Source: Oscillospiraceae bacterium (lineage in GTDB: Bacteria; Bacillota; Clostridia; Oscillospirales; Ruminococcaceae). Taken from it: 64,000 nt of DNA. The notes below the pieces were generated by a model. It ran no database searches. It was not told where the DNA came from and worked only from the letters and a program-made list of their open reading frames with translations. Each line of letters opens with the position of its first letter. Position 1 is the first letter of the stretch. The position numbers were made by a program, and so were the translations under genes. This document shows positions 1-64,000 of the stretch, piece by piece. The DNA lies in assembly GCA_021202155.1 (NCBI GenBank), contig JAJQDP010000005.1:37260-101259 (forward strand), in the 5' to 3' direction.

Positions 1-2
1 TG

Positions 3-980
3 ACCGACAGAATCGGATACAAAAACTCGATAGTCCTCTCGCAACTGCTTCTTCTCTCGGCAAGAGCCTGCCTGATGGTGGCATTTCTTATGGAAAGCTT
101 GCCACTCTTCGTGTTGGAAGCCGCGCTTGAAGGGCTTTCAAACGTCTTCTACTCGGGGACATATGATGCCTGGCTCTATGGCGTTTACGGTGAAGAGGAA
201 TACTTGCGAAGGAGCACCATTGCCAACAACTTTGGGACGACCGGGTTTATTGCGAGCACCCTTCTCTACTACGTTTTCTATGCCTGTTTCGGAATGGTCG
301 GACTTTTAGTCTCTTCGACACTCTCAAGCCTTGCGGCTGCTGTCTGCTCGTTCGGACTCGAAAAAGAGAAATCCAAGCCCGAAAAGCAAGAGAAAGGCTC
401 GGCAGATGCTTTTGGGACTCTCCTAAAGAGCCGGGAACTCTGGGTTATGATGCTCGTCTCGGCGTGTCTCACAATTGCGATGCTGTTTATAAACTTCTTC
501 TATGTCGACAAGCTGATGGCTGTCGGGCTGGATGAAAAGCTGATGACACCGATAATTTTGGGCTACTCGGTGGTCGAACTCATAAACGCTCGAATCGCCA
601 AGCGGATAAATTCCGATAATCAGAGAATATTCTTTGCGGCATCAGCCATTATCCTGAGCGTCGGCTTGATTCTGTTCGGAATTGTGAGTGGAGTTGTGCC
701 GGTCGTTCTTCTCATGCTCGTTCTGCCGCTTCTGGTGGACGTTCCGTCTGTCATACTTTCAAAGTATGAGAACGACCTCATCGACAAAATGGGTGCCGAA
801 AGCAACCGCGCGACCGTCTTGTCGGTATTCAGCATGGGCGGAAGCCTCCCCGAGGTAGCGATGCTTTTAGTGTCATCCGCACTGTCGGGAGCGGGGACGG
901 CAGTCTGCTTTATAGCCTTGGGCGTTGCAATAATTCTTCTTTTACCTATATTTTATCTTGACAAATTGCACAAAAAATGA
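3..980 (+). CDS. MFS-type transporter, 5' truncated by window edge
   Basis: The frame is open from base 3 (TDRIGYKNSIVLSQLLLLSARACLMVAF...); multiple hydrophobic TM segments; MFS-like LEGLSNVFYSGTYDAWLYG motif. Confidence 0.75.
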   Translation, partial: TDRIGYKNSIVLSQLLLLSARACLMVAFLMESLPLFVLEAALEGLSNVFYSGTYDAWLYGVYGEEEYLRRSTIANNFGTTGFIASTLLYYVFYACFGMVGLLVSSTLSSLAAAVCSFGLEKEKSKPEKQEKGSADAFGTLLKSRELWVMMLVSACLTIAMLFINFFYVDKLMAVGLDEKLMTPIILGYSVVELINARIAKRINSDNQRIFFAASAIILSVGLILFGIVSGVVPVVLLMLVLPLLVDVPSVILSKYENDLIDKMGAESNRATVLSVFSMGGSLPEVAMLLVSSALSGAGTAVCFIALGVAIILLLPIFYLDKLHKK

Positions 981-1036
981 TATTATGTAATATTGGATAT
1001 GTCTAAAATAAATATTTTATGGAGGAAACATTACTC

Positions 1037-1963
1037 ATGAGCAGTTACAAGGATTTAAGAATTGTAGATAACTTCTACCAGACCTCGGCGTTCTTCCCGA
1101 TGCCGACGATGATGATTGGCACCATTGCTGACGACGGAAGCACGACATTTGGTCCCTACTCCCTCTGTTCGCCCTACTATGTCGCGGGCAAGGGATATTA
1201 TGCAATGATTCTCAATTGCCGCAATTCGTCGAATACGGCGCAGAACATCCTGAAGAGAAAGAGATGCACACTTAACTTCATCTATGACGACAAGAGGCTC
1301 TTCAAGGAGGCTGTCAGAATGGGCTGGCCCGGCGACACTCCCGAGGAGAAGATGAAGGACTGCAAGTTCACCCTCGAGGACGGTCTTCTCAAGGAAGCCG
1401 ACCCGAACGGGACATACCCGCAGGTCATCAAGGAGTGCTTCCAGGTGTTTGAGTGCGTCTGGATGGACACTCTTGACAATGCGCAGGACGACCAGCCGGG
1501 CGAGCTCCACGGCTACCCCGGACCCTACCACGATTTCAACGGAATCACCTCCGAGTTCGGTGCGCACTTCATCCTCAAAATCGAGAAGATTCTCATGAAG
1601 GAGAAGCACTACAACGCAATCATCAACGGCGTCAAGGCTTCCGGCTTCCCGAAGGTTCCTGTTGACTACGGCTACCGCGATTCAAAGAACTTCTGGTATA
1701 CCCACTTCTCCCGCCCGATTCCTGAACTTCTGCCTATCCGTGAGGGCAACCTTGACTCGGTCAAGTATGCCGCAAAGAGAATCGACCCGGATGTACAGTT
1801 CACCGATGAAGCTTGCATGAAATTAATCAACGTCCCGAGAATCTTCCTCCCGACTGCCTTAAAGGGCTGTGTTGACTGGGCAAAGCAGAACGGTGTCACC
1901 CTCATCACCGAGGAGCACATGAACATCATCAACGACAAGCGTTCCAAAGAAAAGAACAAGTAA
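1037..1963 (+). CDS. Flavin reductase-like (FMN-binding split barrel) protein with C-terminal helical extension
   Basis: N-terminal pattern typical of flavoredoxin/flavin reductase-like proteins; start MSSYKD after GGAGG is more likely than ORF start 1019. Confidence 0.6.
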   Translation: MSSYKDLRIVDNFYQTSAFFPMPTMMIGTIADDGSTTFGPYSLCSPYYVAGKGYYAMILNCRNSSNTAQNILKRKRCTLNFIYDDKRLFKEAVRMGWPGDTPEEKMKDCKFTLEDGLLKEADPNGTYPQVIKECFQVFECVWMDTLDNAQDDQPGELHGYPGPYHDFNGITSEFGAHFILKIEKILMKEKHYNAIINGVKASGFPKVPVDYGYRDSKNFWYTHFSRPIPELLPIREGNLDSVKYAAKRIDPDVQFTDEACMKLINVPRIFLPTALKGCVDWAKQNGVTLITEEHMNIINDKRSKEKNK

Positions 1964-1981
1964 TCAGAGAGGAGAAACAGT

Positions 1982-2839
1982 ATGAAAGTAGTTTTGGCAG
2001 GAGCTTATGGAAAGCTCGGCAGTGAAATCCTCAAGTCGCTCGTCTCAAGAGACATCGAAACGGTCGCGGCTGACATGGTTGAAAGAGACATTGAAGGTCT
2101 CGACAAGTCAAAATACACCTTCAAAAAGCTTGATGTCACCAATAAAGAGGCGTTGAAGGGTCTTTGCGACGGCGCAGACACGGTCATCACGACTGTTGGT
2201 CTGACCGCAACAAGCGCGACCCTCACAAACTATGACATCGACTACAACGGCAACCTCAACCTTTTGGAGGAAGCCAAGAGAGCCGGAGTCACAAAGTTTG
2301 TCTACATCTCGGTCATCAAGGCTGACAAGGCTCCCGATGTCCCGATGCTCCACGCAAAGTATCTCTTTGAAGAGAAGCTCAAGGAAAGCGGAATCTCCTA
2401 TGTTATCCACCGCCCGACCGGCTATTTCTACGACATCGTAAAAGTTTTCAGACCCATGATTGAAAACGGCAAGGTTACGCTTTTAGGCAAAGAGCCGGTT
2501 CACGCGAACGTCGTCCACACTCCCGACTTCGCCGAGTTTATAGTAGATCACATCGGCGACAATAACGTCACCTATGATGTAGGCGGCAAGGAAACCTGGT
2601 CTTATGAAGAGATCGCAAGAATGTGCTTCGCCGCGGCTGGCAAGGAGCCGGTCATCAAGCGCGCTCCGGCTTGGCTCTTCGACGTTCTGGGAAGCCTCCC
2701 TAAGAACAAGAAAAACGGCAAGCAGGCAATACTCAAGTTCTCGAAGTGGACTCTGACAGAAGAGATGGTCGGCGACACCTGCGTCGGCGAATCAAGCTTC
2801 AAGGAATACATTAACGAGAGCTTTAAGAAGGAGGGCTAA
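1982..2839 (+). CDS. NAD(P)-binding NmrA-like/atypical SDR family protein
   Basis: N-terminal Rossmann-like MKVVLAGAYGKLGSEIL, VYISVIKADKAP, HRPTGYF. Confidence 0.75.
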   Translation: MKVVLAGAYGKLGSEILKSLVSRDIETVAADMVERDIEGLDKSKYTFKKLDVTNKEALKGLCDGADTVITTVGLTATSATLTNYDIDYNGNLNLLEEAKRAGVTKFVYISVIKADKAPDVPMLHAKYLFEEKLKESGISYVIHRPTGYFYDIVKVFRPMIENGKVTLLGKEPVHANVVHTPDFAEFIVDHIGDNNVTYDVGGKETWSYEEIARMCFAAAGKEPVIKRAPAWLFDVLGSLPKNKKNGKQAILKFSKWTLTEEMVGDTCVGESSFKEYINESFKKEG

Positions 2840-2842
2840 TCT

Positions 2843-3646
2843 ATGGGAATCTGGGGATACGTTGGAATATTCTATCTCGTCAGCCTTATCTGCTGTGCGG
2901 TCGGATTCAAGAAGTATGTATACTTCCTGTCGGTCGGCTATGGATTTTCGATAATCGGCTTGGGAGTTGCCTATTTTGCCATCTCACTTGCGAGAGTTTT
3001 CGACTGGAATGTATTATCATGCTTCCAGTGTTGTTTGTTCATGATTTACGGTGCAAGGCTTTCCGGCTTCCTGATCAAAAGAGAGCTTAAAAATGGCAAT
3101 TATCGCAAGGTTCTCAAAGAAGCCACGAAAGAGGACGAAAAGCCGATGCCAGTCTTCGTAAAGATCGCAATCTGGCTCTGCGTCGGTATTCTCTACTTCG
3201 CGCAGACCTCGCCTGTCTTCTTCAGAATCTACAATGGCAAGGGTTCAGATGCCGTCCAGCTTGTCGGCATCATTATCAGTGCCGCAGGTATAATTCTTGA
3301 AGCCATCTCAGACCAGCAAAAGAGTGCGCAAAAGGCGGAAAACCCGAATATGGTTGCTACCAAGGGGCTGTTCAAGATTGTAAGATGCCCGAATTATTTG
3401 GGCGAGATTATCTTCTGGACTGGCGTTCTTGTCGGTTCGCTGAACGCTCTCCACGGAGTCGGACAGTGGCTGACAGCGGTTATAGGCTGGATTCTCATCG
3501 TCTTCATCATGTTCAACGGCGCACAGCGTCTCGACCGCCGCCAGGAAAAGAGATACGGCGACATGAAGGAATATCGTGACTACGCCGACCACACGCCGAT
3601 TATCATTCCGCTGATACCAGTTTATCATGTAGGGAAATACAAATAA
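2843..3646 (+). CDS. DUF1295 / steroid 5-alpha-reductase-like membrane protein
   Basis: LFKIVRCPNYLGEIIFWTGVLV ... YRDYADHTPIIIPLIP, typical DUF1295 C-terminus; multiple TMs. Confidence 0.75.
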   Translation: MGIWGYVGIFYLVSLICCAVGFKKYVYFLSVGYGFSIIGLGVAYFAISLARVFDWNVLSCFQCCLFMIYGARLSGFLIKRELKNGNYRKVLKEATKEDEKPMPVFVKIAIWLCVGILYFAQTSPVFFRIYNGKGSDAVQLVGIIISAAGIILEAISDQQKSAQKAENPNMVATKGLFKIVRCPNYLGEIIFWTGVLVGSLNALHGVGQWLTAVIGWILIVFIMFNGAQRLDRRQEKRYGDMKEYRDYADHTPIIIPLIPVYHVGKYK

Positions 3647-3649
3647 ATT

Positions 3650-3741
3650 TGTAGGGGCTGGATACACAGTTGGCTTTGCCAACTGCCCCGCCCGAACCAC
3701 GAAATCTGCACCACAACGGGCGGATAATATCCGCCCCTACA
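3650..3741. repeat. 92-bp MITE-like element with 9-bp perfect terminal inverted repeats
   Basis: TGTAGGGGC...GCCCCTACA termini; internal CAGTTGGCTTTGCCAACTG and GGGCGGATA-A-TATCCGCCC hairpins; right half recurs at 38008-38031. Confidence 0.7.
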
Positions 3742-3779
3742 GGTGTTTCTTAACTACGTTTAACGAAAGGAAAGAATAT

Positions 3780-4427
3780 ATGACCATTCCAATGGCAATC
3801 GTCGATTACATCCCGGTATGCATGTTTCTCATAGCCGCTGTAATCTTGCAAAGAGACCTCTACAAAAGCATGAGCAAGGGTGCATTCGCGCTCTTCTCGG
3901 CAGGAACCATCACCGTTTTCGTCGCCGGATTCTACAAGGCGACATGGAAGCTCCTCTATGCCGCAGGAGTCTGCGACTTCACACCCTTAAACAAATCCTT
4001 CTTCCCGATGCAGACGACCGGCTTTGTCCTCGCCGCGCTCGGAATGCTCGCACTCCTCTGCCACAAGCAGGGTGACGATGCTGAGAAGCTCAATTCTGTA
4101 GCAATCATCCCGGCTTTGGGAGTCATCCTCACCGCCGCGGCACCGTCGGAATACTCCGGCACGATGATTTTCGTCATGCTGATGGTTCTGGGCGTACTCA
4201 TCTTGGATGTCGGACTCATCATCATCTCGGCTAAGCATAAGCAAACCCTCGCCGCAGTAATTTACGGAATCTCGTTCGTTTTCGTAATGGGCATGGGCTA
4301 CCTCTCGTCGAAAGATTTCGCCGAAGCCTCGATGAACTGGATAGCGGAATTCACCAACATCTTAGGACAGGGAACGTTCCTCCTGGCAACATGGATGCTT
4401 CATAAAAAGGCGTTGGCGGAGAAGTAA
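3780..4427 (+). CDS. Multi-pass membrane protein of unknown function
   Basis: Hydrophobic ORF with RBS (GAAAGGAAAG) upstream; no recognised motif. Confidence 0.7.
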   Translation: MTIPMAIVDYIPVCMFLIAAVILQRDLYKSMSKGAFALFSAGTITVFVAGFYKATWKLLYAAGVCDFTPLNKSFFPMQTTGFVLAALGMLALLCHKQGDDAEKLNSVAIIPALGVILTAAAPSEYSGTMIFVMLMVLGVLILDVGLIIISAKHKQTLAAVIYGISFVFVMGMGYLSSKDFAEASMNWIAEFTNILGQGTFLLATWMLHKKALAEK

Positions 4428-4449
4428 GTTAAGATTTTGGTATGAAATT

Positions 4450-4479
4450 GCCCCACCGGTATGGTGGGGCTGTTTTTAT
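4450..4479 (+). terminator. Intrinsic terminator
   Basis: GCCCCACC-GGTAT-GGTGGGGC followed by TGTTTTTAT. Confidence 0.85.
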
Positions 4480-5774
4480 ATCTTGACTATCTGATCTATT
4501 TCGTATAGCGGAAGGTTCACAAGACTTTCCTCAACTTTAAAATCAGACATCGACGTACGGACTGCAAGCTCCGGCTTGAACCTCTCCTGATAGGCTTTCA
4601 GGCTCTTTGCTTTGAGGTTAACCTCAGCCTTCACTTCAACAGGAATAATATTCTCGCCGGAATCAACAACAAAATCAATCTCGCATGTACTTCGCTCATT
4701 GGTGTAGTAGTAAATGCCCAAATCATCAATGGTCTTCAACTGTTGACAGACATACTGCTCAGTGAGTGCACCCTTGAATTCCACAAACATATCGTTACCG
4801 TCAAGGAGCACCGACTGGTGAAGTCCCGCCATGCATCCAAGCAAACCGACATCAACCAAGTATAACTTGAACGCCTTCAAATCCTCATACGCTTTTAACG
4901 GAATCCCCGCTGAATTCACCCTTGAGACCTTGTGAACAAGCCCGCAGTCGCACAGCCACATGATGGCTGTTTCATAATCCTTCGCTCTTGCCCCTTCGCG
5001 GACAAGACCATAGACGAACTTCTTGTTCTCTTTCGCAAGCTGAGAAGGAATACTGTTCCACACCATTCGGATTTTCGGTACAATATCAACAGGAGCGTGC
5101 TTCGAGAAATCCTGCTCATAAGCCGTGAGTATCTTCTTCTGAATTTCACGAACCTCATTGAAATCGTGATTTTCAGCGAAGCTCTGAACAGCCTCGGGCA
5201 TTCCTCCAACAAAATAATACTGCTTCAAAGCGTCGATATATGTTTGTTTGAACGCAGTCACCATCTCAAAGTCCTGTCTCTCAAGAAGCTCAGCAAACTG
5301 CTCTTTGCCGGTTGCCATCAGAAATTCTCTGAAAGAGAGCGGGTAGAGCTTCAGAAAATCGACCTTGCCGACCGGAAATGAAGTTCCCTCGTGCAAGGCT
5401 ATCCCCAAAAGCGAGCCGGCGCAGACGATGTGATATTCTGGTGCGTTTTCACGGAAATATTTAAGAGACGACAAAGCCCTCGGAACCTCCTGAACCTCGT
5501 CAAAAATCAGGAGCGTATTCTGAGGATTTATCTTTCTGCCGCAATACAGTTCGATTCCCAAGATAAGCCGCCCAGTGTTCAGATCGCTCGCAAACAGCTC
5601 TGCCATCCGTGAGTTTGAATCAAAATTTATATAGACAGTTTCATCATAGGCAACCCGCCCGAATTCCTTCATAAGCCAAGTCTTCCCGACCTGCCGCGCG
5701 CCCTCGATAATCAAAGGCTTACGGTGCGCGCTTTCCTTCCATTTCAAAAGCTTTTCGATAGCTACTCTGTACAT
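4476..5774 (-). CDS. AAA+ ATPase with DUF4143 C-terminal domain
   Basis: Walker A IIEGARQVGKTWLM, Walker B TLLIFDEVQEVPRAL, C-terminal EIDFVVDSGENIIPVEVKAEVNLKAKSL (PD-(D/E)XK-like). Confidence 0.85.
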   Translation of the reverse strand: MYRVAIEKLLKWKESAHRKPLIIEGARQVGKTWLMKEFGRVAYDETVYINFDSNSRMAELFASDLNTGRLILGIELYCGRKINPQNTLLIFDEVQEVPRALSSLKYFRENAPEYHIVCAGSLLGIALHEGTSFPVGKVDFLKLYPLSFREFLMATGKEQFAELLERQDFEMVTAFKQTYIDALKQYYFVGGMPEAVQSFAENHDFNEVREIQKKILTAYEQDFSKHAPVDIVPKIRMVWNSIPSQLAKENKKFVYGLVREGARAKDYETAIMWLCDCGLVHKVSRVNSAGIPLKAYEDLKAFKLYLVDVGLLGCMAGLHQSVLLDGNDMFVEFKGALTEQYVCQQLKTIDDLGIYYYTNERSTCEIDFVVDSGENIIPVEVKAEVNLKAKSLKAYQERFKPELAVRTSMSDFKVEESLVNLPLYEIDQIVKI

Positions 5775-5804
5775 AATCTCACCTCGCAGTTATAGTATAT
5801 GTAC

Positions 5805-5833
5805 ATTATAACACGTCATTACAAAAATTGCAA
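5805..5833 (-). promoter_or_regulatory. Sigma-A-like promoter of the DUF4143 ATPase
   Basis: Minus strand TTGCAA - 17 nt - TATAAT. Confidence 0.75.
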
Positions 5834-5834
5834 C

Positions 5835-5905
5835 GAAAAATGTAGCCAGCACTACACTTTTTGCAAGGAAAAAGTGTGGGTGACTACATTTTTTGCAGGG
5901 AATAA
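5835..5905. repeat. Operator-like repeats upstream of ATPase promoter
   Basis: ACTACACTTTTTGCAAGGAA (5851) and ACTACATTTTTTGCAGGGAA (5883), 32-bp period, plus an inverted partial copy GAAAAATGTAG at 5835-5845. Confidence 0.7.
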
Positions 5906-5908
5906 GAG

Positions 5909-6568
5909 TCACATCTTTGCCGTCGCTGTATTTTCCGGTACAGGCAGATACGAATACTCTTCCGGAAACACCACTTTCGACCAATCAATCTTTCTTGCAA
6001 AATAAACTATCTCAGAATACTTTTCTTCACTTATCTTCTTTCTGTATGTAGCAATTACTCTGACATAGTCTGAGACGTTATTTCTGAGGTCTTCTTTAAG
6101 AACCGTATTGGGAATGTACTCTCCGCTTTCTTCATCCTTTACAAACCCCACACATGCTTTTGTACCCCCTGCAAGCTTTTCGGTATACAGTTTCGGACGC
6201 ATTGAGCTGAAATCGCCAACCATGTTAGCCATCAGGCTTTTGTTTATGATATATGGGAGAATATCAAGCTTCATCGGCGTTGTTCCCTTATCCGAAAACT
6301 CAAAATCATCAGGGCTCAACCTATGCGCCAGACAACGCTCATAAAACTCCGCCGCAGAAAACATTGGCATACCATTCTGATTATTTGTAGTTGGTCTCAA
6401 ACCGGTCATGTGCATATAACTGTAGTCGTGAAATGTCACTTCAACATAGGAAATCCGCTTGTGCTTGTCCATGCAAACAAATAAGAGATTCCGATTATTC
6501 AGTTCATCCCGATACTTTTCAGCACAACTTACTACCGTATCGATAGCATCTTTCTTAGAATACTGCAT
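5909..6568 (-). CDS. PBECR4-like (nuclease-fold) domain protein, putative toxin
   Basis: MQYSKKDAIDTVVSC...YSYMHMTGLRPT...FYERCLAHRL...; ATG at 6568 preceded by TTGGAG; the ORF-track start at 6580 is TTG. Confidence 0.55.
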   Translation of the reverse strand: MQYSKKDAIDTVVSCAEKYRDELNNRNLLFVCMDKHKRISYVEVTFHDYSYMHMTGLRPTTNNQNGMPMFSAAEFYERCLAHRLSPDDFEFSDKGTTPMKLDILPYIINKSLMANMVGDFSSMRPKLYTEKLAGGTKACVGFVKDEESGEYIPNTVLKEDLRNNVSDYVRVIATYRKKISEEKYSEIVYFARKIDWSKVVFPEEYSYLPVPENTATAKM

Positions 6569-6582
6569 TGTGGTCTCCAAAA

Positions 6583-6636
6583 CTAAAATAAAAGGAGACA
6601 GCCCACGATACCGCGGTATCGCTCGACTTTCTCCTT
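6583..6636 (-). terminator. Intrinsic terminator between RNA element and putative toxin gene
   Basis: AAGGAGA...CGATACCGCGGTATCG...TCTCCTT then TTATTTTA on minus strand. Confidence 0.75.
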
Positions 6637-6805
6637 AATAACTGGTTTTTCTGTCGTCCGCCGACTCTCAGTTCCTTCCGGCACAAACCGTTCTACTGCA
6701 TCGCTTCGGGTTTTTCCGTTGCCCGCCAACTCTCCGGTCCAAAGCCCGGCATCACTTTCGGATTTTAGGTGCCAGTCGCACCGACGGGATGTCGCCCGCC
6801 TTCCT
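6583..6805 (-). ncRNA. Candidate structured RNA with imperfect repeats (possible RNA antitoxin)
   Basis: Own promoter and terminator; copies at 6707-6751 and 6642-6683 sharing AGAGTYGGCGGRCRACRGAAAAACC with covarying GTTG/CAAC vs GTCG/CGAC stem. Confidence 0.6.
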
Positions 6806-6811
6806 ACTTAT

Positions 6812-6840
6812 ATTATACCCAATAGGAAGTGAAAAAGCAA
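6812..6840 (-). promoter_or_regulatory. Sigma-A-like promoter for RNA/toxin unit
   Basis: Minus strand TTGCTT - 17 nt - TATAAT. Confidence 0.8.
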
Positions 6841-6886
6841 TCAGAATCTTTGTAAATTTTCTATGAACGAAAACTTACAAGTTCCC

Positions 6887-7630
6887 TCACTCTTCCCCAT
6901 CCTCCTCCGGCATATCCCAGTTATGATACACCTGCTGGACGTCGTCGTTGTCGTCGAGGGCGTCTAAGAGGAGTCCCATGAACTTGAGCTGGTTCTCGTC
7001 CGTAAGGGTGGTATAGGTCGAGGGGATCATTGTGTCCTCTGCTGAAACGAGCTTATAACCGAGTCCTGAGAGGGTTTCCGAAATCTTATAGACGTCGTTC
7101 GGGTCGGTTGTGACCTCAATCATCTCGTCTTCTACATTGAAGTCGTTCGCACCTGCGTCGAAGCAGTCCTCCATCAGCTTGTCCTCGTCAACGCCGTCAT
7201 TCTCAAGGACAATAACGCCCTTGCGAGTGAACATGAAGGAAACACAGCCGGTAGTGCCCATATTTCCGCCAAACTTGTCAAAATAGTGGCGGACATCGGC
7301 GGCTGTACGGTTCTTGTTGTCCGTCAGGCACTCGACGATGATTGCGACTCCGCCAGGACCATAGCCCTCATAAACCATCGTCTCGTAGCTATTCTTGTCG
7401 TTGTCGCCGGCGGCTTTCTTGATAACACGCTCGATGTTGTCGTTCGGGACGTTGTTCGCCTTAGCCTTGGCAATCAGGTCTCTCAGCTTGGAGTTGGACG
7501 CAGGGTCAGGACCTCCCTCCTTGACGCAGACGGTAATCTCTCTGCCCATACGTGTGAAGACCTTAGCCTTCGCGCCGTCAGCGATCTCTTTCTTGCGCTT
7601 GATGTTGTTCCACTTTGAATGTCCTGACAT
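6887..7630 (-). CDS. yebC: YebC/PmpR family regulator
   Basis: MSGHSKWNNIKRKKEIADGAKAKVFTRMGREI. Confidence 0.97.
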   Translation of the reverse strand: MSGHSKWNNIKRKKEIADGAKAKVFTRMGREITVCVKEGGPDPASNSKLRDLIAKAKANNVPNDNIERVIKKAAGDNDKNSYETMVYEGYGPGGVAIIVECLTDNKNRTAADVRHYFDKFGGNMGTTGCVSFMFTRKGVIVLENDGVDEDKLMEDCFDAGANDFNVEDEMIEVTTDPNDVYKISETLSGLGYKLVSAEDTMIPSTYTTLTDENQLKFMGLLLDALDDNDDVQQVYHNWDMPEEDGEE

Positions 7631-7652
7631 GTAAATCTCTCCAATTCATGTA

Positions 7653-7687
7653 TAATGCGTAATTCGTAATGCGTAATGCGTAATTAC
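7653..7687. repeat. Heptameric tandem repeat (CGTAATG/CGTAATT)n
   Basis: taatgcgtaattcgtaatgcgtaatgcgtaatta. Confidence 0.85.
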
Positions 7688-8091
7688 GCTAAAGTCCATA
7701 TAGTGTCAAATAGTTCGCGAACCCGCTCAGTTTCTCCAATCAGATACAGATACCCGAAAAGGCACTCGAGGGCAGTAGCTGTTCTGTATTCACGGACGCT
7801 TGAATGCTTCGGGGGAGTTATCCCTCCGGCATTTCTTCCTCGGCGGAAGATGTCCGATTCCTCTTCCGTGAGAAGCGGAAGAATTTTCTCGCACGCGGCG
7901 GACTGAAACTCGCAACAGACGTACTTTACAGTAAGACTGTGGAGCTTCCCCGCGGGCATATTCGCGCTTAAAATCAGCTTTTCTCTTACCAACTGCTCAT
8001 AGACGCTGTCGCCCATGAACGCGAGAGCCAAAGGGCTATAGAGCCCTGCTTCCTTTTTATCCAAAGCCTTGAACGACATTCCATCCTCCAA
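7684..8091 (-). CDS. mrnC: Mini-ribonuclease III
   Basis: LYSPLALAFMGDSVYEQLVREKL...KYVCCEFQSAA, RNase III-like without dsRBD. Confidence 0.9.
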   Translation of the reverse strand: MEDGMSFKALDKKEAGLYSPLALAFMGDSVYEQLVREKLILSANMPAGKLHSLTVKYVCCEFQSAACEKILPLLTEEESDIFRRGRNAGGITPPKHSSVREYRTATALECLFGYLYLIGETERVRELFDTIWTLA

Positions 8092-8093
8092 AG

Positions 8094-9645
<1,552 letters not shown>

Positions 9646-9675
9646 AGCCTACACCCCATCGCGAATTTTGCATCC

Positions 9676-9709
9676 AAAAAATGTCCCCAAGCAAGGAGCT
9701 TGGGGGACA
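9676..9709 (-). terminator. Intrinsic terminator after rpmA
   Basis: Minus strand TGTCCCCCAAGCTCCTTGCTTGGGGACATTTTTTGG. Confidence 0.85.
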
Positions 9710-9712
9710 ATC

Positions 9713-9997
9713 TTATTTTTCTACAGGATAAACGCTTACCTGCTTCCTGTCACGACCCAATCTTTCAAACCTTACTACACCGTCTACCTTTGCATAGAGG
9801 GTATCGTCTGAGCCGATGCCTACGTTGTGACCGGGATGGATATGCGTTCCTCTCTGGCGATAGAGGATGTTGCCCGCAGGTACGAACTGACCGTCAGCTC
9901 TCTTTGCGCCTAATCTTTTTGATTCGGACTCACGTCCGTTCTTGGTCGAGCTTGCTCCCTTTTTATGAGCGAAGAACTGCATACTTAATCTTAACAT
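9713..9997 (-). CDS. rpmA: 50S ribosomal protein L27 with Prp-type N-terminal extension
   Basis: [30 protein letters not shown]. Confidence 0.97.
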
Positions 9998-10041
9998 TTT
10001 ATTTCACCGCTTTCTGAATTCAATAGAAGTCCGCTCTGTGG

Positions 10042-10353
10042 CTATTTCACCACAACAGCTACGTTGTCGGGGTATTCTTCACTCAAGGCTTCCAAGTGCT
10101 CTTTAAGAGCTCCTATAAGCCTGTCTGCATTCTCCGACTTCTCATTTACCGTGAACTTTACCGTGTCGTCAATGACCTCGGTACTGCCATTCACATTGAA
10201 GCCGTCAATGCTCATATTCACAGTCAGCATGACTGCTGAGGAAACGGCGGCGCACACTATGTCGCTCCCCGCTTCCGAATATCCCGAATGTCCCGAGACG
10301 GAAAAGCCACTGTAGCTCCCCTCCCCGGAAACTTTAAATAACGCCGTTATCAT
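10042..10353 (-). CDS. prp: Ribosomal-processing cysteine protease Prp
   Basis: GHSGYSEAGSDIVCAAVSSAV (His/Cys motifs), located between rplU and rpmA. Confidence 0.92.
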   Translation of the reverse strand: MITALFKVSGEGSYSGFSVSGHSGYSEAGSDIVCAAVSSAVMLTVNMSIDGFNVNGSTEVIDDTVKFTVNEKSENADRLIGALKEHLEALSEEYPDNVAVVVK

Positions 10354-10356
10354 TTA

Positions 10357-10671
10357 TTACGCCTTGATAGCTTCGATTCTCACCTGAGTGTAGGGCTGTC
10401 TGTGACCCTGCTTCTTGTGAGAAGAGCCCTTCTTGGGCTTGTAGGTGAAAACGGTAATCTTCTTAGCCTTGCCGTTCTTAAGAACCTTGGCATCAACGGT
10501 TGCGCCCTCAACATAGGGAGTACCTACAGAAGTTGTCTCGCCATCGGAGAGAACAACGACCTTGTCGAAGGTAACCTCTTCGTCAGCTTCTACGGGAAGC
10601 TTCTCAACAAAGACAATATCGCCCTCGTGAACCTGATACTGCTTTCCGCCTGTTTCAATTACTGCATACAT
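10357..10671 (-). CDS. rplU: 50S ribosomal protein L21
   Basis: [25 protein letters not shown]. Confidence 0.97.
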
Positions 10672-10721
10672 TTCTCGGCACCTGCCTTTACTATAAAACT
10701 CGCTATGCGGCGGTGAGAAAC

Positions 10722-10757
10722 AGATCCTTCGGATCTGAGCAGTTCCTTCGGAACTGC
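10722..10757. other. Tandem perfect TTC/CTTCGG-loop hairpins in rplU leader
   Basis: AGATCC-TTC-GGATCT and GCAGTTCC-TTC-GGAACTGC. Confidence 0.65.
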
Positions 10758-10876
10758 AACTCTTTAGAGCTTTCTGCTTGACAACCGACCATACGCGGCT
10801 TAAAAATTATACTACATTGCGGGGTCAAATGCAACCGAAAAGAGGGATTGTTCACAGAAAATTTACAATTTGCGGA

Positions 10877-10930
10877 GGAAACCCCTCCACCGGCTTCGCC
10901 GGTCCCCTCCCCTTTCAGGGGAGGCTTTTA
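10877..10930. repeat. Dispersed hairpin repeat at 3' end of clpE-like gene
   Basis: AACCCCTCCACCGGCTTCGCCGGTCCCCTCCCCTTTCAGGGGAGGCTTTT. Confidence 0.75.
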
Positions 10931-13243
10931 GACCCCTATTACCACTAACTTTCCATCCTCAGCCGTCAGATTAATCGTCCTGATCTTAATCTCTCCGGAA
11001 TCGACAATCAGATTTGCTATCTTGTCCTCGACTTCACGGCGGATGATTCTTCTTATATCACGCGCACCATACTGCTCGGAGATGGCAATATGGGCTATCG
11101 CTTCCTCGGCGGCTCTATCGTAATTGAACATGATGAGCTTTTCGGAGAGAGGCGCGACCATTTCGCCGAGCATGAGGTGGGCGATGTCGGCGTAATCCTT
11201 CTCTGTGAGCGGATTGAAGACGACAATCTCATCAACACGGCTGATGAACTCGGGGCGAAGGAACTCGCGGAGTCCCTTGATAGCCCTTTCCTTTGAAGCC
11301 TGCGCCTGGGTTCTGTCGAATCCGATTCCAAAGCTCTTGTCGGTCGAACCGGCGTTACTGGTCATGATTATAACTGTGTGCTCAAATGAGACGCTTCTGC
11401 CCTGCGCGTCGTTGACCTTGCCCTCGTCAAGAATCTGGAGAAGTATATTCATAACATCCGGATGAGCCTTCTCTATCTCATCGAACAGAACTACTGAATA
11501 AGGCTTTCTTCTGACCTTTTCTGTCAGTTGTCCCGCCTCGTCATAGCCGACATAACCCGGAGGCGAGCCGATGAGCCTTGAAACCGTGTGCTTCTCCATA
11601 TACTCGGACATGTCAATCCTGACAAGCGGCTCTGTCGCGTCAAAGAGCTCAGCCGCAAGGACTTTTGCAAGCTCCGTCTTTCCGACGCCTGTAGGACCTA
11701 CGAAAATGAAGGATGCAGGTCTCTGGCGGGACGTGAGCTGGACGCGTGTGCGCTTGATTGCGTTGCAGACGAGGTCAACTGCCTCCGGCTGACCGACAAT
11801 TTTCGCTGAAAGTGCATCGTGAAGCCCACGAATCTTGTCGTACTCGGTCTCCACTATCTTGTTTGCAGGAATACCCGTCCAGAGTTCTATCACTCTTGAG
11901 AGGTCTTCCTCGTTTACGTAAACCTTGTCGGCGGCTTCCTGAGCCTGGGCGCAGTCGTTTTCAAGCTGTGAGAGTCCTGCCTTCGCCTCGGCTATCTTCT
12001 CATAATCGGGGTTCTCAGCCTCCTCAAGCTTACTTACTTCCTCCTTCTTTGCGGCAAGCTGGTCGTTAAGCTCCGCCACTCTTGAGATTTCGGGGGAGCG
12101 GATACTCGCGCCGGCGCAAGCCTCATCCAAAAGGTCGATAGCCTTGTCCGGGAGGAAGCGGTCGTTGATGTATCTTTCCGACAGAACTGCGCACATTCTG
12201 AGTGCCGAGTCGGTTATCTTCACGCGGTGGTAGTCCTCATAGTACTTTCTGATTCCGAAAAGCACCTGGACGGTGTCGTCAACAGTAGGCTCGGCGACGG
12301 TGACCGGCTGGAATCTGCGCTCAAGAGCACTGTCTTTTTCGATATACTTTCTGTACTCCTCGAAGGTGGTCGCTCCGATGACCTGAACCTCACTTCTTGA
12401 GAGCGCGGGCTTAAGGATATTCGCGGCGTTCATCGTGCCGTCATTGTCGCCCGTCCCGACGAGTCTATGTACCTCGTCGATGAAGAGGATGACGTTTCCT
12501 TCCCGCTTGACCTCTTCAATAAGCCCCTTCATCCTTGACTCGAACTGTCCGCGGAACTGAGTTCCTGCAACCAGAGCGGTCAAATCAAGAAGGTAAATCT
12601 GCTTATTCTTGATGCTGTAAGGGACGTCGCCGGAAACAATCTTCTGTGCGATTCCCTCGGCGATTGCGGTCTTTCCGACACCAGGCTCGCCGATAAGGCA
12701 GGGGTTATTCTTCTGCCTGCGGGAGAGAATCTGGATGACGCGGTCGATTTCCTTCTCTCTTCCGATAATCCGGTCAAGCTTTCCGGAAGCGGCACGGTCG
12801 TTTAAATTGGTGCAGTAGGTACCTAAGTACTTGAGCTCCTTCTTCTTATCAGCCTTTTCCTGCTTGCGGGATTTCTTGGTCTGTCCGGAGGTCTGCTCAG
12901 GGCTCCCCTGCTGTGAATCGGGAAGAGTGTTCTGCACTCCGTTCTGGTTCAGCATGTTAGGGTCGATTTTACTCATAAGGTCGGCGATAAAGCTCGGCAT
13001 TGCGTTGGAAATTCCGCCCATCTCGAATGAATCGCCGTCGGGGTTCATATCCTCTTCGCTGATTTCACTCATAGCTTCAAGGTCTTCGTCGGTTATACCC
13101 ATCTGCTTCATGTAGTCGTCAATCTGGGCAAGACCCATCTTCTTGGCGCAGACGAGGCATATCCCCTCATTTTTTCTTTCATTGCCTTTCATAGTGGTGA
13201 TAAACACCGAGGCTTGTCTTTTTTTGCATCTTGTACAAATCAT
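10928..13243 (-). CDS. clpE: ClpE-like ATP-dependent Clp protease ATP-binding subunit (N-terminal zinc finger, two AAA modules)
   Basis: CTRCKKRQASVF...GICLVCAKKMG; GEPGVGKTAIAEG; GPTGVGKTELAKVL. Confidence 0.85.
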   Translation of the reverse strand: MICTRCKKRQASVFITTMKGNERKNEGICLVCAKKMGLAQIDDYMKQMGITDEDLEAMSEISEEDMNPDGDSFEMGGISNAMPSFIADLMSKIDPNMLNQNGVQNTLPDSQQGSPEQTSGQTKKSRKQEKADKKKELKYLGTYCTNLNDRAASGKLDRIIGREKEIDRVIQILSRRQKNNPCLIGEPGVGKTAIAEGIAQKIVSGDVPYSIKNKQIYLLDLTALVAGTQFRGQFESRMKGLIEEVKREGNVILFIDEVHRLVGTGDNDGTMNAANILKPALSRSEVQVIGATTFEEYRKYIEKDSALERRFQPVTVAEPTVDDTVQVLFGIRKYYEDYHRVKITDSALRMCAVLSERYINDRFLPDKAIDLLDEACAGASIRSPEISRVAELNDQLAAKKEEVSKLEEAENPDYEKIAEAKAGLSQLENDCAQAQEAADKVYVNEEDLSRVIELWTGIPANKIVETEYDKIRGLHDALSAKIVGQPEAVDLVCNAIKRTRVQLTSRQRPASFIFVGPTGVGKTELAKVLAAELFDATEPLVRIDMSEYMEKHTVSRLIGSPPGYVGYDEAGQLTEKVRRKPYSVVLFDEIEKAHPDVMNILLQILDEGKVNDAQGRSVSFEHTVIIMTSNAGSTDKSFGIGFDRTQAQASKERAIKGLREFLRPEFISRVDEIVVFNPLTEKDYADIAHLMLGEMVAPLSEKLIMFNYDRAAEEAIAHIAISEQYGARDIRRIIRREVEDKIANLIVDSGEIKIRTINLTAEDGKLVVIGV

Positions 13244-13322
13244 CTATACTTTTATCTCCATTAGTCAATTCACGCTACGCGCCCTCTCAGGCGACTGAGA
13301 GGGCGACGCGAAGCGTCGTGTT

Positions 13323-14201
13323 TTATGCCAAAAAGTTCAGCTCGTAAAAATACTTGAATATATACGTCAGCTCTATTGTATCGGTATTCAGGAAGATGAG
13401 CGAATCGCCGCTGACGTTGACGATCAGCTTGAGCAGTAGTGCCAGTCCGTATACCGTGACAAGACCCTCAACCGCGCCTAAGACCGCGCCCAAAAGCACA
13501 TTCAGAGCACCAAGTATCGGAATCTTATTTGCAAATTTAAACAGGTTCGAGACAGGATTTATAACCAGTCTCAGGATGAAGAGAAGTACCAAGAACACAA
13601 CTATTTTGAGTGCGAACTCGATGATAGGTCGGACTATCTCCTCTTCTGCCGTGGCGGCTGTCTCCTCGGCTGAGCCGGTCAGGAAGACGTTCACAACCTC
13701 CGACATGTCGCCTGTCGCCGCTCCAAGGGTCTCAAGAGCGTTTATGATGTAATCGCTGAACAGGAAGCTCTCAACCTCACTCGTGACAGAGCTCTCAACT
13801 CCCGAAGCGATTGTGGACTTGGAATCCTGCGAGCCGTTCTCGCGGAGGGTGTCCGCAAGCTCATTGAAGAAGTCGGAAGCCTCCGCGATGAGGTCTCCTA
13901 TTTCGCTGTCCGACACTGTCGTGCCGTAGTCTCCGTCTGTCAGAGCCTCGGAAACTACCGTTACCGGGTCTTTTTCGGAAGCAGTCTCGGTAAGCGTGTC
14001 TATAACCGTCTCGTGGATGAAGTTATCGTAGATGAGCGGCGACAAAGCCTCCGCTCCGAACCAGCTCACAAAGAACGCCGCAACAATCAGGATAGCATAG
14101 ACGGCACTCTTGAGAAAGCCCCTTTTTGAGCCCTGATACAGCGCGATGAGGATTATTCCCACTACGCAGACGTCGTAGAATATATAAAGGTAATCAGTCA
14201 T
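13323..14201 (-). CDS. CvpA family membrane protein
   Basis: N-terminal YQGSKRGFLKSAVYAI...; C-terminal LNVLLGAVLGAVEGLVTVYGLALLL. Confidence 0.8.
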   Translation of the reverse strand: MTDYLYIFYDVCVVGIILIALYQGSKRGFLKSAVYAILIVAAFFVSWFGAEALSPLIYDNFIHETVIDTLTETASEKDPVTVVSEALTDGDYGTTVSDSEIGDLIAEASDFFNELADTLRENGSQDSKSTIASGVESSVTSEVESFLFSDYIINALETLGAATGDMSEVVNVFLTGSAEETAATAEEEIVRPIIEFALKIVVFLVLLFILRLVINPVSNLFKFANKIPILGALNVLLGAVLGAVEGLVTVYGLALLLKLIVNVSGDSLIFLNTDTIELTYIFKYFYELNFLA

Positions 14202-14223
14202 TTGGTCTCCTTAGCTTTTTCTA

Positions 14224-15408
14224 TCAGTCAAGAGCCGCCTTCACGACACTCCGGTAGTTCAGAAGTATAGCGTTGTCATTGTAGATGACAAACGACGTGT
14301 ACTCCCCACCAAGAGAGGTTGTGCTCTTAAGCTCTCCCGAGGAATCGAGGCGGTACAGCTCGGACGCGGTATTGAGATACACTTCCCCATCGTCCACCAA
14401 GACGTATCTCACCTCTTCATTATAAGTAATTTCCGCCGTTTCGTCAAGTCCTGCCTCAAAAATAGCTACTACGTTCTCATCGCTTCCCGGTTTCTCAAAG
14501 GTTATCACGCAGACGTCGTCCTTGGCGGAAAAGCCACTTATGTCGTAGGTGTAATCATAGGTATAGCTCACGGTGCAGTCGCTCGAAAGAAGATACATCT
14601 CATCGCTTCCGACAAGCCAGATTTCGTCGTCATCGGTGAACTCAATGTCGAGTACCAAGGTTTCGATGGCGGAGGATTTCGCCTGAATCTCGGTCGAGCT
14701 GAAATCAAGGACGTTGACAACAGTCTTGATGATTCCGCCGGAGGCATAGATACTCGCAACGGCACAGCCTGAGCCGGAGTCGTTCATGGCAACTGCCATG
14801 ATATAGTTCCCGTCAGCCCAGTGGAAAATCTCGGTTCCGTTCTTGTCGTAGATTGTGAGGTAGGACACGTACTTGTCGGTCGAGGTCACAACCGCGATGT
14901 TGCCCTTCTCGCCAAGCTCTGCGAACAGGATCTGGTCTTCAAGCTTCTTTTCAAATATCTCGTTGCGGCGACCTATGACCATCAGGCTATAGCCGCCCAT
15001 GTCATAGACGAGTGCCCTCGTCGAGGTCGCCTCAACAGTCGGTGTGCCGTATGGCGCGTAGACCGACTGGATGGTAGCACCGGATATATCATAGGTTGTG
15101 ATGGAGGTATCGGAGAACATCACCCAGCAATCGCGCATAGCACCAATCGAGACGTTGGAACGGCTGGAAACGTCAAACGGGAAGTTCGACTCCTCCTCTT
15201 CCTCCTCCAATGTGGTCGAGGTGGCTGACTCGTAGCTCTCTTCAAGGATATTCTCAAAGTATGGCAACCAGCCATCGCGGGAAATATACACCAAAAGCAC
15301 GACGACGAGCATCGCCACAACAGCGGTAAGTCTTCTGAAAATCCGCTTGGTTCTGCGGCTTCTGCGGAGCTTCTTTATGTCGGTTTCATAGGAATTTATC
15401 GAGGACAC
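14224..15408 (-). CDS. Membrane-anchored beta-propeller-like protein (DUF5711-like)
   Basis: Single N-terminal TM followed by repeated WD/propeller-like blades; cluster with CvpA. Confidence 0.55.
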   Translation of the reverse strand: MSSINSYETDIKKLRRSRRTKRIFRRLTAVVAMLVVVLLVYISRDGWLPYFENILEESYESATSTTLEEEEEESNFPFDVSSRSNVSIGAMRDCWVMFSDTSITTYDISGATIQSVYAPYGTPTVEATSTRALVYDMGGYSLMVIGRRNEIFEKKLEDQILFAELGEKGNIAVVTSTDKYVSYLTIYDKNGTEIFHWADGNYIMAVAMNDSGSGCAVASIYASGGIIKTVVNVLDFSSTEIQAKSSAIETLVLDIEFTDDDEIWLVGSDEMYLLSSDCTVSYTYDYTYDISGFSAKDDVCVITFEKPGSDENVVAIFEAGLDETAEITYNEEVRYVLVDDGEVYLNTASELYRLDSSGELKSTTSLGGEYTSFVIYNDNAILLNYRSVVKAALD

Positions 15409-15422
15409 CCGGGTGCCTCCTC

Positions 15423-16166
15423 TCAGTAGAAAACTTTGTTTAAATATAGCCCGTGTGGGGGAACTGTTTTGCCTGCTCTTGTTCTGTCGCAGGCGGCGAT
15501 AATCTTGGGGATGGAGTCCCGGGGAAGCTTGTCATCGTTGATAAAGAGAAGCGTCCCGACCATAATTCTCACCATGTTGTAAAGGAATCCGTCGCCGCTG
15601 ACCTTGAAGATAACCAAATCCCCTTCGCGCCCGACCGAGAAATCATAGATGGTTCTCACTGTCTCTTTCTTGTCGGTATCTGTCGAACAGAACGACTTGA
15701 AGTCGTGCGTGCCAATAAAATCTTTCGAGGCTTTGTCAAGCTTCTCCGCATCAATCGGATACCAGCTTCTGAACCATAAATCCTCATGAAAAGCCGAGCG
15801 AATCTCCGAATTGTGGATGATGTACTTGTACTCCTTTCCCTTGCAGGAGTACCTCGCGTGGAAGTCGTCGGGGACTTTTTCGCACCCCCGGATGGCTATA
15901 TCCTTCGGCAAAACGCCATTAAGCCCGAATATTATCCCTCTCTCGTCGATACTGTTTTCAAGAGCACATGAAAAGGCATATTCGTTTGCGTGAACCCCGG
16001 CATCCGTCCTTGAACAGCCGTCGATTGAGACCTTCTCGCCAAGGAGCTTACAGAACCCCTGCTCGACCGTCCCCTGGATGGTTCTGAGCCTCAGGTTATC
16101 CGCCTGCTTCTGGAAGCCGTGATAGTTAGTCCCGCGAAAGGACATTGTTACTTTGTAGTTTGTCAT
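15423..16166 (-). CDS. truA: tRNA pseudouridine synthase A
   Basis: YKVTMSFRGTNYHGFQKQ...GCSRTDAGVHANEYAFSC. Confidence 0.96.
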   Translation of the reverse strand: MTNYKVTMSFRGTNYHGFQKQADNLRLRTIQGTVEQGFCKLLGEKVSIDGCSRTDAGVHANEYAFSCALENSIDERGIIFGLNGVLPKDIAIRGCEKVPDDFHARYSCKGKEYKYIIHNSEIRSAFHEDLWFRSWYPIDAEKLDKASKDFIGTHDFKSFCSTDTDKKETVRTIYDFSVGREGDLVIFKVSGDGFLYNMVRIMVGTLLFINDDKLPRDSIPKIIAACDRTRAGKTVPPHGLYLNKVFY

Positions 16167-16972
16167 ATCGGAATAAATATATTTGCAAGAATTATCAGCA
16201 CCAAGAAAAGCACTGTAACCGCAACGGCAATATAGTCTATGTGTGTGGTCTTGAGTTGCTTCATACGTGTTCTTCCCTCACCGCCGCGGTAGCAACGGCA
16301 CTCCATCGCAAGAGCCAATTCCTCTGCTCTTCTGAACGCCGAAACAAACAGCGGGATGAGAACAGGGATAAGAGCCTTCGCGCGGTTGATGATTGAGCCG
16401 GACTCAAAGTCCGCTCCCCTTGCCTTCTGCGCCGACATAATCTTGTCGGTCTCTTCAATCAGAGTCGGAATAAATCTGAGTGCTATCGTCATCATCATTG
16501 CAATCTCGTGCGCCGGGAAGTGGAAAACACGTAGCGGCGAAAGAACCCTCTCGATGGCGTCGGTAAGAGCTATCGGGGAGGTTGTGTACGTGAGAAGCGA
16601 CGTTCCGCAGATGAGGAAGATGATTCTCACCGCCATGAATATCATCGTTGAGAGCCCGTCATCGGTAATTTTTATGAATCCGAGGCTGAAAATGACGTTT
16701 CCGGTGGTGATGAAGAAGAGGTTCAGAATTCCCGTGAAAATGATGACCGGAAGAATCGGCTTGACGCCCTTCACCATCATTTTAATCGGGATTCCCGAAA
16801 TCACAAAAGCAAATATCAGGAACACAATGCCTATCCCGAGCCCCACAAATCCGCTCGCCGAAAAGAGCATCACTATATATAAAACCGTCAACAAGAGCTT
16901 AATTCGCGGGTCAAGGCGATGTAAAACCGATTTTCCCGGAAAATATTGCCCGATAGTTATATCCTTTATCAA
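16163..16972 (-). CDS. ecfT: ECF transporter T component
   Basis: GQYFPGKSVLHRLDPRIKLL; SAQKARGADFESG. Confidence 0.95.
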   Translation of the reverse strand: MIKDITIGQYFPGKSVLHRLDPRIKLLLTVLYIVMLFSASGFVGLGIGIVFLIFAFVISGIPIKMMVKGVKPILPVIIFTGILNLFFITTGNVIFSLGFIKITDDGLSTMIFMAVRIIFLICGTSLLTYTTSPIALTDAIERVLSPLRVFHFPAHEIAMMMTIALRFIPTLIEETDKIMSAQKARGADFESGSIINRAKALIPVLIPLFVSAFRRAEELALAMECRCYRGGEGRTRMKQLKTTHIDYIAVAVTVLFLVLIILANIFIPI

Positions 16973-16975
16973 GTC

Positions 16976-17839
16976 CTATTTCTCCTTTTTCTCCTCTAAA
17001 AGCCTTAAAACAAGCTTCTTAGCATACCCGGTTGAATATACCTCGTCGTCAAAATCGATTCCAGCTTCTTTCAGCCTGTCGAAAACTCTCGTTATCTGCG
17101 GGACGGTGAGCCCCATGCTGTCAAGCTCGCGAACTCTGGCGAATACTTTTTCGGGGGTGTCGAACATGAATATCTTGGAATCGTTCACAACGAGTATTTT
17201 TTGTACGGTGTTCGCCACGTCTTCCATCGAGTGGGAGACGAGCATAACGGTCGACTTCTTCTCCTCGTGGTACTCTTTAATCATGCCTAAGATTCGGTCG
17301 CGTCCGTGAGGGTCAAGCCCGGCTGTCGGTTCATCCAAGATGAGAACCTTTGGCTCCATAGCCATGACTCCTGCGATGGCAACCCGCCGCTTCTGTCCGC
17401 CGGACAAATCGAACGGCGACTTCTGGAGTAATTCCTCTTTCAAGCCCACCAGGCGCATGGTTTCACGCACCCGCCGGTCAATTTCATTCTCGTCAAGACC
17501 CATGTTCTTCGGACCGTAGGAGATGTCCTTATAGACGGTGTCCTCGAAAAGCTGGTACTCGGGGTACTGGAAAACGAGTCCGACTTTGAATCGGATGTCG
17601 CGGAGTCTCGACTTATCCGCAAAAAGCTCCTCACCGTCGACGAATACCTTGCCGGTGGTGGCTTTCAGAAGACCGTTGAAATGCTGAATAAGGGTGGACT
17701 TCCCGGAACCGGTGTGCCCGATAATTCCGATAAGCTCTCCCTCATCAATCTCTAAGTTTATGTCATCCAGAGCTACCTTCCGAAAAGGCGTACCCTCGCC
17801 GTAGACGTAACTCAGGTGTTCGGTTTTGATTATACTCAA
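16976..17839 (-). CDS. ecfA2: ECF transporter ATPase
   Basis: GHTGSGKSTLIQHFNGLL; LSGGQKRRVAIAGVMAMEP. Confidence 0.95.
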   Translation of the reverse strand: MSIIKTEHLSYVYGEGTPFRKVALDDINLEIDEGELIGIIGHTGSGKSTLIQHFNGLLKATTGKVFVDGEELFADKSRLRDIRFKVGLVFQYPEYQLFEDTVYKDISYGPKNMGLDENEIDRRVRETMRLVGLKEELLQKSPFDLSGGQKRRVAIAGVMAMEPKVLILDEPTAGLDPHGRDRILGMIKEYHEEKKSTVMLVSHSMEDVANTVQKILVVNDSKIFMFDTPEKVFARVRELDSMGLTVPQITRVFDRLKEAGIDFDDEVYSTGYAKKLVLRLLEEKKEK

Positions 17840-17871
17840 TGGTTTGTCCTCTCTTTACAGCTTCATAGCCG

Positions 17872-18037
17872 CGGAAACCCCTCCACCGCCGCCTTTTGCG
17901 GCGGTCCCCCTCCCCTTTCAGGGGAGGCTTTTACTGCTTCTCTCAGAAGCCTTGATAGAGGCAGTTATAGGCTCCCTCTGAAATGAAGTTCGCAAGCGTA
18001 CTTCGGGAGCTGTCAGCCGCAGGCTGACTGAGCCTAC
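17872..18037. repeat. Composite dispersed hairpin repeat overlapping 3' end of ecfA1
   Basis: AACCCCTCCACCGCCGCC...CCCCTTTCAGGGGAGGC ... GGAGCTGTCAGCCGCAGGCTGACTGAG. Confidence 0.8.
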
Positions 18038-18883
18038 TTTCAGTAGCTTATACAGTGCCTCATAGCACTCATCTTCATAAATAATATCTTCGGGTAGATT
18101 CACTCCGCACTCTATCAGCTCATGCGTGAGCTCGGTTACTTGCGGGACGTCGAGCCCCAGAGATTTAAGCTTCTCAACCTGTGAGAAGACCTTTTTCGGG
18201 CAGTCGTCCATGATGATGTTGCCCGAGTCCATGACAACAACCCGCTTCGCTCTTGCCGCTTCGTCCATGTAGTGGGTGATTAAAACTATGGTGACGCCGG
18301 ACTTGTTGAGTTCAGTTATCGTGGACATTATCTCCCGCCTGCCGATTGGGTCAAGCATGGCGGTCGGCTCATCTAAGACTATGCAGTCGGGCTTCATGGC
18401 TAAAACTCCCGCTATTGCAACCCTCTGCTTCTGTCCGCCGGAAAGCTTTGAGGGCGAGTGCTCTCTGTAATCATACATTCCGACCGTCTTCAAAGCCTCG
18501 TCAACCCTGCGCCTTATCTCCGACGGCTCAACGCCGATGTTTTCGAGCGCGAATGCGACGTCCTCTTCAACTATTGTCGCGACTATCTGGTTGTCCGGAT
18601 TCTGGAAGACCATCCCGACGTTACTTCTGATGTCGAAAAGCTTGTCCTCGTCGGCGGTATCCATTCCCGCGACCGTGACCTTTCCCGAGTCAGGAAGGTT
18701 TATGGCGTTCAGAAGCTTAGCCAGCGTCGACTTTCCCGAGCCATTATGCCCGAGTACCGCGACAAATTCGCCCTTGTCGATAGAGAGCGAAAGCCCGTGC
18801 AGAACCTCGTTTTTCTCGACATTCCCGTTGTCGTCCTCGGTTGTGTATGTGAATGTAACGTTGTCAATATCTATAAAACTCAT
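17918..18883 (-). CDS. ecfA1: ECF transporter ATPase with repeat-derived C-terminal extension
   Basis: GHNGSGKSTLAKLLNAI; LSGGQKQRVAIAG; last about 39 aa lie in the repeat. Confidence 0.93.
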   Translation of the reverse strand: MSFIDIDNVTFTYTTEDDNGNVEKNEVLHGLSLSIDKGEFVAVLGHNGSGKSTLAKLLNAINLPDSGKVTVAGMDTADEDKLFDIRSNVGMVFQNPDNQIVATIVEEDVAFALENIGVEPSEIRRRVDEALKTVGMYDYREHSPSKLSGGQKQRVAIAGVLAMKPDCIVLDEPTAMLDPIGRREIMSTITELNKSGVTIVLITHYMDEAARAKRVVVMDSGNIIMDDCPKKVFSQVEKLKSLGLDVPQVTELTHELIECGVNLPEDIIYEDECYEALYKLLKVGSVSLRLTAPEVRLRTSFQREPITASIKASERSSKSLP

Positions 18884-18900
18884 TATAACCCCTTTAAGTT

Positions 18901-18934
18901 GAATGCGTAATTCGTAATGCGTAATGCGTAATTA
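18901..18934. repeat. Heptameric tandem repeat
   Basis: gaatgcgtaattcgtaatgcgtaatgcgtaatta. Confidence 0.85.
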
Positions 18935-18937
18935 GTC

Positions 18938-19113
18938 GCGCTTTGCGCGACGCGCCTCAGGCGGCTTCGCCGCCAGCTCCCGAAGCTCGCTTGCGAACTT
19001 CATTTCAGAGGGAGCCTATTTTCCTCCTATCACAGCCTCTTGATAGAGGCAGTTATAGCCTCCCCTGAAAGGGGAGGGGGACCGCCGCGCAAAGCGCAGT
19101 GGTGGAGGGGTTT
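18938..19113. repeat. Composite dispersed hairpin repeat
   Basis: CCTCAGGCGGCTTCGCCGCCAGCTCCCG...GCCTCCCCTGAAAGGGGAGGGGGACCGCCGCGCAAAGCGCAGTGGTGGAGGGGTTT. Confidence 0.75.
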
Positions 19114-19993
19114 ACACATGCCAGATAGCCGTACTCCCCGCCGGAAGCGTAAGTCCCGTCGACTCCACAGGGAGTCCTATCTCATCACTGTCAACTTTTC
19201 CTCCGAATTTCGGAACTAAGACGCTTGAGAGGATGTAGCCCATGACTGATGCCGATAATCCTGTAGTGTAGCTGTTGAGGACAAAGAAGAGCGGCTTTTC
19301 GCTCAGGACTCCTGCTGTGAGCCTGACGAGGTCATAGACGTTGTCTTCAAGCTTCCATATCTCGCCGGAAGGACCTCTCCCGTAGCTTGGCGGGTCCATG
19401 ATGACTCCCTCATAGCGGCTGGATCTCTTTATTTCGCGCCTGACGAACTTCTCGCAGTCGTCGACTATCCAGCGGATGGGTCTTTCGGAGAGACCGGACA
19501 ATGCGGCGTTCTCGCGAGCCCACTGAACCATGCCTTTTGAGGCGTCGACGTGGCAGACCTCCGCGCCCGAACCTGAGCAGGCAAGTGTCGCTCCGCCGGT
19601 GTAGGCGAAAAGGTTCAGAACCCTGACTTTATCGGTCTTCGCTCTTTCGCTGATAAGCTCTCCGGTCTTCTCCCAGTTTACAGCCTGCTCGGGAAAGAGC
19701 CCGGTGTGCTTGAAGCCGGTCGGATGAACCTTGAATTTAAGGCTTCCGAAATACTGCGAGCTGTAGCTCACGTTCCAGCTCTCGGGGAGCTTTTTTAAGT
19801 ACTCCCACTGTCCGCCGCCCTTGGTTGAGCGGTGATATACTGCGTTCGCACTCTGCCAGAGTGCAGTCTTATCCGTTTTCCAGATGACCTGCGGATCGGG
19901 TCGGATGAGCCGAATATCTTTCCAGCTCTCAAGCCTTTCTCCGTCAGATGCGTCAAGTAATCTATAATCCTTCCAGCCGTTAGCTGTTCTCAT
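19112..19993 (-). CDS. Class I SAM-dependent rRNA methyltransferase (RlmI/RlmK-like)
   Basis: VLNLFAYTGGATLACSGSGAEVCHVDASKGMVQWARENAALSG; IMDPPSYGRGPSGEIWKLED; start MRTANGW. Confidence 0.88.
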   Translation of the reverse strand: MRTANGWKDYRLLDASDGERLESWKDIRLIRPDPQVIWKTDKTALWQSANAVYHRSTKGGGQWEYLKKLPESWNVSYSSQYFGSLKFKVHPTGFKHTGLFPEQAVNWEKTGELISERAKTDKVRVLNLFAYTGGATLACSGSGAEVCHVDASKGMVQWARENAALSGLSERPIRWIVDDCEKFVRREIKRSSRYEGVIMDPPSYGRGPSGEIWKLEDNVYDLVRLTAGVLSEKPLFFVLNSYTTGLSASVMGYILSSVLVPKFGGKVDSDEIGLPVESTGLTLPAGSTAIWHV

Positions 19994-21359
19994 TGCTACC
20001 CTGCTCTCCGATATGCTTCGCGACCGTCTGTGCGGCGGCTTGGGCATATTGATAAATCATCTGCTCGTCCCTGCCCTCAGCCGTAACACGAATCAGCGGC
20101 TCGGCAGTCGATTCCCTTATGTAAATTCTTCCGTCGCCCGCTAATTTCTCGGAGCAATAATCTAACATCTCCGTTATCTCGGGGACTTGCTCCCACATAT
20201 TCTTGCATTCGTGCCTTATCTTCACATCAACGTCTATCGTCGGGTAAGGTGTGAATATCGCGGCGATTTCCGAGAGCTTCCTGCCCGTCTTAGCCATCAC
20301 CTCAAGCATCCTTGCGGCGGCTAATTCGCCGTCAGCGATGTCGGGAACATTTCCGAATAAGAACCTTCCGCTCGCGTCCGCGCCCAAACTGTAGCCGTCG
20401 GTCATAAGCCTGTCGTGAATACATCTCTCCGAAACTCCTGACGCAGTAGAAGTGACGATTCCGTTGTCCTTCGCCCAGCGGAAGAAGCCAAGGTTCGTGG
20501 CTCTCGTGACGACGCAGGTGTTGGCGGAAAGTGTCTTCTCCTGCTTCATGAAATATGCAAGTGCCGCAAGCATCCTGTCCGGGTCGACCGGCTCGCCCTT
20601 TTCGTCCACCATAAGGCAACGCGAGCCGTCGCCGTCAAGTGCCACTCCGCAGTGTGCGCGGGAATCTGTGACAGCCTTGCTGAGGGCTGTCGGGTCTTCA
20701 GTCCCGCAGTCAGCGTTTATGTTGACTCCGTTTGGCGCATTATTTATAAATTTCGCGTTGATTCCGAGTCCTCTGAAGAACTTCTCAGCCGTATCATATG
20801 CCGCGCCATTCGCGCAGTCGACGACTATTCTGAGCCTTCCTAAATCCGACTGAATGTCCCGCAGGAGATGCCTGACATAGTCCCACTCGGCGTTCTTTTC
20901 AGTCAGGATGTCGCCTAAGTTCTCAGGGCTTGCATTGGGAATCTCTTCGGGAGAATCAAGAACCAGCCTCTCGATTTCATTCTCGATGCTGTCGGGGAGC
21001 TTGTCACCCGAGGCAGAGAAGATTCTGATGCCGTTGAATTCGTAGCTGTTGTGGGAAGCGGAGACCATGATTCCGGCGTCAGCACCGTACTTGACAGTTA
21101 AGTACGCTACAGCCGGCGTCGGGACGACTCCAAGGAGGTCAGCATTCCCTCCGACAGAGCAGATTCCGGCAATCAGCGATGACTCCAAAATCTTGCAGGA
21201 GGAGCGGGTGTCCTTCCCGATAAGAATTTTCGCCCGGCGATGGTTTTTCTTTGAAAGCTCACTTGCACAGGCTCTTCCGATGGCCATGGCTAATTCACAG
21301 CTTATGTCGCCAAGGGCCTCGCCCTTCACAGCACCATCAGCACCGAATAATCTTCCCAT
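19980..21359 (-). CDS. glmM: Phosphoglucosamine mutase
   Basis: MGRLFGADGAVKGEAL; IMVSASHNSYEFNGIRIF; VALDGDGSRCLMVD. Confidence 0.9.
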   Translation of the reverse strand: MGRLFGADGAVKGEALGDISCELAMAIGRACASELSKKNHRRAKILIGKDTRSSCKILESSLIAGICSVGGNADLLGVVPTPAVAYLTVKYGADAGIMVSASHNSYEFNGIRIFSASGDKLPDSIENEIERLVLDSPEEIPNASPENLGDILTEKNAEWDYVRHLLRDIQSDLGRLRIVVDCANGAAYDTAEKFFRGLGINAKFINNAPNGVNINADCGTEDPTALSKAVTDSRAHCGVALDGDGSRCLMVDEKGEPVDPDRMLAALAYFMKQEKTLSANTCVVTRATNLGFFRWAKDNGIVTSTASGVSERCIHDRLMTDGYSLGADASGRFLFGNVPDIADGELAAARMLEVMAKTGRKLSEIAAIFTPYPTIDVDVKIRHECKNMWEQVPEITEMLDYCSEKLAGDGRIYIRESTAEPLIRVTAEGRDEQMIYQYAQAAAQTVAKHIGEQGSNENS

Positions 21360-21384
21360 AATATCAGCCCCAGTCTTTTTTGAG

Positions 21385-22422
21385 TTATAGCATAGTCTGT
21401 CCGTCGCGCAATAAGCCCAAGTGTTTGTATGCCAAATCAGTGGCGCAACGCCCTCTTGGAGTTCTTGCGATGAAGCCAAGCTGCATTAAGTACGGCTCGC
21501 AGACATCTTCAAGCGTTACCGCCTCTTCTCCTATTGCGGAGGCAAGGGTGTCAAGACCGACCGGTCCGCCGTTGTAGCCCTTTATAATCATATTGAGCAT
21601 ACGCTTATCCATCGTGTCAAGCCCGAGGGAGTCAATCTCCATCCGGTCAAGAGCGATTTTCGCAATCTCAAGGGTAATAGTTCCGTTACCCATGACGTCG
21701 GCGAAATCGCGGACTCGCTTGAGAAGCCTGTTTGCGATTCTTGGCGTTCCTCTTGAACGCTTTGCAATCTCCATCGCGCCTTCACGGTCGCAGATGACGC
21801 CCAAAATTGTCGCCGAGCGCATGATAATCTCGCAGAGCTCTTCGTGAGTGTAGAGCTCAAGTCTCTGTGAGATTCCGAACCGGTCTCTTAAGGGAGACGT
21901 GAGCTGTCCCGCTCTCGTGGTAGCTCCTATCAGCGTAAATCTCGGTACATCAAGGCGGATAGTACGCGCACCCGCGCCCTTTCCGATGATGATGTCGACC
22001 GCGAAATCCTCCATCGCGGGGTACAGAACCTCCTCAATTTCGCGAGGAATCCGGTGAATCTCGTCTATAAAGAGGACGTCGCCCGCCTGAAGGTTCGTCA
22101 GGATTGCGACGATGTCGCCCGGCTTCGTGATAGCCGGTCCTGAAGTTATGCGTATATTAACGCCCATTTCGTGGGCAATTATCGCCGAAAGAGTGGTCTT
22201 TCCGAGTCCGGGAGGTCCATAGAGAAGGACATGGTCGAGCGGCTCTCCGCGCTTTTTCGCGGCGTCGATGTATATCTTCATGTTCTCCTTGACCTTTTCC
22301 TGACCGATGTACTCGTTCAAGGTTTTCGGTCGGAGGGAGAGCTCCGCCTCGTCGACATCCTCGGCTAAAACCTCGGTCCCGACAAGCCTTTTTTCAAGGT
22401 CAAATTCCTTTGATTCGATCAC
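21385..22422 (-). CDS. ruvB: Holliday junction helicase RuvB
   Basis: [42 protein letters not shown]. Confidence 0.98.
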
Positions 22423-22436
22423 ATTCCTTCACCTCC

Positions 22437-23042
22437 TCAGAATCTTCCCGATGCAAGAGTCCTGAGTGCTCTCTTGATGATTTCGTCTGTTTCGAGTTCT
22501 CCCGGGCACTTCGCGACTGCCTGCGCCGACTCCGACTGGCTGTAGCCGAGTACCACCAGGGCGGCAATCGCCTCAGCCTTGTTATTGTCACCGACAGCGG
22601 CAGTAATCGCGCCGACTTCTCCGGTTTCGTCCAAGACTGCTCCCTTTGCGACCTTGTCTTTTAATTCCATAACGATTCTCTGAGCGATTTTCCCGCCGAT
22701 TCCCTTGACTTTTGAAAATGCTTTTGTATCATCCGACGCTATCGCAAGAGCGACAGAGGCTGGGGTCAGGCTTGAAAGAATCGCAAGAGCGTACTTTGCG
22801 CCGACTCCGCTGACAGAGGTGAGAAGCTTGAAGCACTCAAGCTCATCCTTCGTGAAGAAGCCGAACAAATCTATTGCGTCCTCCCGAACAGCCATGTAGG
22901 TATAGAGCGTGCAGGAGGTGAGGTTCGAGACGGATGTTATCGTGTTCATTGTTGTCTTGCAGGCATAGCCGACTCCCCCGCATTCGATGACGCAGAGGTC
23001 GGGCTCGGTGTGTATTATATTTCCGGTAAGGCTGTAAATCAT
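22437..23042 (-). CDS. ruvA: Holliday junction protein RuvA
   Basis: MIYSLTGNIIHTEPDLCVIECGGVGYACK; HhH motifs. Confidence 0.97.
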   Translation of the reverse strand: MIYSLTGNIIHTEPDLCVIECGGVGYACKTTMNTITSVSNLTSCTLYTYMAVREDAIDLFGFFTKDELECFKLLTSVSGVGAKYALAILSSLTPASVALAIASDDTKAFSKVKGIGGKIAQRIVMELKDKVAKGAVLDETGEVGAITAAVGDNNKAEAIAALVVLGYSQSESAQAVAKCPGELETDEIIKRALRTLASGRF

Positions 23043-23072
23043 TTTTAAGTTCCGTTCTGCCGGAAACCGGCG

Positions 23073-23564
23073 TTAATTCAGTCCGAAAACCTTTGAAGTG
23101 GCGTAGTGACCGTGAGTGATGGCAAGAGCCAAGGCGTCGGCGGCATCGTCCGGCTTCGGGATTTCCTTCAAATTCAGGATTGAGCGGGTCATCTCCTGAA
23201 CCTGCTTCTTCTCCGCCCTGCCGTAGCCGACAACCGAGTTTTTGACCTGGAGCGGCGTATATTCGTAAATTTTGACACCATGCGTGTTTGCGGAAAGGAG
23301 GATAACTCCCCTTGCCTGCGCCACGTCGATGGCGGTCGTGTGGTTGGTGTTGAAGTAGAGCTTTTCAAGGGAGATAGCGTCCGGCTTGTAGGTCTCCAAG
23401 AGCTCATTCATGTCGTTATAGATGACTCCAAGTCGCTCGTCGAATTGATGGTCGGGAGTAGTTGTAATAGCACCATATCCCTTAACCAGGAAATCTCTTC
23501 CGTCATAATCCAAAACTCCGTACCCGACAATCGCATATCCCGGGTCGATTCCAAGTATCCTCAT
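23073..23564 (-). CDS. ruvC: Holliday junction resolvase RuvC
   Basis: MRILGIDPGYAIVGYGVLD; DDAADALALAITH. Confidence 0.97.
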   Translation of the reverse strand: MRILGIDPGYAIVGYGVLDYDGRDFLVKGYGAITTTPDHQFDERLGVIYNDMNELLETYKPDAISLEKLYFNTNHTTAIDVAQARGVILLSANTHGVKIYEYTPLQVKNSVVGYGRAEKKQVQEMTRSILNLKEIPKPDDAADALALAITHGHYATSKVFGLN

Positions 23565-23728
23565 TCTATACCCCACTTTTTAAAATACAATATTACGCCA
23601 TTTTCTACTTTTCTAAATAGTAATTATAGCCCTAAATGGCGGGGATGTCAAGCTTAAGTTATGGTAGTGCACGGTGATGACGTGCCGAAATATTCCTTTC
23701 GTATCTCCTACATAACTCGAAAAAGTCA

Positions 23729-23757
23729 TTGACAATATCGGATATATCGTGTATAAT
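23729..23757 (+). promoter_or_regulatory. Promoter of HigBA-like operon with overlapping palindromic sequence
   Basis: TTGACA - 17 nt (ATATCGGATATATCGTG) - TATAAT. Confidence 0.85.
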
Positions 23758-23787
23758 AGTATCGTAGAGTAAATGCGGGGGATAAGT

Positions 23788-24156
23788 ATGGGAAAAATAA
23801 CGATTGAATTTTACAGTTTGCAAGATGGAACAGAACCTGTAAAAGATTTTCTTATGAGTCTTGACGTGAAAATGCGAGCGAAAATGTTGCGCTCTATTGC
23901 CTTTTTAGAGGCAAATGGTGCTGATGCAAGAGAACCCGTTTCAAAGCATCTCGGCGACGGTATATTTGAATTAAGAGCCCAATTTGGAAACAATGTAACG
24001 AGGGTGTTGTACTTCTTCTTTGTAGGAAATAAGGCAATCCTGACAAATGGATTTATAAAGAAAACGCAGAAAACACCAATCTCAGAAATCGACAAGGCAA
24101 AACGCTATAGAGCAGAGTATGCAAGCAGGGAGGATAACAATGACCAACTTCGATGA
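23788..24156 (+). CDS. RelE/HigB-family (phage Gp49-like) toxin
   Basis: ARMFRSI-like core: LGDGIFELRAQFGNNVTRVLYFFFVGNKAILTNGFIKKTQKTP. Confidence 0.85.
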   Translation: MGKITIEFYSLQDGTEPVKDFLMSLDVKMRAKMLRSIAFLEANGADAREPVSKHLGDGIFELRAQFGNNVTRVLYFFFVGNKAILTNGFIKKTQKTPISEIDKAKRYRAEYASREDNNDQLR

Positions 24157-24436
24157 TTTCTTGAATGAACAACTGAAAGATCCGGAATTCAAGGCAGAAT
24201 ATGATGCCCTTGAAGCGGAATATTCATTAATGCAGGCGATAATAGATGCAAGACGCGAGAGCGGTATCACTCAGAATGAGCTTTCTAAACGTACTGGCAT
24301 TTCTCAGAGCGATATAAGCAAGTTTGAGTGCGGGAACGGCAACCCTTCCATAAAAACGCTGAAACGCCTTGCTGCCGGTATGAACATGAGTCTGAAAATT
24401 GAGTTCAAGCCGTTGCCAAGCAGTCAGATTCAATAA
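24140..24436 (+). CDS. XRE-family HigA-like antitoxin
   Basis: IIDARRESGITQNELSKRTGISQSDISKFECGNGNPSIKTLKRLAAGM. Confidence 0.88.
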   Translation: MTNFDDFLNEQLKDPEFKAEYDALEAEYSLMQAIIDARRESGITQNELSKRTGISQSDISKFECGNGNPSIKTLKRLAAGMNMSLKIEFKPLPSSQIQ

Positions 24437-24451
24437 TGATATTTTCAGTCG

Positions 24452-24480
24452 GTCGCTCCCCACATGGGGAGCATTTTTCT
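24452..24480 (+). terminator. Intrinsic terminator
   Basis: GCTCCCCACATGGGGAGC followed by ATTTTTCTTT. Confidence 0.8.
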
Positions 24481-24585
24481 TTCGCAAAAACATACTTGCT
24501 TGGTACAGTCAAATCGTCTTTTCAAAAATTGATTTCTTTTCCTTGACAACTGTCTCATAATCCGTTATAATATTACCATCACAAA

Positions 24586-26592
24586 ATGAAAGGAAGTGTT
24601 CGTATGCGGCATGAAGCTATGGTGGCTTCTGGTGGCGCATTGGCGGGGCTTCTCTTTTGTTTCTGTGCGGATTTGCCGATGAGAATTGCGTTTATAGCTA
24701 TCTCAGCGGCTCTTTTTATTTCGGGTCTCCTTCTTTTGACGGGAAAATTGCGCAAAGCGGTTTCGACCGCTTTTTTATTTATGCTCATTTTCGGAATCTA
24801 CGGAACTGTCTGGCACTATGTCAGAGTCGACCGGCTTACTGCTCTTTCGGGAGAGACGGTCACCGTCTCAGGAATCGTCACCGACTGCGATGATAGCGAC
24901 TACGCCGAGGTTACAGTGAGCGGCAATATCGGCGGAGTTCGCGGCAAGGTTGTCGTGTATCTCAGCGGCGTCAGCGTCTCCTCCGGCGACAGAATCACAT
25001 TCGAGGCGACCGTTTCGGAGCTTTCCGACAGTGGAATTTTCAACGCCGAGTCCTACTACTACCCGAAAGGGATTTTCGTCCGTTGCAGTCAGACCGGCGA
25101 AGTTATCGTCGATAAAGCCACCGGAATCTACGCGCTCTATGGAGAGATTCGTGACATGCGTGAGAAGCTGACTACCACCTTCTGCTCGTATGTCGGGCTC
25201 GACGAGGGTCAGCTTCTTTCAAGTATGCTCTGCGGAAGGAGCGAGAGCCTTGATGACTCGGTCAGGATTTCCCTCAACCGAAGCGGAATCGGTCATCTCT
25301 TGGCTGTTTCCGGTCTCCACGTCAGCATCGTGGCGGCTCTGGTCGCCTTCTTACTCAGACTTCTCAGAGCTCCAAGACCTGTCACATTCGCCGTTTCGGA
25401 AGCGATAATGGCTCTCTTCGTCGTCTTTTCCGGGATGAGAACATCAGCGGTTCGGGCGTTTGTCATGATGACAATCTACCTCTTCTCGTTCATAATCCGG
25501 CGGGAGTTCGACGCAGAATCGGCTCTTGGAGTCACAATTATTGCCATGCTCGCAGTCTCGCCCTACAGCGTGATAGACGGCTCATTTCTGCTCTCAATCT
25601 CGGGAGTTTTCGGAATCAGTGTCGCCGCGCCTGCTGTGTCGAAAGCCTTCGGAATAAGAGGAAAGCTCCCGCGCACGGCAATGTCCGCCATATGTGCCTG
25701 GTTTTGCATCCTCCCCGTTTCGGTGTTCATCTTTGACGAGATTTCCTTCGTCTCAGTCCTCACAAATGTAGTGCTGACGCCGTTTTGTACCACGGCACTC
25801 GTCCTGTCACTCATATTTGCGGCGACGGGAACTCCCGCGGCACTGTCGTTCCTGATAGAAATCGCCGGATTCATCGCAAGATGGGTGATAAAAATCTGCG
25901 GATTCATAAGCGACCTCGGCTTCACATATGTGCCGGTGAAATTCGCCGCTGTCCCGATTCTTGTATTGTCTCTCGCAATAGCTGTGGCTCTGATTCTCAT
26001 AATCTCAAAGAATGTCCGGCTGGCGTCGTTTTCTGCGCTTGCGGCATTCTGCGCGACTCTCGCTCTCATGTTCGTTTTGGGAGCAACCGACTCGGGGACT
26101 ACTCACTTAAGAATACTTTCCGATGGCGACGGCTATCTCGTCGCCGTGGTTCAGGGTGGAGAGTGCGTCGCGGTCGACTCTGACGGCTCATATGGGAGTA
26201 ATTTAGGCTATATTCTCTCCGAAGAGGGCATCACCGCGGTCGACGCGGTCGCAATCTTAAGTAACGGTGTCGCGAACTATCCGTCCTATCTGAGCCTGTC
26301 GGTCTCTCCCGACATCATTCTCTTCGACACAACCGCCTCAACGAAAAGTACCGCTGAAACCGAACTTCTCAAGCTCACCGATGGCACGACCCTCACCCTC
26401 GGTGATGCCGAGCTTCTTCTGTCAGGCGACCAGACCACCGTCACCATCGGCGATAAAACCATCACTGTCACCGAGTCGACCATCCCGGAAGACGGGTATT
26501 ATATTTACATTGCAAACGGCGTCTGTGTGACGAATCTTTATGGCGAGGTCATGGTGGCGACGGATGGGGCGGAGATTGAGCTGACAAAATAA
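24586..26592 (+). CDS. comEC: ComEC/Rec2-family DNA uptake channel protein with divergent C-terminal domain
   Basis: GHLLAVSGLHVSIVAALV; ALFVVFSGMRTSAVRAFVMM; multi-TM; OB-like N-terminal region. Confidence 0.85.
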   Translation: MKGSVRMRHEAMVASGGALAGLLFCFCADLPMRIAFIAISAALFISGLLLLTGKLRKAVSTAFLFMLIFGIYGTVWHYVRVDRLTALSGETVTVSGIVTDCDDSDYAEVTVSGNIGGVRGKVVVYLSGVSVSSGDRITFEATVSELSDSGIFNAESYYYPKGIFVRCSQTGEVIVDKATGIYALYGEIRDMREKLTTTFCSYVGLDEGQLLSSMLCGRSESLDDSVRISLNRSGIGHLLAVSGLHVSIVAALVAFLLRLLRAPRPVTFAVSEAIMALFVVFSGMRTSAVRAFVMMTIYLFSFIIRREFDAESALGVTIIAMLAVSPYSVIDGSFLLSISGVFGISVAAPAVSKAFGIRGKLPRTAMSAICAWFCILPVSVFIFDEISFVSVLTNVVLTPFCTTALVLSLIFAATGTPAALSFLIEIAGFIARWVIKICGFISDLGFTYVPVKFAAVPILVLSLAIAVALILIISKNVRLASFSALAAFCATLALMFVLGATDSGTTHLRILSDGDGYLVAVVQGGECVAVDSDGSYGSNLGYILSEEGITAVDAVAILSNGVANYPSYLSLSVSPDIILFDTTASTKSTAETELLKLTDGTTLTLGDAELLLSGDQTTVTIGDKTITVTESTIPEDGYYIYIANGVCVTNLYGEVMVATDGAEIELTK

Positions 26593-26629
26593 AAAAGCGA
26601 AGCAGACTGGTGCTCCGCTTTCTTAATAT

Positions 26630-27949
26630 TCAGCTCCATCCAAGTAGCCAATCTATCACACCCACCGATTTTATCCCATCATAAGAATTGTCCAAACCGG
26701 TATTCAGCGACAGAACGATCTTTTCATAATTATCTCCTATTTTTCTCAAGGGCGCAAGTTCTCTTCGACGGACATCCTCACTTGTCATTGATTCTGTGAC
26801 CTGAATGTAAACCTTTTCATCGGCGTTCGTCGCGATAAAGTCTATCTCCATATTGTCGATTTTTCCTATTGAAACATCATATCCCCGGCGGAGAAGCTCA
26901 AAGTAAACAACGTTTTCAAGAGCATGACCACTATCACGATCCCGGAAGCCCAAAAGATAGTTTCTCAAACCCATGTCTACGATGTAATATTTTCCAAGTG
27001 TACGAAGATACTCCTTGCCCTTAATGTCAAATCTCTTGATTTCATAGAAGAAGTACGCCTCGGTCAATGCGTTGACATACAGCGACACTGTGTGAGCACT
27101 CGGAGCTTCCCTCTTTCCGGTTTCAAGTAAGCCTTCGTTTGCAAGGACATTTCCAATAGACGAAACGGAAATATTACTCCCGATATTATCAGCAAGGAAC
27201 ATCACTATTTTGTTGAGGAGAATGGAATCTGTTATCCTTTTTCCTCCTCTGCGATTTTCGCGTTCTAAAATATCTCGCATGACAACCGTTGAATAAATAC
27301 CCTCAAGAAGCATCAGTGCTTTCTCTTGATTCAAGCCTACCTCCGCGATACCAGGCATTCCACCAAAGCGCATATATGCCTCAAATGCTTCTTTCAAATC
27401 GTAAACTGCACCATTTTTATCTCTCACCTGCTTATGAATTCCACCGAAAGCACTTTCAGATTCAACAACCTCAAAATCATGGAAATACAAAAATTCACTG
27501 AAAGAAAGCGGAAGCATACGGATTTCAACGCATCTTCCTGACAGATAAGTCGAATATTCCGATGAAAGCATATAGGCATTAGAGCCTGTGACATAAATAT
27601 CACAATTAAAATCTACCCTGAACGAATTTATGGCATCCTCCCATTTGCTGACACGCTGAATCTCATCAAAGAAAAGATACATCCGCTTATCAGAAAGCAT
27701 ATGTTTTTTTACATAGTTATAAAAGCTGTCGACGGTCATATCCTTAAAATCGTACGATTCAAAATTCATTTCAACAATATGATCGTCTGAAATACCTGCC
27801 TTTCTTAAGTGTGCCGCCATCAGTTTAAGCAAACTCGATTTTCCGCACCTGCGAATACCGGTCACAACCTTAACCTGCTCTGTGTCCTGAAATGCTATTA
27901 ACTTTTGCAAATACAAATCTCTCTTCTTTAAATTACGAGAATCTATCAT
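26630..27949 (-). CDS. AAA+ ATPase with DUF4143 domain (start MIDSRNL)
   Basis: VVTGIRRCGKSSLLKLM; MYLFFDEIQRVSKWEDAI; ENVVYFELLRRGYDVSIGKIDNMEIDFIAT. Confidence 0.88.
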   Translation of the reverse strand: MIDSRNLKKRDLYLQKLIAFQDTEQVKVVTGIRRCGKSSLLKLMAAHLRKAGISDDHIVEMNFESYDFKDMTVDSFYNYVKKHMLSDKRMYLFFDEIQRVSKWEDAINSFRVDFNCDIYVTGSNAYMLSSEYSTYLSGRCVEIRMLPLSFSEFLYFHDFEVVESESAFGGIHKQVRDKNGAVYDLKEAFEAYMRFGGMPGIAEVGLNQEKALMLLEGIYSTVVMRDILERENRRGGKRITDSILLNKIVMFLADNIGSNISVSSIGNVLANEGLLETGKREAPSAHTVSLYVNALTEAYFFYEIKRFDIKGKEYLRTLGKYYIVDMGLRNYLLGFRDRDSGHALENVVYFELLRRGYDVSIGKIDNMEIDFIATNADEKVYIQVTESMTSEDVRRRELAPLRKIGDNYEKIVLSLNTGLDNSYDGIKSVGVIDWLLGWS

Positions 27950-27972
27950 GAAATCGCCTCCCATTTGATAAT

Positions 27973-28001
27973 AGCATAGCACAATTTCAATTATCTGTCA
28001 A
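27973..28001 (-). promoter_or_regulatory. Promoter of the second DUF4143 ATPase
   Basis: Minus strand TTGACA - 17 nt - TATGCT. Confidence 0.8.
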
Positions 28002-28004
28002 CAC

Positions 28005-28068
28005 TTTCTGCACTCCAGTGCAAAAACTTTTTTATTTCCGGAGTTTCTGCACTGAAATGCAAAAACTT
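28005..28068. repeat. Paired 25-bp direct repeats upstream of ATPase promoter
   Basis: TTTCTGCACTCCAGTGCAAAAACTT and TTTCTGCACTGAAATGCAAAAACTT, 22/25 identical, 39-bp period. Confidence 0.85.
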
Positions 28069-28184
28069 CTGACAGGTTTTGTCAGTCTCTGACCATAATA
28101 GACCAAGCCGCAACGCAGTCTTGACCACGTTGCGGCTTGTCTCGTTCTCTTCAAATGTTCCGAAGTAATTTTTTGACCGGTGGG

Positions 28185-29642
28185 CTATCCTACAAGCTCG
28201 CCTGTTTCGATATAGGCGTCGATGATGGCGTTGAGCTCATCAAGGTAGTAGTTGAGCTGGTCGGTATAGGTCGACTTGAGCTGTGCCCAGGTGGAGGAGG
28301 CACCTGACTTTATGCCCTGGTCGAACTGGTTGTAAGCACTGTCAAGGCTTGTGCCGAGGTTGCCGTTATAGAACATGATTGTGTTCTCGGCGATTATCTC
28401 GTCGCAGATTTCAACCATTTCAAGCATCTCATCAGTCCACATGTAGATTTCCTTGAGCTGCTTGGTGTCGATGTCGATAACCGTCGGGTCAATTATCTTG
28501 AATCTCTCGCAAGATGCCAGGAGCGCAACTCCCTCGGGGTTCTCAGCACCCATGACCATCATATATCCGGTCGGGATGGAGTTGAGGTAATAGACTCCGT
28601 CGCCGTCTTCATATCTCGGGAGCGGAACGAACATGACTTCTCCTGCCTCGATGTCGCCCCAGATGGAGTTCATCTCATCAACAGGCATTGTCAGGTCACT
28701 TATTGTGCAGATTGAGAAGAGGCAAAGACCCTCCTTGACGCCTGCACCGCACTGGTGATCGTTTCTTCCGACAGAGTAGCTTGAACCCTGGTGATATGTA
28801 CAGCCGTTCTTTACGAGGTCATACATGAGGTTCTCGGCGATTTCGATGAGCGGGTCGTCAAGATTTGCATAGAAGTGTCCGTCTTCGTCCTTCATGATTA
28901 TCGTTCTTCCGGTAGACTCCTCACAGATTGCTCTGTGGTAGTACCAGCCGTCGAGAGCGTATCTGTCCTCATCTTCGTCTGAGAACTCGATGCACATTTC
29001 GTAAAATACTTCCCAGGTCCACTCGTCGTTGTAGTAGAGTTCTGCCGGGTCGTCGAAGCCCCATTCCTCGATAACTCTGCGGTTATAAGGGCATACCATT
29101 CTTGGCGAGATGTCGGTGACTATTCCGAAATGCAGGTCTCCAAGTGCAAAATACTCTGCGGCATCCGCAACTCCCGCCCAAAGAGGTTCTGTGTAGTCGA
29201 TATAGTCGTCAATCGGCTGGTACATTCCCTTCATGCAGTTATAAGGGAAGGTCGCTGTGTTGGAGGTTCCTGCAGGGGCAAAGTCGGGCGACTGGCTCGA
29301 AAGAATCAGGTTCGCAAGGTCGTCATTGCGGTTTGAATAGCTCGTCTCAATCCACTCAACCTCGCAACCATACTTCTGGGTGAAGGTGTAGTAACCGGTG
29401 TTGACTATTTCGTCCTCACTGTAGTTGTGGAACGAATCAAACCAACTGAACCACTTGACTGTTGTTCCTGCGGCGGAAGTCTCGGCGGCGTCGGGAAGAG
29501 TGATTCCGGCGGCGGCTAAGATGGCTTCCGAATCGGAGCTTGAGAGGGTAAGATAAACTATCTCTCTTGACGTGCTTCCGCATCCAACCATGGCGATGAC
29601 CATGACGATAGCGAAGGCTAATGCTAAAATTCTTCTTCTCAT
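28185..29642 (-). CDS. Lipoprotein, extracellular solute-binding-like
   Basis: Signal peptide with lipobox AMVGCGST; architecture of family 1-like solute-binding proteins. Confidence 0.7.
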   Translation of the reverse strand: MRRRILALAFAIVMVIAMVGCGSTSREIVYLTLSSSDSEAILAAAGITLPDAAETSAAGTTVKWFSWFDSFHNYSEDEIVNTGYYTFTQKYGCEVEWIETSYSNRNDDLANLILSSQSPDFAPAGTSNTATFPYNCMKGMYQPIDDYIDYTEPLWAGVADAAEYFALGDLHFGIVTDISPRMVCPYNRRVIEEWGFDDPAELYYNDEWTWEVFYEMCIEFSDEDEDRYALDGWYYHRAICEESTGRTIIMKDEDGHFYANLDDPLIEIAENLMYDLVKNGCTYHQGSSYSVGRNDHQCGAGVKEGLCLFSICTISDLTMPVDEMNSIWGDIEAGEVMFVPLPRYEDGDGVYYLNSIPTGYMMVMGAENPEGVALLASCERFKIIDPTVIDIDTKQLKEIYMWTDEMLEMVEICDEIIAENTIMFYNGNLGTSLDSAYNQFDQGIKSGASSTWAQLKSTYTDQLNYYLDELNAIIDAYIETGELVG

Positions 29643-29868
29643 GAATTCGTTTCTCCTTTCGCGATAATAGGATTTTGTGGAGTGAAATTTATGCGACAAT
29701 ATGGGGCTTTTTTTGTCATATTATCTTTTTCTGGTAGCCAAAATCGGGCAGAAAATCACTCGGGCTTATCTTGGAAAGATTTTGCCCCGTTCACAGGTAA
29801 ACCCGAGTAACTTATCCGCCAAATCACTATGAAAGGCAAATTGGCTTGGTATTAACTGTTACGTATAA

Positions 29869-30852
29869 TTACTTCTTTTTCTTCTTGCCGCCGACTACTA
29901 CGACTGCAATTACTACTGCCGCAACCACTACGATGACGACGATGACAACTACTACAACTGCTGTCGGGAAGCTTGAGTAGTCGGGATCCTCAGCACCACA
30001 GTTGGTGCAGACACCCTTCACGTAGTTATGACCGGTAGCTGTGCCCTCGTCGGTGATGGTGTCGGTCTTGCCGCAACCATTGTCGCACTCAGCGGTCTTG
30101 GTTCCGTCCTCGGTGCAGGTAGCATCGTTATTGGAAACATAGTTGGTGAAGCTGTGTCCGAGAGCAGAGCCCTCGTCGGTGACAGTCACTTCCTCGCCGC
30201 ATACTGAGCAGACGCCGGTCTTGGTGCCATCCTTGGTGCAGGTAGCGTCGTTGTTGGAAACGTACTCGGTGATGGTGTGACCGGTGATACCGCAGTTAGC
30301 TCCGCCAGCGGCGATATAATCATCGGTTGTTCCGCCGAACACTTCAATAGTGGTGATTGTCAGGTCAGCGACGTTTACTCCATAGGACGAGCCCTTGAAG
30401 TTGAGCTGATAGGTCTCGGTGACGCCCTTGGACTCAGCATCAGTTACTGCAATCTCAAGCCAGAGGTCGAAGTCGCCGGGATTGATGACGGTGATTTCGG
30501 AAGCTCTTGACCAGCCGTCAGAAGAGACCATGAAGAGTCTTGTGCTGTCCTCGGTGTTGCCGGCAACGTGGACGAGGACTGTCTCGCCGACTGCATAGGT
30601 CTCGGGAAGCACGTAGCAAACCTGCTCGATGTCGACAAAGTTGACGCTTCCGTCGTCAGCATATGTACCATCAGCAGAGAATACGCCAATGTATTCAGCG
30701 GTAAGCGGAACGGTGGTCATGACTCCGTCGTCGGACGTAGGATACTCAAGGACAACCTCCTCAGCTTCCTCTGTCTCCTCGTCTGCGAATGCAACCACTC
30801 CAAGAGTGAGCACCATCATAAGTGCAAGCAAAAGCGCAAATAATTTTTTCAT
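29869..30852 (-). CDS. Secreted cell-surface protein with Cys-repeat modules and C-terminal TM anchor
   Basis: Signal peptide; NNDATCTKDGTKTGVCSVCGEE / NNDATCTEDGTKTAECDNGCGKT / GHNYVKGVCTNCGAED; C-terminal V/I/A-rich TM and KKKKK. Confidence 0.75.
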   Translation of the reverse strand: MKKLFALLLALMMVLTLGVVAFADEETEEAEEVVLEYPTSDDGVMTTVPLTAEYIGVFSADGTYADDGSVNFVDIEQVCYVLPETYAVGETVLVHVAGNTEDSTRLFMVSSDGWSRASEITVINPGDFDLWLEIAVTDAESKGVTETYQLNFKGSSYGVNVADLTITTIEVFGGTTDDYIAAGGANCGITGHTITEYVSNNDATCTKDGTKTGVCSVCGEEVTVTDEGSALGHSFTNYVSNNDATCTEDGTKTAECDNGCGKTDTITDEGTATGHNYVKGVCTNCGAEDPDYSSFPTAVVVVVIVVIVVVAAVVIAVVVVGGKKKKK

Positions 30853-31061
30853 AGTACTTTACATCCTTTCATAATGTTCTCGTAAAAGCTACGATGTTCT
30901 TTACATGTATATAATACCTCTGCTTTAGGAATATTTCAACACATATTTCGACCGCAACTACACAAAATCCGACTTTCTAATATCAAATAAAGTCATTGAC
31001 AAGAACCTGTCGCAAAATGTATAATGATAATAGACAAAAATACTTTTCCGGAGGTGTAAAA

Positions 31062-31943
31062 ATGCTGAATCGTCAGATGGTAATTATAAACAAATCGATT
31101 GAGTGTGTGCACTCGTCCTCATCTGAATCGGGCACCTACAATATCGAGAACGTGAACAGCGGGCGGAGTCATCAGAACCTCAAGTTCCACTTCCACGAGG
31201 TGTACGAAATCTATCTCTTCCTGAGCGGGGACATCACATATCACGGCGAGGCAGTCAGCAAAAAGCTTGAGCGCGGCGACCTGATTTTGTGCAACCCCTA
31301 CAGCTTCCACTGCTCACAGCTCATGAGCGAGTGCGACTACGAGAGAATCGTCATCAATATCGACAGAGCGTCGCTACAGAAGATTTCCGCTGGCGGAACC
31401 GATCTTTCAAAGTGCTTCGACTCCGACCGCTCCAGCATCAACCTCTACAAGCTGAGCGAGCAGGAAACCGGCAAATTCGTGAAGATTTCCGACATGCTTG
31501 AGGATGAGATCCACACGGGCGGCTATGGCTCTGATGCTCTTGTCAGCGCGTACCTTACCGAGCTGATGGTTCTCATCAACCGCCACCGGACATCGGATGT
31601 CGTCAGCTCGGACAGCAGTGCCATGCCGGAAATAGTTCTGAACACTCTCAACTACATCAACGAGCACCTGACCGAGGAGGTTTCTCTTGACTCTATCTCA
31701 AAAGCCCTCCACCACAACAGCGATTACATCTCAAGGCGTTTCCGCGAGAGCACCCTTCTCACCATCAGCCAGTACACCACAGCAAAAAGGATCATCGCGG
31801 CAGAAAAGCTCCTCCTCCAGGGAGTCTCCCCCACCGACGCCTGCTTCTCGACCGGCTTCAATAACTACACCCACTTCGCCCGGACGTTCAAGGAAGTTAC
31901 CGGCTTGAGCCCGAGGGAGTTCGGGGGAATGCGTAATGCGTAA
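31062..31943 (+). CDS. AraC-family transcriptional regulator
   Basis: N-terminal cupin; VSLDSISKALHHNSDYISRRFRESTLLTISQYTTAKRI...GFNNYTHFARTFKEVTGLSPREF. Confidence 0.92.
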   Translation: MLNRQMVIINKSIECVHSSSSESGTYNIENVNSGRSHQNLKFHFHEVYEIYLFLSGDITYHGEAVSKKLERGDLILCNPYSFHCSQLMSECDYERIVINIDRASLQKISAGGTDLSKCFDSDRSSINLYKLSEQETGKFVKISDMLEDEIHTGGYGSDALVSAYLTELMVLINRHRTSDVVSSDSSAMPEIVLNTLNYINEHLTEEVSLDSISKALHHNSDYISRRFRESTLLTISQYTTAKRIIAAEKLLLQGVSPTDACFSTGFNNYTHFARTFKEVTGLSPREFGGMRNA

Positions 31944-31954
31944 TGCGTAATGCG
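31927..31954. repeat. Heptameric tandem repeat overlapping araC-like stop
   Basis: aatgcgtaatgcgtaatgcgtaatgcgg. Confidence 0.85.
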
Positions 31955-31984
31955 GAAGTTACACAGTAACTTCTATGCGCAATT

Positions 31985-32260
31985 GGTCGCCCTGCGGGCG
32001 ACGCTATTTCAGGCTTCGCCTGAAATAGCACCTCTCAGTCAGCCCGTTGGGCTGACAGCTCCCCTTGAAAAGGGGAGCCAGTAGTCTTCTCCCGAAAGCT
32101 TCTACTAAAGCACAAAGTAGCAAAACCAAGTTGTACATCACTCAAAGTCTGCATAGAACGAAAATGGCTCTCCTTTTTTAAGGAGAGCTGTCAGCGAAGC
32201 TGACTGAGAGGTGCGCCCACGCAGTGGGCGCGTCGCCGGCAAAGCCGGCGACAGGGAATT
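31985..32260. repeat. Composite dispersed hairpin repeat, long form
   Basis: CACCTCTCAGTCAGCCCGTTGGGCTGACAGCTCCCCTTGAAAAGGGGAGCC ... GGAGAGCTGTCAGCGAAGCTGACTGAGAGGTGCGCCC. Confidence 0.75.
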
Positions 32261-32300
32261 CCGCGGAGTGCGTCGGCGACAAAGGGTTTTCCAGTAGGAT

Positions 32301-34259
32301 TTACCCCTCCAACGTATAATAAGTCAAGAAGTTATACATATTCAGCACTTCATCATCGTATGTCTCTTCCCTGTTATTCCACATATTATACTTGTCGAAA
32401 TAGCCCCAGGTGTTCATTGAGGTGGCGATTTCTGAGGCGTCCTCGATTAGCTGGTACTCGGCGGAGAGGGGGATGCCGGCGTACTCCAAAGTGAGCAAGC
32501 TCAGGTAGTTCGCACTGACTATGCCTAAGTTGTCGTCGCCGATGTCGTAGTTCGCCCAGATGACGAACGGGGTCTCGTATCTTGTCAGGAATCCGTTGAC
32601 GGTTGTGTTCCGGTTCGGGGCTATCTCATCCAAGAACTCGGTCTCGACATTCGGCTGGTGGTCGCCGAAGAAAACAATGATGGTCTTCTCGTCGACATTC
32701 TCGAAGTATGTAATAAGCTCCTCCAAAGCCTCGTCTGAGGCTTTTATTAATGAGAGATATTGCTCGGTTTTCGGATAGTCGCCCTCGGTGCTGGTGAGGT
32801 GAACTGTCGTCTCAAAGTCGTCGCCGTCGTACTCATAGCCGGAGTGGTTCTGGACGGTCACACCGAAGATGAAGATTCGGTCTGTCGTCTTGTTCTCATA
32901 CTGCTCTATAATCTGCTGGTAGAAATAGCTGTCGCTGATGAGGGTGCGGATATATTCGACATCGTCGCCAAAGCCCTTCTCCCAGCGGGAAACGCTCACA
33001 TATTTTGCCTGATAGTCGGTCATGTCCTCGCCGCTTATGAAGTCGTCAAAGCCCATCCAGGCGTAAACCAAGTTTCTCCTCCAGCAAATCTCGTAGAACG
33101 GGTGCATAGCAATCGCACTGTAGCCGTACTCCTGAAGATATGTAGCCAAGGACGGGATGTCGTCGGTAATGTGTTGCAAGTAGACATACGACCCGTTCGG
33201 CATATACATCATCGAAAGCCCGGTCAGGAACTCGAACTCGGTATTGCAGGTTCCTCCGCCAAGTACGGAAACTAAAACCCTTCCGTGCGGATAGTTGTCG
33301 ATAAGCGACTCAAAATAGGAGTTGTAGCTCTCGTCGGTCTTGAACTTGCCGACATATGAGAGGTCGGAATAGCTCTCGTTCATGATAACGATGATGTTCG
33401 GGAGGTCATCTAATTCCCCCTCAAGCTCCTCATCCGTATACTGCGAGAGATACTGCAGAAGTGCTTCTTCAGAATAGCCCTCTGGCTCGTCGAACTTCAT
33501 CTTCCGGAAGCCGATGTAGAAGTTGAGGGCTATGCCGTTGACGTTATTGGTTGATTCTGTATCGAAGGTCGAAGTGGAGAATGACGTGTAGTCGATGTTC
33601 CAGATGAATATAACACCCGCGACAGTCAATGCAAGAGATGCCAAGCCTGCTCCTGCTCTTACCAGCTTCTTTGGATATGTTATCCTGCACTTCATCGCGA
33701 ATGCAATCAATAGCACACATGCGGCAGTGCCGATGAGCATATTTGAGTCGAAGTGCCAGTCATCCGGCTTGGTGACACTCATCGCGGTCTGAATCGCATA
33801 GAGGTCAGTAGGTACAAGAGGAGTGCCGCGAATCTCTAAAATAATCTGGTTCGCGATGTGTAAAACATAGCTCACGCCGACCATGGCGGTGACCGAAACC
33901 CTCACCGACTGGGTCAGCGCGAAAACAGCCACCTGAACGACTGCATAGAAAATAAGGTTGTCAAAGTAGAAATAGTCTGCATAAACGCCCGCTCCGACAA
34001 TAACTCTCACTGTCTCAAAGCAGAGCACCGGTGCCGCCAAAAAGAATATAAGCGACATTATGCTCCTTGCCCGGTCGCTGATATGAAAATCGGTGAGGAG
34101 CGTAAAGAGCATCAGGATATATACGCATGTGAATTTCAGAAGCGAGGAGAAATCAAATGACGAATAGTTTGCGAGTGCGAGTGTAAGTACCACAAGTGCG
34201 ACGATGATGCCGAAAATGAGTCTTTTAGTTTGCTTGAATCTTATCATTGAAATCTCCAT
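32301..34259 (-). CDS. LTA synthase-like sulfatase-family membrane protein
   Basis: N-terminal TMs; IVIMNESYSDLS; FLTGLSMMYMPNGSYVY; IIVFFGDHQPNVE. Confidence 0.88.
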   Translation of the reverse strand: MEISMIRFKQTKRLIFGIIVALVVLTLALANYSSFDFSSLLKFTCVYILMLFTLLTDFHISDRARSIMSLIFFLAAPVLCFETVRVIVGAGVYADYFYFDNLIFYAVVQVAVFALTQSVRVSVTAMVGVSYVLHIANQIILEIRGTPLVPTDLYAIQTAMSVTKPDDWHFDSNMLIGTAACVLLIAFAMKCRITYPKKLVRAGAGLASLALTVAGVIFIWNIDYTSFSTSTFDTESTNNVNGIALNFYIGFRKMKFDEPEGYSEEALLQYLSQYTDEELEGELDDLPNIIVIMNESYSDLSYVGKFKTDESYNSYFESLIDNYPHGRVLVSVLGGGTCNTEFEFLTGLSMMYMPNGSYVYLQHITDDIPSLATYLQEYGYSAIAMHPFYEICWRRNLVYAWMGFDDFISGEDMTDYQAKYVSVSRWEKGFGDDVEYIRTLISDSYFYQQIIEQYENKTTDRIFIFGVTVQNHSGYEYDGDDFETTVHLTSTEGDYPKTEQYLSLIKASDEALEELITYFENVDEKTIIVFFGDHQPNVETEFLDEIAPNRNTTVNGFLTRYETPFVIWANYDIGDDNLGIVSANYLSLLTLEYAGIPLSAEYQLIEDASEIATSMNTWGYFDKYNMWNNREETYDDEVLNMYNFLTYYTLEG

Positions 34260-34315
34260 TCCGTGAGGTAAAGTGGCGCGCCCTGAGAGCAGAGCGCGCC
34301 ATAAGGGTTTTGCGA

Positions 34316-36751
34316 TTAGTCTTCTATTTTTTCAAAGTTTGCGGTGAAGCCGTAGTTTCCCTTGGGATTCACCTTTATCGTGGTGGAGGTGCTCTTGTAT
34401 GAGCCCGTCCAGCCGGTGAATTCATAGCCTTCATCGGCAACAGCGGTTATTGTTATAGAATATCCCGGCAGGAAGTAGCCGTACCAGTCGCCGTCCTCGT
34501 CCAGGGTCAGTTCCACTCCCTCGATATAGACCGTTCCGCCCTCGCCGTCCCAGACAGAGACGCGAATTCTCTTTGTCGTGGTCGAAATTCCAAGGTTGTT
34601 CTTGAGAAGGGTCAGGTAGTAGTCATAACGGTTCTGAAGCCAGGTCTTCCAGGAGGAGACATTATTCTTGATTCCGTTCAGGCTCTGCCAGCCGATGTAT
34701 CTCTTGAAGTGTTGAGCGAGGTAGGGCGAATACTCGTCGTAGTATTCATCCAGGGCGTCTGCCGCGGTATCAGGATCAAATGCGATATTCGCAGTCTTCT
34801 CCATCGAAACTATAAACATCTTCATGAAGTCGTCGCTCTCAAGAAGAGAAGTGAGCATTTTCGAGAAGTAACCGTCGCCTGAGAGAAGGCTTGACAAAAG
34901 GTCATACTTATAGTCCGCACCGGAGCTGTATAAATCCATCGAATATTCTGTATCATAGAGCATGAACCGCCACTTGCCGTCCTGATAAGTTGAGTCGGTC
35001 ATATCCGTCGAACGCGACCGCCAGCAAGCCCAGTTGCCCCAGAGCCAGTCCTGGTTGCCGATGTAAATTTCGACCGCCATGTAGTCGGCGAAACTCTCCA
35101 TATCGAAGAGCTCGCAAGCCTCTTCATAGTACTTGTCAACGCTCATGTCGTGGCTTGTGATGTACTTGATTGCGTCAGAAAGGAGGTCTTCCTCGCCATC
35201 CTCGCCCTCTTCAAGCTCGCCAGCCTTCATCATGATGACATCGTCGGAGGGGACTCCATAGTGTGACTCAACATAGTTGTCGTCGTATATCTCGTTAAGA
35301 GTGTAAACACCCCAGTACTCGCCGTTAAGGAAGCAGATAACCAGCTCGTCCGCCTGCGTTGCGAAGTTGAAGTCGGTGACAAGTGACTGAGTCCATGCGT
35401 CCTTGAACTTGAGGCTGAAGCTGTCGTTTCCGCCGTTACGGATGACGAACTTGCGGTAGCTGAGGATTTCTGTGCCGTCATATTCGGAAGTGTTATTCTC
35501 AAAGAGGTCATATTCAAGGGTAGAGTCGCCGTATTCCGAGCGCATATAGAACTTAAGGCTCTTCTGCTGGCTGTCACGCGACCATCCGCCGTGGATTCTC
35601 ACTCCGCAGTCAACTGCGAACGAAAGAGCAGTGTCCTCAAAATAATCGATGTGCGCGTCTCTCTCCCATTCGATTCCGCGCTGATTATAGTTTGCGGGAG
35701 TGCTTCCGTCAAGAGAGCCGGTCGGGTTCGACTTTCTCCACTCGGAGAAGACGTTTCCGGCGACATAGATTCCCGTCTCGTCGTCATAGAGGTCATCGGG
35801 GTCGATTACAACCGAGATGACCGAAACGTTGTCATACTTTTCCGAGATGTCCTCGCCGATGAAATATGTGGCGGTCGCGACGTCGCTGACATTTCCGCTC
35901 GAATCGACGGCAATAGCTCTGACTACCGTCCCCTGCTCGAACTTGGTCGACGGGAAGAATTCTGACGACTCATCAACCGTCGTGCCCTTTATGTACATGT
36001 AGGTGGCACTCTGGCTTGAACGGTCTTTTATGTTGATACTGCCGGAATATTTCGTAGATGAGGTCGTGGGAGTGCTCCCGTCGGTGGTATAATATATCGT
36101 AGTGCCAGACTCGGCAGTTATAGTCAGTTTGAAGCTTTCATCATAGAAGCCGCTCTCTTTCGAGAAGGTCGGAGCGGAGACTATCTTCGTGGCATTCGCA
36201 TTGGACTTTCCGGGGGTTGCGGTGAGGACTGTGAAATCACCCGTTCCGTTCGGGTATCTGCCATAGGTCAAATCTGTCTTGACATCCGGGAGCTCGACAC
36301 TGTCGATAAGAGTGCCGTCCGCGGCTGTTAAGTAGACCGTCTCGCTTCCGCCGGAGAGCTTGAAGTTTGTGTGAAGTTCGCCGTTTTCTGTCGTGTCCTT
36401 GTCGGAGCAGTAGATGATAAGATACCCTCCCGCTTTTATCGTTACGTCCGGAAGAGTCCACTTGAAGGGCTTCTTCTTGCTGTCGGAAACGCCGACGCCC
36501 TCAAGGCTTACAGCCTTTGAAGTGGGGTTGTAAATCTCAATCCAGTCGGGGCTGTCTCCGTCAGAGTCAGTCAGACTCTCGTCATTATCCGCGCATACTT
36601 CATTTATGACAAGCGCATAGACCCCACTTTTAGCCGCGAAACTTTCGACCGTGAAAGTGTTGACAGAAAGCGAAAAAATGAGTATCATAGTAATAAGAAT
36701 CCTGAAGGGTCGAACAAGGTGCTTTTTCATAGTAAGGTACCTCCGCGGCAA
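34316..36751 (-). CDS. CotH-kinase family surface protein with lamin-tail domain, chitobiase-like domain and C-terminal InlB-type repeat
   Basis: LVINEVCADNDESLTDSDGDSPDWIEIYNP; SGTTIYYTTDGSTPTTSSTKYSG; RIHGGWSRDSQQKSLKFYMRSEYG; ADEGYEFTGWTGSYKSTSTTIKV. Confidence 0.88.
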   Translation of the reverse strand: MPRRYLTMKKHLVRPFRILITMILIFSLSVNTFTVESFAAKSGVYALVINEVCADNDESLTDSDGDSPDWIEIYNPTSKAVSLEGVGVSDSKKKPFKWTLPDVTIKAGGYLIIYCSDKDTTENGELHTNFKLSGGSETVYLTAADGTLIDSVELPDVKTDLTYGRYPNGTGDFTVLTATPGKSNANATKIVSAPTFSKESGFYDESFKLTITAESGTTIYYTTDGSTPTTSSTKYSGSINIKDRSSQSATYMYIKGTTVDESSEFFPSTKFEQGTVVRAIAVDSSGNVSDVATATYFIGEDISEKYDNVSVISVVIDPDDLYDDETGIYVAGNVFSEWRKSNPTGSLDGSTPANYNQRGIEWERDAHIDYFEDTALSFAVDCGVRIHGGWSRDSQQKSLKFYMRSEYGDSTLEYDLFENNTSEYDGTEILSYRKFVIRNGGNDSFSLKFKDAWTQSLVTDFNFATQADELVICFLNGEYWGVYTLNEIYDDNYVESHYGVPSDDVIMMKAGELEEGEDGEEDLLSDAIKYITSHDMSVDKYYEEACELFDMESFADYMAVEIYIGNQDWLWGNWACWRSRSTDMTDSTYQDGKWRFMLYDTEYSMDLYSSGADYKYDLLSSLLSGDGYFSKMLTSLLESDDFMKMFIVSMEKTANIAFDPDTAADALDEYYDEYSPYLAQHFKRYIGWQSLNGIKNNVSSWKTWLQNRYDYYLTLLKNNLGISTTTKRIRVSVWDGEGGTVYIEGVELTLDEDGDWYGYFLPGYSITITAVADEGYEFTGWTGSYKSTSTTIKVNPKGNYGFTANFEKIED

Positions 36752-36818
36752 AACTTAACGCAAATAAAACTCACGCTTTACACTATTATAGCTTATATTG
36801 GCGGAGTTTGCAAGAAAA

Positions 36819-36851
36819 AATGCGTAATTCGTAATGCGTAATGCGTAATTA
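36819..36851. repeat. Heptameric tandem repeat
   Basis: aatgcgtaattcgtaatgcgtaatgcgtaatta. Confidence 0.85.
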
Positions 36852-36868
36852 TTTTGAAAGGTAACACC

Positions 36869-37747
36869 ATGAACACTCGAAAGAAAATCTCCACTTACAT
36901 CTACCAATACGTCCTCATCGCCATCGGGTCGATTATTTACGCTGTGTCGGTCAGCTTGTTTTTAGATCCGAATGAGATTGTGCCGGGAGGGTTTACCGGT
37001 ATCGCGATGATAATTGGCTACTTTATCCCCTCGGTGCAGACTGGTACTGTTGTGCTCATCCTGAATATCCCGATATTAGCAATAGGAATCTGGAAGTTCG
37101 GGGCGAAATTCTTGAGCTCGACTGTATTTGCGGTTGTCCTGTCGTCAGTAGCAATGAATCTTCTTGAACCCTTAGGTCCTCTCACCGAAGACCCGCTTCT
37201 GTGCTGTGTTGCGGGAGGATGCCTGATGGCGATAGGGCTTCAGCTCGTCATGATGCAGGGTGCGACAACCGGCGGCACAGACATCATCGTGAAGCTTCTA
37301 AGCAAAAAATTCACCGCCATTTCTGGCGGCTCACTCTTCCTGATGGTCGACGGCGCGGTGGTTCTGCTCGCAATAATCACCACCGGAAACATCGACAAGG
37401 GTCTCTATGCGGCTCTCTGCATAATCATCTCCTCGGTCGTCACAAATCTTATCTTGAACGGCACGAACGAGGCGAAACTGCTGATTGTTATCAGCGACTT
37501 TTCGGAGAAAATTACCTCCCGCCTCATGGAAGAGCTTGATGTCGGCGTCACCCTCCTTGAAGGGCACGGGGCATACTCCCAGAATGCCAAGCGAGTCATC
37601 ATCTGCGTCGTAAAGAAGTCGGTCATCTCGAAAGCCCTCAAAATAGTCAAAGCCGAAGACGACCGTTCTTTCACGATTGTAACGACAGCGAATGAGGTGT
37701 TTGGTGAAGGGTATAAACTCCATGGAGGGGATAATTGGGCGAGCTGA
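36869..37747 (+). CDS. YitT family membrane protein (DUF2179)
   Basis: VSVSLFLDPNEIVPGGFTGIAMII; MMQGATTGGTDIIVKLLSKKF. Confidence 0.9.
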   Translation: MNTRKKISTYIYQYVLIAIGSIIYAVSVSLFLDPNEIVPGGFTGIAMIIGYFIPSVQTGTVVLILNIPILAIGIWKFGAKFLSSTVFAVVLSSVAMNLLEPLGPLTEDPLLCCVAGGCLMAIGLQLVMMQGATTGGTDIIVKLLSKKFTAISGGSLFLMVDGAVVLLAIITTGNIDKGLYAALCIIISSVVTNLILNGTNEAKLLIVISDFSEKITSRLMEELDVGVTLLEGHGAYSQNAKRVIICVVKKSVISKALKIVKAEDDRSFTIVTTANEVFGEGYKLHGGDNWAS

Positions 37748-37755
37748 GGCTCTCC

Positions 37756-37790
37756 AATTAGGAATTCGTAATGCGCAATGCGTAATTGTC
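37756..37790. repeat. Heptameric tandem repeat
   Basis: aattaggaattcgtaatgcgcaatgcgtaatt. Confidence 0.8.
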
Positions 37791-37791
37791 A

Positions 37792-38006
37792 CCCTACGGG
37801 CGACGCGCCCCTGACGGGGCGCACCTCTCAGTCTGCGCCTTTGGCGCAGCCAGCTCTCCTTGAAAAGGAGAGCCTTTTTGTGCTTATTTGCAAGCTTTTG
37901 GTAGAAAGAAAATGGCTCCCCTTTTCAAGGGGAGCTGTCAGCCGTAGGCTGACTGAGAGGTGCGCGAGCCTAAAAGGCGAGTGCGTCGCCAGCTTTGCTG
38001 GCGACA
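37792..38006. repeat. Composite dispersed hairpin repeat
   Basis: CACCTCTCAGTCTGCGCCTTTGGCGCAGCCAGCTCTCCTTGAAAAGGAGAGCC ... GGGGAGCTGTCAGCCGTAGGCTGACTGAGAGGTGCG. Confidence 0.75.
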
Positions 38007-38007
38007 T

Positions 38008-38031
38008 CGGGCGGATAATATCCGCCCCTAC
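38008..38031. repeat. Right half of the TGTAGGGGC element
   Basis: CGGGCGGATAATATCCGCCCCTAC identical to 3717-3740. Confidence 0.85.
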
Positions 38032-38649
38032 TTATTTCTGATGCTCAAACCAATTCTCAATATAAGCCGCGATGTGCGGGATGGCTGTTGCGACATCTAT
38101 TCCTGTTGTGTTGAGACAGAGGTTATAGCCTCTGCGGTCGCCCCAGGGGTAGCGAGCTAAGACTCCATGGCTGGAGGCACGGTCTTTGTCTATCTTCTTG
38201 ATGGAACGCTCCAACGCCTTGTCGCTCATGTCTTCTCCTGCGTGGGCGCGGGCACGACACCGGGCAAGCTTATCGCTCATCTCGGCATAGACGAACAGCT
38301 TGAAGGGGTTCTTGTCCTCCAGAATCACGTCTGCTCCACGCCCAACTATGACGCAGTTGCCCTTTGCGGCAAGCTCCTCGATTACCTCGTGCTGGTGGGA
38401 AATCAGGTTCGGAGTTACAGTGTTGATGGACGGAATGTAGGAGAAGGTGTGTGAGATGGTCATGGGATAGTTGAACCTCATCCCGCCTTCAACGGCTCTC
38501 TCGACATACTCCTCGTCAAAAGAGCTCTTCTCGGCAATTGCCGAAATAATCTCCCTGTCATAGTAGGCGAAGCCAAGCTCATCTGCAAGACGCTTGCCGA
38601 CCTCTCTTCCGCCACTGCCGAATTCTCTGCTAACGGTTATTATTTTCAT
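38032..38649 (-). CDS. Cytidylate kinase-like family protein
   Basis: MKIITVSREFGSGGREVGKRLADELGFAYYDREII; start at 38649. Confidence 0.9.
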   Translation of the reverse strand: MKIITVSREFGSGGREVGKRLADELGFAYYDREIISAIAEKSSFDEEYVERAVEGGMRFNYPMTISHTFSYIPSINTVTPNLISHQHEVIEELAAKGNCVIVGRGADVILEDKNPFKLFVYAEMSDKLARCRARAHAGEDMSDKALERSIKKIDKDRASSHGVLARYPWGDRRGYNLCLNTTGIDVATAIPHIAAYIENWFEHQK

Positions 38650-38729
38650 AATCGTCATCCTTTCTGTTTGGATTTTATGAAAACGGCGTTCCAACTTTTC
38701 GGTAAATTGTACCTCCGATTTTCCCTTGT

Positions 38730-40352
38730 TTAACTCGGGTTATCGACCACTCCCATGAAGAGCGGGACTCCCGTTTCGCTGTCATAGACGGCATAGAAGA
38801 AGCTTTGATTGAACATGATGACCTCGGGATAGGTTAATGCCGCACCGACCATTGCCTCCGCCGTGACTGCCGCCGCCTTTGTTCCCCAGACGTCAACTTC
38901 TATAACAGCCTTCTGAATGGTCTGGCTCAGGGCGATTCCCTCGCCAAAGTTGTCAAAGCCGCCTGAGTAAACTGCACCAAGTCCAAGAGCAGTCAAAGCC
39001 TCGTCAAGCTCATAGTTTGACTCAATCTTGTATCTCGGAAGATGCATATTGCACAAGCCGTTCTGAACGTTATCAAGAAGCTCGTTGAACCTCTCGGCGG
39101 TCAGGCTGTCAATAAAGCCCTCTATATCCCCGTCATCCGGCATCAGTGCCACAAACTTGAGTCTGCCATCGGCGTAGTCCATGATGATTCCGGTCACGCC
39201 GTCGTACTTGATGTAGTCGAAGTTTCTCTCGTCGCCGAAATATTCGGCAGTCACAACCTCACCCGAAGAAGTTGTGAAGTCGGTCGTCCAGTAGTTCCCG
39301 AAGAAGTCAAACTGCCTCTCCCACTCGGCGTCCAAGAGAATCGCATTGACGAGAACCATCACAGTCGAATCATCAAGATTATTGCTTAAGAAGCTCGGAA
39401 TCAAGCCATCGGTGCTTTCGGAAATCCAACTGTTGATGTACTTCCGAGCCGCGTCGGTCGGGAGTCGCATTGTCTTGCACTCAGCCTGATAGTATTTTTC
39501 AAGATTAGTAAGCGCGACGTCGCTCCCGTCGCTCAGTTCAAGACGGTCGTCGATAAAGACGCCGTTTGAGACACTTAAAATTGTCGTGGAGTCGTCCGAA
39601 AGAGCCGAATACTCAGCCATAATACCGGAGCACCACTCCGCCGCCTCCTCGGCTGTCATGCCGAGTAAGTCCTGAAGCTCCTCAGCCGATTCGTCGGTCG
39701 CGCCCAAAGAGAGCATTCCAAGCGCATAGTAAGCCGACAAAGGCGAGAATACGCTATTTTCGCCATCCTCCACAATCTCCGAGAAGATGTTGAAAGAGAA
39801 ATTCTGAACAGCTTCATCGGCATTAAGACTTGCGTAGTTCACGCTGGAAGACTCCTCCGGCTTTTCGGAGGTGAGATAGTTGTTACTGACGTAACCAACG
39901 CCGTCCTTGAAGCTTATCTGATACCAACCGGTCGAGGCGACGCCCGTTACCGTGACCTCCTCGCCCTCGTCAAGGTGTCCTATCCGGTCATAGTCGACCG
40001 ATGCACCGCTTCTGACGTTGACCGTTGACTTGGCGTACATGGTAAGGCTCTGCGACTCAACCGTGAATGACGGTAGCGAAGAAGCCGTATCTTCGGAAGC
40101 TTCTGTGGTTTCCTCCGTGACAGCCTCGGTTGTTGCTTCTGTGGTTGCCTCCGTATCAACAGGTGCTGTGTCCGCGGTGACCGCGGTGGTCGTTTCGGCT
40201 TCGGTGGTCTCAACCTCCGCCTCCGTCACCGGTACAGATGTGACCGCAGAATCGTCACTGACGAGAATATCCTCCTCCGCAGTGCTCGCACAGCCGCAGA
40301 GCATAGTTGCGCCTAAAATTATTGCCATAAGTAATGCTGTAAGTCTTTTCAT
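38730..40352 (-). CDS. Serpin-family lipoprotein with N-terminal SH3b domain
   Basis: Lipobox MLCGCAST; SH3b AKSTVNVRSGASVDYDRIGHLDEGEEVTVTG; serpin core VFSPLSAYYALGMLSLGA and hinge EVDVWGTKAAAVTAEAMVGA. Confidence 0.92.
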   Translation of the reverse strand: MKRLTALLMAIILGATMLCGCASTAEEDILVSDDSAVTSVPVTEAEVETTEAETTTAVTADTAPVDTEATTEATTEAVTEETTEASEDTASSLPSFTVESQSLTMYAKSTVNVRSGASVDYDRIGHLDEGEEVTVTGVASTGWYQISFKDGVGYVSNNYLTSEKPEESSSVNYASLNADEAVQNFSFNIFSEIVEDGENSVFSPLSAYYALGMLSLGATDESAEELQDLLGMTAEEAAEWCSGIMAEYSALSDDSTTILSVSNGVFIDDRLELSDGSDVALTNLEKYYQAECKTMRLPTDAARKYINSWISESTDGLIPSFLSNNLDDSTVMVLVNAILLDAEWERQFDFFGNYWTTDFTTSSGEVVTAEYFGDERNFDYIKYDGVTGIIMDYADGRLKFVALMPDDGDIEGFIDSLTAERFNELLDNVQNGLCNMHLPRYKIESNYELDEALTALGLGAVYSGGFDNFGEGIALSQTIQKAVIEVDVWGTKAAAVTAEAMVGAALTYPEVIMFNQSFFYAVYDSETGVPLFMGVVDNPS

Positions 40353-40431
40353 GGTAATCTCTCCTTCTAAAGTTTCGGGATAAATCCCTCTACTTCTAAT
40401 ACAAATTTCAGGGAGAAATTATTGCGTTATT

Positions 40432-41076
40432 TCAGAAATTTTTTATCTTTTCGGGGAGCTCGGTTATCGCAGATATGCTTTCCGTCCCCTCCGGCACATT
40501 CCCATAGCCATAGGCACTGTGGACAAAGTGCGTTCCGGCAGTCATCGCTGAATTGTAGTCGCCCATCGTGTCGCCGACATATATGCACTCTTCGGGCTTC
40601 AACCCGTTTCTTTTTGCGACAAGAGCGATATTGTCCGCTTTCAAGAGCCCGGTGTCGCCCCAACATTCCTTGTCGTCAAACAAATCGGTGAGCTTGTGGT
40701 ACTTCATGAACGCCTCGATATAGCCCGACTGACAGTTGGAGACGCAGGCGACCATAAGCCCCATCTCGTGAAGCTTCTCCAAGGTCTCTCTGAGCCCGTC
40801 ATAGAGATTCCCGCCATGGGTCTCGATGTAGGAATTCTCGTAAGCTGTGCAGTAGCGCATGATGCCGACAGCCTGCTTGGGGTCGACGCAGTCGAAATAG
40901 ACGTGCGCTATCTCCTCAAGAGTCTTCCCCATCTCGTGCATCATTTCATCCCGGGTGATGCGTCTTGACAAATCTAATCTTGCAAGTGCTATATTAAAGC
41001 TCTCGGCGACGCTCGTGGAAGCGTCCCAAAGCGTTCCGTCAAGGTCGAAAAGGACAGCCTTTATCATTTTTATCAA
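40432..41076 (-). CDS. HAD-family hydrolase
   Basis: AVLFDLDGTLWDAS; CIYVGDTMGDYNSAMTAGTHFVHSAYGYG. Confidence 0.92.
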   Translation of the reverse strand: MIKMIKAVLFDLDGTLWDASTSVAESFNIALARLDLSRRITRDEMMHEMGKTLEEIAHVYFDCVDPKQAVGIMRYCTAYENSYIETHGGNLYDGLRETLEKLHEMGLMVACVSNCQSGYIEAFMKYHKLTDLFDDKECWGDTGLLKADNIALVAKRNGLKPEECIYVGDTMGDYNSAMTAGTHFVHSAYGYGNVPEGTESISAITELPEKIKNF

Positions 41077-41130
41077 GCCTTTCGGTTTTGGATGAAGCCA
41101 TTATACCACAAATTGCACAAAAATGCAACA

Positions 41131-41183
41131 TAAAAAAGGAGGACTCCCCGACTGACAAAACGACTAAAAAGATCGGGGAGCCC
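41131..41183 (-). terminator. Intrinsic terminator of candidate sRNA
   Basis: Minus strand GGGCTCCCCGA...TCGGGGAGTCC then TCCTTTTTTA. Confidence 0.8.
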
Positions 41184-41289
41184 CAAGAACAAAAATAAGC
41201 ACGGAACTATCAAAAATTAATTTTGGAAATGACCGGCGGGGAAGATAACCTGCGCGGCACATCGCCAGATGTGGACAAATCCAAGTCAC
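41131..41289 (-). ncRNA. Candidate orphan C-rich small RNA
   Basis: Promoter TTGATT-17-TATAAT, hairpin CACATC-TGGC-GATGTG, C-rich UCUUCCCCGCC segment, intrinsic terminator, no convincing ORF. Confidence 0.55.
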
Positions 41290-41295
41290 ATTTTT

Positions 41296-41324
41296 ATTAT
41301 AGCATAAGTCCAACAATAAATCAA
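41296..41324 (-). promoter_or_regulatory. Promoter of candidate sRNA
   Basis: Minus strand TTGATT - 17 nt - TATAAT. Confidence 0.7.
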
Positions 41325-41405
41325 CCCCTGGTGCGAAAAAATTTTGCAAAATTCACAACTAACTTCTGAAAGAAATCACATATAAAATTTTCGTGTCAAG
41401 ACCTC

Positions 41406-41434
41406 TTTACAAATCGCCGCGATTGTGGTAAAAT
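41406..41434 (+). promoter_or_regulatory. Promoter of tRNA-Leu transcript
   Basis: TTTACA - 17 nt - TAAAAT. Confidence 0.75.
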
Positions 41435-41532
41435 AATTGAGCTGGAATGAGGCGAAAGCCTTTCCGGCTCGACGCGTGATGCGATTGGCTGTTGGCTTGT
41501 GCGACTCGCCGAGGGACGCGTCGGAAATATAT

Positions 41533-41619
41533 GCAGGTATGGCGGAATTGGCAGACGCGCATGGTTCAGGTCCATGTGAGAGCAATTTCATGCAGGTTCA
41601 AGTCCTGTTACCTGCACCA
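41533..41619 (+). tRNA. tRNA-Leu (anticodon CAG), CCA encoded
   Basis: Acceptor GCAGGTA/TACCTGC, anticodon arm CATGG-TTCAGGT-CCATG, class II variable arm, GGTTCAAGTCC T arm. Confidence 0.95.
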
Positions 41620-41652
41620 CAGAAAGCAAGTCCTGCGGACTTGCTTTCTGCT

Positions 41653-41688
41653 GAAGAAGCACCCGAAAGGGTGCTTCTTCATTTATTC
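41653..41688 (+). terminator. Intrinsic terminator after tRNA-Leu
   Basis: GAAGAAGCACCC-GAAA-GGGTGCTTCTTC then ATTTATTCTT; preceded by 14-bp hairpin 41620-41650. Confidence 0.85.
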
Positions 41689-41706
41689 TTCAACGCCAGC
41701 ATCTAA

Positions 41707-41742
41707 AAACACGCCCCGGCAGAAATTCCGCCGGGGTTGCGT
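41707..41742 (-). terminator. Intrinsic terminator of small ORF
   Basis: Minus strand CCCCGGCGGAATTTCTGCCGGGGCGTGTTTTT. Confidence 0.7.
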
Positions 41743-41752
41743 TATTTTGTGG

Positions 41753-41932
41753 TTAAGCTGATTTTTTGAGCAGATAGCCTTTAGCCTCGGTCTCGGTCAA
41801 GCCAAATCTCTTCATAATATCAGCAAGGATTGCCTCATCCGCTATTCCATAAACTCTTGCAGTATCAACCGCTGACGTGATCGCCGAATCTTTTGCGACC
41901 TCGCTCCTGAAATCTTCCATTATCTTGCACAT
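41753..41932 (-). CDS. Small ORF, 59 aa (not in supplied ORF track)
   Basis: MCKIMEDFRSEVAKDSAITSAVDTARVYGIADEAILADIMKRFGLTETEAKGYLLKKSA; AAGGAGG ribosome-binding site upstream. Confidence 0.65.
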   Translation of the reverse strand: MCKIMEDFRSEVAKDSAITSAVDTARVYGIADEAILADIMKRFGLTETEAKGYLLKKSA

Positions 41933-42051
41933 ATGCTCTTGTCCTCCTTCAGTTTCTTTGAAATATCTGACACACCTGATAAGATAAATATTTCCTTACA
42001 TTATTATTGTACCACATTTTTAAGTACTAATCAAGAGCAAATTTAAACAAT

Positions 42052-42076
42052 CCCCGCCAAGAACTCTTGGCGGGGT
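42052..42076 (-). terminator. Terminator hairpin downstream of rplQ
   Basis: CCCCGCCAAGA..TCTTGGCGGGG then minus-strand ATTGTTTAAATTT. Confidence 0.7.
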
Positions 42077-42099
42077 GTTAACATGCGTGAATACTTCTA

Positions 42100-42438
42100 T
42101 CAGACCAACGAAATTATCGCCATCTCAGCTGCGTCGCCGCGGCGGGGACCGGTCTTGATAATTCTGGTGTAGCCGCCGTTACGGTCAGCATACTTCGGAG
42201 CTATCTCGTTAATCAGCTTTCTTGCAACGTCTTCCTTGGTGATGTATGCATAAATCTGTCTCTTCGAGTGGAGGTCTCCAGCCTTGCCGAGAGTAATCAT
42301 CTTCTCAGCTACGCTCTGGGCTTCCTTAGCTCTGGTTACTGTGGTCTCTATCTTACCGTTTTCAAGCAGATACGTTACCATAGCTCTGAGCATTGCCCGT
42401 CTCTGGTCAGTGGTTCTGCCCAACTTTCTTGCCGGCAT
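42100..42438 (-). CDS. rplQ: 50S ribosomal protein L17
   Basis: [20 protein letters not shown]. Confidence 0.98.
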
Positions 42439-42459
42439 TGAATTTCACTCCTTACTTTG

Positions 42460-43422
42460 TTATTCGTCGTTATTGCTTGAGTTCATTTCGACGCCGAGTG
42501 AAGCGAGCCTTGTCTTGACTTCCTCAAACGACTTCTTACCGAGGTTTCTGACCTTCATCATCTCTTCCTCAGTCTTCTCAGCCAGATCGCTGACAGTGTT
42601 GATTCCTGCCCTCTTGAGGCAGTTGAATGAACGTACCGACAAGTCAAGTTCCTCAATGGTCATCTCAAGAACCTTGTCCTTTGTCTTGTTTTCCTTCTCT
42701 GTCATAATCTCGTCAACAATTGTCTCTTCCGAGAGGTTGACGAACAGATTAAGATGCTCGTTGAGGAGTTTGGCTGCCATCGAAACGGCTTCCCTGGCGG
42801 AAATTACGCCGTCTGTCCACACCTCTAATGTGAGCTTATCAAAGTCGGTTATCTGTCCTACACGGGTGTTCTCAACGCTATAGTTGACCTTGAGAACGGG
42901 CGTGTAAATACTGTCTACTGCGATTACGCCTATGGGGGCGTTGACCATATAGGTCTTGTTCTTTTCGGCTGAAACGTAGCCTCTGCCTCTGTCGAGAGTT
43001 ATCTCCATGTACAGCTTTGCGCCCTCGCCAAGCGTCGCGATATGCATGTCGGGAACTAAAATCTCAACCTCAGAATCGGTCTTGATGTCGCCCGCTGTTA
43101 CCTCGCGCTCACCCTCGGCTTCAACATAAACGGTCTTCGGACCGTCGCAGTAAAGCTTGGCTGTAAGTCCCTTGAGGTTGAGGATAATCTCTGCGACATC
43201 CTCCTTGACTCCGGGAACGGTGGAGAATTCGTGCTGTACACCGTCAATCTTGACTGAGGTGACGGCGACGCCGGGAAGCGATGAAAGCAATACACGTCTA
43301 AGACTGTTGCCGATAGTCGTACCATAGCCACGCTCCAACGGCTCAAGGACAAACTTGCCATAGGTACCGTTAGACTTAAGATCGACTATATTTATATCCG
43401 GCTTCTCGATTTTTTCTAGCAT
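42460..43422 (-). CDS. rpoA: RNA polymerase alpha subunit
   Basis: [29 protein letters not shown]. Confidence 0.98.
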
Positions 43423-43617
43423 TTTAGCCTCCATTTACTATCGGTGACTCACGCCTGCAGTGCCGCATGAACCTTCACACAGAACCACCCCGGCGCAGTC
43501 CTTTGCCCTCCCGCTGATACTGCCACCATGTGGATGCATACGTACACATAACATGCAACACGTCCAGGCATCCACACCAGCAGAACAGGGTATACCCAAT
43601 GAATAATCTTAAGCCGA

Positions 43618-44214
43618 TTATTTGGAGTACAACTCGACAATCATATGCTCCTCAACCTCATAGTCAAGGTCTTCCTTAACGGGAACTCTGACTACAGTAG
43701 CACTGAGGTTTTCCTTATCCTTGTCAAGCCATGAGGGAACGAGTCTCTTGTCGGTATCCTCGACGATTTCCTTGAACTTTTCGCTCTTCTTGGAGTTCTC
43801 TCTTAAGGAAATAACGTCGCCAACCTTGACTCTGTATGAAGGAATGTCGACTCTTGAGCCATTTACATTGAAATGACCGTGGGAAACGAGCTGTCTTGCT
43901 TCACGTCTTGTGGTTGCAAGACCCATTCTGAAGACGACATTGTCAAGTCTCTCTTCAAGAAGCGTCAGAAGATTGGCACCAGCCTGACCTTCCATCTTCT
44001 CAGCTCTTTCATAGATATGTCTGAACTGCTTTTCAAGAACGCCATAGATAAACTTGAGCTTCTGCTTCTCCTTGAGCTGCTTAGCGTATTCTGATTCTTT
44101 CTTTCTTACGTTGGCCTTGGGGTTGCGCTTGGTTTCCTTGCCAACACCCATAACCATCGGGCTGATTCCAAGAGCTGCACACTTCTTGAGTATAGGCTCC
44201 TTATTTACTGCCAT
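43618..44214 (-). CDS. rpsD: 30S ribosomal protein S4
   Basis: LEERLDNVVFRMGLATTRREARQLVSHGHFNVNG. Confidence 0.97.
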   Translation of the reverse strand: MAVNKEPILKKCAALGISPMVMGVGKETKRNPKANVRKKESEYAKQLKEKQKLKFIYGVLEKQFRHIYERAEKMEGQAGANLLTLLEERLDNVVFRMGLATTRREARQLVSHGHFNVNGSRVDIPSYRVKVGDVISLRENSKKSEKFKEIVEDTDKRLVPSWLDKDKENLSATVVRVPVKEDLDYEVEEHMIVELYSK

Positions 44215-44404
44215 AATTATATCCTCCGTTTTTAAATAGTATCGAGACTGAATCCCGACTCCGAGTCAACTTTGGTAAACTCGGCTCCCAATTATTGCAT
44301 AGTGCGCAAAAAGCAAGTTCCTGCACAGGATCAAGTCCCCTGCAAGAAGCTTTAGCTTCTTGCGAAGTTGCCATGCTTTTACGAAGTAAAAGCTGAGCAA
44401 TCTT

Positions 44405-44812
44405 CTAAACTCTACGACGTTTGGGAGGACGGCATCCGTTGTGGGGAATTGGGGTAACATCCTTGATGAGTCTTACTTCCAAATCCTCAGCCTGGAGTGC
44501 ACGAATTGCTGCTTCTCTTCCCTGTCCGGGACCCTTTACATAAACCTCAACCGTCTTGAGACCGTGCTCCTTGGCAGCTCTTGCGGCTGTTTCAGCGGCG
44601 GTCTGAGCGGCGAACGGTGTGGACTTCTTTGAGCCTCTGAAGCCGAGTCCTCCGGCTGATGCCCATGAAATCGCGTTGCCCTGCATGTCGGTGATGGTTA
44701 CGATGGTATTGTTGAATGTGGACTGGATATGAACCTGTCCCTGTTCTATATTCTTTCTCTCTCTGCGGCGACGGATGACCGTCTTCTTGCCGCTTGCCTG
44801 TTTCTGAGCCAT
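44405..44812 (-). CDS. rpsK: 30S ribosomal protein S11
   Basis: [40 protein letters not shown]. Confidence 0.98.
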
Positions 44813-44825
44813 GTTCTATCCCTCC

Positions 44826-45194
44826 TTACTTCTTCTTGTTGGCGACCGTCTTTACAGGACCCTTGCGAGTTCTTGCATTGGTCTTGGTTCTCTGACCTCT
44901 GACGGGAAGACCCTTGCGGTGACGGGTTCCTCTGTAGCAACCAACTTCGATGAGTCTCTTGATGTTGAGCTGGACTTCTCTGCGCTTGTCGCCCTCAACA
45001 ATGAGATGATGGTCGATGTATTCACGGATCTTTGTGACATCGTCCTCGCTCATATCCTTGACGCGAACGTCGGGATTTACGCCGGTTTCCTTGCAGATTT
45101 TTGTCGCCGTGGGCTGACCGATTCCGTAGATATAGGTGAGTGCAACCTCAATTCTTTTATCTCTCGGAAGGTCTATACTTGCTATACGAGCCAT
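44826..45194 (-). CDS. rpsM: 30S ribosomal protein S13
   Basis: [26 protein letters not shown]. Confidence 0.98.
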
Positions 45195-45225
45195 ACTTTA
45201 GTGGCACCTCCATTAACTAACGTTA

Positions 45226-45426
<201 letters not shown>

Positions 45427-45645
45427 TTATTTCGACCGCCATGTGATCCGACCCTTGGTCAGGTCATAGGGCGACATCTCGACCGTCACACGGTCACCCG
45501 GGACTATTCTTATGTGATTGAGTCCCAGCTTACCGGAGACATAGGCGAGAATCTTGTGCCCGTTCATGAGCTCAACCTGGAACTTAGCTCCCGGCAGTGC
45601 CTCCAAAACGGTGCCTTCAAGTTCGATTACATCTTCCTTGGACAA
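45427..45645 (-). CDS. infA: Translation initiation factor IF-1
   Basis: [40 protein letters not shown]. Confidence 0.98.
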
Positions 45646-45654
45646 TAAAATTCC

Positions 45655-45933
45655 TCATTTCTTATTCTCGTCCGGTCGTAACGGTTCTCCGGAAGCTTCG
45701 GGTTCAAGCTCCCTGAGAAGCCTTTTAAGCTTTTTATCTGTCATGCCGGTAAGGTCTATCACGTGGTTGGTCGGTGAAATGTGTCTTACGTTCTTTCGCT
45801 TGGGACTCTGGAGCTTTCTCTCTTTGCCGTCAGCAATCGTAACGAAGCGGTCGGTAACGTCTACAGCAACGAAGTAGCCGCCCCGATCTCGACCAGCCGT
45901 GGATTTGACCACCGAGCCTTTGACGACGTTCAC
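45655..45933 (-). CDS. KOW-domain (L14e-like) RNA-binding protein
   Basis: GSVVKSTAGRDRGGYFVAVDVTDRFVTIADGKERKLQSPKRKNVRHI; position between map and infA. Confidence 0.88.
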   Translation of the reverse strand: MNVVKGSVVKSTAGRDRGGYFVAVDVTDRFVTIADGKERKLQSPKRKNVRHISPTNHVIDLTGMTDKKLKRLLRELEPEASGEPLRPDENKK

Positions 45934-45943
45934 GGATTCCCTC

Positions 45944-46696
45944 CTATTCGCGAGCCGTAAGGATTACGGCACCGTCGGGAGTTATCGCAATTGTGTGCTC
46001 AAAGTGGGCGGCGGCTTTACCGTCCCTGGTCTTGACTGTCCAGCCATCCCCAAGGACTTTTACAGCCGGGCTACCAAGCGTAATCATCGGCTCAATCGCG
46101 ATGACCATTCCGCTCATCAGTCTCGGTCCGTGACCGGCTTTCCCAAAATTCGGGACCTCCGGCTCTTCGTGAAGCTGACTCCCCACTCCATGACCGACGT
46201 AATCTCTGACTACTCCGTAGCCACGGGATTCAACGTATTCCTGAATGGCGGCTGAAAGATCCCCGATTCTCACGCCCGGCTTCGCCATCGAAATGGCTAC
46301 CATCAGGCTCTCCTCAGTGGCTGTAAGAAGCCCCTGAACAGCGGGATCAATCTCTCCTACCTTAAAAGTATACGCCGAGTCGCCGTGAAATCCGTCGATA
46401 TATGCGCCCACATCAACGGAAACTATGTCTCCGTTATGGATAACCTCTTTTGACGAGGGTATACCGTGGATAACGGTATCATTAACCGATATACACGCCG
46501 AAGCGGGAAATCCGCCATACCCTAAAAACGAGGGCTTCGCGCCACGGGAGGTGATGTAGGACCTGACTACCTTGTCAAGCTCCTTGGTCGTCATTCCGGC
46601 GTGAATTGCCTTCCCTGCGGCGACCAACGCTCCGCCTGTTATCTCTCCCGCTTTGCGCATTTTCAGTAAGTCTTTAGATGACTTTATGTTTATCAC
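45944..46696 (-). CDS. map: Methionine aminopeptidase type I
   Basis: KMRKAGEITGGAL; GYVGHGVGSQLHEEPEVPNFG-like motif (YVGHGVGSQLHEEPEVPNFG). Confidence 0.97.
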   Translation of the reverse strand: MINIKSSKDLLKMRKAGEITGGALVAAGKAIHAGMTTKELDKVVRSYITSRGAKPSFLGYGGFPASACISVNDTVIHGIPSSKEVIHNGDIVSVDVGAYIDGFHGDSAYTFKVGEIDPAVQGLLTATEESLMVAISMAKPGVRIGDLSAAIQEYVESRGYGVVRDYVGHGVGSQLHEEPEVPNFGKAGHGPRLMSGMVIAIEPMITLGSPAVKVLGDGWTVKTRDGKAAAHFEHTIAITPDGAVILTARE

Positions 46697-46700
46697 GATC

Positions 46701-47333
46701 TTAAGCCTCTAAAGCTTCAAGTGTAAGCTTTGTTGTGTCGGCTACCTCTTCCTGACCCTCTACCGTGACAAGCTTTCCCTTTGCCTCGTAGTAGTCCTTG
46801 AGAGGAGCCGTTTTCTCATGATAGACTTTAAGTCTGTCAAGAACGGTAGCAGGTTCATCGTCCTTGCGGATGACCACCTTGCCGCCGCAGGCATCGCATA
46901 TGCCCTCCACCTTGGTCGGCTTATAGTCTACATGATAGGAGTTTCCGCATTTTTCACAGACGCGCCTGCCTGAGAGCCTTGCGACTATCTTCTCGTCGGG
47001 AACGTGAATCTCGATAACCTTATCGATATTGACGCCCATCTGCTCCAAGGCTTCTGCCTGGGGAACAGTTCTCGGGAAGCCGTCAAGGATGAAGCCATTT
47101 CGGCAGTCGTCCATAAGGATTCTCTCCTTGAGGATTGCGATGATGGTCTCATCAGGGACGAGGTCGCCTCTGTCCATATAGCTCTTAGCCGAAAGTCCTG
47201 CCTCTGTGCCGTTTGCGACAGCTTCACGGAGCATGTTTCCGGTCGAGATAGCCGGGATGCTTTTGGTCTTGCAGATGACCTCCGCCTGGGTGCCCTTTCC
47301 GGCACCGGGTGCGCCGAGCAAAATAATATTCAT
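46701..47333 (-). CDS. adk: Adenylate kinase (with Cys zinc site in LID)
   Basis: [46 protein letters not shown]. Confidence 0.97.
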
Positions 47334-47424
47334 GTGGTATCTCCTTTCTATGTCTTTCTTCACTGACGTACAGTACAACGTCCGCCTCAGTTGCGAGTTG
47401 TCCCGCAACCGAGCCGCAACGTAT

Positions 47425-48720
47425 TTAATCCAAGAATCCCTTGTAGTGACGCATCATGAGCTGAGATTCGAGCGAACGGACTGTCTCAAGAGCAACGCTT
47501 ACTACGATGAGGATCGAAGTACCGCCGAGAGCCAGGTTCGAGATGCCGGTAATCTGAGCAAAGATGATCGGGAAGATTGCTACAACGCCTAAGAAGAGTG
47601 CACCGACGAGAGTGAGCTTGTTGACTATTCTCTGGATGTAGTCCGATGTAGGCTTGCCGGGACGGATACCCGGGATGCCGCCGTTATTCTGGCGGAGGTT
47701 ATTCGCAATCTCAACCGGGTCATACTGCATCGAAATGTAGAAGTAACTGAACAGAATGATGAGGATGAAGTAGAGTGTTGCGTATACGGGATGAGTTGTG
47801 CTGAACGCGTTGTAGATGGCGTACCAGACAGTGCCCTGGGTGGGCTCGCCTGTGAACATTGCGATAGTCTGCGGGATGGACATGAAGCTCATCGCGAAGA
47901 TTATCGGCAAAACTCCTGCCATAGATACCTTGATAGGAAGATAGGTTGACTGTCCGCCATAAATCTTTCTTCCTACTACGCGCTTTGCATACTGGATAGG
48001 AACACGTCTTTCTGCGTTGTCCATGAAGACAATGAACATAATCATAGCGATGAAGATGATGATTATGATCGGGATGAGGATGATATATCCTGCAGAACCG
48101 GTGTTTGCGAGTGTTGCGAAGATGTTTCCGAACGACTGCGGAAGCTCTGCGACGATACCGGCGAAGATGAGCATTGACATGCCGTTGCCGATTCCGTTCT
48201 TGTCGATGAGAGAGCCGAGCCAGATAACGAGCATAGCACCAGCGGTGAAGCAGGCTATGATGATGATTTCGGAAAGAACCTTTGAGAAACCGGTAGTGTA
48301 GGTAAGAGCTCCTGCATTCTTAAGAGTCAGGTAATAAGCCCATGACTGGAACGCAGCGATAACGAGAGCCAAAATCTTGGTGATAAGACTTAGTCTCTTT
48401 CTGCCCTCTTCGCCTTCCTTTGCCATTCTTTCGAGCGCGGGAATCGCGAAGGTTAAAAGCTGCATAATGATCTGCGCGTTGATGTACGGTGAAACCGACA
48501 AGCACAGAAGTGTTGCTCTTGAGAAGGTACCGCCGGAGAGAGTGTTGAGGTAGCTGAACAGGTTGTTACTGCCCTCGATCATCTCTGCGATAGCGGTTGA
48601 ATCAAGAAACGGGACGGGAATATATCCGCCGAGTCTGTAGATGATGAAGATAAGGAATGTGTAGAGTAACTTCTTTCTTATCTCCGGCACCTTCCAAGCG
48701 TTTCTGAGAGTCTCTAACAC
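47425..48720 (-). CDS. secY: Preprotein translocase subunit SecY
   Basis: [23 protein letters not shown]; 10 TM pattern. Confidence 0.98.
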
Positions 48721-49161
48721 TTAGATCACCTCTGCCTCTCCGCCTGCCTTCTCAATCTTCTCCTTAGCTGAAGCGGAGTAAGCGGCTGCCTTAACGGTAA
48801 GCTTCTTGGTGAGCTCTCCGTTTCCGAGTACCTTAATTCCGTTGCCCTCGTTCTTGACAATACCGGCAGCGATAAGAAGCTCGGTGTCGACGACAGTCCC
48901 GTCGACAAACTTTTCGAGATCGGAGACGTTGATTGCCGTTAACTTAGCTGCAAATATGTTGTTGAAGCCTCTCTTCGGGATTCTTCTCGCGAGTCTGGTC
49001 TGACCGCCTTCAAAGCCCGGTCTTACACCGCCGCCTGAACGCGCATTCTGACCCTTGTGTCCCTTTCCTGCTGTTTTTCCCTGTCCGGAGCCATGTCCTC
49101 TTCCGATTCTCTTGACGTCCTTGACGGAACCCTCAGCAGGTGCTAAATCGTGCAATTTCAA
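48721..49161 (-). CDS. rplO: 50S ribosomal protein L15
   Basis: [38 protein letters not shown]. Confidence 0.98.
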
Positions 49162-49183
49162 TTTATTCGCACCTCCTTAATTC

Positions 49184-49360
49184 TTATGCTTCGGTAACTT
49201 TGATAAGGTGAACGATCTTATTTATTTTACCTTGCGTCTGTGCGTTATCCGGCTGAACGGTAACGTCACCGATTTTTCTAAGACCTAAGGAGTTTGCAGT
49301 TGCGATCTGATCCTTGAGTCTGCCGTTGAGACTTTTAACAAGCTCAATTTTTACTGACAT
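49184..49360 (-). CDS. rpmD: 50S ribosomal protein L30
   Basis: KIELVKSLNGRLKDQIATANSLGLRKIGDV. Confidence 0.96.
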   Translation of the reverse strand: MSVKIELVKSLNGRLKDQIATANSLGLRKIGDVTVQPDNAQTQGKINKIVHLIKVTEA

Positions 49361-49373
49361 GATCATTTCCTCC

Positions 49374-49871
49374 TCAGATTATTTCCTTGACGGTCTTGCC
49401 TCTCTTGGCTGCCATTTCCTCGGCAGACTTGAGCTCGGCAAGTCCCGCGAATGTCGCTCTTACGACGTTGCAGGGGTTATTTGACTTCAGGGACTTTGTT
49501 CTTATGTCCTTGATGCCTGCAGCCTCGATTACGGAACGAACAGGACCTCCGGCGATAACTCCAGTACCTTCGGCGGCGGGTCTCATAAGGACTCTGCCTG
49601 CGCCGTAGACACCGACTACCTCGTGAGGAATAGTTGTTCCCTTGAGCGATACTTTTATCAGATTCTTCTTCGCATCAGCGATTCCCTTTCTGATAGCGTC
49701 GGTAACTTCTCCCGACTTTCCGATACCGTAGCCGACTGTGCCGTTGCCGTCACCTACAACGATGAGTGCGGAGAACTTCATGATACGTCCGCCCTTTACC
49801 GTCTTTGATACGCGGTTGATTGCTACAACCTTCTCGGTAAGCTCCATTTGAGAAGCGTCTATAATAGCCAA
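49374..49871 (-). CDS. rpsE: 30S ribosomal protein S5
   Basis: [32 protein letters not shown]. Confidence 0.98.
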
Positions 49872-49887
49872 AATACGTTACCTCCTC

Positions 49888-50247
49888 TCAGAATTTAAGT
49901 CCGCCCTCACGGGCACCCTCTGCCAAAGCCGCGACACGTCCGTGATAGAGATAGCCGCCTCTGTCGAATACGACTTCCTCTATGCCCTTGTCCTTGCACT
50001 TCTCGGCGATAGCCTCGCCGACCTTCTTGGCACCTTCGACGTTTCCGCCGCTTGCTCCAAAGTCCTTATCCATGCTTGAAGCGGCGCAGAGAGTTGTTCC
50101 GGTGACGTCATCAATCACCTGAGCGTAAATATGCTTCGCTGAGCGGAAGACATTGAGTCTCGGGCATGACGCGGTTCCGCTGACCTTGGCGCGGACTCTT
50201 GCATGTCTCTTGGCTCTTGACTTAGCTCTGTCTATTGTCTTTACCAT
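49888..50247 (-). CDS. rplR: 50S ribosomal protein L18
   Basis: [31 protein letters not shown]. Confidence 0.98.
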
Positions 50248-50265
50248 AGATTCTTTACTCCCTTA

Positions 50266-50817
50266 TTACTTCTTTGCGCCCTTACCGGCCTTGCCTTCCT
50301 TGCGGCGGATGACTTCACCGTCGTAGTGGATTCCCTTGCCCTTGTAAGGCTCAGGAGGACGCTTGGCGCGAACTTCGCAGGCAAACTGACCTACCTTCTG
50401 CTTGTCGATTCCCTTGACTACAACCTGGTTAGGCTGGGGGACATCAAGCTTGATGTCGTCAGTCTCGGAAATGGTAACCTGATGAGAATAACCAAGGTTA
50501 AGGACGACGTCCTTGCCCTGCTTTACTGCTCTGTAACCAACACCCTCGATGATGAGAGTCTTAGAGTAGCCGTTTACAACGCCCTCGACCATGTTGTGGA
50601 TAAGGGTTCTTGTAAGACCGTGAAGAGCCTTCGACTCATCCTCGTCGTTGGGACGAGCTACCTTGAGAGTTCCGTCCTCAACTGTAATGCTGAGAGTCGG
50701 ATTGAATTTCTGTGTAAGTGTTCCCTTGGGACCCTTTACAGTAACGACGTTGCCTTCTGCAACGGATACTTCAACCCCGGCAGGAACGCTGATTGGCTTT
50801 AAGCCTATTCTTGACAT
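50266..50817 (-). CDS. rplF: 50S ribosomal protein L6
   Basis: MSRIGLKPISVPAGVEVSV...KGPKGTLTQKF. Confidence 0.98.
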   Translation of the reverse strand: MSRIGLKPISVPAGVEVSVAEGNVVTVKGPKGTLTQKFNPTLSITVEDGTLKVARPNDEDESKALHGLTRTLIHNMVEGVVNGYSKTLIIEGVGYRAVKQGKDVVLNLGYSHQVTISETDDIKLDVPQPNQVVVKGIDKQKVGQFACEVRAKRPPEPYKGKGIHYDGEVIRRKEGKAGKGAKK

Positions 50818-50830
50818 AATTCAGCCCTCC

Positions 50831-51229
50831 TTACCAGACGAACGCGAGAATCTCGCCGCCTACGCCAAGCTCTCTTGCCTTCTTGTCGGTAACGATTCCC
50901 TTTGAAGTGGAAACGATAGCGATTCCAAGACCCTTGAGTACCTTGGGCATATCCTCGCAGCTCGAATAGATTCTAAGACCGGGCTTGGAAACTCTTCTGA
51001 TGCCGCTGATAACCGGTGTTCTGTTCTCGTCATATTTAAGTGTAACTCTGATGATTCCCTGCTTGCCGTCCTCAATTACCTGATAGGACTTGATGTAGCC
51101 CTCATCCTGCAAAATCTGGACGATTGACTTCTTCATATTCGACGCGGGAATATCAACTGTAGCGTGCTTTGCTGAGCTTGCATTACGAATTCTGGTCAGC
51201 AAATCAGCTATTGTATCAGTAATCTGCAT
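50831..51229 (-). CDS. rpsH: 30S ribosomal protein S8
   Basis: [22 protein letters not shown]. Confidence 0.98.
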
Positions 51230-51249
51230 ACTTTTGCCTCCTTCGCTAA

Positions 51250-51435
51250 TTACCAGCTCGACTTCTTGACGCCAGGGATCTGACCCTCAAGCGCAAGCTT
51301 TCTGAAGCAGATACGGCAGATGCCGTACTTTCTCAGATAACCGTGAGGTCTACCGCAAATCTTGCATCTGTTGTAAGCGCGGGTCGAATACTTAGGCTTT
51401 GCCTGCTGCTTTAAAACCATTGCTTTTTTAGCCAT
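51250..51435 (-). CDS. rpsZ: 30S ribosomal protein S14 type Z (zinc)
   Basis: [38 protein letters not shown]. Confidence 0.98.
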
Positions 51436-51450
51436 AATCTACCTCCACTC

Positions 51451-51990
51451 TTACTTTGCAAACGGAGCACCGAGCATACTCAGAAGCTCCTTTGCCTCTT
51501 CGTCGGTCTTTGCGGTCGTGATGAAGTTGATGTCCATACCGCGGACCTTGTCAACCTTGTCAAACTCGATTTCGGGGAAGATCAACTGCTCCTTGATACC
51601 GGTGGAATAGTTTCCTCTGCCGTCGAACGAATTCGGGTTGATGCCCTTGAAGTCACGAACTCTCGGGAACGCGACATTGAAAAGTCTGTCGATGAACTCA
51701 TACATCTTGTCAGATCTTAATGTAACCTTGACTCCGATGGGCATACCCTCACGGAGCTTGAAGTTTGCAACCGACTTCTTAGCCTTGCAAACTACCGGCT
51801 TCTGACCGGTGATGAGTGAAAGGTCATTCATAACTGCGTCGACAACCTTGGAGTTCTCCTTGGCCTCGCCGCAAGCTACGTTGATGACAACCTTGTCAAG
51901 CTTCGGAATCTGCATAACGTTCTTGTAGCCGAACTTCTTCATGAGTGCAGGAGCTATTTCATTGACATACTGATCTTTTAATCTTGCCAT
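51451..51990 (-). CDS. rplE: 50S ribosomal protein L5
   Basis: [43 protein letters not shown]. Confidence 0.98.
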
Positions 51991-52000
51991 AACTTACCTC

Positions 52001-52324
52001 CTACTTGATTTCTGCGCCGCAACGCTTGCAAACTCTGAGCTTCTCGCCGTCAGGACCAAACTTGACGCCGGTTCTTACGCCTCTTCCGCACTTGGGGCAG
52101 ACGAGCTGAACCTTGCTTGAGTACATAGCTGCCTCAGCCTTGACGATTCCGCCGGCATCATTCTGTCTGCGGGGCTTCACGGACTTGGTCGCCATGTTGA
52201 TGCCTTCGACTATTACCTTGCCCTCCTTGGGGGATACAGCAAGAACTTTTCCCTTCTTGCCCTTGTCCTTACCACTGAGAACTACTACTGAGTCGCCAGT
52301 CTTAACGTGAATCTTGTTATTCAT
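52001..52324 (-). CDS. rplX: 50S ribosomal protein L24 with zinc-ribbon-like Cys motifs
   Basis: HVKTGDSVVVLSGKDKGKKGKVLAV; LVCPKCGRGVRTGVKFGPDGEKLRVCKRCGAEIK. Confidence 0.97.
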   Translation of the reverse strand: MNNKIHVKTGDSVVVLSGKDKGKKGKVLAVSPKEGKVIVEGINMATKSVKPRRQNDAGGIVKAEAAMYSSKVQLVCPKCGRGVRTGVKFGPDGEKLRVCKRCGAEIK

Positions 52325-52341
52325 ATTACCTCGGCTCCTCC

Positions 52342-52710
52342 TTACAGTACCTCGGGTGCGAGCGACAGGATCTTGACATAGTCGTTGTCCCTGAGTTCAC
52401 GGGCTACCGGCCCGAAGATTCTCGTTCCCCTCGGTGTCTTGTCTTCCTTGATTATAACAGCTGCGTTCTCGTCGAAACGGATATAGGTTCCGTCCTCACG
52501 ACGAAGACCGGATGCTGAACGAACAATTACTGCTTTTACTACGTCGCCCTTCTTGACCATGCCGCCGGGTGCAGCCTTCTTGACTGACGCTACGACTACA
52601 TCGCCGATGTTGGCGTATCTCCTGCGGGTGCCGCCCAAAACTCTGATGCACTGGAGTTCCTTGGCTCCGGTGTTGTCAGCGGCTTTGAGTCTTGTCTGCA
52701 TTTGTATCAC
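52342..52710 (-). CDS. rplN: 50S ribosomal protein L14
   Basis: [27 protein letters not shown]. Confidence 0.98.
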
Positions 52711-52872
52711 AGCAAGTTCCTCCTTTCAGTATTAAAGAAATCTGAGTGCCGGATCCGTTATTCACCGACCCTCGTTTACTCTTCGGGTTTGGGATTGCGT
52801 ATTTTGAAACACAGCCCGGAGTCACAACAGTGCTCCTTCTGCCAGCGTCAAAACTCGCACCCACGCCCTCAA

Positions 52873-53130
52873 TTACTTAGCCTGCTCTACAACCCTGACG
52901 AGTCTCCATCTCTTGTCCTTGGACAGAGGTCTTGTCTCCATGATTTCGACCTTGTCTCCGGTGTGTGCGACGTTCTCCTCGTCATGAGCCTTGAACTTGA
53001 CCGTTCTCTTGATAATCTTGCCATACAAAGGGTGTCTTACGTTGTCCTCGATAGCGACTACGATTGTTTTGTCCATCTTGTCGGAAACAACCTTGCCGAC
53101 CCTTGTCTTTCTAAGCTTTCTTTCGCTCAC
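52873..53130 (-). CDS. rpsQ: 30S ribosomal protein S17
   Basis: [37 protein letters not shown]. Confidence 0.98.
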
Positions 53131-53153
53131 AGTAAATCCTCCTTCTTCGCGGC

Positions 53154-53345
53154 TTACTTGGACTCTTGCTCGCGAATAACAGTCTTGATACGAGCAATAT
53201 CCTTCTTAACAGCCTTGATTCTCATGGGGTTGTCGAGCTGATTTACAGCGTGCTGGAAGCGAAGGTTGAAAAGCTCTTTCCTTAAGTCGTCGAGCTTCTT
53301 GTCCATCTCGACGGGAGTCATTTCTCTTATCTCACTGACCTTCAT
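53154..53345 (-). CDS. rpmC: 50S ribosomal protein L29
   Basis: [44 protein letters not shown]. Confidence 0.98.
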
Positions 53346-53785
53346 TATTGCTCACCACCCGTTTCTGAAGCTTCTTCTTCGCCTTTTTTAACAAACTTGC
53401 ACTTGATGGGCAGCTTGTGCATTGCAAGACGCATAGCCTCTCTTGCAACATCTTCGGACACGCCTGCGATCTCGAACATAACTCTGCCCGGCTTGACAAC
53501 CGCTACCCAGTACTCAGGAGTACCTTTACCGGAACCCATTCGGAGTCCTAAAGCCTTGGTCGTTACAGGCTTGTCAGGGAAAATCTTGATCCAAACCTGT
53601 CCACCACGCTTGATGTAACGTGTCATTGCGATACGAGCCGCCTCAATCTGGGCTGAGGTGATCCATGCCGGCTGGAGAGCCTGAAGTCCATACTCGCCGT
53701 ATGCAACCTTGTTTCCTCTCGTAGCCTTGCCCTTCATGCGTCCGCGCTGCTGCTTACGATATTTTACTCTCTTTGGAAGTAACAT
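53345..53785 (-). CDS. rplP: 50S ribosomal protein L16
   Basis: [37 protein letters not shown]. Confidence 0.98.
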
Positions 53786-54600
53786 TACTTATTACCTCCT
53801 TCTTTGTTCTGATTGCGTCTCTCGCCGCGATTTTCGTAGTTACGGTTGCCGTCCCTATTCTGTCTCGGTCTTGAGTTGCCGTTTCTGTCGCCACGACGTC
53901 TGTCGTCGCCAGATCTCGGCTTGCGGTTTCTGCGGTTATCGGGAGCCTTCTCCTCGGTCTTGGAAATCTCGCCCTTGAGAACCTCTCCCTTGTAGATCCA
54001 GACCTTGATTCCGATCTTGCCGTAGGTTGTGTTAGCCTCAGCGAAGCCGTAGTCAATGTCAGCTCTGATGGTCTGAAGCGGGATGGTGCCTTCGTGGTAG
54101 CTCTCGCTCCTTGCGATTTCAGCACCGCCGAGTCTTCCGCCTGCCTTGACCTTGATACCCTTAGCTCCAAGCTTCATTGCTCTGCTGATGGCACCCTTCA
54201 TAGCTCTTCTGAAGGAGATTCTGTTCTCCAGATCGAGGGCTATCTTTTCGGCTACCAACTGAGCGTTGAGGTCGGGAGACTTGATTTCGATGATGTTAAG
54301 GCTTACGGTCTTGCCAATCTTAGCCTCAATATCGTGTCTCAGCTTCTCAACAGCCTCGCCGCCTCTGCCGATTACGATACCGGGCTTGGCGCACCAGATG
54401 TTGATTTTCACCTTGTCAGCGAATCCTTCGATTTCAATCTTCGGAACACCGGCGGAATACAGAGTCTTCTTTACGTACTTACGGATGTTGTAGTCCTCTA
54501 CAAGAGTGTCGCCGAAAGTACTCTTATCTGCAAACCAGCGGGAATCCCAGTCCTTGATTATTCCGACACGCATACCGTGCGGGTTTACTTTTTGTCCCAT
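53785..54600 (-). CDS. rpsC: 30S ribosomal protein S3 with long charged C-terminal tail
   Basis: [33 protein letters not shown]; tail [41 protein letters not shown]. Confidence 0.98.
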
Positions 54601-54618
54601 AGTTTACCTCCTGCCGCC

Positions 54619-54954
54619 TTATTCCATTTCACCGAGAACTACAGTAACGTTTGAAGTTCTCTTGAGAATCTTGTGTCCTCTGCCCTTTGATACAGGCTGC
54701 ATTCTCTTCATGGTCGGTCCCGGACTGACATAGCACTCTTTGACATAAAGATTCTTCTTGTCAAGTCCGAAGTTGTTCTCTGCGTTAGCCGTAGCCGAGT
54801 TCAGGAGCTTCTCCAGATACTCACAGGCAGCCTTAGGAGTATGCTTTACGATTGCCAATGCTGTCTCGAGGTCTTTTCCTCTGATAAGGTTGAGGACAAT
54901 TTCGACCTTGCGAGGAGCAATGCGTGCAGTCTTTAATACTGCTCTTGCTTCCAT
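54619..54954 (-). CDS. rplV: 50S ribosomal protein L22
   Basis: MEARAVLKTARIAPRKVEIVLNLIRGKDLETAL. Confidence 0.98.
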   Translation of the reverse strand: MEARAVLKTARIAPRKVEIVLNLIRGKDLETALAIVKHTPKAACEYLEKLLNSATANAENNFGLDKKNLYVKECYVSPGPTMKRMQPVSKGRGHKILKRTSNVTVVLGEME

Positions 54955-54968
54955 CTAAATCTCCTCCT

Positions 54969-55250
54969 TTACTTGCCGTTGTTGGAAGTCTTTGAACCGG
55001 CGTGACCCTTGAAGGTTCTCGTCGGTGCGAACTCACCAAGTCTGTGTCCGACCATGTCCTCAGTGACATATACCGGAACATGCTTGCGTCCGTCGTGGAC
55101 GGCAAATGTGTGTCCCACGAATTCGGGGAAGATAACGGATGCTCTTGACCATGTCTTGATGGCTTTCTTCTCGCCCGTCTCGTTCATGGCAACTACTTTC
55201 TTATAAAGGGATTCCTGTACGAATGGTCCCTTCTTAATGCTTCTGCCCAT
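54969..55250 (-). CDS. rpsS: 30S ribosomal protein S19
   Basis: [19 protein letters not shown]. Confidence 0.98.
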
Positions 55251-55272
55251 TATTCATCTGCCTCCCTTCGCA

Positions 55273-56106
55273 TTACTTGGCGTTACGACGCTTGACTATG
55301 AACTTGTCAGTGCGGTTCTTCTTCTTACGAGTCTTGTAACCCATAGTAGGCTTGCCCCAGGGTGTTACAGGTGAAGGACGTCCGACAGGGGATTTGCCTT
55401 CGCCACCGCCGTGAGGGTGGTCATTCGGGTTCATAACAGAACCACGGACTGTGGGTCTTACGCCCATGTGACGCTTTCTTCCTGCCTTGCCGAGGTGAAC
55501 GTTCTCATGGTCGATGTTGCCGACCTGTCCGATTGTTGCCATGCAGTTTGCAGGAACATATCTCATTTCACCGGAGGGAAGTCTTACGAGAACCTTGTCG
55601 TTCTCACGTCCCATAAGCTGAGCCATGTTGCCGGCGGAACGGACAAGCTGTGCGCCCTTGCCGGGATAAAGCTCGATATTGTGGATGAACGTACCAACGG
55701 GGATGTTCATAAGAGGAAGTGCATTGCCCGGCTTGATGTCGGCGTCCGCGCCAGCTCTTACGGTGTCACCGACGTTAAGCCCGTTCGGTGCGATGATGTA
55801 TCTCTTCTCGCCGTCCTCATACTGCACAAGTGCAATGTGAGCGGAACGGTTCGGATCGTATTCAAGGGTAAGAACCTTGGCATCCATGCCGGTCTTATCT
55901 CTCTTGAAGTCGATTACACGATACTTTTTTCTTTCGCCGCCGCCGTGATGACGGACGGTGATTCTGCCATAGCTGTTTCTGCCGGCGGTTTTCTTCTTGG
56001 GTTCAAGAAGGCTTCTCTCCGGCTTAACCTTGGACAAGCCGCTGTAGTCGGTAACGGTCATACCTCTGCGACCGTTGGTAGTCGGCTTGTAGCTCTTTAT
56101 AGCCAT
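55273..56106 (-). CDS. rplB: 50S ribosomal protein L2
   Basis: [53 protein letters not shown]. Confidence 0.98.
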
Positions 56107-56296
56107 GTAATTTTTCACTCCTTATTAGTGTTTTGCGGGCTGCACTGGCAGGTACTGCCATGCAGTGTCCCATACATACCGTGCAGGTCTCCCCGCACCA
56201 GTAACGTTTGCCGGAATGTGAGAGTAAGCGTCCGCCCTGTGCTTCCGCCCTCTCAGGCTCATTCCCTGCGGTTCGGTCTTCGTGACCCTCGACCTA

Positions 56297-56593
56297 TCAG
56301 ATCATGCCGTCAAAGAAGGCGATGGTCTTTGAGCCCTCGGCAAGCGTAACGATTGCCTTTTTCCAGTCTGAGGTCTTGCCCTCAGTTCTGCCCATTCTGC
56401 GGTTGCGACCGCGAACGGAGATTGTGTGAACCTTGGCAACCTTGACACCGAAGATTTCCTCAACGGCGTCCTTGATTTCGATCTTGTTGGCTGTCTTTGC
56501 AACCTTGAAGGTGTACTTGCCAGCCTGAAGATCCTCCATAGAAGCTTCGGTGATAACCGGCTTCAGAATGATGTCCTGAGCAACCTTTTCCAT
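56297..56593 (-). CDS. rplW: 50S ribosomal protein L23
   Basis: IILKPVITEASMEDLQAGKYTFKVAKTANKIEIKDAVEEIFGVKV. Confidence 0.97.
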   Translation of the reverse strand: MEKVAQDIILKPVITEASMEDLQAGKYTFKVAKTANKIEIKDAVEEIFGVKVAKVHTISVRGRNRRMGRTEGKTSDWKKAIVTLAEGSKTIAFFDGMI

Positions 56594-57216
56594 CAGCAGT
56601 AAACCTCCTCGATCTTGGTGACGGCGTCCTTTGCGACAACGAACTTGTTGCAGTTAAGGATGTCGTAAACGTTCAGAGTGTTCACAAGAGTTGTCTTTAC
56701 TCCGGGAATATTTCTTGCACTCTTGATGACCTTCTCATCGGATGCGGGCATTACTATAAGAGTCTTGCCCTCTGCTCCGAGTGCCGAAAGCATCGAAACG
56801 ACGTTCTTTGTCTTGATTTCGTCGAAGCTGATGCTGTCAACTACGACTACCTCGTTCTCTAAAAGCTTTGAAGAAAGAGCCGACTTCATAGCGAGTCTTC
56901 TTGTCTTCTTGTTGACTGTGAATCTGTAGCTACGAGGCTTAGGACCAAGTGCCACGCCGCCGTGTGTCCACTGCGGAGAACGGATTGAGCCCTGTCTTGC
57001 ATGACCGGTACCCTTTTGTCTCCAGGGCTTCTTGCCGCCGCCGGATACCTCTGTTCTTGTGAGTGTGGACTGAGTGCCCAGTCTCTGATTTGCGAGATAA
57101 TTGACAACCATTGTGTGCATGACAGCGGTGTTGGGTTCGATTCCCCAGATGCTGTCGTTAAGCTCAGTGTCGGCAACTACATTGCCTTTAATATCGTATA
57201 CGGAAACCTTTGACAT
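56593..57216 (-). CDS. rplD: 50S ribosomal protein L4
   Basis: [42 protein letters not shown]. Confidence 0.98.
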
Positions 57217-57233
57217 TGTACTTCCTCCTTCCA

Positions 57234-57869
57234 CTAAGCCTTCTTGACGCTGTTGCAGACGGTAACGATACCGTTCTTGGGACCAGGGATAGCTCCCTTG
57301 ACAGCGATTAAGTTGTTCTCGGCGTCAACCTTGATAACTTCGAGATTCTGGATAGTGACTCTCTCAGCTCCCAAGTGACCCGGCATTTTCTTTCCCTTGT
57401 AGATTCTTGACGGGCTGGAGCAAGCGTTCATGGAACCTGCCTCGCGGTGAACAGGACCTGTACCGTGGGTTTCCTTGAGTCTGTGGGTGTTCCAACGCTT
57501 GATAGTGCCGGAAAATCCTTTACCCTTGCTTGTGCCGCAAACGTCGACTATCTCGCCCTCAGCGAAGATGTCAGCCTTTACGATGTCGCCTACGTTGACA
57601 GAAGAGATGTCCTCAAGTCTGAATTCCTTGAGAGTCTTCTTGAGTGCTACGTCAGCCTTCTTGAAATGACCTGTGAGAGGCTTCTTTAAGCTCTTTGCGG
57701 TGGCGTCGCCGAACCCGAGCTGCACGGCTTCATAGCCGTCGTTCTCGGCAGTCTTCTTCTGGACTACCACGCAAGGACCTGCCTCGATGACCGATACGGG
57801 AATGACTCTTCCCTTATCGTCGAAGACCTGGGTCATACCGATCTTCTTTCCGATGATGCCTTTCTTCAT
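57234..57869 (-). CDS. rplC: 50S ribosomal protein L3
   Basis: [33 protein letters not shown]. Confidence 0.98.
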
Positions 57870-57961
57870 TTTGTTTCCTCCTAATGGTTATTGGTCGGAC
57901 TACCCGACTTGACCTGTCGCGGGACTTCGCTGAGAAATCAAAGCTCGATTTCCTTGGGAGA

Positions 57962-58276
57962 TTACTTGATCTCCATTACGATGTCCACACCGGCGGGAAG
58001 CTCAAGATTCTGCAGAGCCGCAGTTGTGTCGTTGGTGGGGTGAAGCACGTCGATAAGTCTCTTGTGAGTTCTCATCTCGAACTGCTCACGGCTGTCCTTG
58101 TTGACAAATACAGAGCGGAGAACGGTAACAATTTCTCTCTCAGTGGGAAGAGGAATCGGTCCCGAAACCTGTGCGCCCGAACGCTTTGCCGCCTCGACTA
58201 TCTTTGCCGCTGCCGCATCGACGTTAGTGTGCTCATAGCCCTTGATCTTGATTCTGATTTTCTCATTGACTGCCAT
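57962..58276 (-). CDS. rpsJ: 30S ribosomal protein S10
   Basis: [41 protein letters not shown]. Confidence 0.98.
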
Positions 58277-58676
58277 TAAAAACGCCTCCTTAAAGCTTAC
58301 GATTATTGGGGGCTGGGATTATCCCATCTGTTTTTTAACACGAATCCGTGTGTTTCGTGCCCCTCCATGAAAAAAGCCGAAAAATCTTGTTTTCGGCGGG
58401 ACACATAATTCGCATCGGAGCTTTGGTTCTGACTCAAAGGCGCAAAATCGCCCTTCATCCGCTTCACCTTTCGCAGTTACAAGTTGCAAGCTCGCTCACA
58501 CTCATGTCTCCACTCATGTGTGCCACCCGCTCTGCACCGCTCCCGGCAAGCACTCAGTACCACAGTACCGTGTTGCTATTACAGTCGCCCGGTTTAAAAT
58601 CGGACATACTCGGCTGAAATTACCCGGCAAACCGCCGGCAACCTCCAGCTTCAACGCATATCTTTTGCAGTCACGC
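58277..58676 (-). promoter_or_regulatory. Long structured leader of the S10 operon with internal terminator (candidate attenuator)
   Basis: Promoter-to-rpsJ distance about 400 nt; terminator at 58370-58397; several hairpins. Confidence 0.6.
58370..58397 (-). terminator. Intrinsic terminator within rpsJ leader
   Basis: Minus strand GCCGAAAACAAGATTTTTCGGC then TTTTTTC. Confidence 0.8.
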
Positions 58677-58683
58677 AGTGATT

Positions 58684-58712
58684 ATATTATCACTTTTAAT
58701 TCCGGACGTCAA
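58684..58712 (-). promoter_or_regulatory. S10 operon promoter
   Basis: Minus strand TTGACG - 17 nt - TAATAT. Confidence 0.75.
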
Positions 58713-58810
58713 GAGGATTTCGGGTAAATGTTTTAAAAATATGGTGTAGAAAATTTGGGGATTTTATGGGTGTGGATTTGTGCAGGGTGCATAAATTCGC
58801 TTTTCTGTAT

Positions 58811-59344
58811 TCATTGATTTCGGCTCAGATATTCCGCAAAGGATTCAAAACCAAGCTTGCGTTTTTTTGAGCGCATTTCCTGCCACATGGTTTCACAATC
58901 ATCCTGCGAAGCGAATCCTCTGTTAAGTGCCTCTTTTAGAATGTCACCGGTAGTCAGGTTTCTTATGTTGTATTCCTCCACATACTGAGATATATCCCTC
59001 AGATTATTACTGACTATAATTCCGTCTCTTTCAACTGCAAGTACAATTGCAGCAGCTTCCCCGCTTCCTATGATTTTATGCCCAGGCTTCGGGTTTTCGG
59101 TAAGCTCCCTATACATCGCAGATGCATCTGTGCCATAATCTATATGGACAATCTTTGCCTGTCCACTATTAACAACCGAATCTATTCTCCTTTTAAGCTG
59201 AGGAACACACGGATTTGAGAGTTCATTATATACCTGTGCCGGTATGAATATTCTTCCGGGATAGAGTTTGGTCAGAAGCGATTCTCCCTTTATCCAAAGG
59301 AACGCCGATAATCCGTCGGTGTCAAAGAACAAAGGATCAATCAT
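58811..59344 (-). CDS. PIN-like domain protein, putative toxin
   Basis: PLFFDTDGLSAFLWIKGESLL; IGSGEAAAIVLAVERDGIIVSNNLRDISQYVEEY. Confidence 0.7.
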   Translation of the reverse strand: MIDPLFFDTDGLSAFLWIKGESLLTKLYPGRIFIPAQVYNELSNPCVPQLKRRIDSVVNSGQAKIVHIDYGTDASAMYRELTENPKPGHKIIGSGEAAAIVLAVERDGIIVSNNLRDISQYVEEYNIRNLTTGDILKEALNRGFASQDDCETMWQEMRSKKRKLGFESFAEYLSRNQ

Positions 59345-60068
59345 TTATGTACCCTCCGTCATCACCGTAGACCAAATCAGGACGATAGGCGTCGAGCATA
59401 AGCTCTTCGTATTTGCCATCAGAAATCAAGCCCTCTTCAAGTGCCAGGTTCGCTTGCGCTATATATCTTCCAAGCGTCTTGTACTGCTCATCCTCAGGTG
59501 ATGGCTGATACAGCTTTGAATCATATCCAAGACTCTTTGCCAGCTTGCTCACGGACGTAGTCTGCCAATTTCTGAACTGACCATCAGTTATGGCTTTCTC
59601 CTCTTTCAAGCGTATTAAAGTCGCCTGATGACTCATTCCGTAGGTCTGCTCAAGCCAGATTACATCTTCAATAGAGACAGAGCCACTCTGCTTCAGCCTT
59701 TGAACTGCAACAGACGGCATAATAAAATAAGAAGCAAATATATCAGCTTTTTTCTCGGTCTCATTTCCTGAGCCAATCTGCACCCCGCAAATAGATCTCA
59801 TGTTGTCGTCATACTCAAGGTGATAAAGCTCATGTGCCATAGAAAATCTCTGTCTTCCAAGAGTCATTGACGAATTGATCGCAATGATATTACTTGGTTC
59901 ATTTTTCAGACACATTCCGCTGATGTTTTTTCCCATCGGATAGAAAACAATGGTGAGATTATCCTTTGAGCTCACCATCGAAAATATATTCACAGGTGAA
60001 CTCGAATCCTCGCCATATTTTTCTCTCAAAAGCAAAGCTTTTGCGGACAGTTCCATGCGATCTATCAC
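59337..60068 (-). CDS. ImmA/IrrE family metallo-endopeptidase
   Basis: QRFSMAHELYHLEYDD (HExxH); ADIFASYFIMPSVAV. Confidence 0.93.
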   Translation of the reverse strand: MIDRMELSAKALLLREKYGEDSSSPVNIFSMVSSKDNLTIVFYPMGKNISGMCLKNEPSNIIAINSSMTLGRQRFSMAHELYHLEYDDNMRSICGVQIGSGNETEKKADIFASYFIMPSVAVQRLKQSGSVSIEDVIWLEQTYGMSHQATLIRLKEEKAITDGQFRNWQTTSVSKLAKSLGYDSKLYQPSPEDEQYKTLGRYIAQANLALEEGLISDGKYEELMLDAYRPDLVYGDDGGYIND

Positions 60069-60409
60069 TGTACACTGCCTCCCAAAAGATTTTCCAAAAA
60101 GACTGCATTCTTAGCAATTTTGTTTACCGAGCATATTGTCTCCATATCATCCTTACTCACTCCATCCGCTCTGAAGGCACGTGTATACGAAAGCCCTTCT
60201 TCTCTACCGTTCTCCAGGTCAGACAACGACACCCCATACAGATTTCCGAGCTTTTCGAGCATATCCACTGACAAAGCTCGCTCTCCCGACTCAACTCTTG
60301 AAATCAGACTCGTGTCCACCCCAAGGAAACTTGCAATATCCTCCTGTCTGAAATTCCATATTTTGCGAAGCTTCTTGACTCTTTCTGCTACTATTTCCGT
60401 TTTACTCAT
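60065..60409 (-). CDS. XRE-family helix-turn-helix regulator
   Basis: VKKLRKIWNFRQEDIASFLGVDTSLISRVESGERALSVDMLEKLGNLYGVSLSDL. Confidence 0.92.
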   Translation of the reverse strand: MSKTEIVAERVKKLRKIWNFRQEDIASFLGVDTSLISRVESGERALSVDMLEKLGNLYGVSLSDLENGREEGLSYTRAFRADGVSKDDMETICSVNKIAKNAVFLENLLGGSVQ

Positions 60410-60432
60410 AAAACTCGCCTCCTTCTAATTGT

Positions 60433-60461
60433 ATTATATACTGCTTCTGTCAAATTGTCAA
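60433..60461 (-). promoter_or_regulatory. Promoter of the XRE/ImmA/PIN cassette
   Basis: Minus strand TTGACA - 17 nt - TATAAT. Confidence 0.85.
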
Positions 60462-60544
60462 TGAAATCTACGTGAAATCATATGACACGGCACGCATAAA
60501 AGTGGCGCATCAGCTAAATTCAGCATCTGCGCCGACTCCTGCGA

Positions 60545-61276
60545 TCACACCTCTTCCCCAGCCTCTTCCTCCGTCTGAACCCTTGTAATATCAATAAAGT
60601 TCGGGACGGTGGTTATCTCGTTCTGCTGGGTTATATAAATGGAATAGGAGTACTCGGTGATACTGCCGTCGTCGCCAGTTATTTCGGTGACCTCCTTCAG
60701 GAAGAGGAGGTTTCCGTCGGCGTCAAAGTAATAGAGAACCTTGAAGCCGGTCATGCCATCGGCGGTTTCTACTCCCGAAAGCTTCGAGATGTCATAATAG
60801 TGGCAGACCTCAGTCGCAAGCTCGTTTGTTGCGATGTAGGAGGTCTCGGTGTTAACGGCTTTCTTATAGAAGACTATCAAACCCTCGTCAGCGAGCGGAT
60901 AGGGAACGTCTTTTGAGTAGGAGGTGAAAGTGGCATCGCCGGTGTCAAGATAAGTCACGACGCCGTTTTCCTCGGTGTACTGCTCATAGCCGTTGTTATA
61001 CTGGGCGATTACGGTGTCGCCGGAGACGGCATAGTAGGAGTAGGTCATGAGCCCCACCTCGTCGTACTTATAGATGAATATCTGTTCCGACTCACCGGTG
61101 CTGTCATTGATGACATCCACCCGTGCGGAGTCAAGCTCAACGTAAGCCGCCCGCGCCGCAAGGATATAGTCCTCACCAGCGACCGGATAATCCTCCCCGC
61201 ATGCGGTCAGGGAAACAGCCAGCACCGCCGCCATCATCACAGCCATAAACCTTTTAACAAACGATTTTAACTTCAT
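60545..61276 (-). CDS. Lipoprotein of unknown function
   Basis: MKLKSFVKRFMAVMMAAVLAVSLTACGEDY lipobox; start at 61276. Confidence 0.8.
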   Translation of the reverse strand: MKLKSFVKRFMAVMMAAVLAVSLTACGEDYPVAGEDYILAARAAYVELDSARVDVINDSTGESEQIFIYKYDEVGLMTYSYYAVSGDTVIAQYNNGYEQYTEENGVVTYLDTGDATFTSYSKDVPYPLADEGLIVFYKKAVNTETSYIATNELATEVCHYYDISKLSGVETADGMTGFKVLYYFDADGNLLFLKEVTEITGDDGSITEYSYSIYITQQNEITTVPNFIDITRVQTEEEAGEEV

Positions 61277-61340
61277 CTTAATCCTCCACAAAAGAGAACC
61301 GTGCGCGAAACGGCACGGTTTCGATCCCTGCAAATGCTGT

Positions 61341-61565
61341 TTATAGCAGTTTGACCTGCTCCTCGAACTCGCTCTCCGAGTCCACAAACCGATACGGCTC
61401 ATACTCCCCATAAGCCGAAGGTCGGCTGATGGTGACGAGCTGGATTTTCCTTATGTCAACCTCTTTGGAGAGCTTGTGCTTAAAATCCACTAAGTGCCTG
61501 CCATGGTTTGTCTCCATCGCTATACAGCCGATTTTATCGACATTCTTCGCTACCAGATAGCACAT
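61341..61565 (-). CDS. Small DUF6718-like protein
   Basis: MCYLVAKNVDKIGCIAMETNHGRHLVDFKHKLSKEVDI; overlaps 3' end of RelA/SpoT gene by 32 nt. Confidence 0.65.
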   Translation of the reverse strand: MCYLVAKNVDKIGCIAMETNHGRHLVDFKHKLSKEVDIRKIQLVTISRPSAYGEYEPYRFVDSESEFEEQVKLL

Positions 61566-62181
61566 TTTCAAGCACCTCCTTAAAGTCTGCTTCTGTCCGG
61601 ATTTTACCGGCTTCATAATACTTGCGCATTTCACAGCCAACGGCATCCGGATAATTCTTCTTATATAGATAACTATGCAACCAGTTATTCAACTGACGGT
61701 CAATATAAGTGTTGTACTGAATCTCTATGGGATAGTGAATTTCGCTCTTCTGGTAATAGACGTGAACGCCGCGATAGCCGTCGTCATGAGCCTTTCCCTG
61801 GCTCATATCCGCTACACGGATTTTGTCTATTCCAGCAAGCTTAAAAACTTGCTCATAGTTATCACAAAGACAACGAAACCCGAGTAAGTCATCAAAAACT
61901 TTGCGGAGCTGATGGTCGGGATAGTATCTCTCGTACTTATCTTGTATAGACTGCAAACTCTTCACTCTGTAGTCTATAACCATGCCTTGAAGCAGGTCAT
62001 TGTCGTCATACCAGTCATTGACAGCCCACAGTTCCTCAAAGAGCTCCTCACGATCAAAATGGTGCAGATTTTTCTTGAGGTTTATCCCGAGCTGGGAATG
62101 ATAGGACAAGGCTTCAAGCCTTTCGACCGAAAGTCCGTCCTTCCTCAGCATACTATCCAAAATCTCAATCTGCTCCATCAT
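61534..62181 (-). CDS. RelA/SpoT synthetase-domain protein (small alarmone synthetase-like)
   Basis: DYRVKSLQSIQDKYER; DDLLGFRCLCDN; DDGYRGVHVYYQ; YPIEIQYNTYIDRQLNNWLHSYLYKK. Confidence 0.85.
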   Translation of the reverse strand: MMEQIEILDSMLRKDGLSVERLEALSYHSQLGINLKKNLHHFDREELFEELWAVNDWYDDNDLLQGMVIDYRVKSLQSIQDKYERYYPDHQLRKVFDDLLGFRCLCDNYEQVFKLAGIDKIRVADMSQGKAHDDGYRGVHVYYQKSEIHYPIEIQYNTYIDRQLNNWLHSYLYKKNYPDAVGCEMRKYYEAGKIRTEADFKEVLENVLSGSEECR

Positions 62182-62199
62182 CTGACCCTATCCTGAAAA

Positions 62200-62829
62200 T
62201 TACCTTCTCCTTGACCCGCGCTTTTTGACGTCCATTGAGCGTTTGAGGTCGGACATTCTGTCCTCGCTTGAAGACTTGAACTTTGAGAGCATGTCCTCAA
62301 AGCCGGCATCTGTTGTGGTGCCGCTCGGTTTATAGGCGTACTCGGCGTTGACGAGTGCTTCCGGGTTCGGCTCCTCCTTCTTCACGGGCTTCTTTTGCTG
62401 ATAGTGCCTTGCCGGCTGGGAATCCTTGTCCTTGTCATACATGCCCTTGTCGCGACCACCCTGATTGTAGCCGCCGCGGCTGTCCCTGCCTCCGGGCTGT
62501 CCCTGTCCGCCGGGATGACCGCTCTGGTGTCCGTTCGGATGCCCGCCCGGTTGTCCGGCTCTTGGATTTGGATGATGGGGAGCCGGCTCCTTCGGGGGGA
62601 GTACCCTCTTTATAGAAAGCGCGACCTTGCCTCTCTCGTCAATTGAAATGACCTTGACCTTGACCATCTGCCCGACCTTCAGGAAATCGTTGATGTCACT
62701 TACGTATGTAGGGGAGACCTCCGAAATGTGAACCATTCCGTTCTTTCCTCCACCGATGTCGATAAATGCGCCGAATTTCTGAATACCGGTGACCCTGCCC
62801 TCGATAATGCTACCTTCTTCAAGCTGCAT
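62200..62829 (-). CDS. S1 RNA-binding domain protein with low-complexity tail (YabR-like)
   Basis: LEEGSIIEGRVTGIQKFGAFIDIGGGKNGMVHISEVSPTYVSDINDFLKVGQMVKVKV. Confidence 0.92.
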   Translation of the reverse strand: MQLEEGSIIEGRVTGIQKFGAFIDIGGGKNGMVHISEVSPTYVSDINDFLKVGQMVKVKVISIDERGKVALSIKRVLPPKEPAPHHPNPRAGQPGGHPNGHQSGHPGGQGQPGGRDSRGGYNQGGRDKGMYDKDKDSQPARHYQQKKPVKKEEPNPEALVNAEYAYKPSGTTTDAGFEDMLSKFKSSSEDRMSDLKRSMDVKKRGSRRR

Positions 62830-62944
62830 AAATTTACTATTTCCTCTTTCATGACTTATTTACACGCCGGATTTATCCGAACATGTCCATAACCCCCACA
62901 TTTTTCGCTTCTGCATAGTGTTGGCAGAATTCGCCCTTACCCGC

Positions 62945-63295
62945 TTATTCCGCAGACTTGGCGTAGTATCTGGTTTCGCGCGGATAGGCATATCCCCTTG
63001 CAATAGCGGCTGAGAGCATATACTCATACTCATCGTCGTCGCTTAAGAGCCTTGTGTACTCGTCATTTTCCTGTTGTGCCTCGACGATTTCGGCTTCAAG
63101 CTTCTCGATGGTTGCCTTCTGCTCCGCAATATCCGCCTGCGCGGTGATAATTACCGACGCCGCAAAGACGAGGAGAAATGAGAAAATGATCAATTCGGCA
63201 AAATGCCCCAGCTTATGCGACTGCTTGTTGCGGGACATAATCTGAGCTCTTGTCTTCGGCTTCTGACTGTTGGCATTCCGAGTCGATGTAGCCAT
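62945..63295 (-). CDS. divIC: Septum formation initiator (DivIC/FtsB) family protein
   Basis: One TM then coiled coil IAEQKATIEKLEAEIVEAQQENDEYTRLL; position between yabQ and S1 gene. Confidence 0.82.
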   Translation of the reverse strand: MATSTRNANSQKPKTRAQIMSRNKQSHKLGHFAELIIFSFLLVFAASVIITAQADIAEQKATIEKLEAEIVEAQQENDEYTRLLSDDDEYEYMLSAAIARGYAYPRETRYYAKSAE

Positions 63296-63381
63296 TTCTC
63301 ACCCTCCAATCTGAGATAGTTATGCAAGGTATATTATACATCATTTAAGTCACATCTTGCAAGTCATTTATGAGGATTTTT

Positions 63382-63783
63382 TTATTTTTCCGAAAATTTT
63401 TTTGCGGGAATCGCTCTCCTGAACCTTGATGAGACGAAATTCAGGCACTTTCTGAGAATATTTACCGCCGTTCTGAATATTCCGGAGATGATCTTACCAA
63501 GGGTCAGAAGATAAACTGCAAATCCTGCTACCATCCCGGCAAGGACATAGAACCTGAGCTTGCCCTCGAGCATCGCAACCGAGAAGAGAAAGTAGACCCC
63601 GCCAAACAGAAGTGCAAACAGAAAATCCTCGGCGAACACTGCAAAGAATCTGTGCCTGAGGCTGATTCGCAATATTCTCAGCAGGTCATAACCCGCACCG
63701 AGCACCGCTCCCAAAATCGCCGCCAAGCCAAGCATCTGAAGCTCCACAGTCACGCCTAAGAATGAGCCGGGGTTGAATGTCAT
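63382..63783 (-). CDS. yabQ: Spore cortex biosynthesis protein YabQ
   Basis: LGAVLGAGYDLLRILRISLRHRFFAVFAEDFLFALLFGGVYFLFSV; start MTFNPG at 63783. Confidence 0.85.
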   Translation of the reverse strand: MTFNPGSFLGVTVELQMLGLAAILGAVLGAGYDLLRILRISLRHRFFAVFAEDFLFALLFGGVYFLFSVAMLEGKLRFYVLAGMVAGFAVYLLTLGKIISGIFRTAVNILRKCLNFVSSRFRRAIPAKKFSEK

Positions 63784-63814
63784 GAGATTTCCTCCTTTCA
63801 CCGGCAAGTTGTCG

Positions 63815-63950
63815 CCCTTCGGACGACGCCGCTCCCTTTGGTCGCGGCACCCCTCAGACGGCTTCGCCGCCAGCTCCCCTTTCAGGGGAGCCTTTTTATA
63901 TTCTCTCATAAGCATTTGGAAGAGGCAGTCAAAGCCTCCCCCGAAGGGGC
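63815..63950. repeat. Composite dispersed hairpin repeat
   Basis: CCCCTCAGACGGCTTCGCCGCCAGCTCCCCTTTCAGGGGAGCC. Confidence 0.7.
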
Positions 63951-64000
63951 ATACGCGTACACTTAAGCGAAATTGGCAACAAAGTCAACTAAAGCGGGGA

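Follow-up and report, generated by a model that had tools for sequence, protein, structure and literature searches.

Promoter repeat arrays with clade-specific spacing at DUF4143 ATPase genes suggest autoregulation of a candidate phage-defence family

The L010 and L002 loci

The window (the whole 64,000 nt stretch of Oscillospiraceae DNA that was analysed) carries, on the minus strand at nt 26,630–27,949, a gene (L010) for a 439 aa ATPase of the AAA_14/DUF4143 family. The protein, a member of clade C, matches AAA_14 (PF13173) at 118.9 bits (cut-off 27) and DUF4143 (PF13635) at 53.3 bits (cut-off 28.1); NCBIfam returned no match. Upstream on the same strand are a Shine-Dalgarno sequence, GGGAGG (nt 27,957–27,962), and a promoter, TTGACA-17-TATGCT (nt 27,973–28,001; −35 at 27,996–28,001 and −10 at 27,973–27,978), which is kept in orthologs. 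Beyond the −35 lie the two 25-mers of the original prediction, TTTCTGCACTCCAGTGCAAAAACTT (nt 28,005–28,029) and TTTCTGCACTGAAATGCAAAAACTT (nt 28,044–28,068), which are exactly as described: 22 of 25 positions are identical (three differences), the period is 39 bp, and they stand upstream of TTGACA-17-TATGCT on the coding strand of L010. The perfect TGCACT-CC-AGTGCA dyad is likewise present. Read on the coding (minus) strand, the putative operator copy adjoining the −35 is AAGTTTTTGCACTGGAGTGCAGAAA and the second, 39 bp upstream, is AAGTTTTTGCATTTCAGTGCAGAAA; each is an imperfect palindrome of the form AAGTTTTTGCA-N6-TGCAGAAACT (halves also given as TTTTTGCA and TGCAGAAA). The first copy is kept in orthologs, while the second is flipped in the ortholog L011, as would be expected of a dimer site. 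The palindrome is retained from Oscillospiraceae to Veillonella and in one Bacteroidota genome at 42% protein identity. A pattern search of the 2.25 Mb genome, allowing up to two mismatches, found the operator at the L010 promoter only. L010 therefore has what appears to be a private operator at its own promoter, abutting the core elements.

The first DUF4143 ATPase gene of the window, L002 (nt 4,476–5,774, minus strand), belongs to clade B and specifies an intact E..D..EVK nuclease-like motif. Its array (nt 5,800–5,910, minus strand) comprises CTGCAAAAAATGTAGT and TTGCAAAAAGTGTAGT, 32 bp apart, and a diverged copy, TTGCAATTTTTGTA, the TTG of which is that of the −35 (TTGCAA-17-TATAAT). A TGCAAAAA core had been thought common to both ATPase loci, and this resemblance proved to be coincidental. 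With 5 occurrences in the window against 3.25 expected, the octamer shows no enrichment there, its orientation relative to the gene is opposite at L010 and L002, and at L002 (nt 5,858–5,865 and 5,890–5,897) it forms part of a different, non-palindromic array with 32 bp spacing. Lack of enrichment, differing orientation and differing array type together rule it out as a family motif.

Arrays across the genome and the family

There are ten DUF4143 genes in this genome, and the repeats upstream of them differ in sequence from gene to gene. A direct-repeat score was computed identically for every gene over the 150 bp before its start; nine of the ten scored 42–69, the exception without an array being L001, and the 99th percentile of 104 control gene starts, drawn from 18 stretches (about 354 kb) of the genome and from the window, was 36.5. 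A single control exceeded 40, a short tandem repeat. L010 scored 52.0, compared with a mean of 23.4 (sd 5.0, maximum 44.0) for the 104 other starts. Privacy of the site sequence is well established for L010 only, because matches with two mismatches to the L007 repeat, CTTGCTTTTTCGTG, occur at chance level; its exact matches are found only at its own promoter.

The original prediction had been staked on a survey of DUF4143 promoters, and when this was carried out the arrays were found to be enriched there. The survey took in DUF4143 genes of related genomes, 100 genomes across the phylum, named genome contigs and plasmids, with gene starts set by rule (Shine-Dalgarno sequence and distance to Walker A), a few of them wrongly. 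Repeats at a shuffle p ≤ 0.01 precede 30 of 83 members (<70% identity) and 7 of 104 controls (Fisher p = 6e-7), and their offsets cluster at 32–34, 39–40, 46 and 66 bp. Its conclusions apply to clades A to C and to Bacteria for the most part; the only archaeal member, Methanosphaera L155, shows an offset of 40 (p = 0.1).

On a maximum-likelihood tree, the spacing of the repeats follows the ATPase clade. Clade A genes (L005, L006) carry non-palindromic direct repeats at 23 or 46 bp, and clade B genes (L002, L003, L004, L007, L008) have non-palindromic direct repeats at 32–33 or 66 bp, often around AAAARTG. The arrays of clade C (L010 and relatives) are palindromes at 39–40 bp, with palindromy far above that of shuffles at even spacers; an outer AAGTTT is common to them and the inner bases differ by lineage. 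In the L009-like subclade of C the palindromes are 75–86 bp apart (75–84 bp for the genes on the tree) and flank the promoter. Clade E is weak (33–34 bp), and clade D (L001-like) has no array, nor do inverted repeats in the last 70 bp before clade D genes exceed those of controls. Between −10 and start, four orthologous clade D genes (L001, L038, L039 and L040) are nearly identical in sequence (TTTATGATAAAATATGATTCATCACCGATT), although their sequences further upstream are unrelated; a control site of another kind may lie in this stretch. One IMG/VR contig of 26.6 kb (IMGVR_UViG_3300029967_000193) holds three DUF4143 genes of two clades (L172, L208 and L241).

The spacing sets had been learned from a first sample, and a blind test was made with clade profiles and spacings fixed beforehand, on previously unused IMG/VR loci with <75% identity to the training set. 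The predicted spacing was present in 29 of 53 genes against 4.9 expected (exact binomial 8e-17). By clade, it was found in 5 of 5 genes of A (0.20 expected, p = 1e-7), 12 of 14 of B (1.31 expected, p = 3e-11) and 12 of 34 of C (3.39 expected, p = 6e-5). Several of the clade C misses have highly significant repeats 75–76 or 86 bp apart, like L009, and were left uncounted. In the joined set, which includes the training genes and has only these 53 as its blind part, clade spacing was seen upstream of 69 of 115 genes, directly downstream of 6 of 111 and far upstream of 5 of 111. Given the AT-rich composition of these regions, and the common ancestry of the upstream sequence in close orthologs, it might be asked if ordinary promoter composition or shared descent mimics significance. 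The dinucleotide shuffles, same-genome gene starts, downstream and far-upstream controls, de-duplication at 70–75% identity and the blind test all contradict this, and it can practically be dismissed.

The encoded protein, its promoter and the likely binding partner

AlphaFold2 models, built as monomers, have pLDDT values of 90.7 for L010 and 90.3 for a clade B member, and predict an NTPase core, a helical segment, a winged helix and an alpha-beta domain of PD-(D/E)XK topology, in that order. In the alignments, NTPase residues G31, R34, G36, K37, D95 and E96 are invariant; in the L010 model, the winged helix-turn-helix comprises helices 242–254, 262–271 and 285–297 (the third). A core with Walker A and B motifs followed by a winged helix gives a STAND/Orc-like fold by modelling and Foldseek, in keeping with the STAND/AAA+ NTPases. 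Among solved structures, the closest in fold are NLR/STAND proteins, Orc1/Cdc6 on DNA, RFC, SSO1545 (2fna) and PABY2304 (2qen), with TM-scores of at most 0.47 by query length, so low that they indicate fold class only. Orc1/Cdc6 proteins use their winged helix on repeated DNA sites. Searches of PDB sequences gave nothing informative for clade C and, for clade B, only a midasin match of about 50 residues around the P-loop.

Clades B and C differ in the last domain. In clade B, E365, D367 and E380-V381-K382 are invariant, the catalytic pattern of PD-(D/E)XK enzymes. In clade C, including L010, D370 and Q383 are invariant and the lysine is lost (YIQV[T/A/S]), so that, judged by its sequence, the L010 protein is unlikely to be a canonical PD-(D/E)XK nuclease. 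This bears on the reading in which the arrays serve mainly as something other than operators, such as a tether, a site for cutting or moving DNA, or an iteron-like replication element, their overlap with promoters being secondary. The Orc1/Cdc6-like fold matches, the PD-(D/E)XK-like domain and the occurrence of these genes on plasmids and IMG/VR contigs as isolated mobile genes would suit it. The arrays, however, lie upstream only, not downstream, and are arranged around core promoter elements, and it is clade C, with the clearest palindromes, that lacks the nuclease lysine. We regard a mainly non-operator role as very improbable.

Where the units were significant and a promoter could be recognised, overlap of the two best copies with the −35 or −10 was seen in 24 of 40 cases for clade C, 13 of 20 for B and 3 of 8 for A (raw counts, with no expected-overlap null). 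Four clade B genes (L004, L007, L161 and L167), from hosts as distant as Oscillospiraceae and Pasteurellaceae, have a copy whose first bases are the TTG of the −35, at 17 bp from the −10. A half-site extends into the −10 in Veillonella L023, and in the L009 group one palindrome is upstream of the −35 and another downstream of the −10. Beside the L009 ATPase gene is a Fic-family-like gene (L097, assigned by eye, start at about nt 4,600 on the searched strand) with palindromic repeats TTTCTCCCAAA...TTGGGAGA, 53 bp apart, the second of which wraps around the −10; similar regulation may apply to Fic defence candidates.

These positions bear on the direction of control. A bound ATPase could instead activate its own promoter in positive feedback, as do STAND regulators like MalT, and a MalT structure (8bob), that of a STAND activator, is among the fold matches of the clade B model. 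Both clear copies of L010 and L148 are wholly upstream of the −35, a place open to activators; at L010 they abut the −35 rather than cover it, as the sites of an activator might. Many copies elsewhere sit on the −35 or −10 themselves, the L009-like group has its second palindrome downstream of the −10, and most of the promoters, with good hexamers and 17 bp spacing, hardly need an activator. For the family we therefore consider activation unlikely and repression the better reading.

Neighbouring genes are not conserved beyond genus-level groups, one plasmid pair aside, so that no protein other than the ATPase accompanies the array. Outside the window's own genus group, a neighbour gene is common to 11 of 290 locus pairs, of which ten are within a Ruminococcus bromii-like group and one is the plasmid pair. 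The suggestion that these loci are TA-like units did not hold up, as there is no conserved second gene and the paralogs tested all match a single-gene defence candidate (see below); a type II toxin-antitoxin pair was rejected on the same lack of a second gene.

Binding of the arrays by other host regulators would agree with the weak covariation between site sequence and recognition helix. In a test on 60 non-redundant palindromes, the window at the recognition helix came no higher than 95th of 430, and tests of single columns on this set were uninformative. When the set was narrowed to 25 operators in register at an AAGTTT edge, the three best of 431 eight-residue windows for the inner bases start at 291–293, inside the predicted helix 285–297, a result that is suggestive only since the subset was picked after the first test. 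Protein identity and site similarity are correlated in clade C (Mantel r = 0.30, p = 0.001) and not significantly in clade B (p = 0.17). Against other host regulators stand the different sequence at each paralog within one genome, the confinement of the L010 operator to a single place in its genome, the tracking of ATPase clade by spacing across Bacillota, Bacteroidota, Fusobacteriota, Pseudomonadota and IMG/VR contigs, and the lack of any regulator gene travelling with the unit. Such regulators are accordingly a rather improbable explanation, and the ATPase remains the favoured binding protein.

Proposed autorepression and relation to known systems

Private arrays with clade-set spacing suggest that each protein switches off its own gene. 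We infer that the ATPase probably binds its private array and represses its own promoter through it. In clades A, B and C, every AAA_14-DUF4143 gene would then be a self-contained unit, in which the ATPase reads the array at its own promoter, probably through the central winged helix and as a dimer or higher oligomer, and when bound there represses its own transcription. The clade would fix the geometry (23, 32–33, 39–40 or 75–86 bp between sites) and the lineage the site sequence, and autorepression would keep a candidate phage-defence NTPase low until needed. Of the self-regulating operator/regulator pairs originally proposed, the array side is strongly upheld by enrichment, clade spacing, paralog specificity and promoter overlap, while binding by the ATPase is inferred. 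More speculatively, and on balance improbably, the array may be more than an operator: a STAND-like ATPase would be parked on it as a clade-specific oligomer, and infection or loss of host promoters would release it, in one event derepressing the gene and arming the protein, which would make of each lineage a one-gene immune switch with a private DNA tether.

The PDC-S01 models of PADLOC were matched by all seven paralogs tested, L010 aligning with PDLC04787 over residues 6–437 (E = 1.9e-151). As befits a single-gene system, neighbours are common only inside genus-level groups and in one plasmid pair. Among prokaryotic defence loci PDC-S01 is reported to rank fourth in abundance (29,494 in Bacteria, 9,986 in Archaea) and, like most PDCs, awaits validation (PMC12988326); in rumen genomes it is reported as the most frequent individual locus (PMC13356809). 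By sequence, the members tested belong to this widespread, unvalidated single-gene candidate for phage defence. No close solved relative of PDC-S01, or mechanism for it, was found in this analysis. Nor was a report of operator arrays at PDC-S01 genes found in the open literature, outside which most subscription journals and preprints lie; among open papers naming DUF4143 or COG1373, those on COG1373 are, by title and abstract, not about such arrays. Of the 234 plasmid records that carry relatives of the L010 protein, 175 are from Acinetobacter. DUF4143 genes were also seen between cas3 and cas4 inside a type I-B CRISPR operon of Arcobacter cloacae (L160, nt 2,926–4,185), near BREX genes on an Acinetobacter plasmid (L156) and adjoining a type III restriction-modification system on a Glaesserella plasmid (L161).

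Private arrays with clade-fixed spacing predict the DNA target of every member and suggest the geometry of the oligomer. They make autorepression testable and could help to reveal what releases the protein, and a single genome with up to ten mutually distinct candidate regulator/operator pairs would be useful for work on the divergence of DNA specificity.

The arrangement resembles several known systems in part. Like PDC-S01, it is a single gene without conserved partners, but PDC-S01 is defined by protein only. The nearest folds for the NTPase and winged helix are those of SSO1545, PABY2304, the NB-ARC of NLRs and Orc1/Cdc6, although identity is 10–16% and the present proteins continue from the winged helix into a PD-(D/E)XK-like domain; Orc1/Cdc6 moreover act at origins, whereas these arrays are at promoters. 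IniR is a transcription regulator with an AAA+ domain predicted to be similar to SSO1545, but it is large and MalT-like, has an SdiA-similar C-terminal DNA-binding domain and controls another operon, iniBAC (PMC5760070). Type II toxin-antitoxin operons would share the proposed autoregulation through palindromic promoter operators, but here no second gene travels with the ATPase. A precedent for repression of a phage-defence promoter through direct repeats is RptR (PMC12255303). RptR is small, is separate from the defence genes and has a single conserved site, TAGCTA, while in the present family the role of repressor would fall to the candidate defence ATPase, and the site sequence differs with each lineage.
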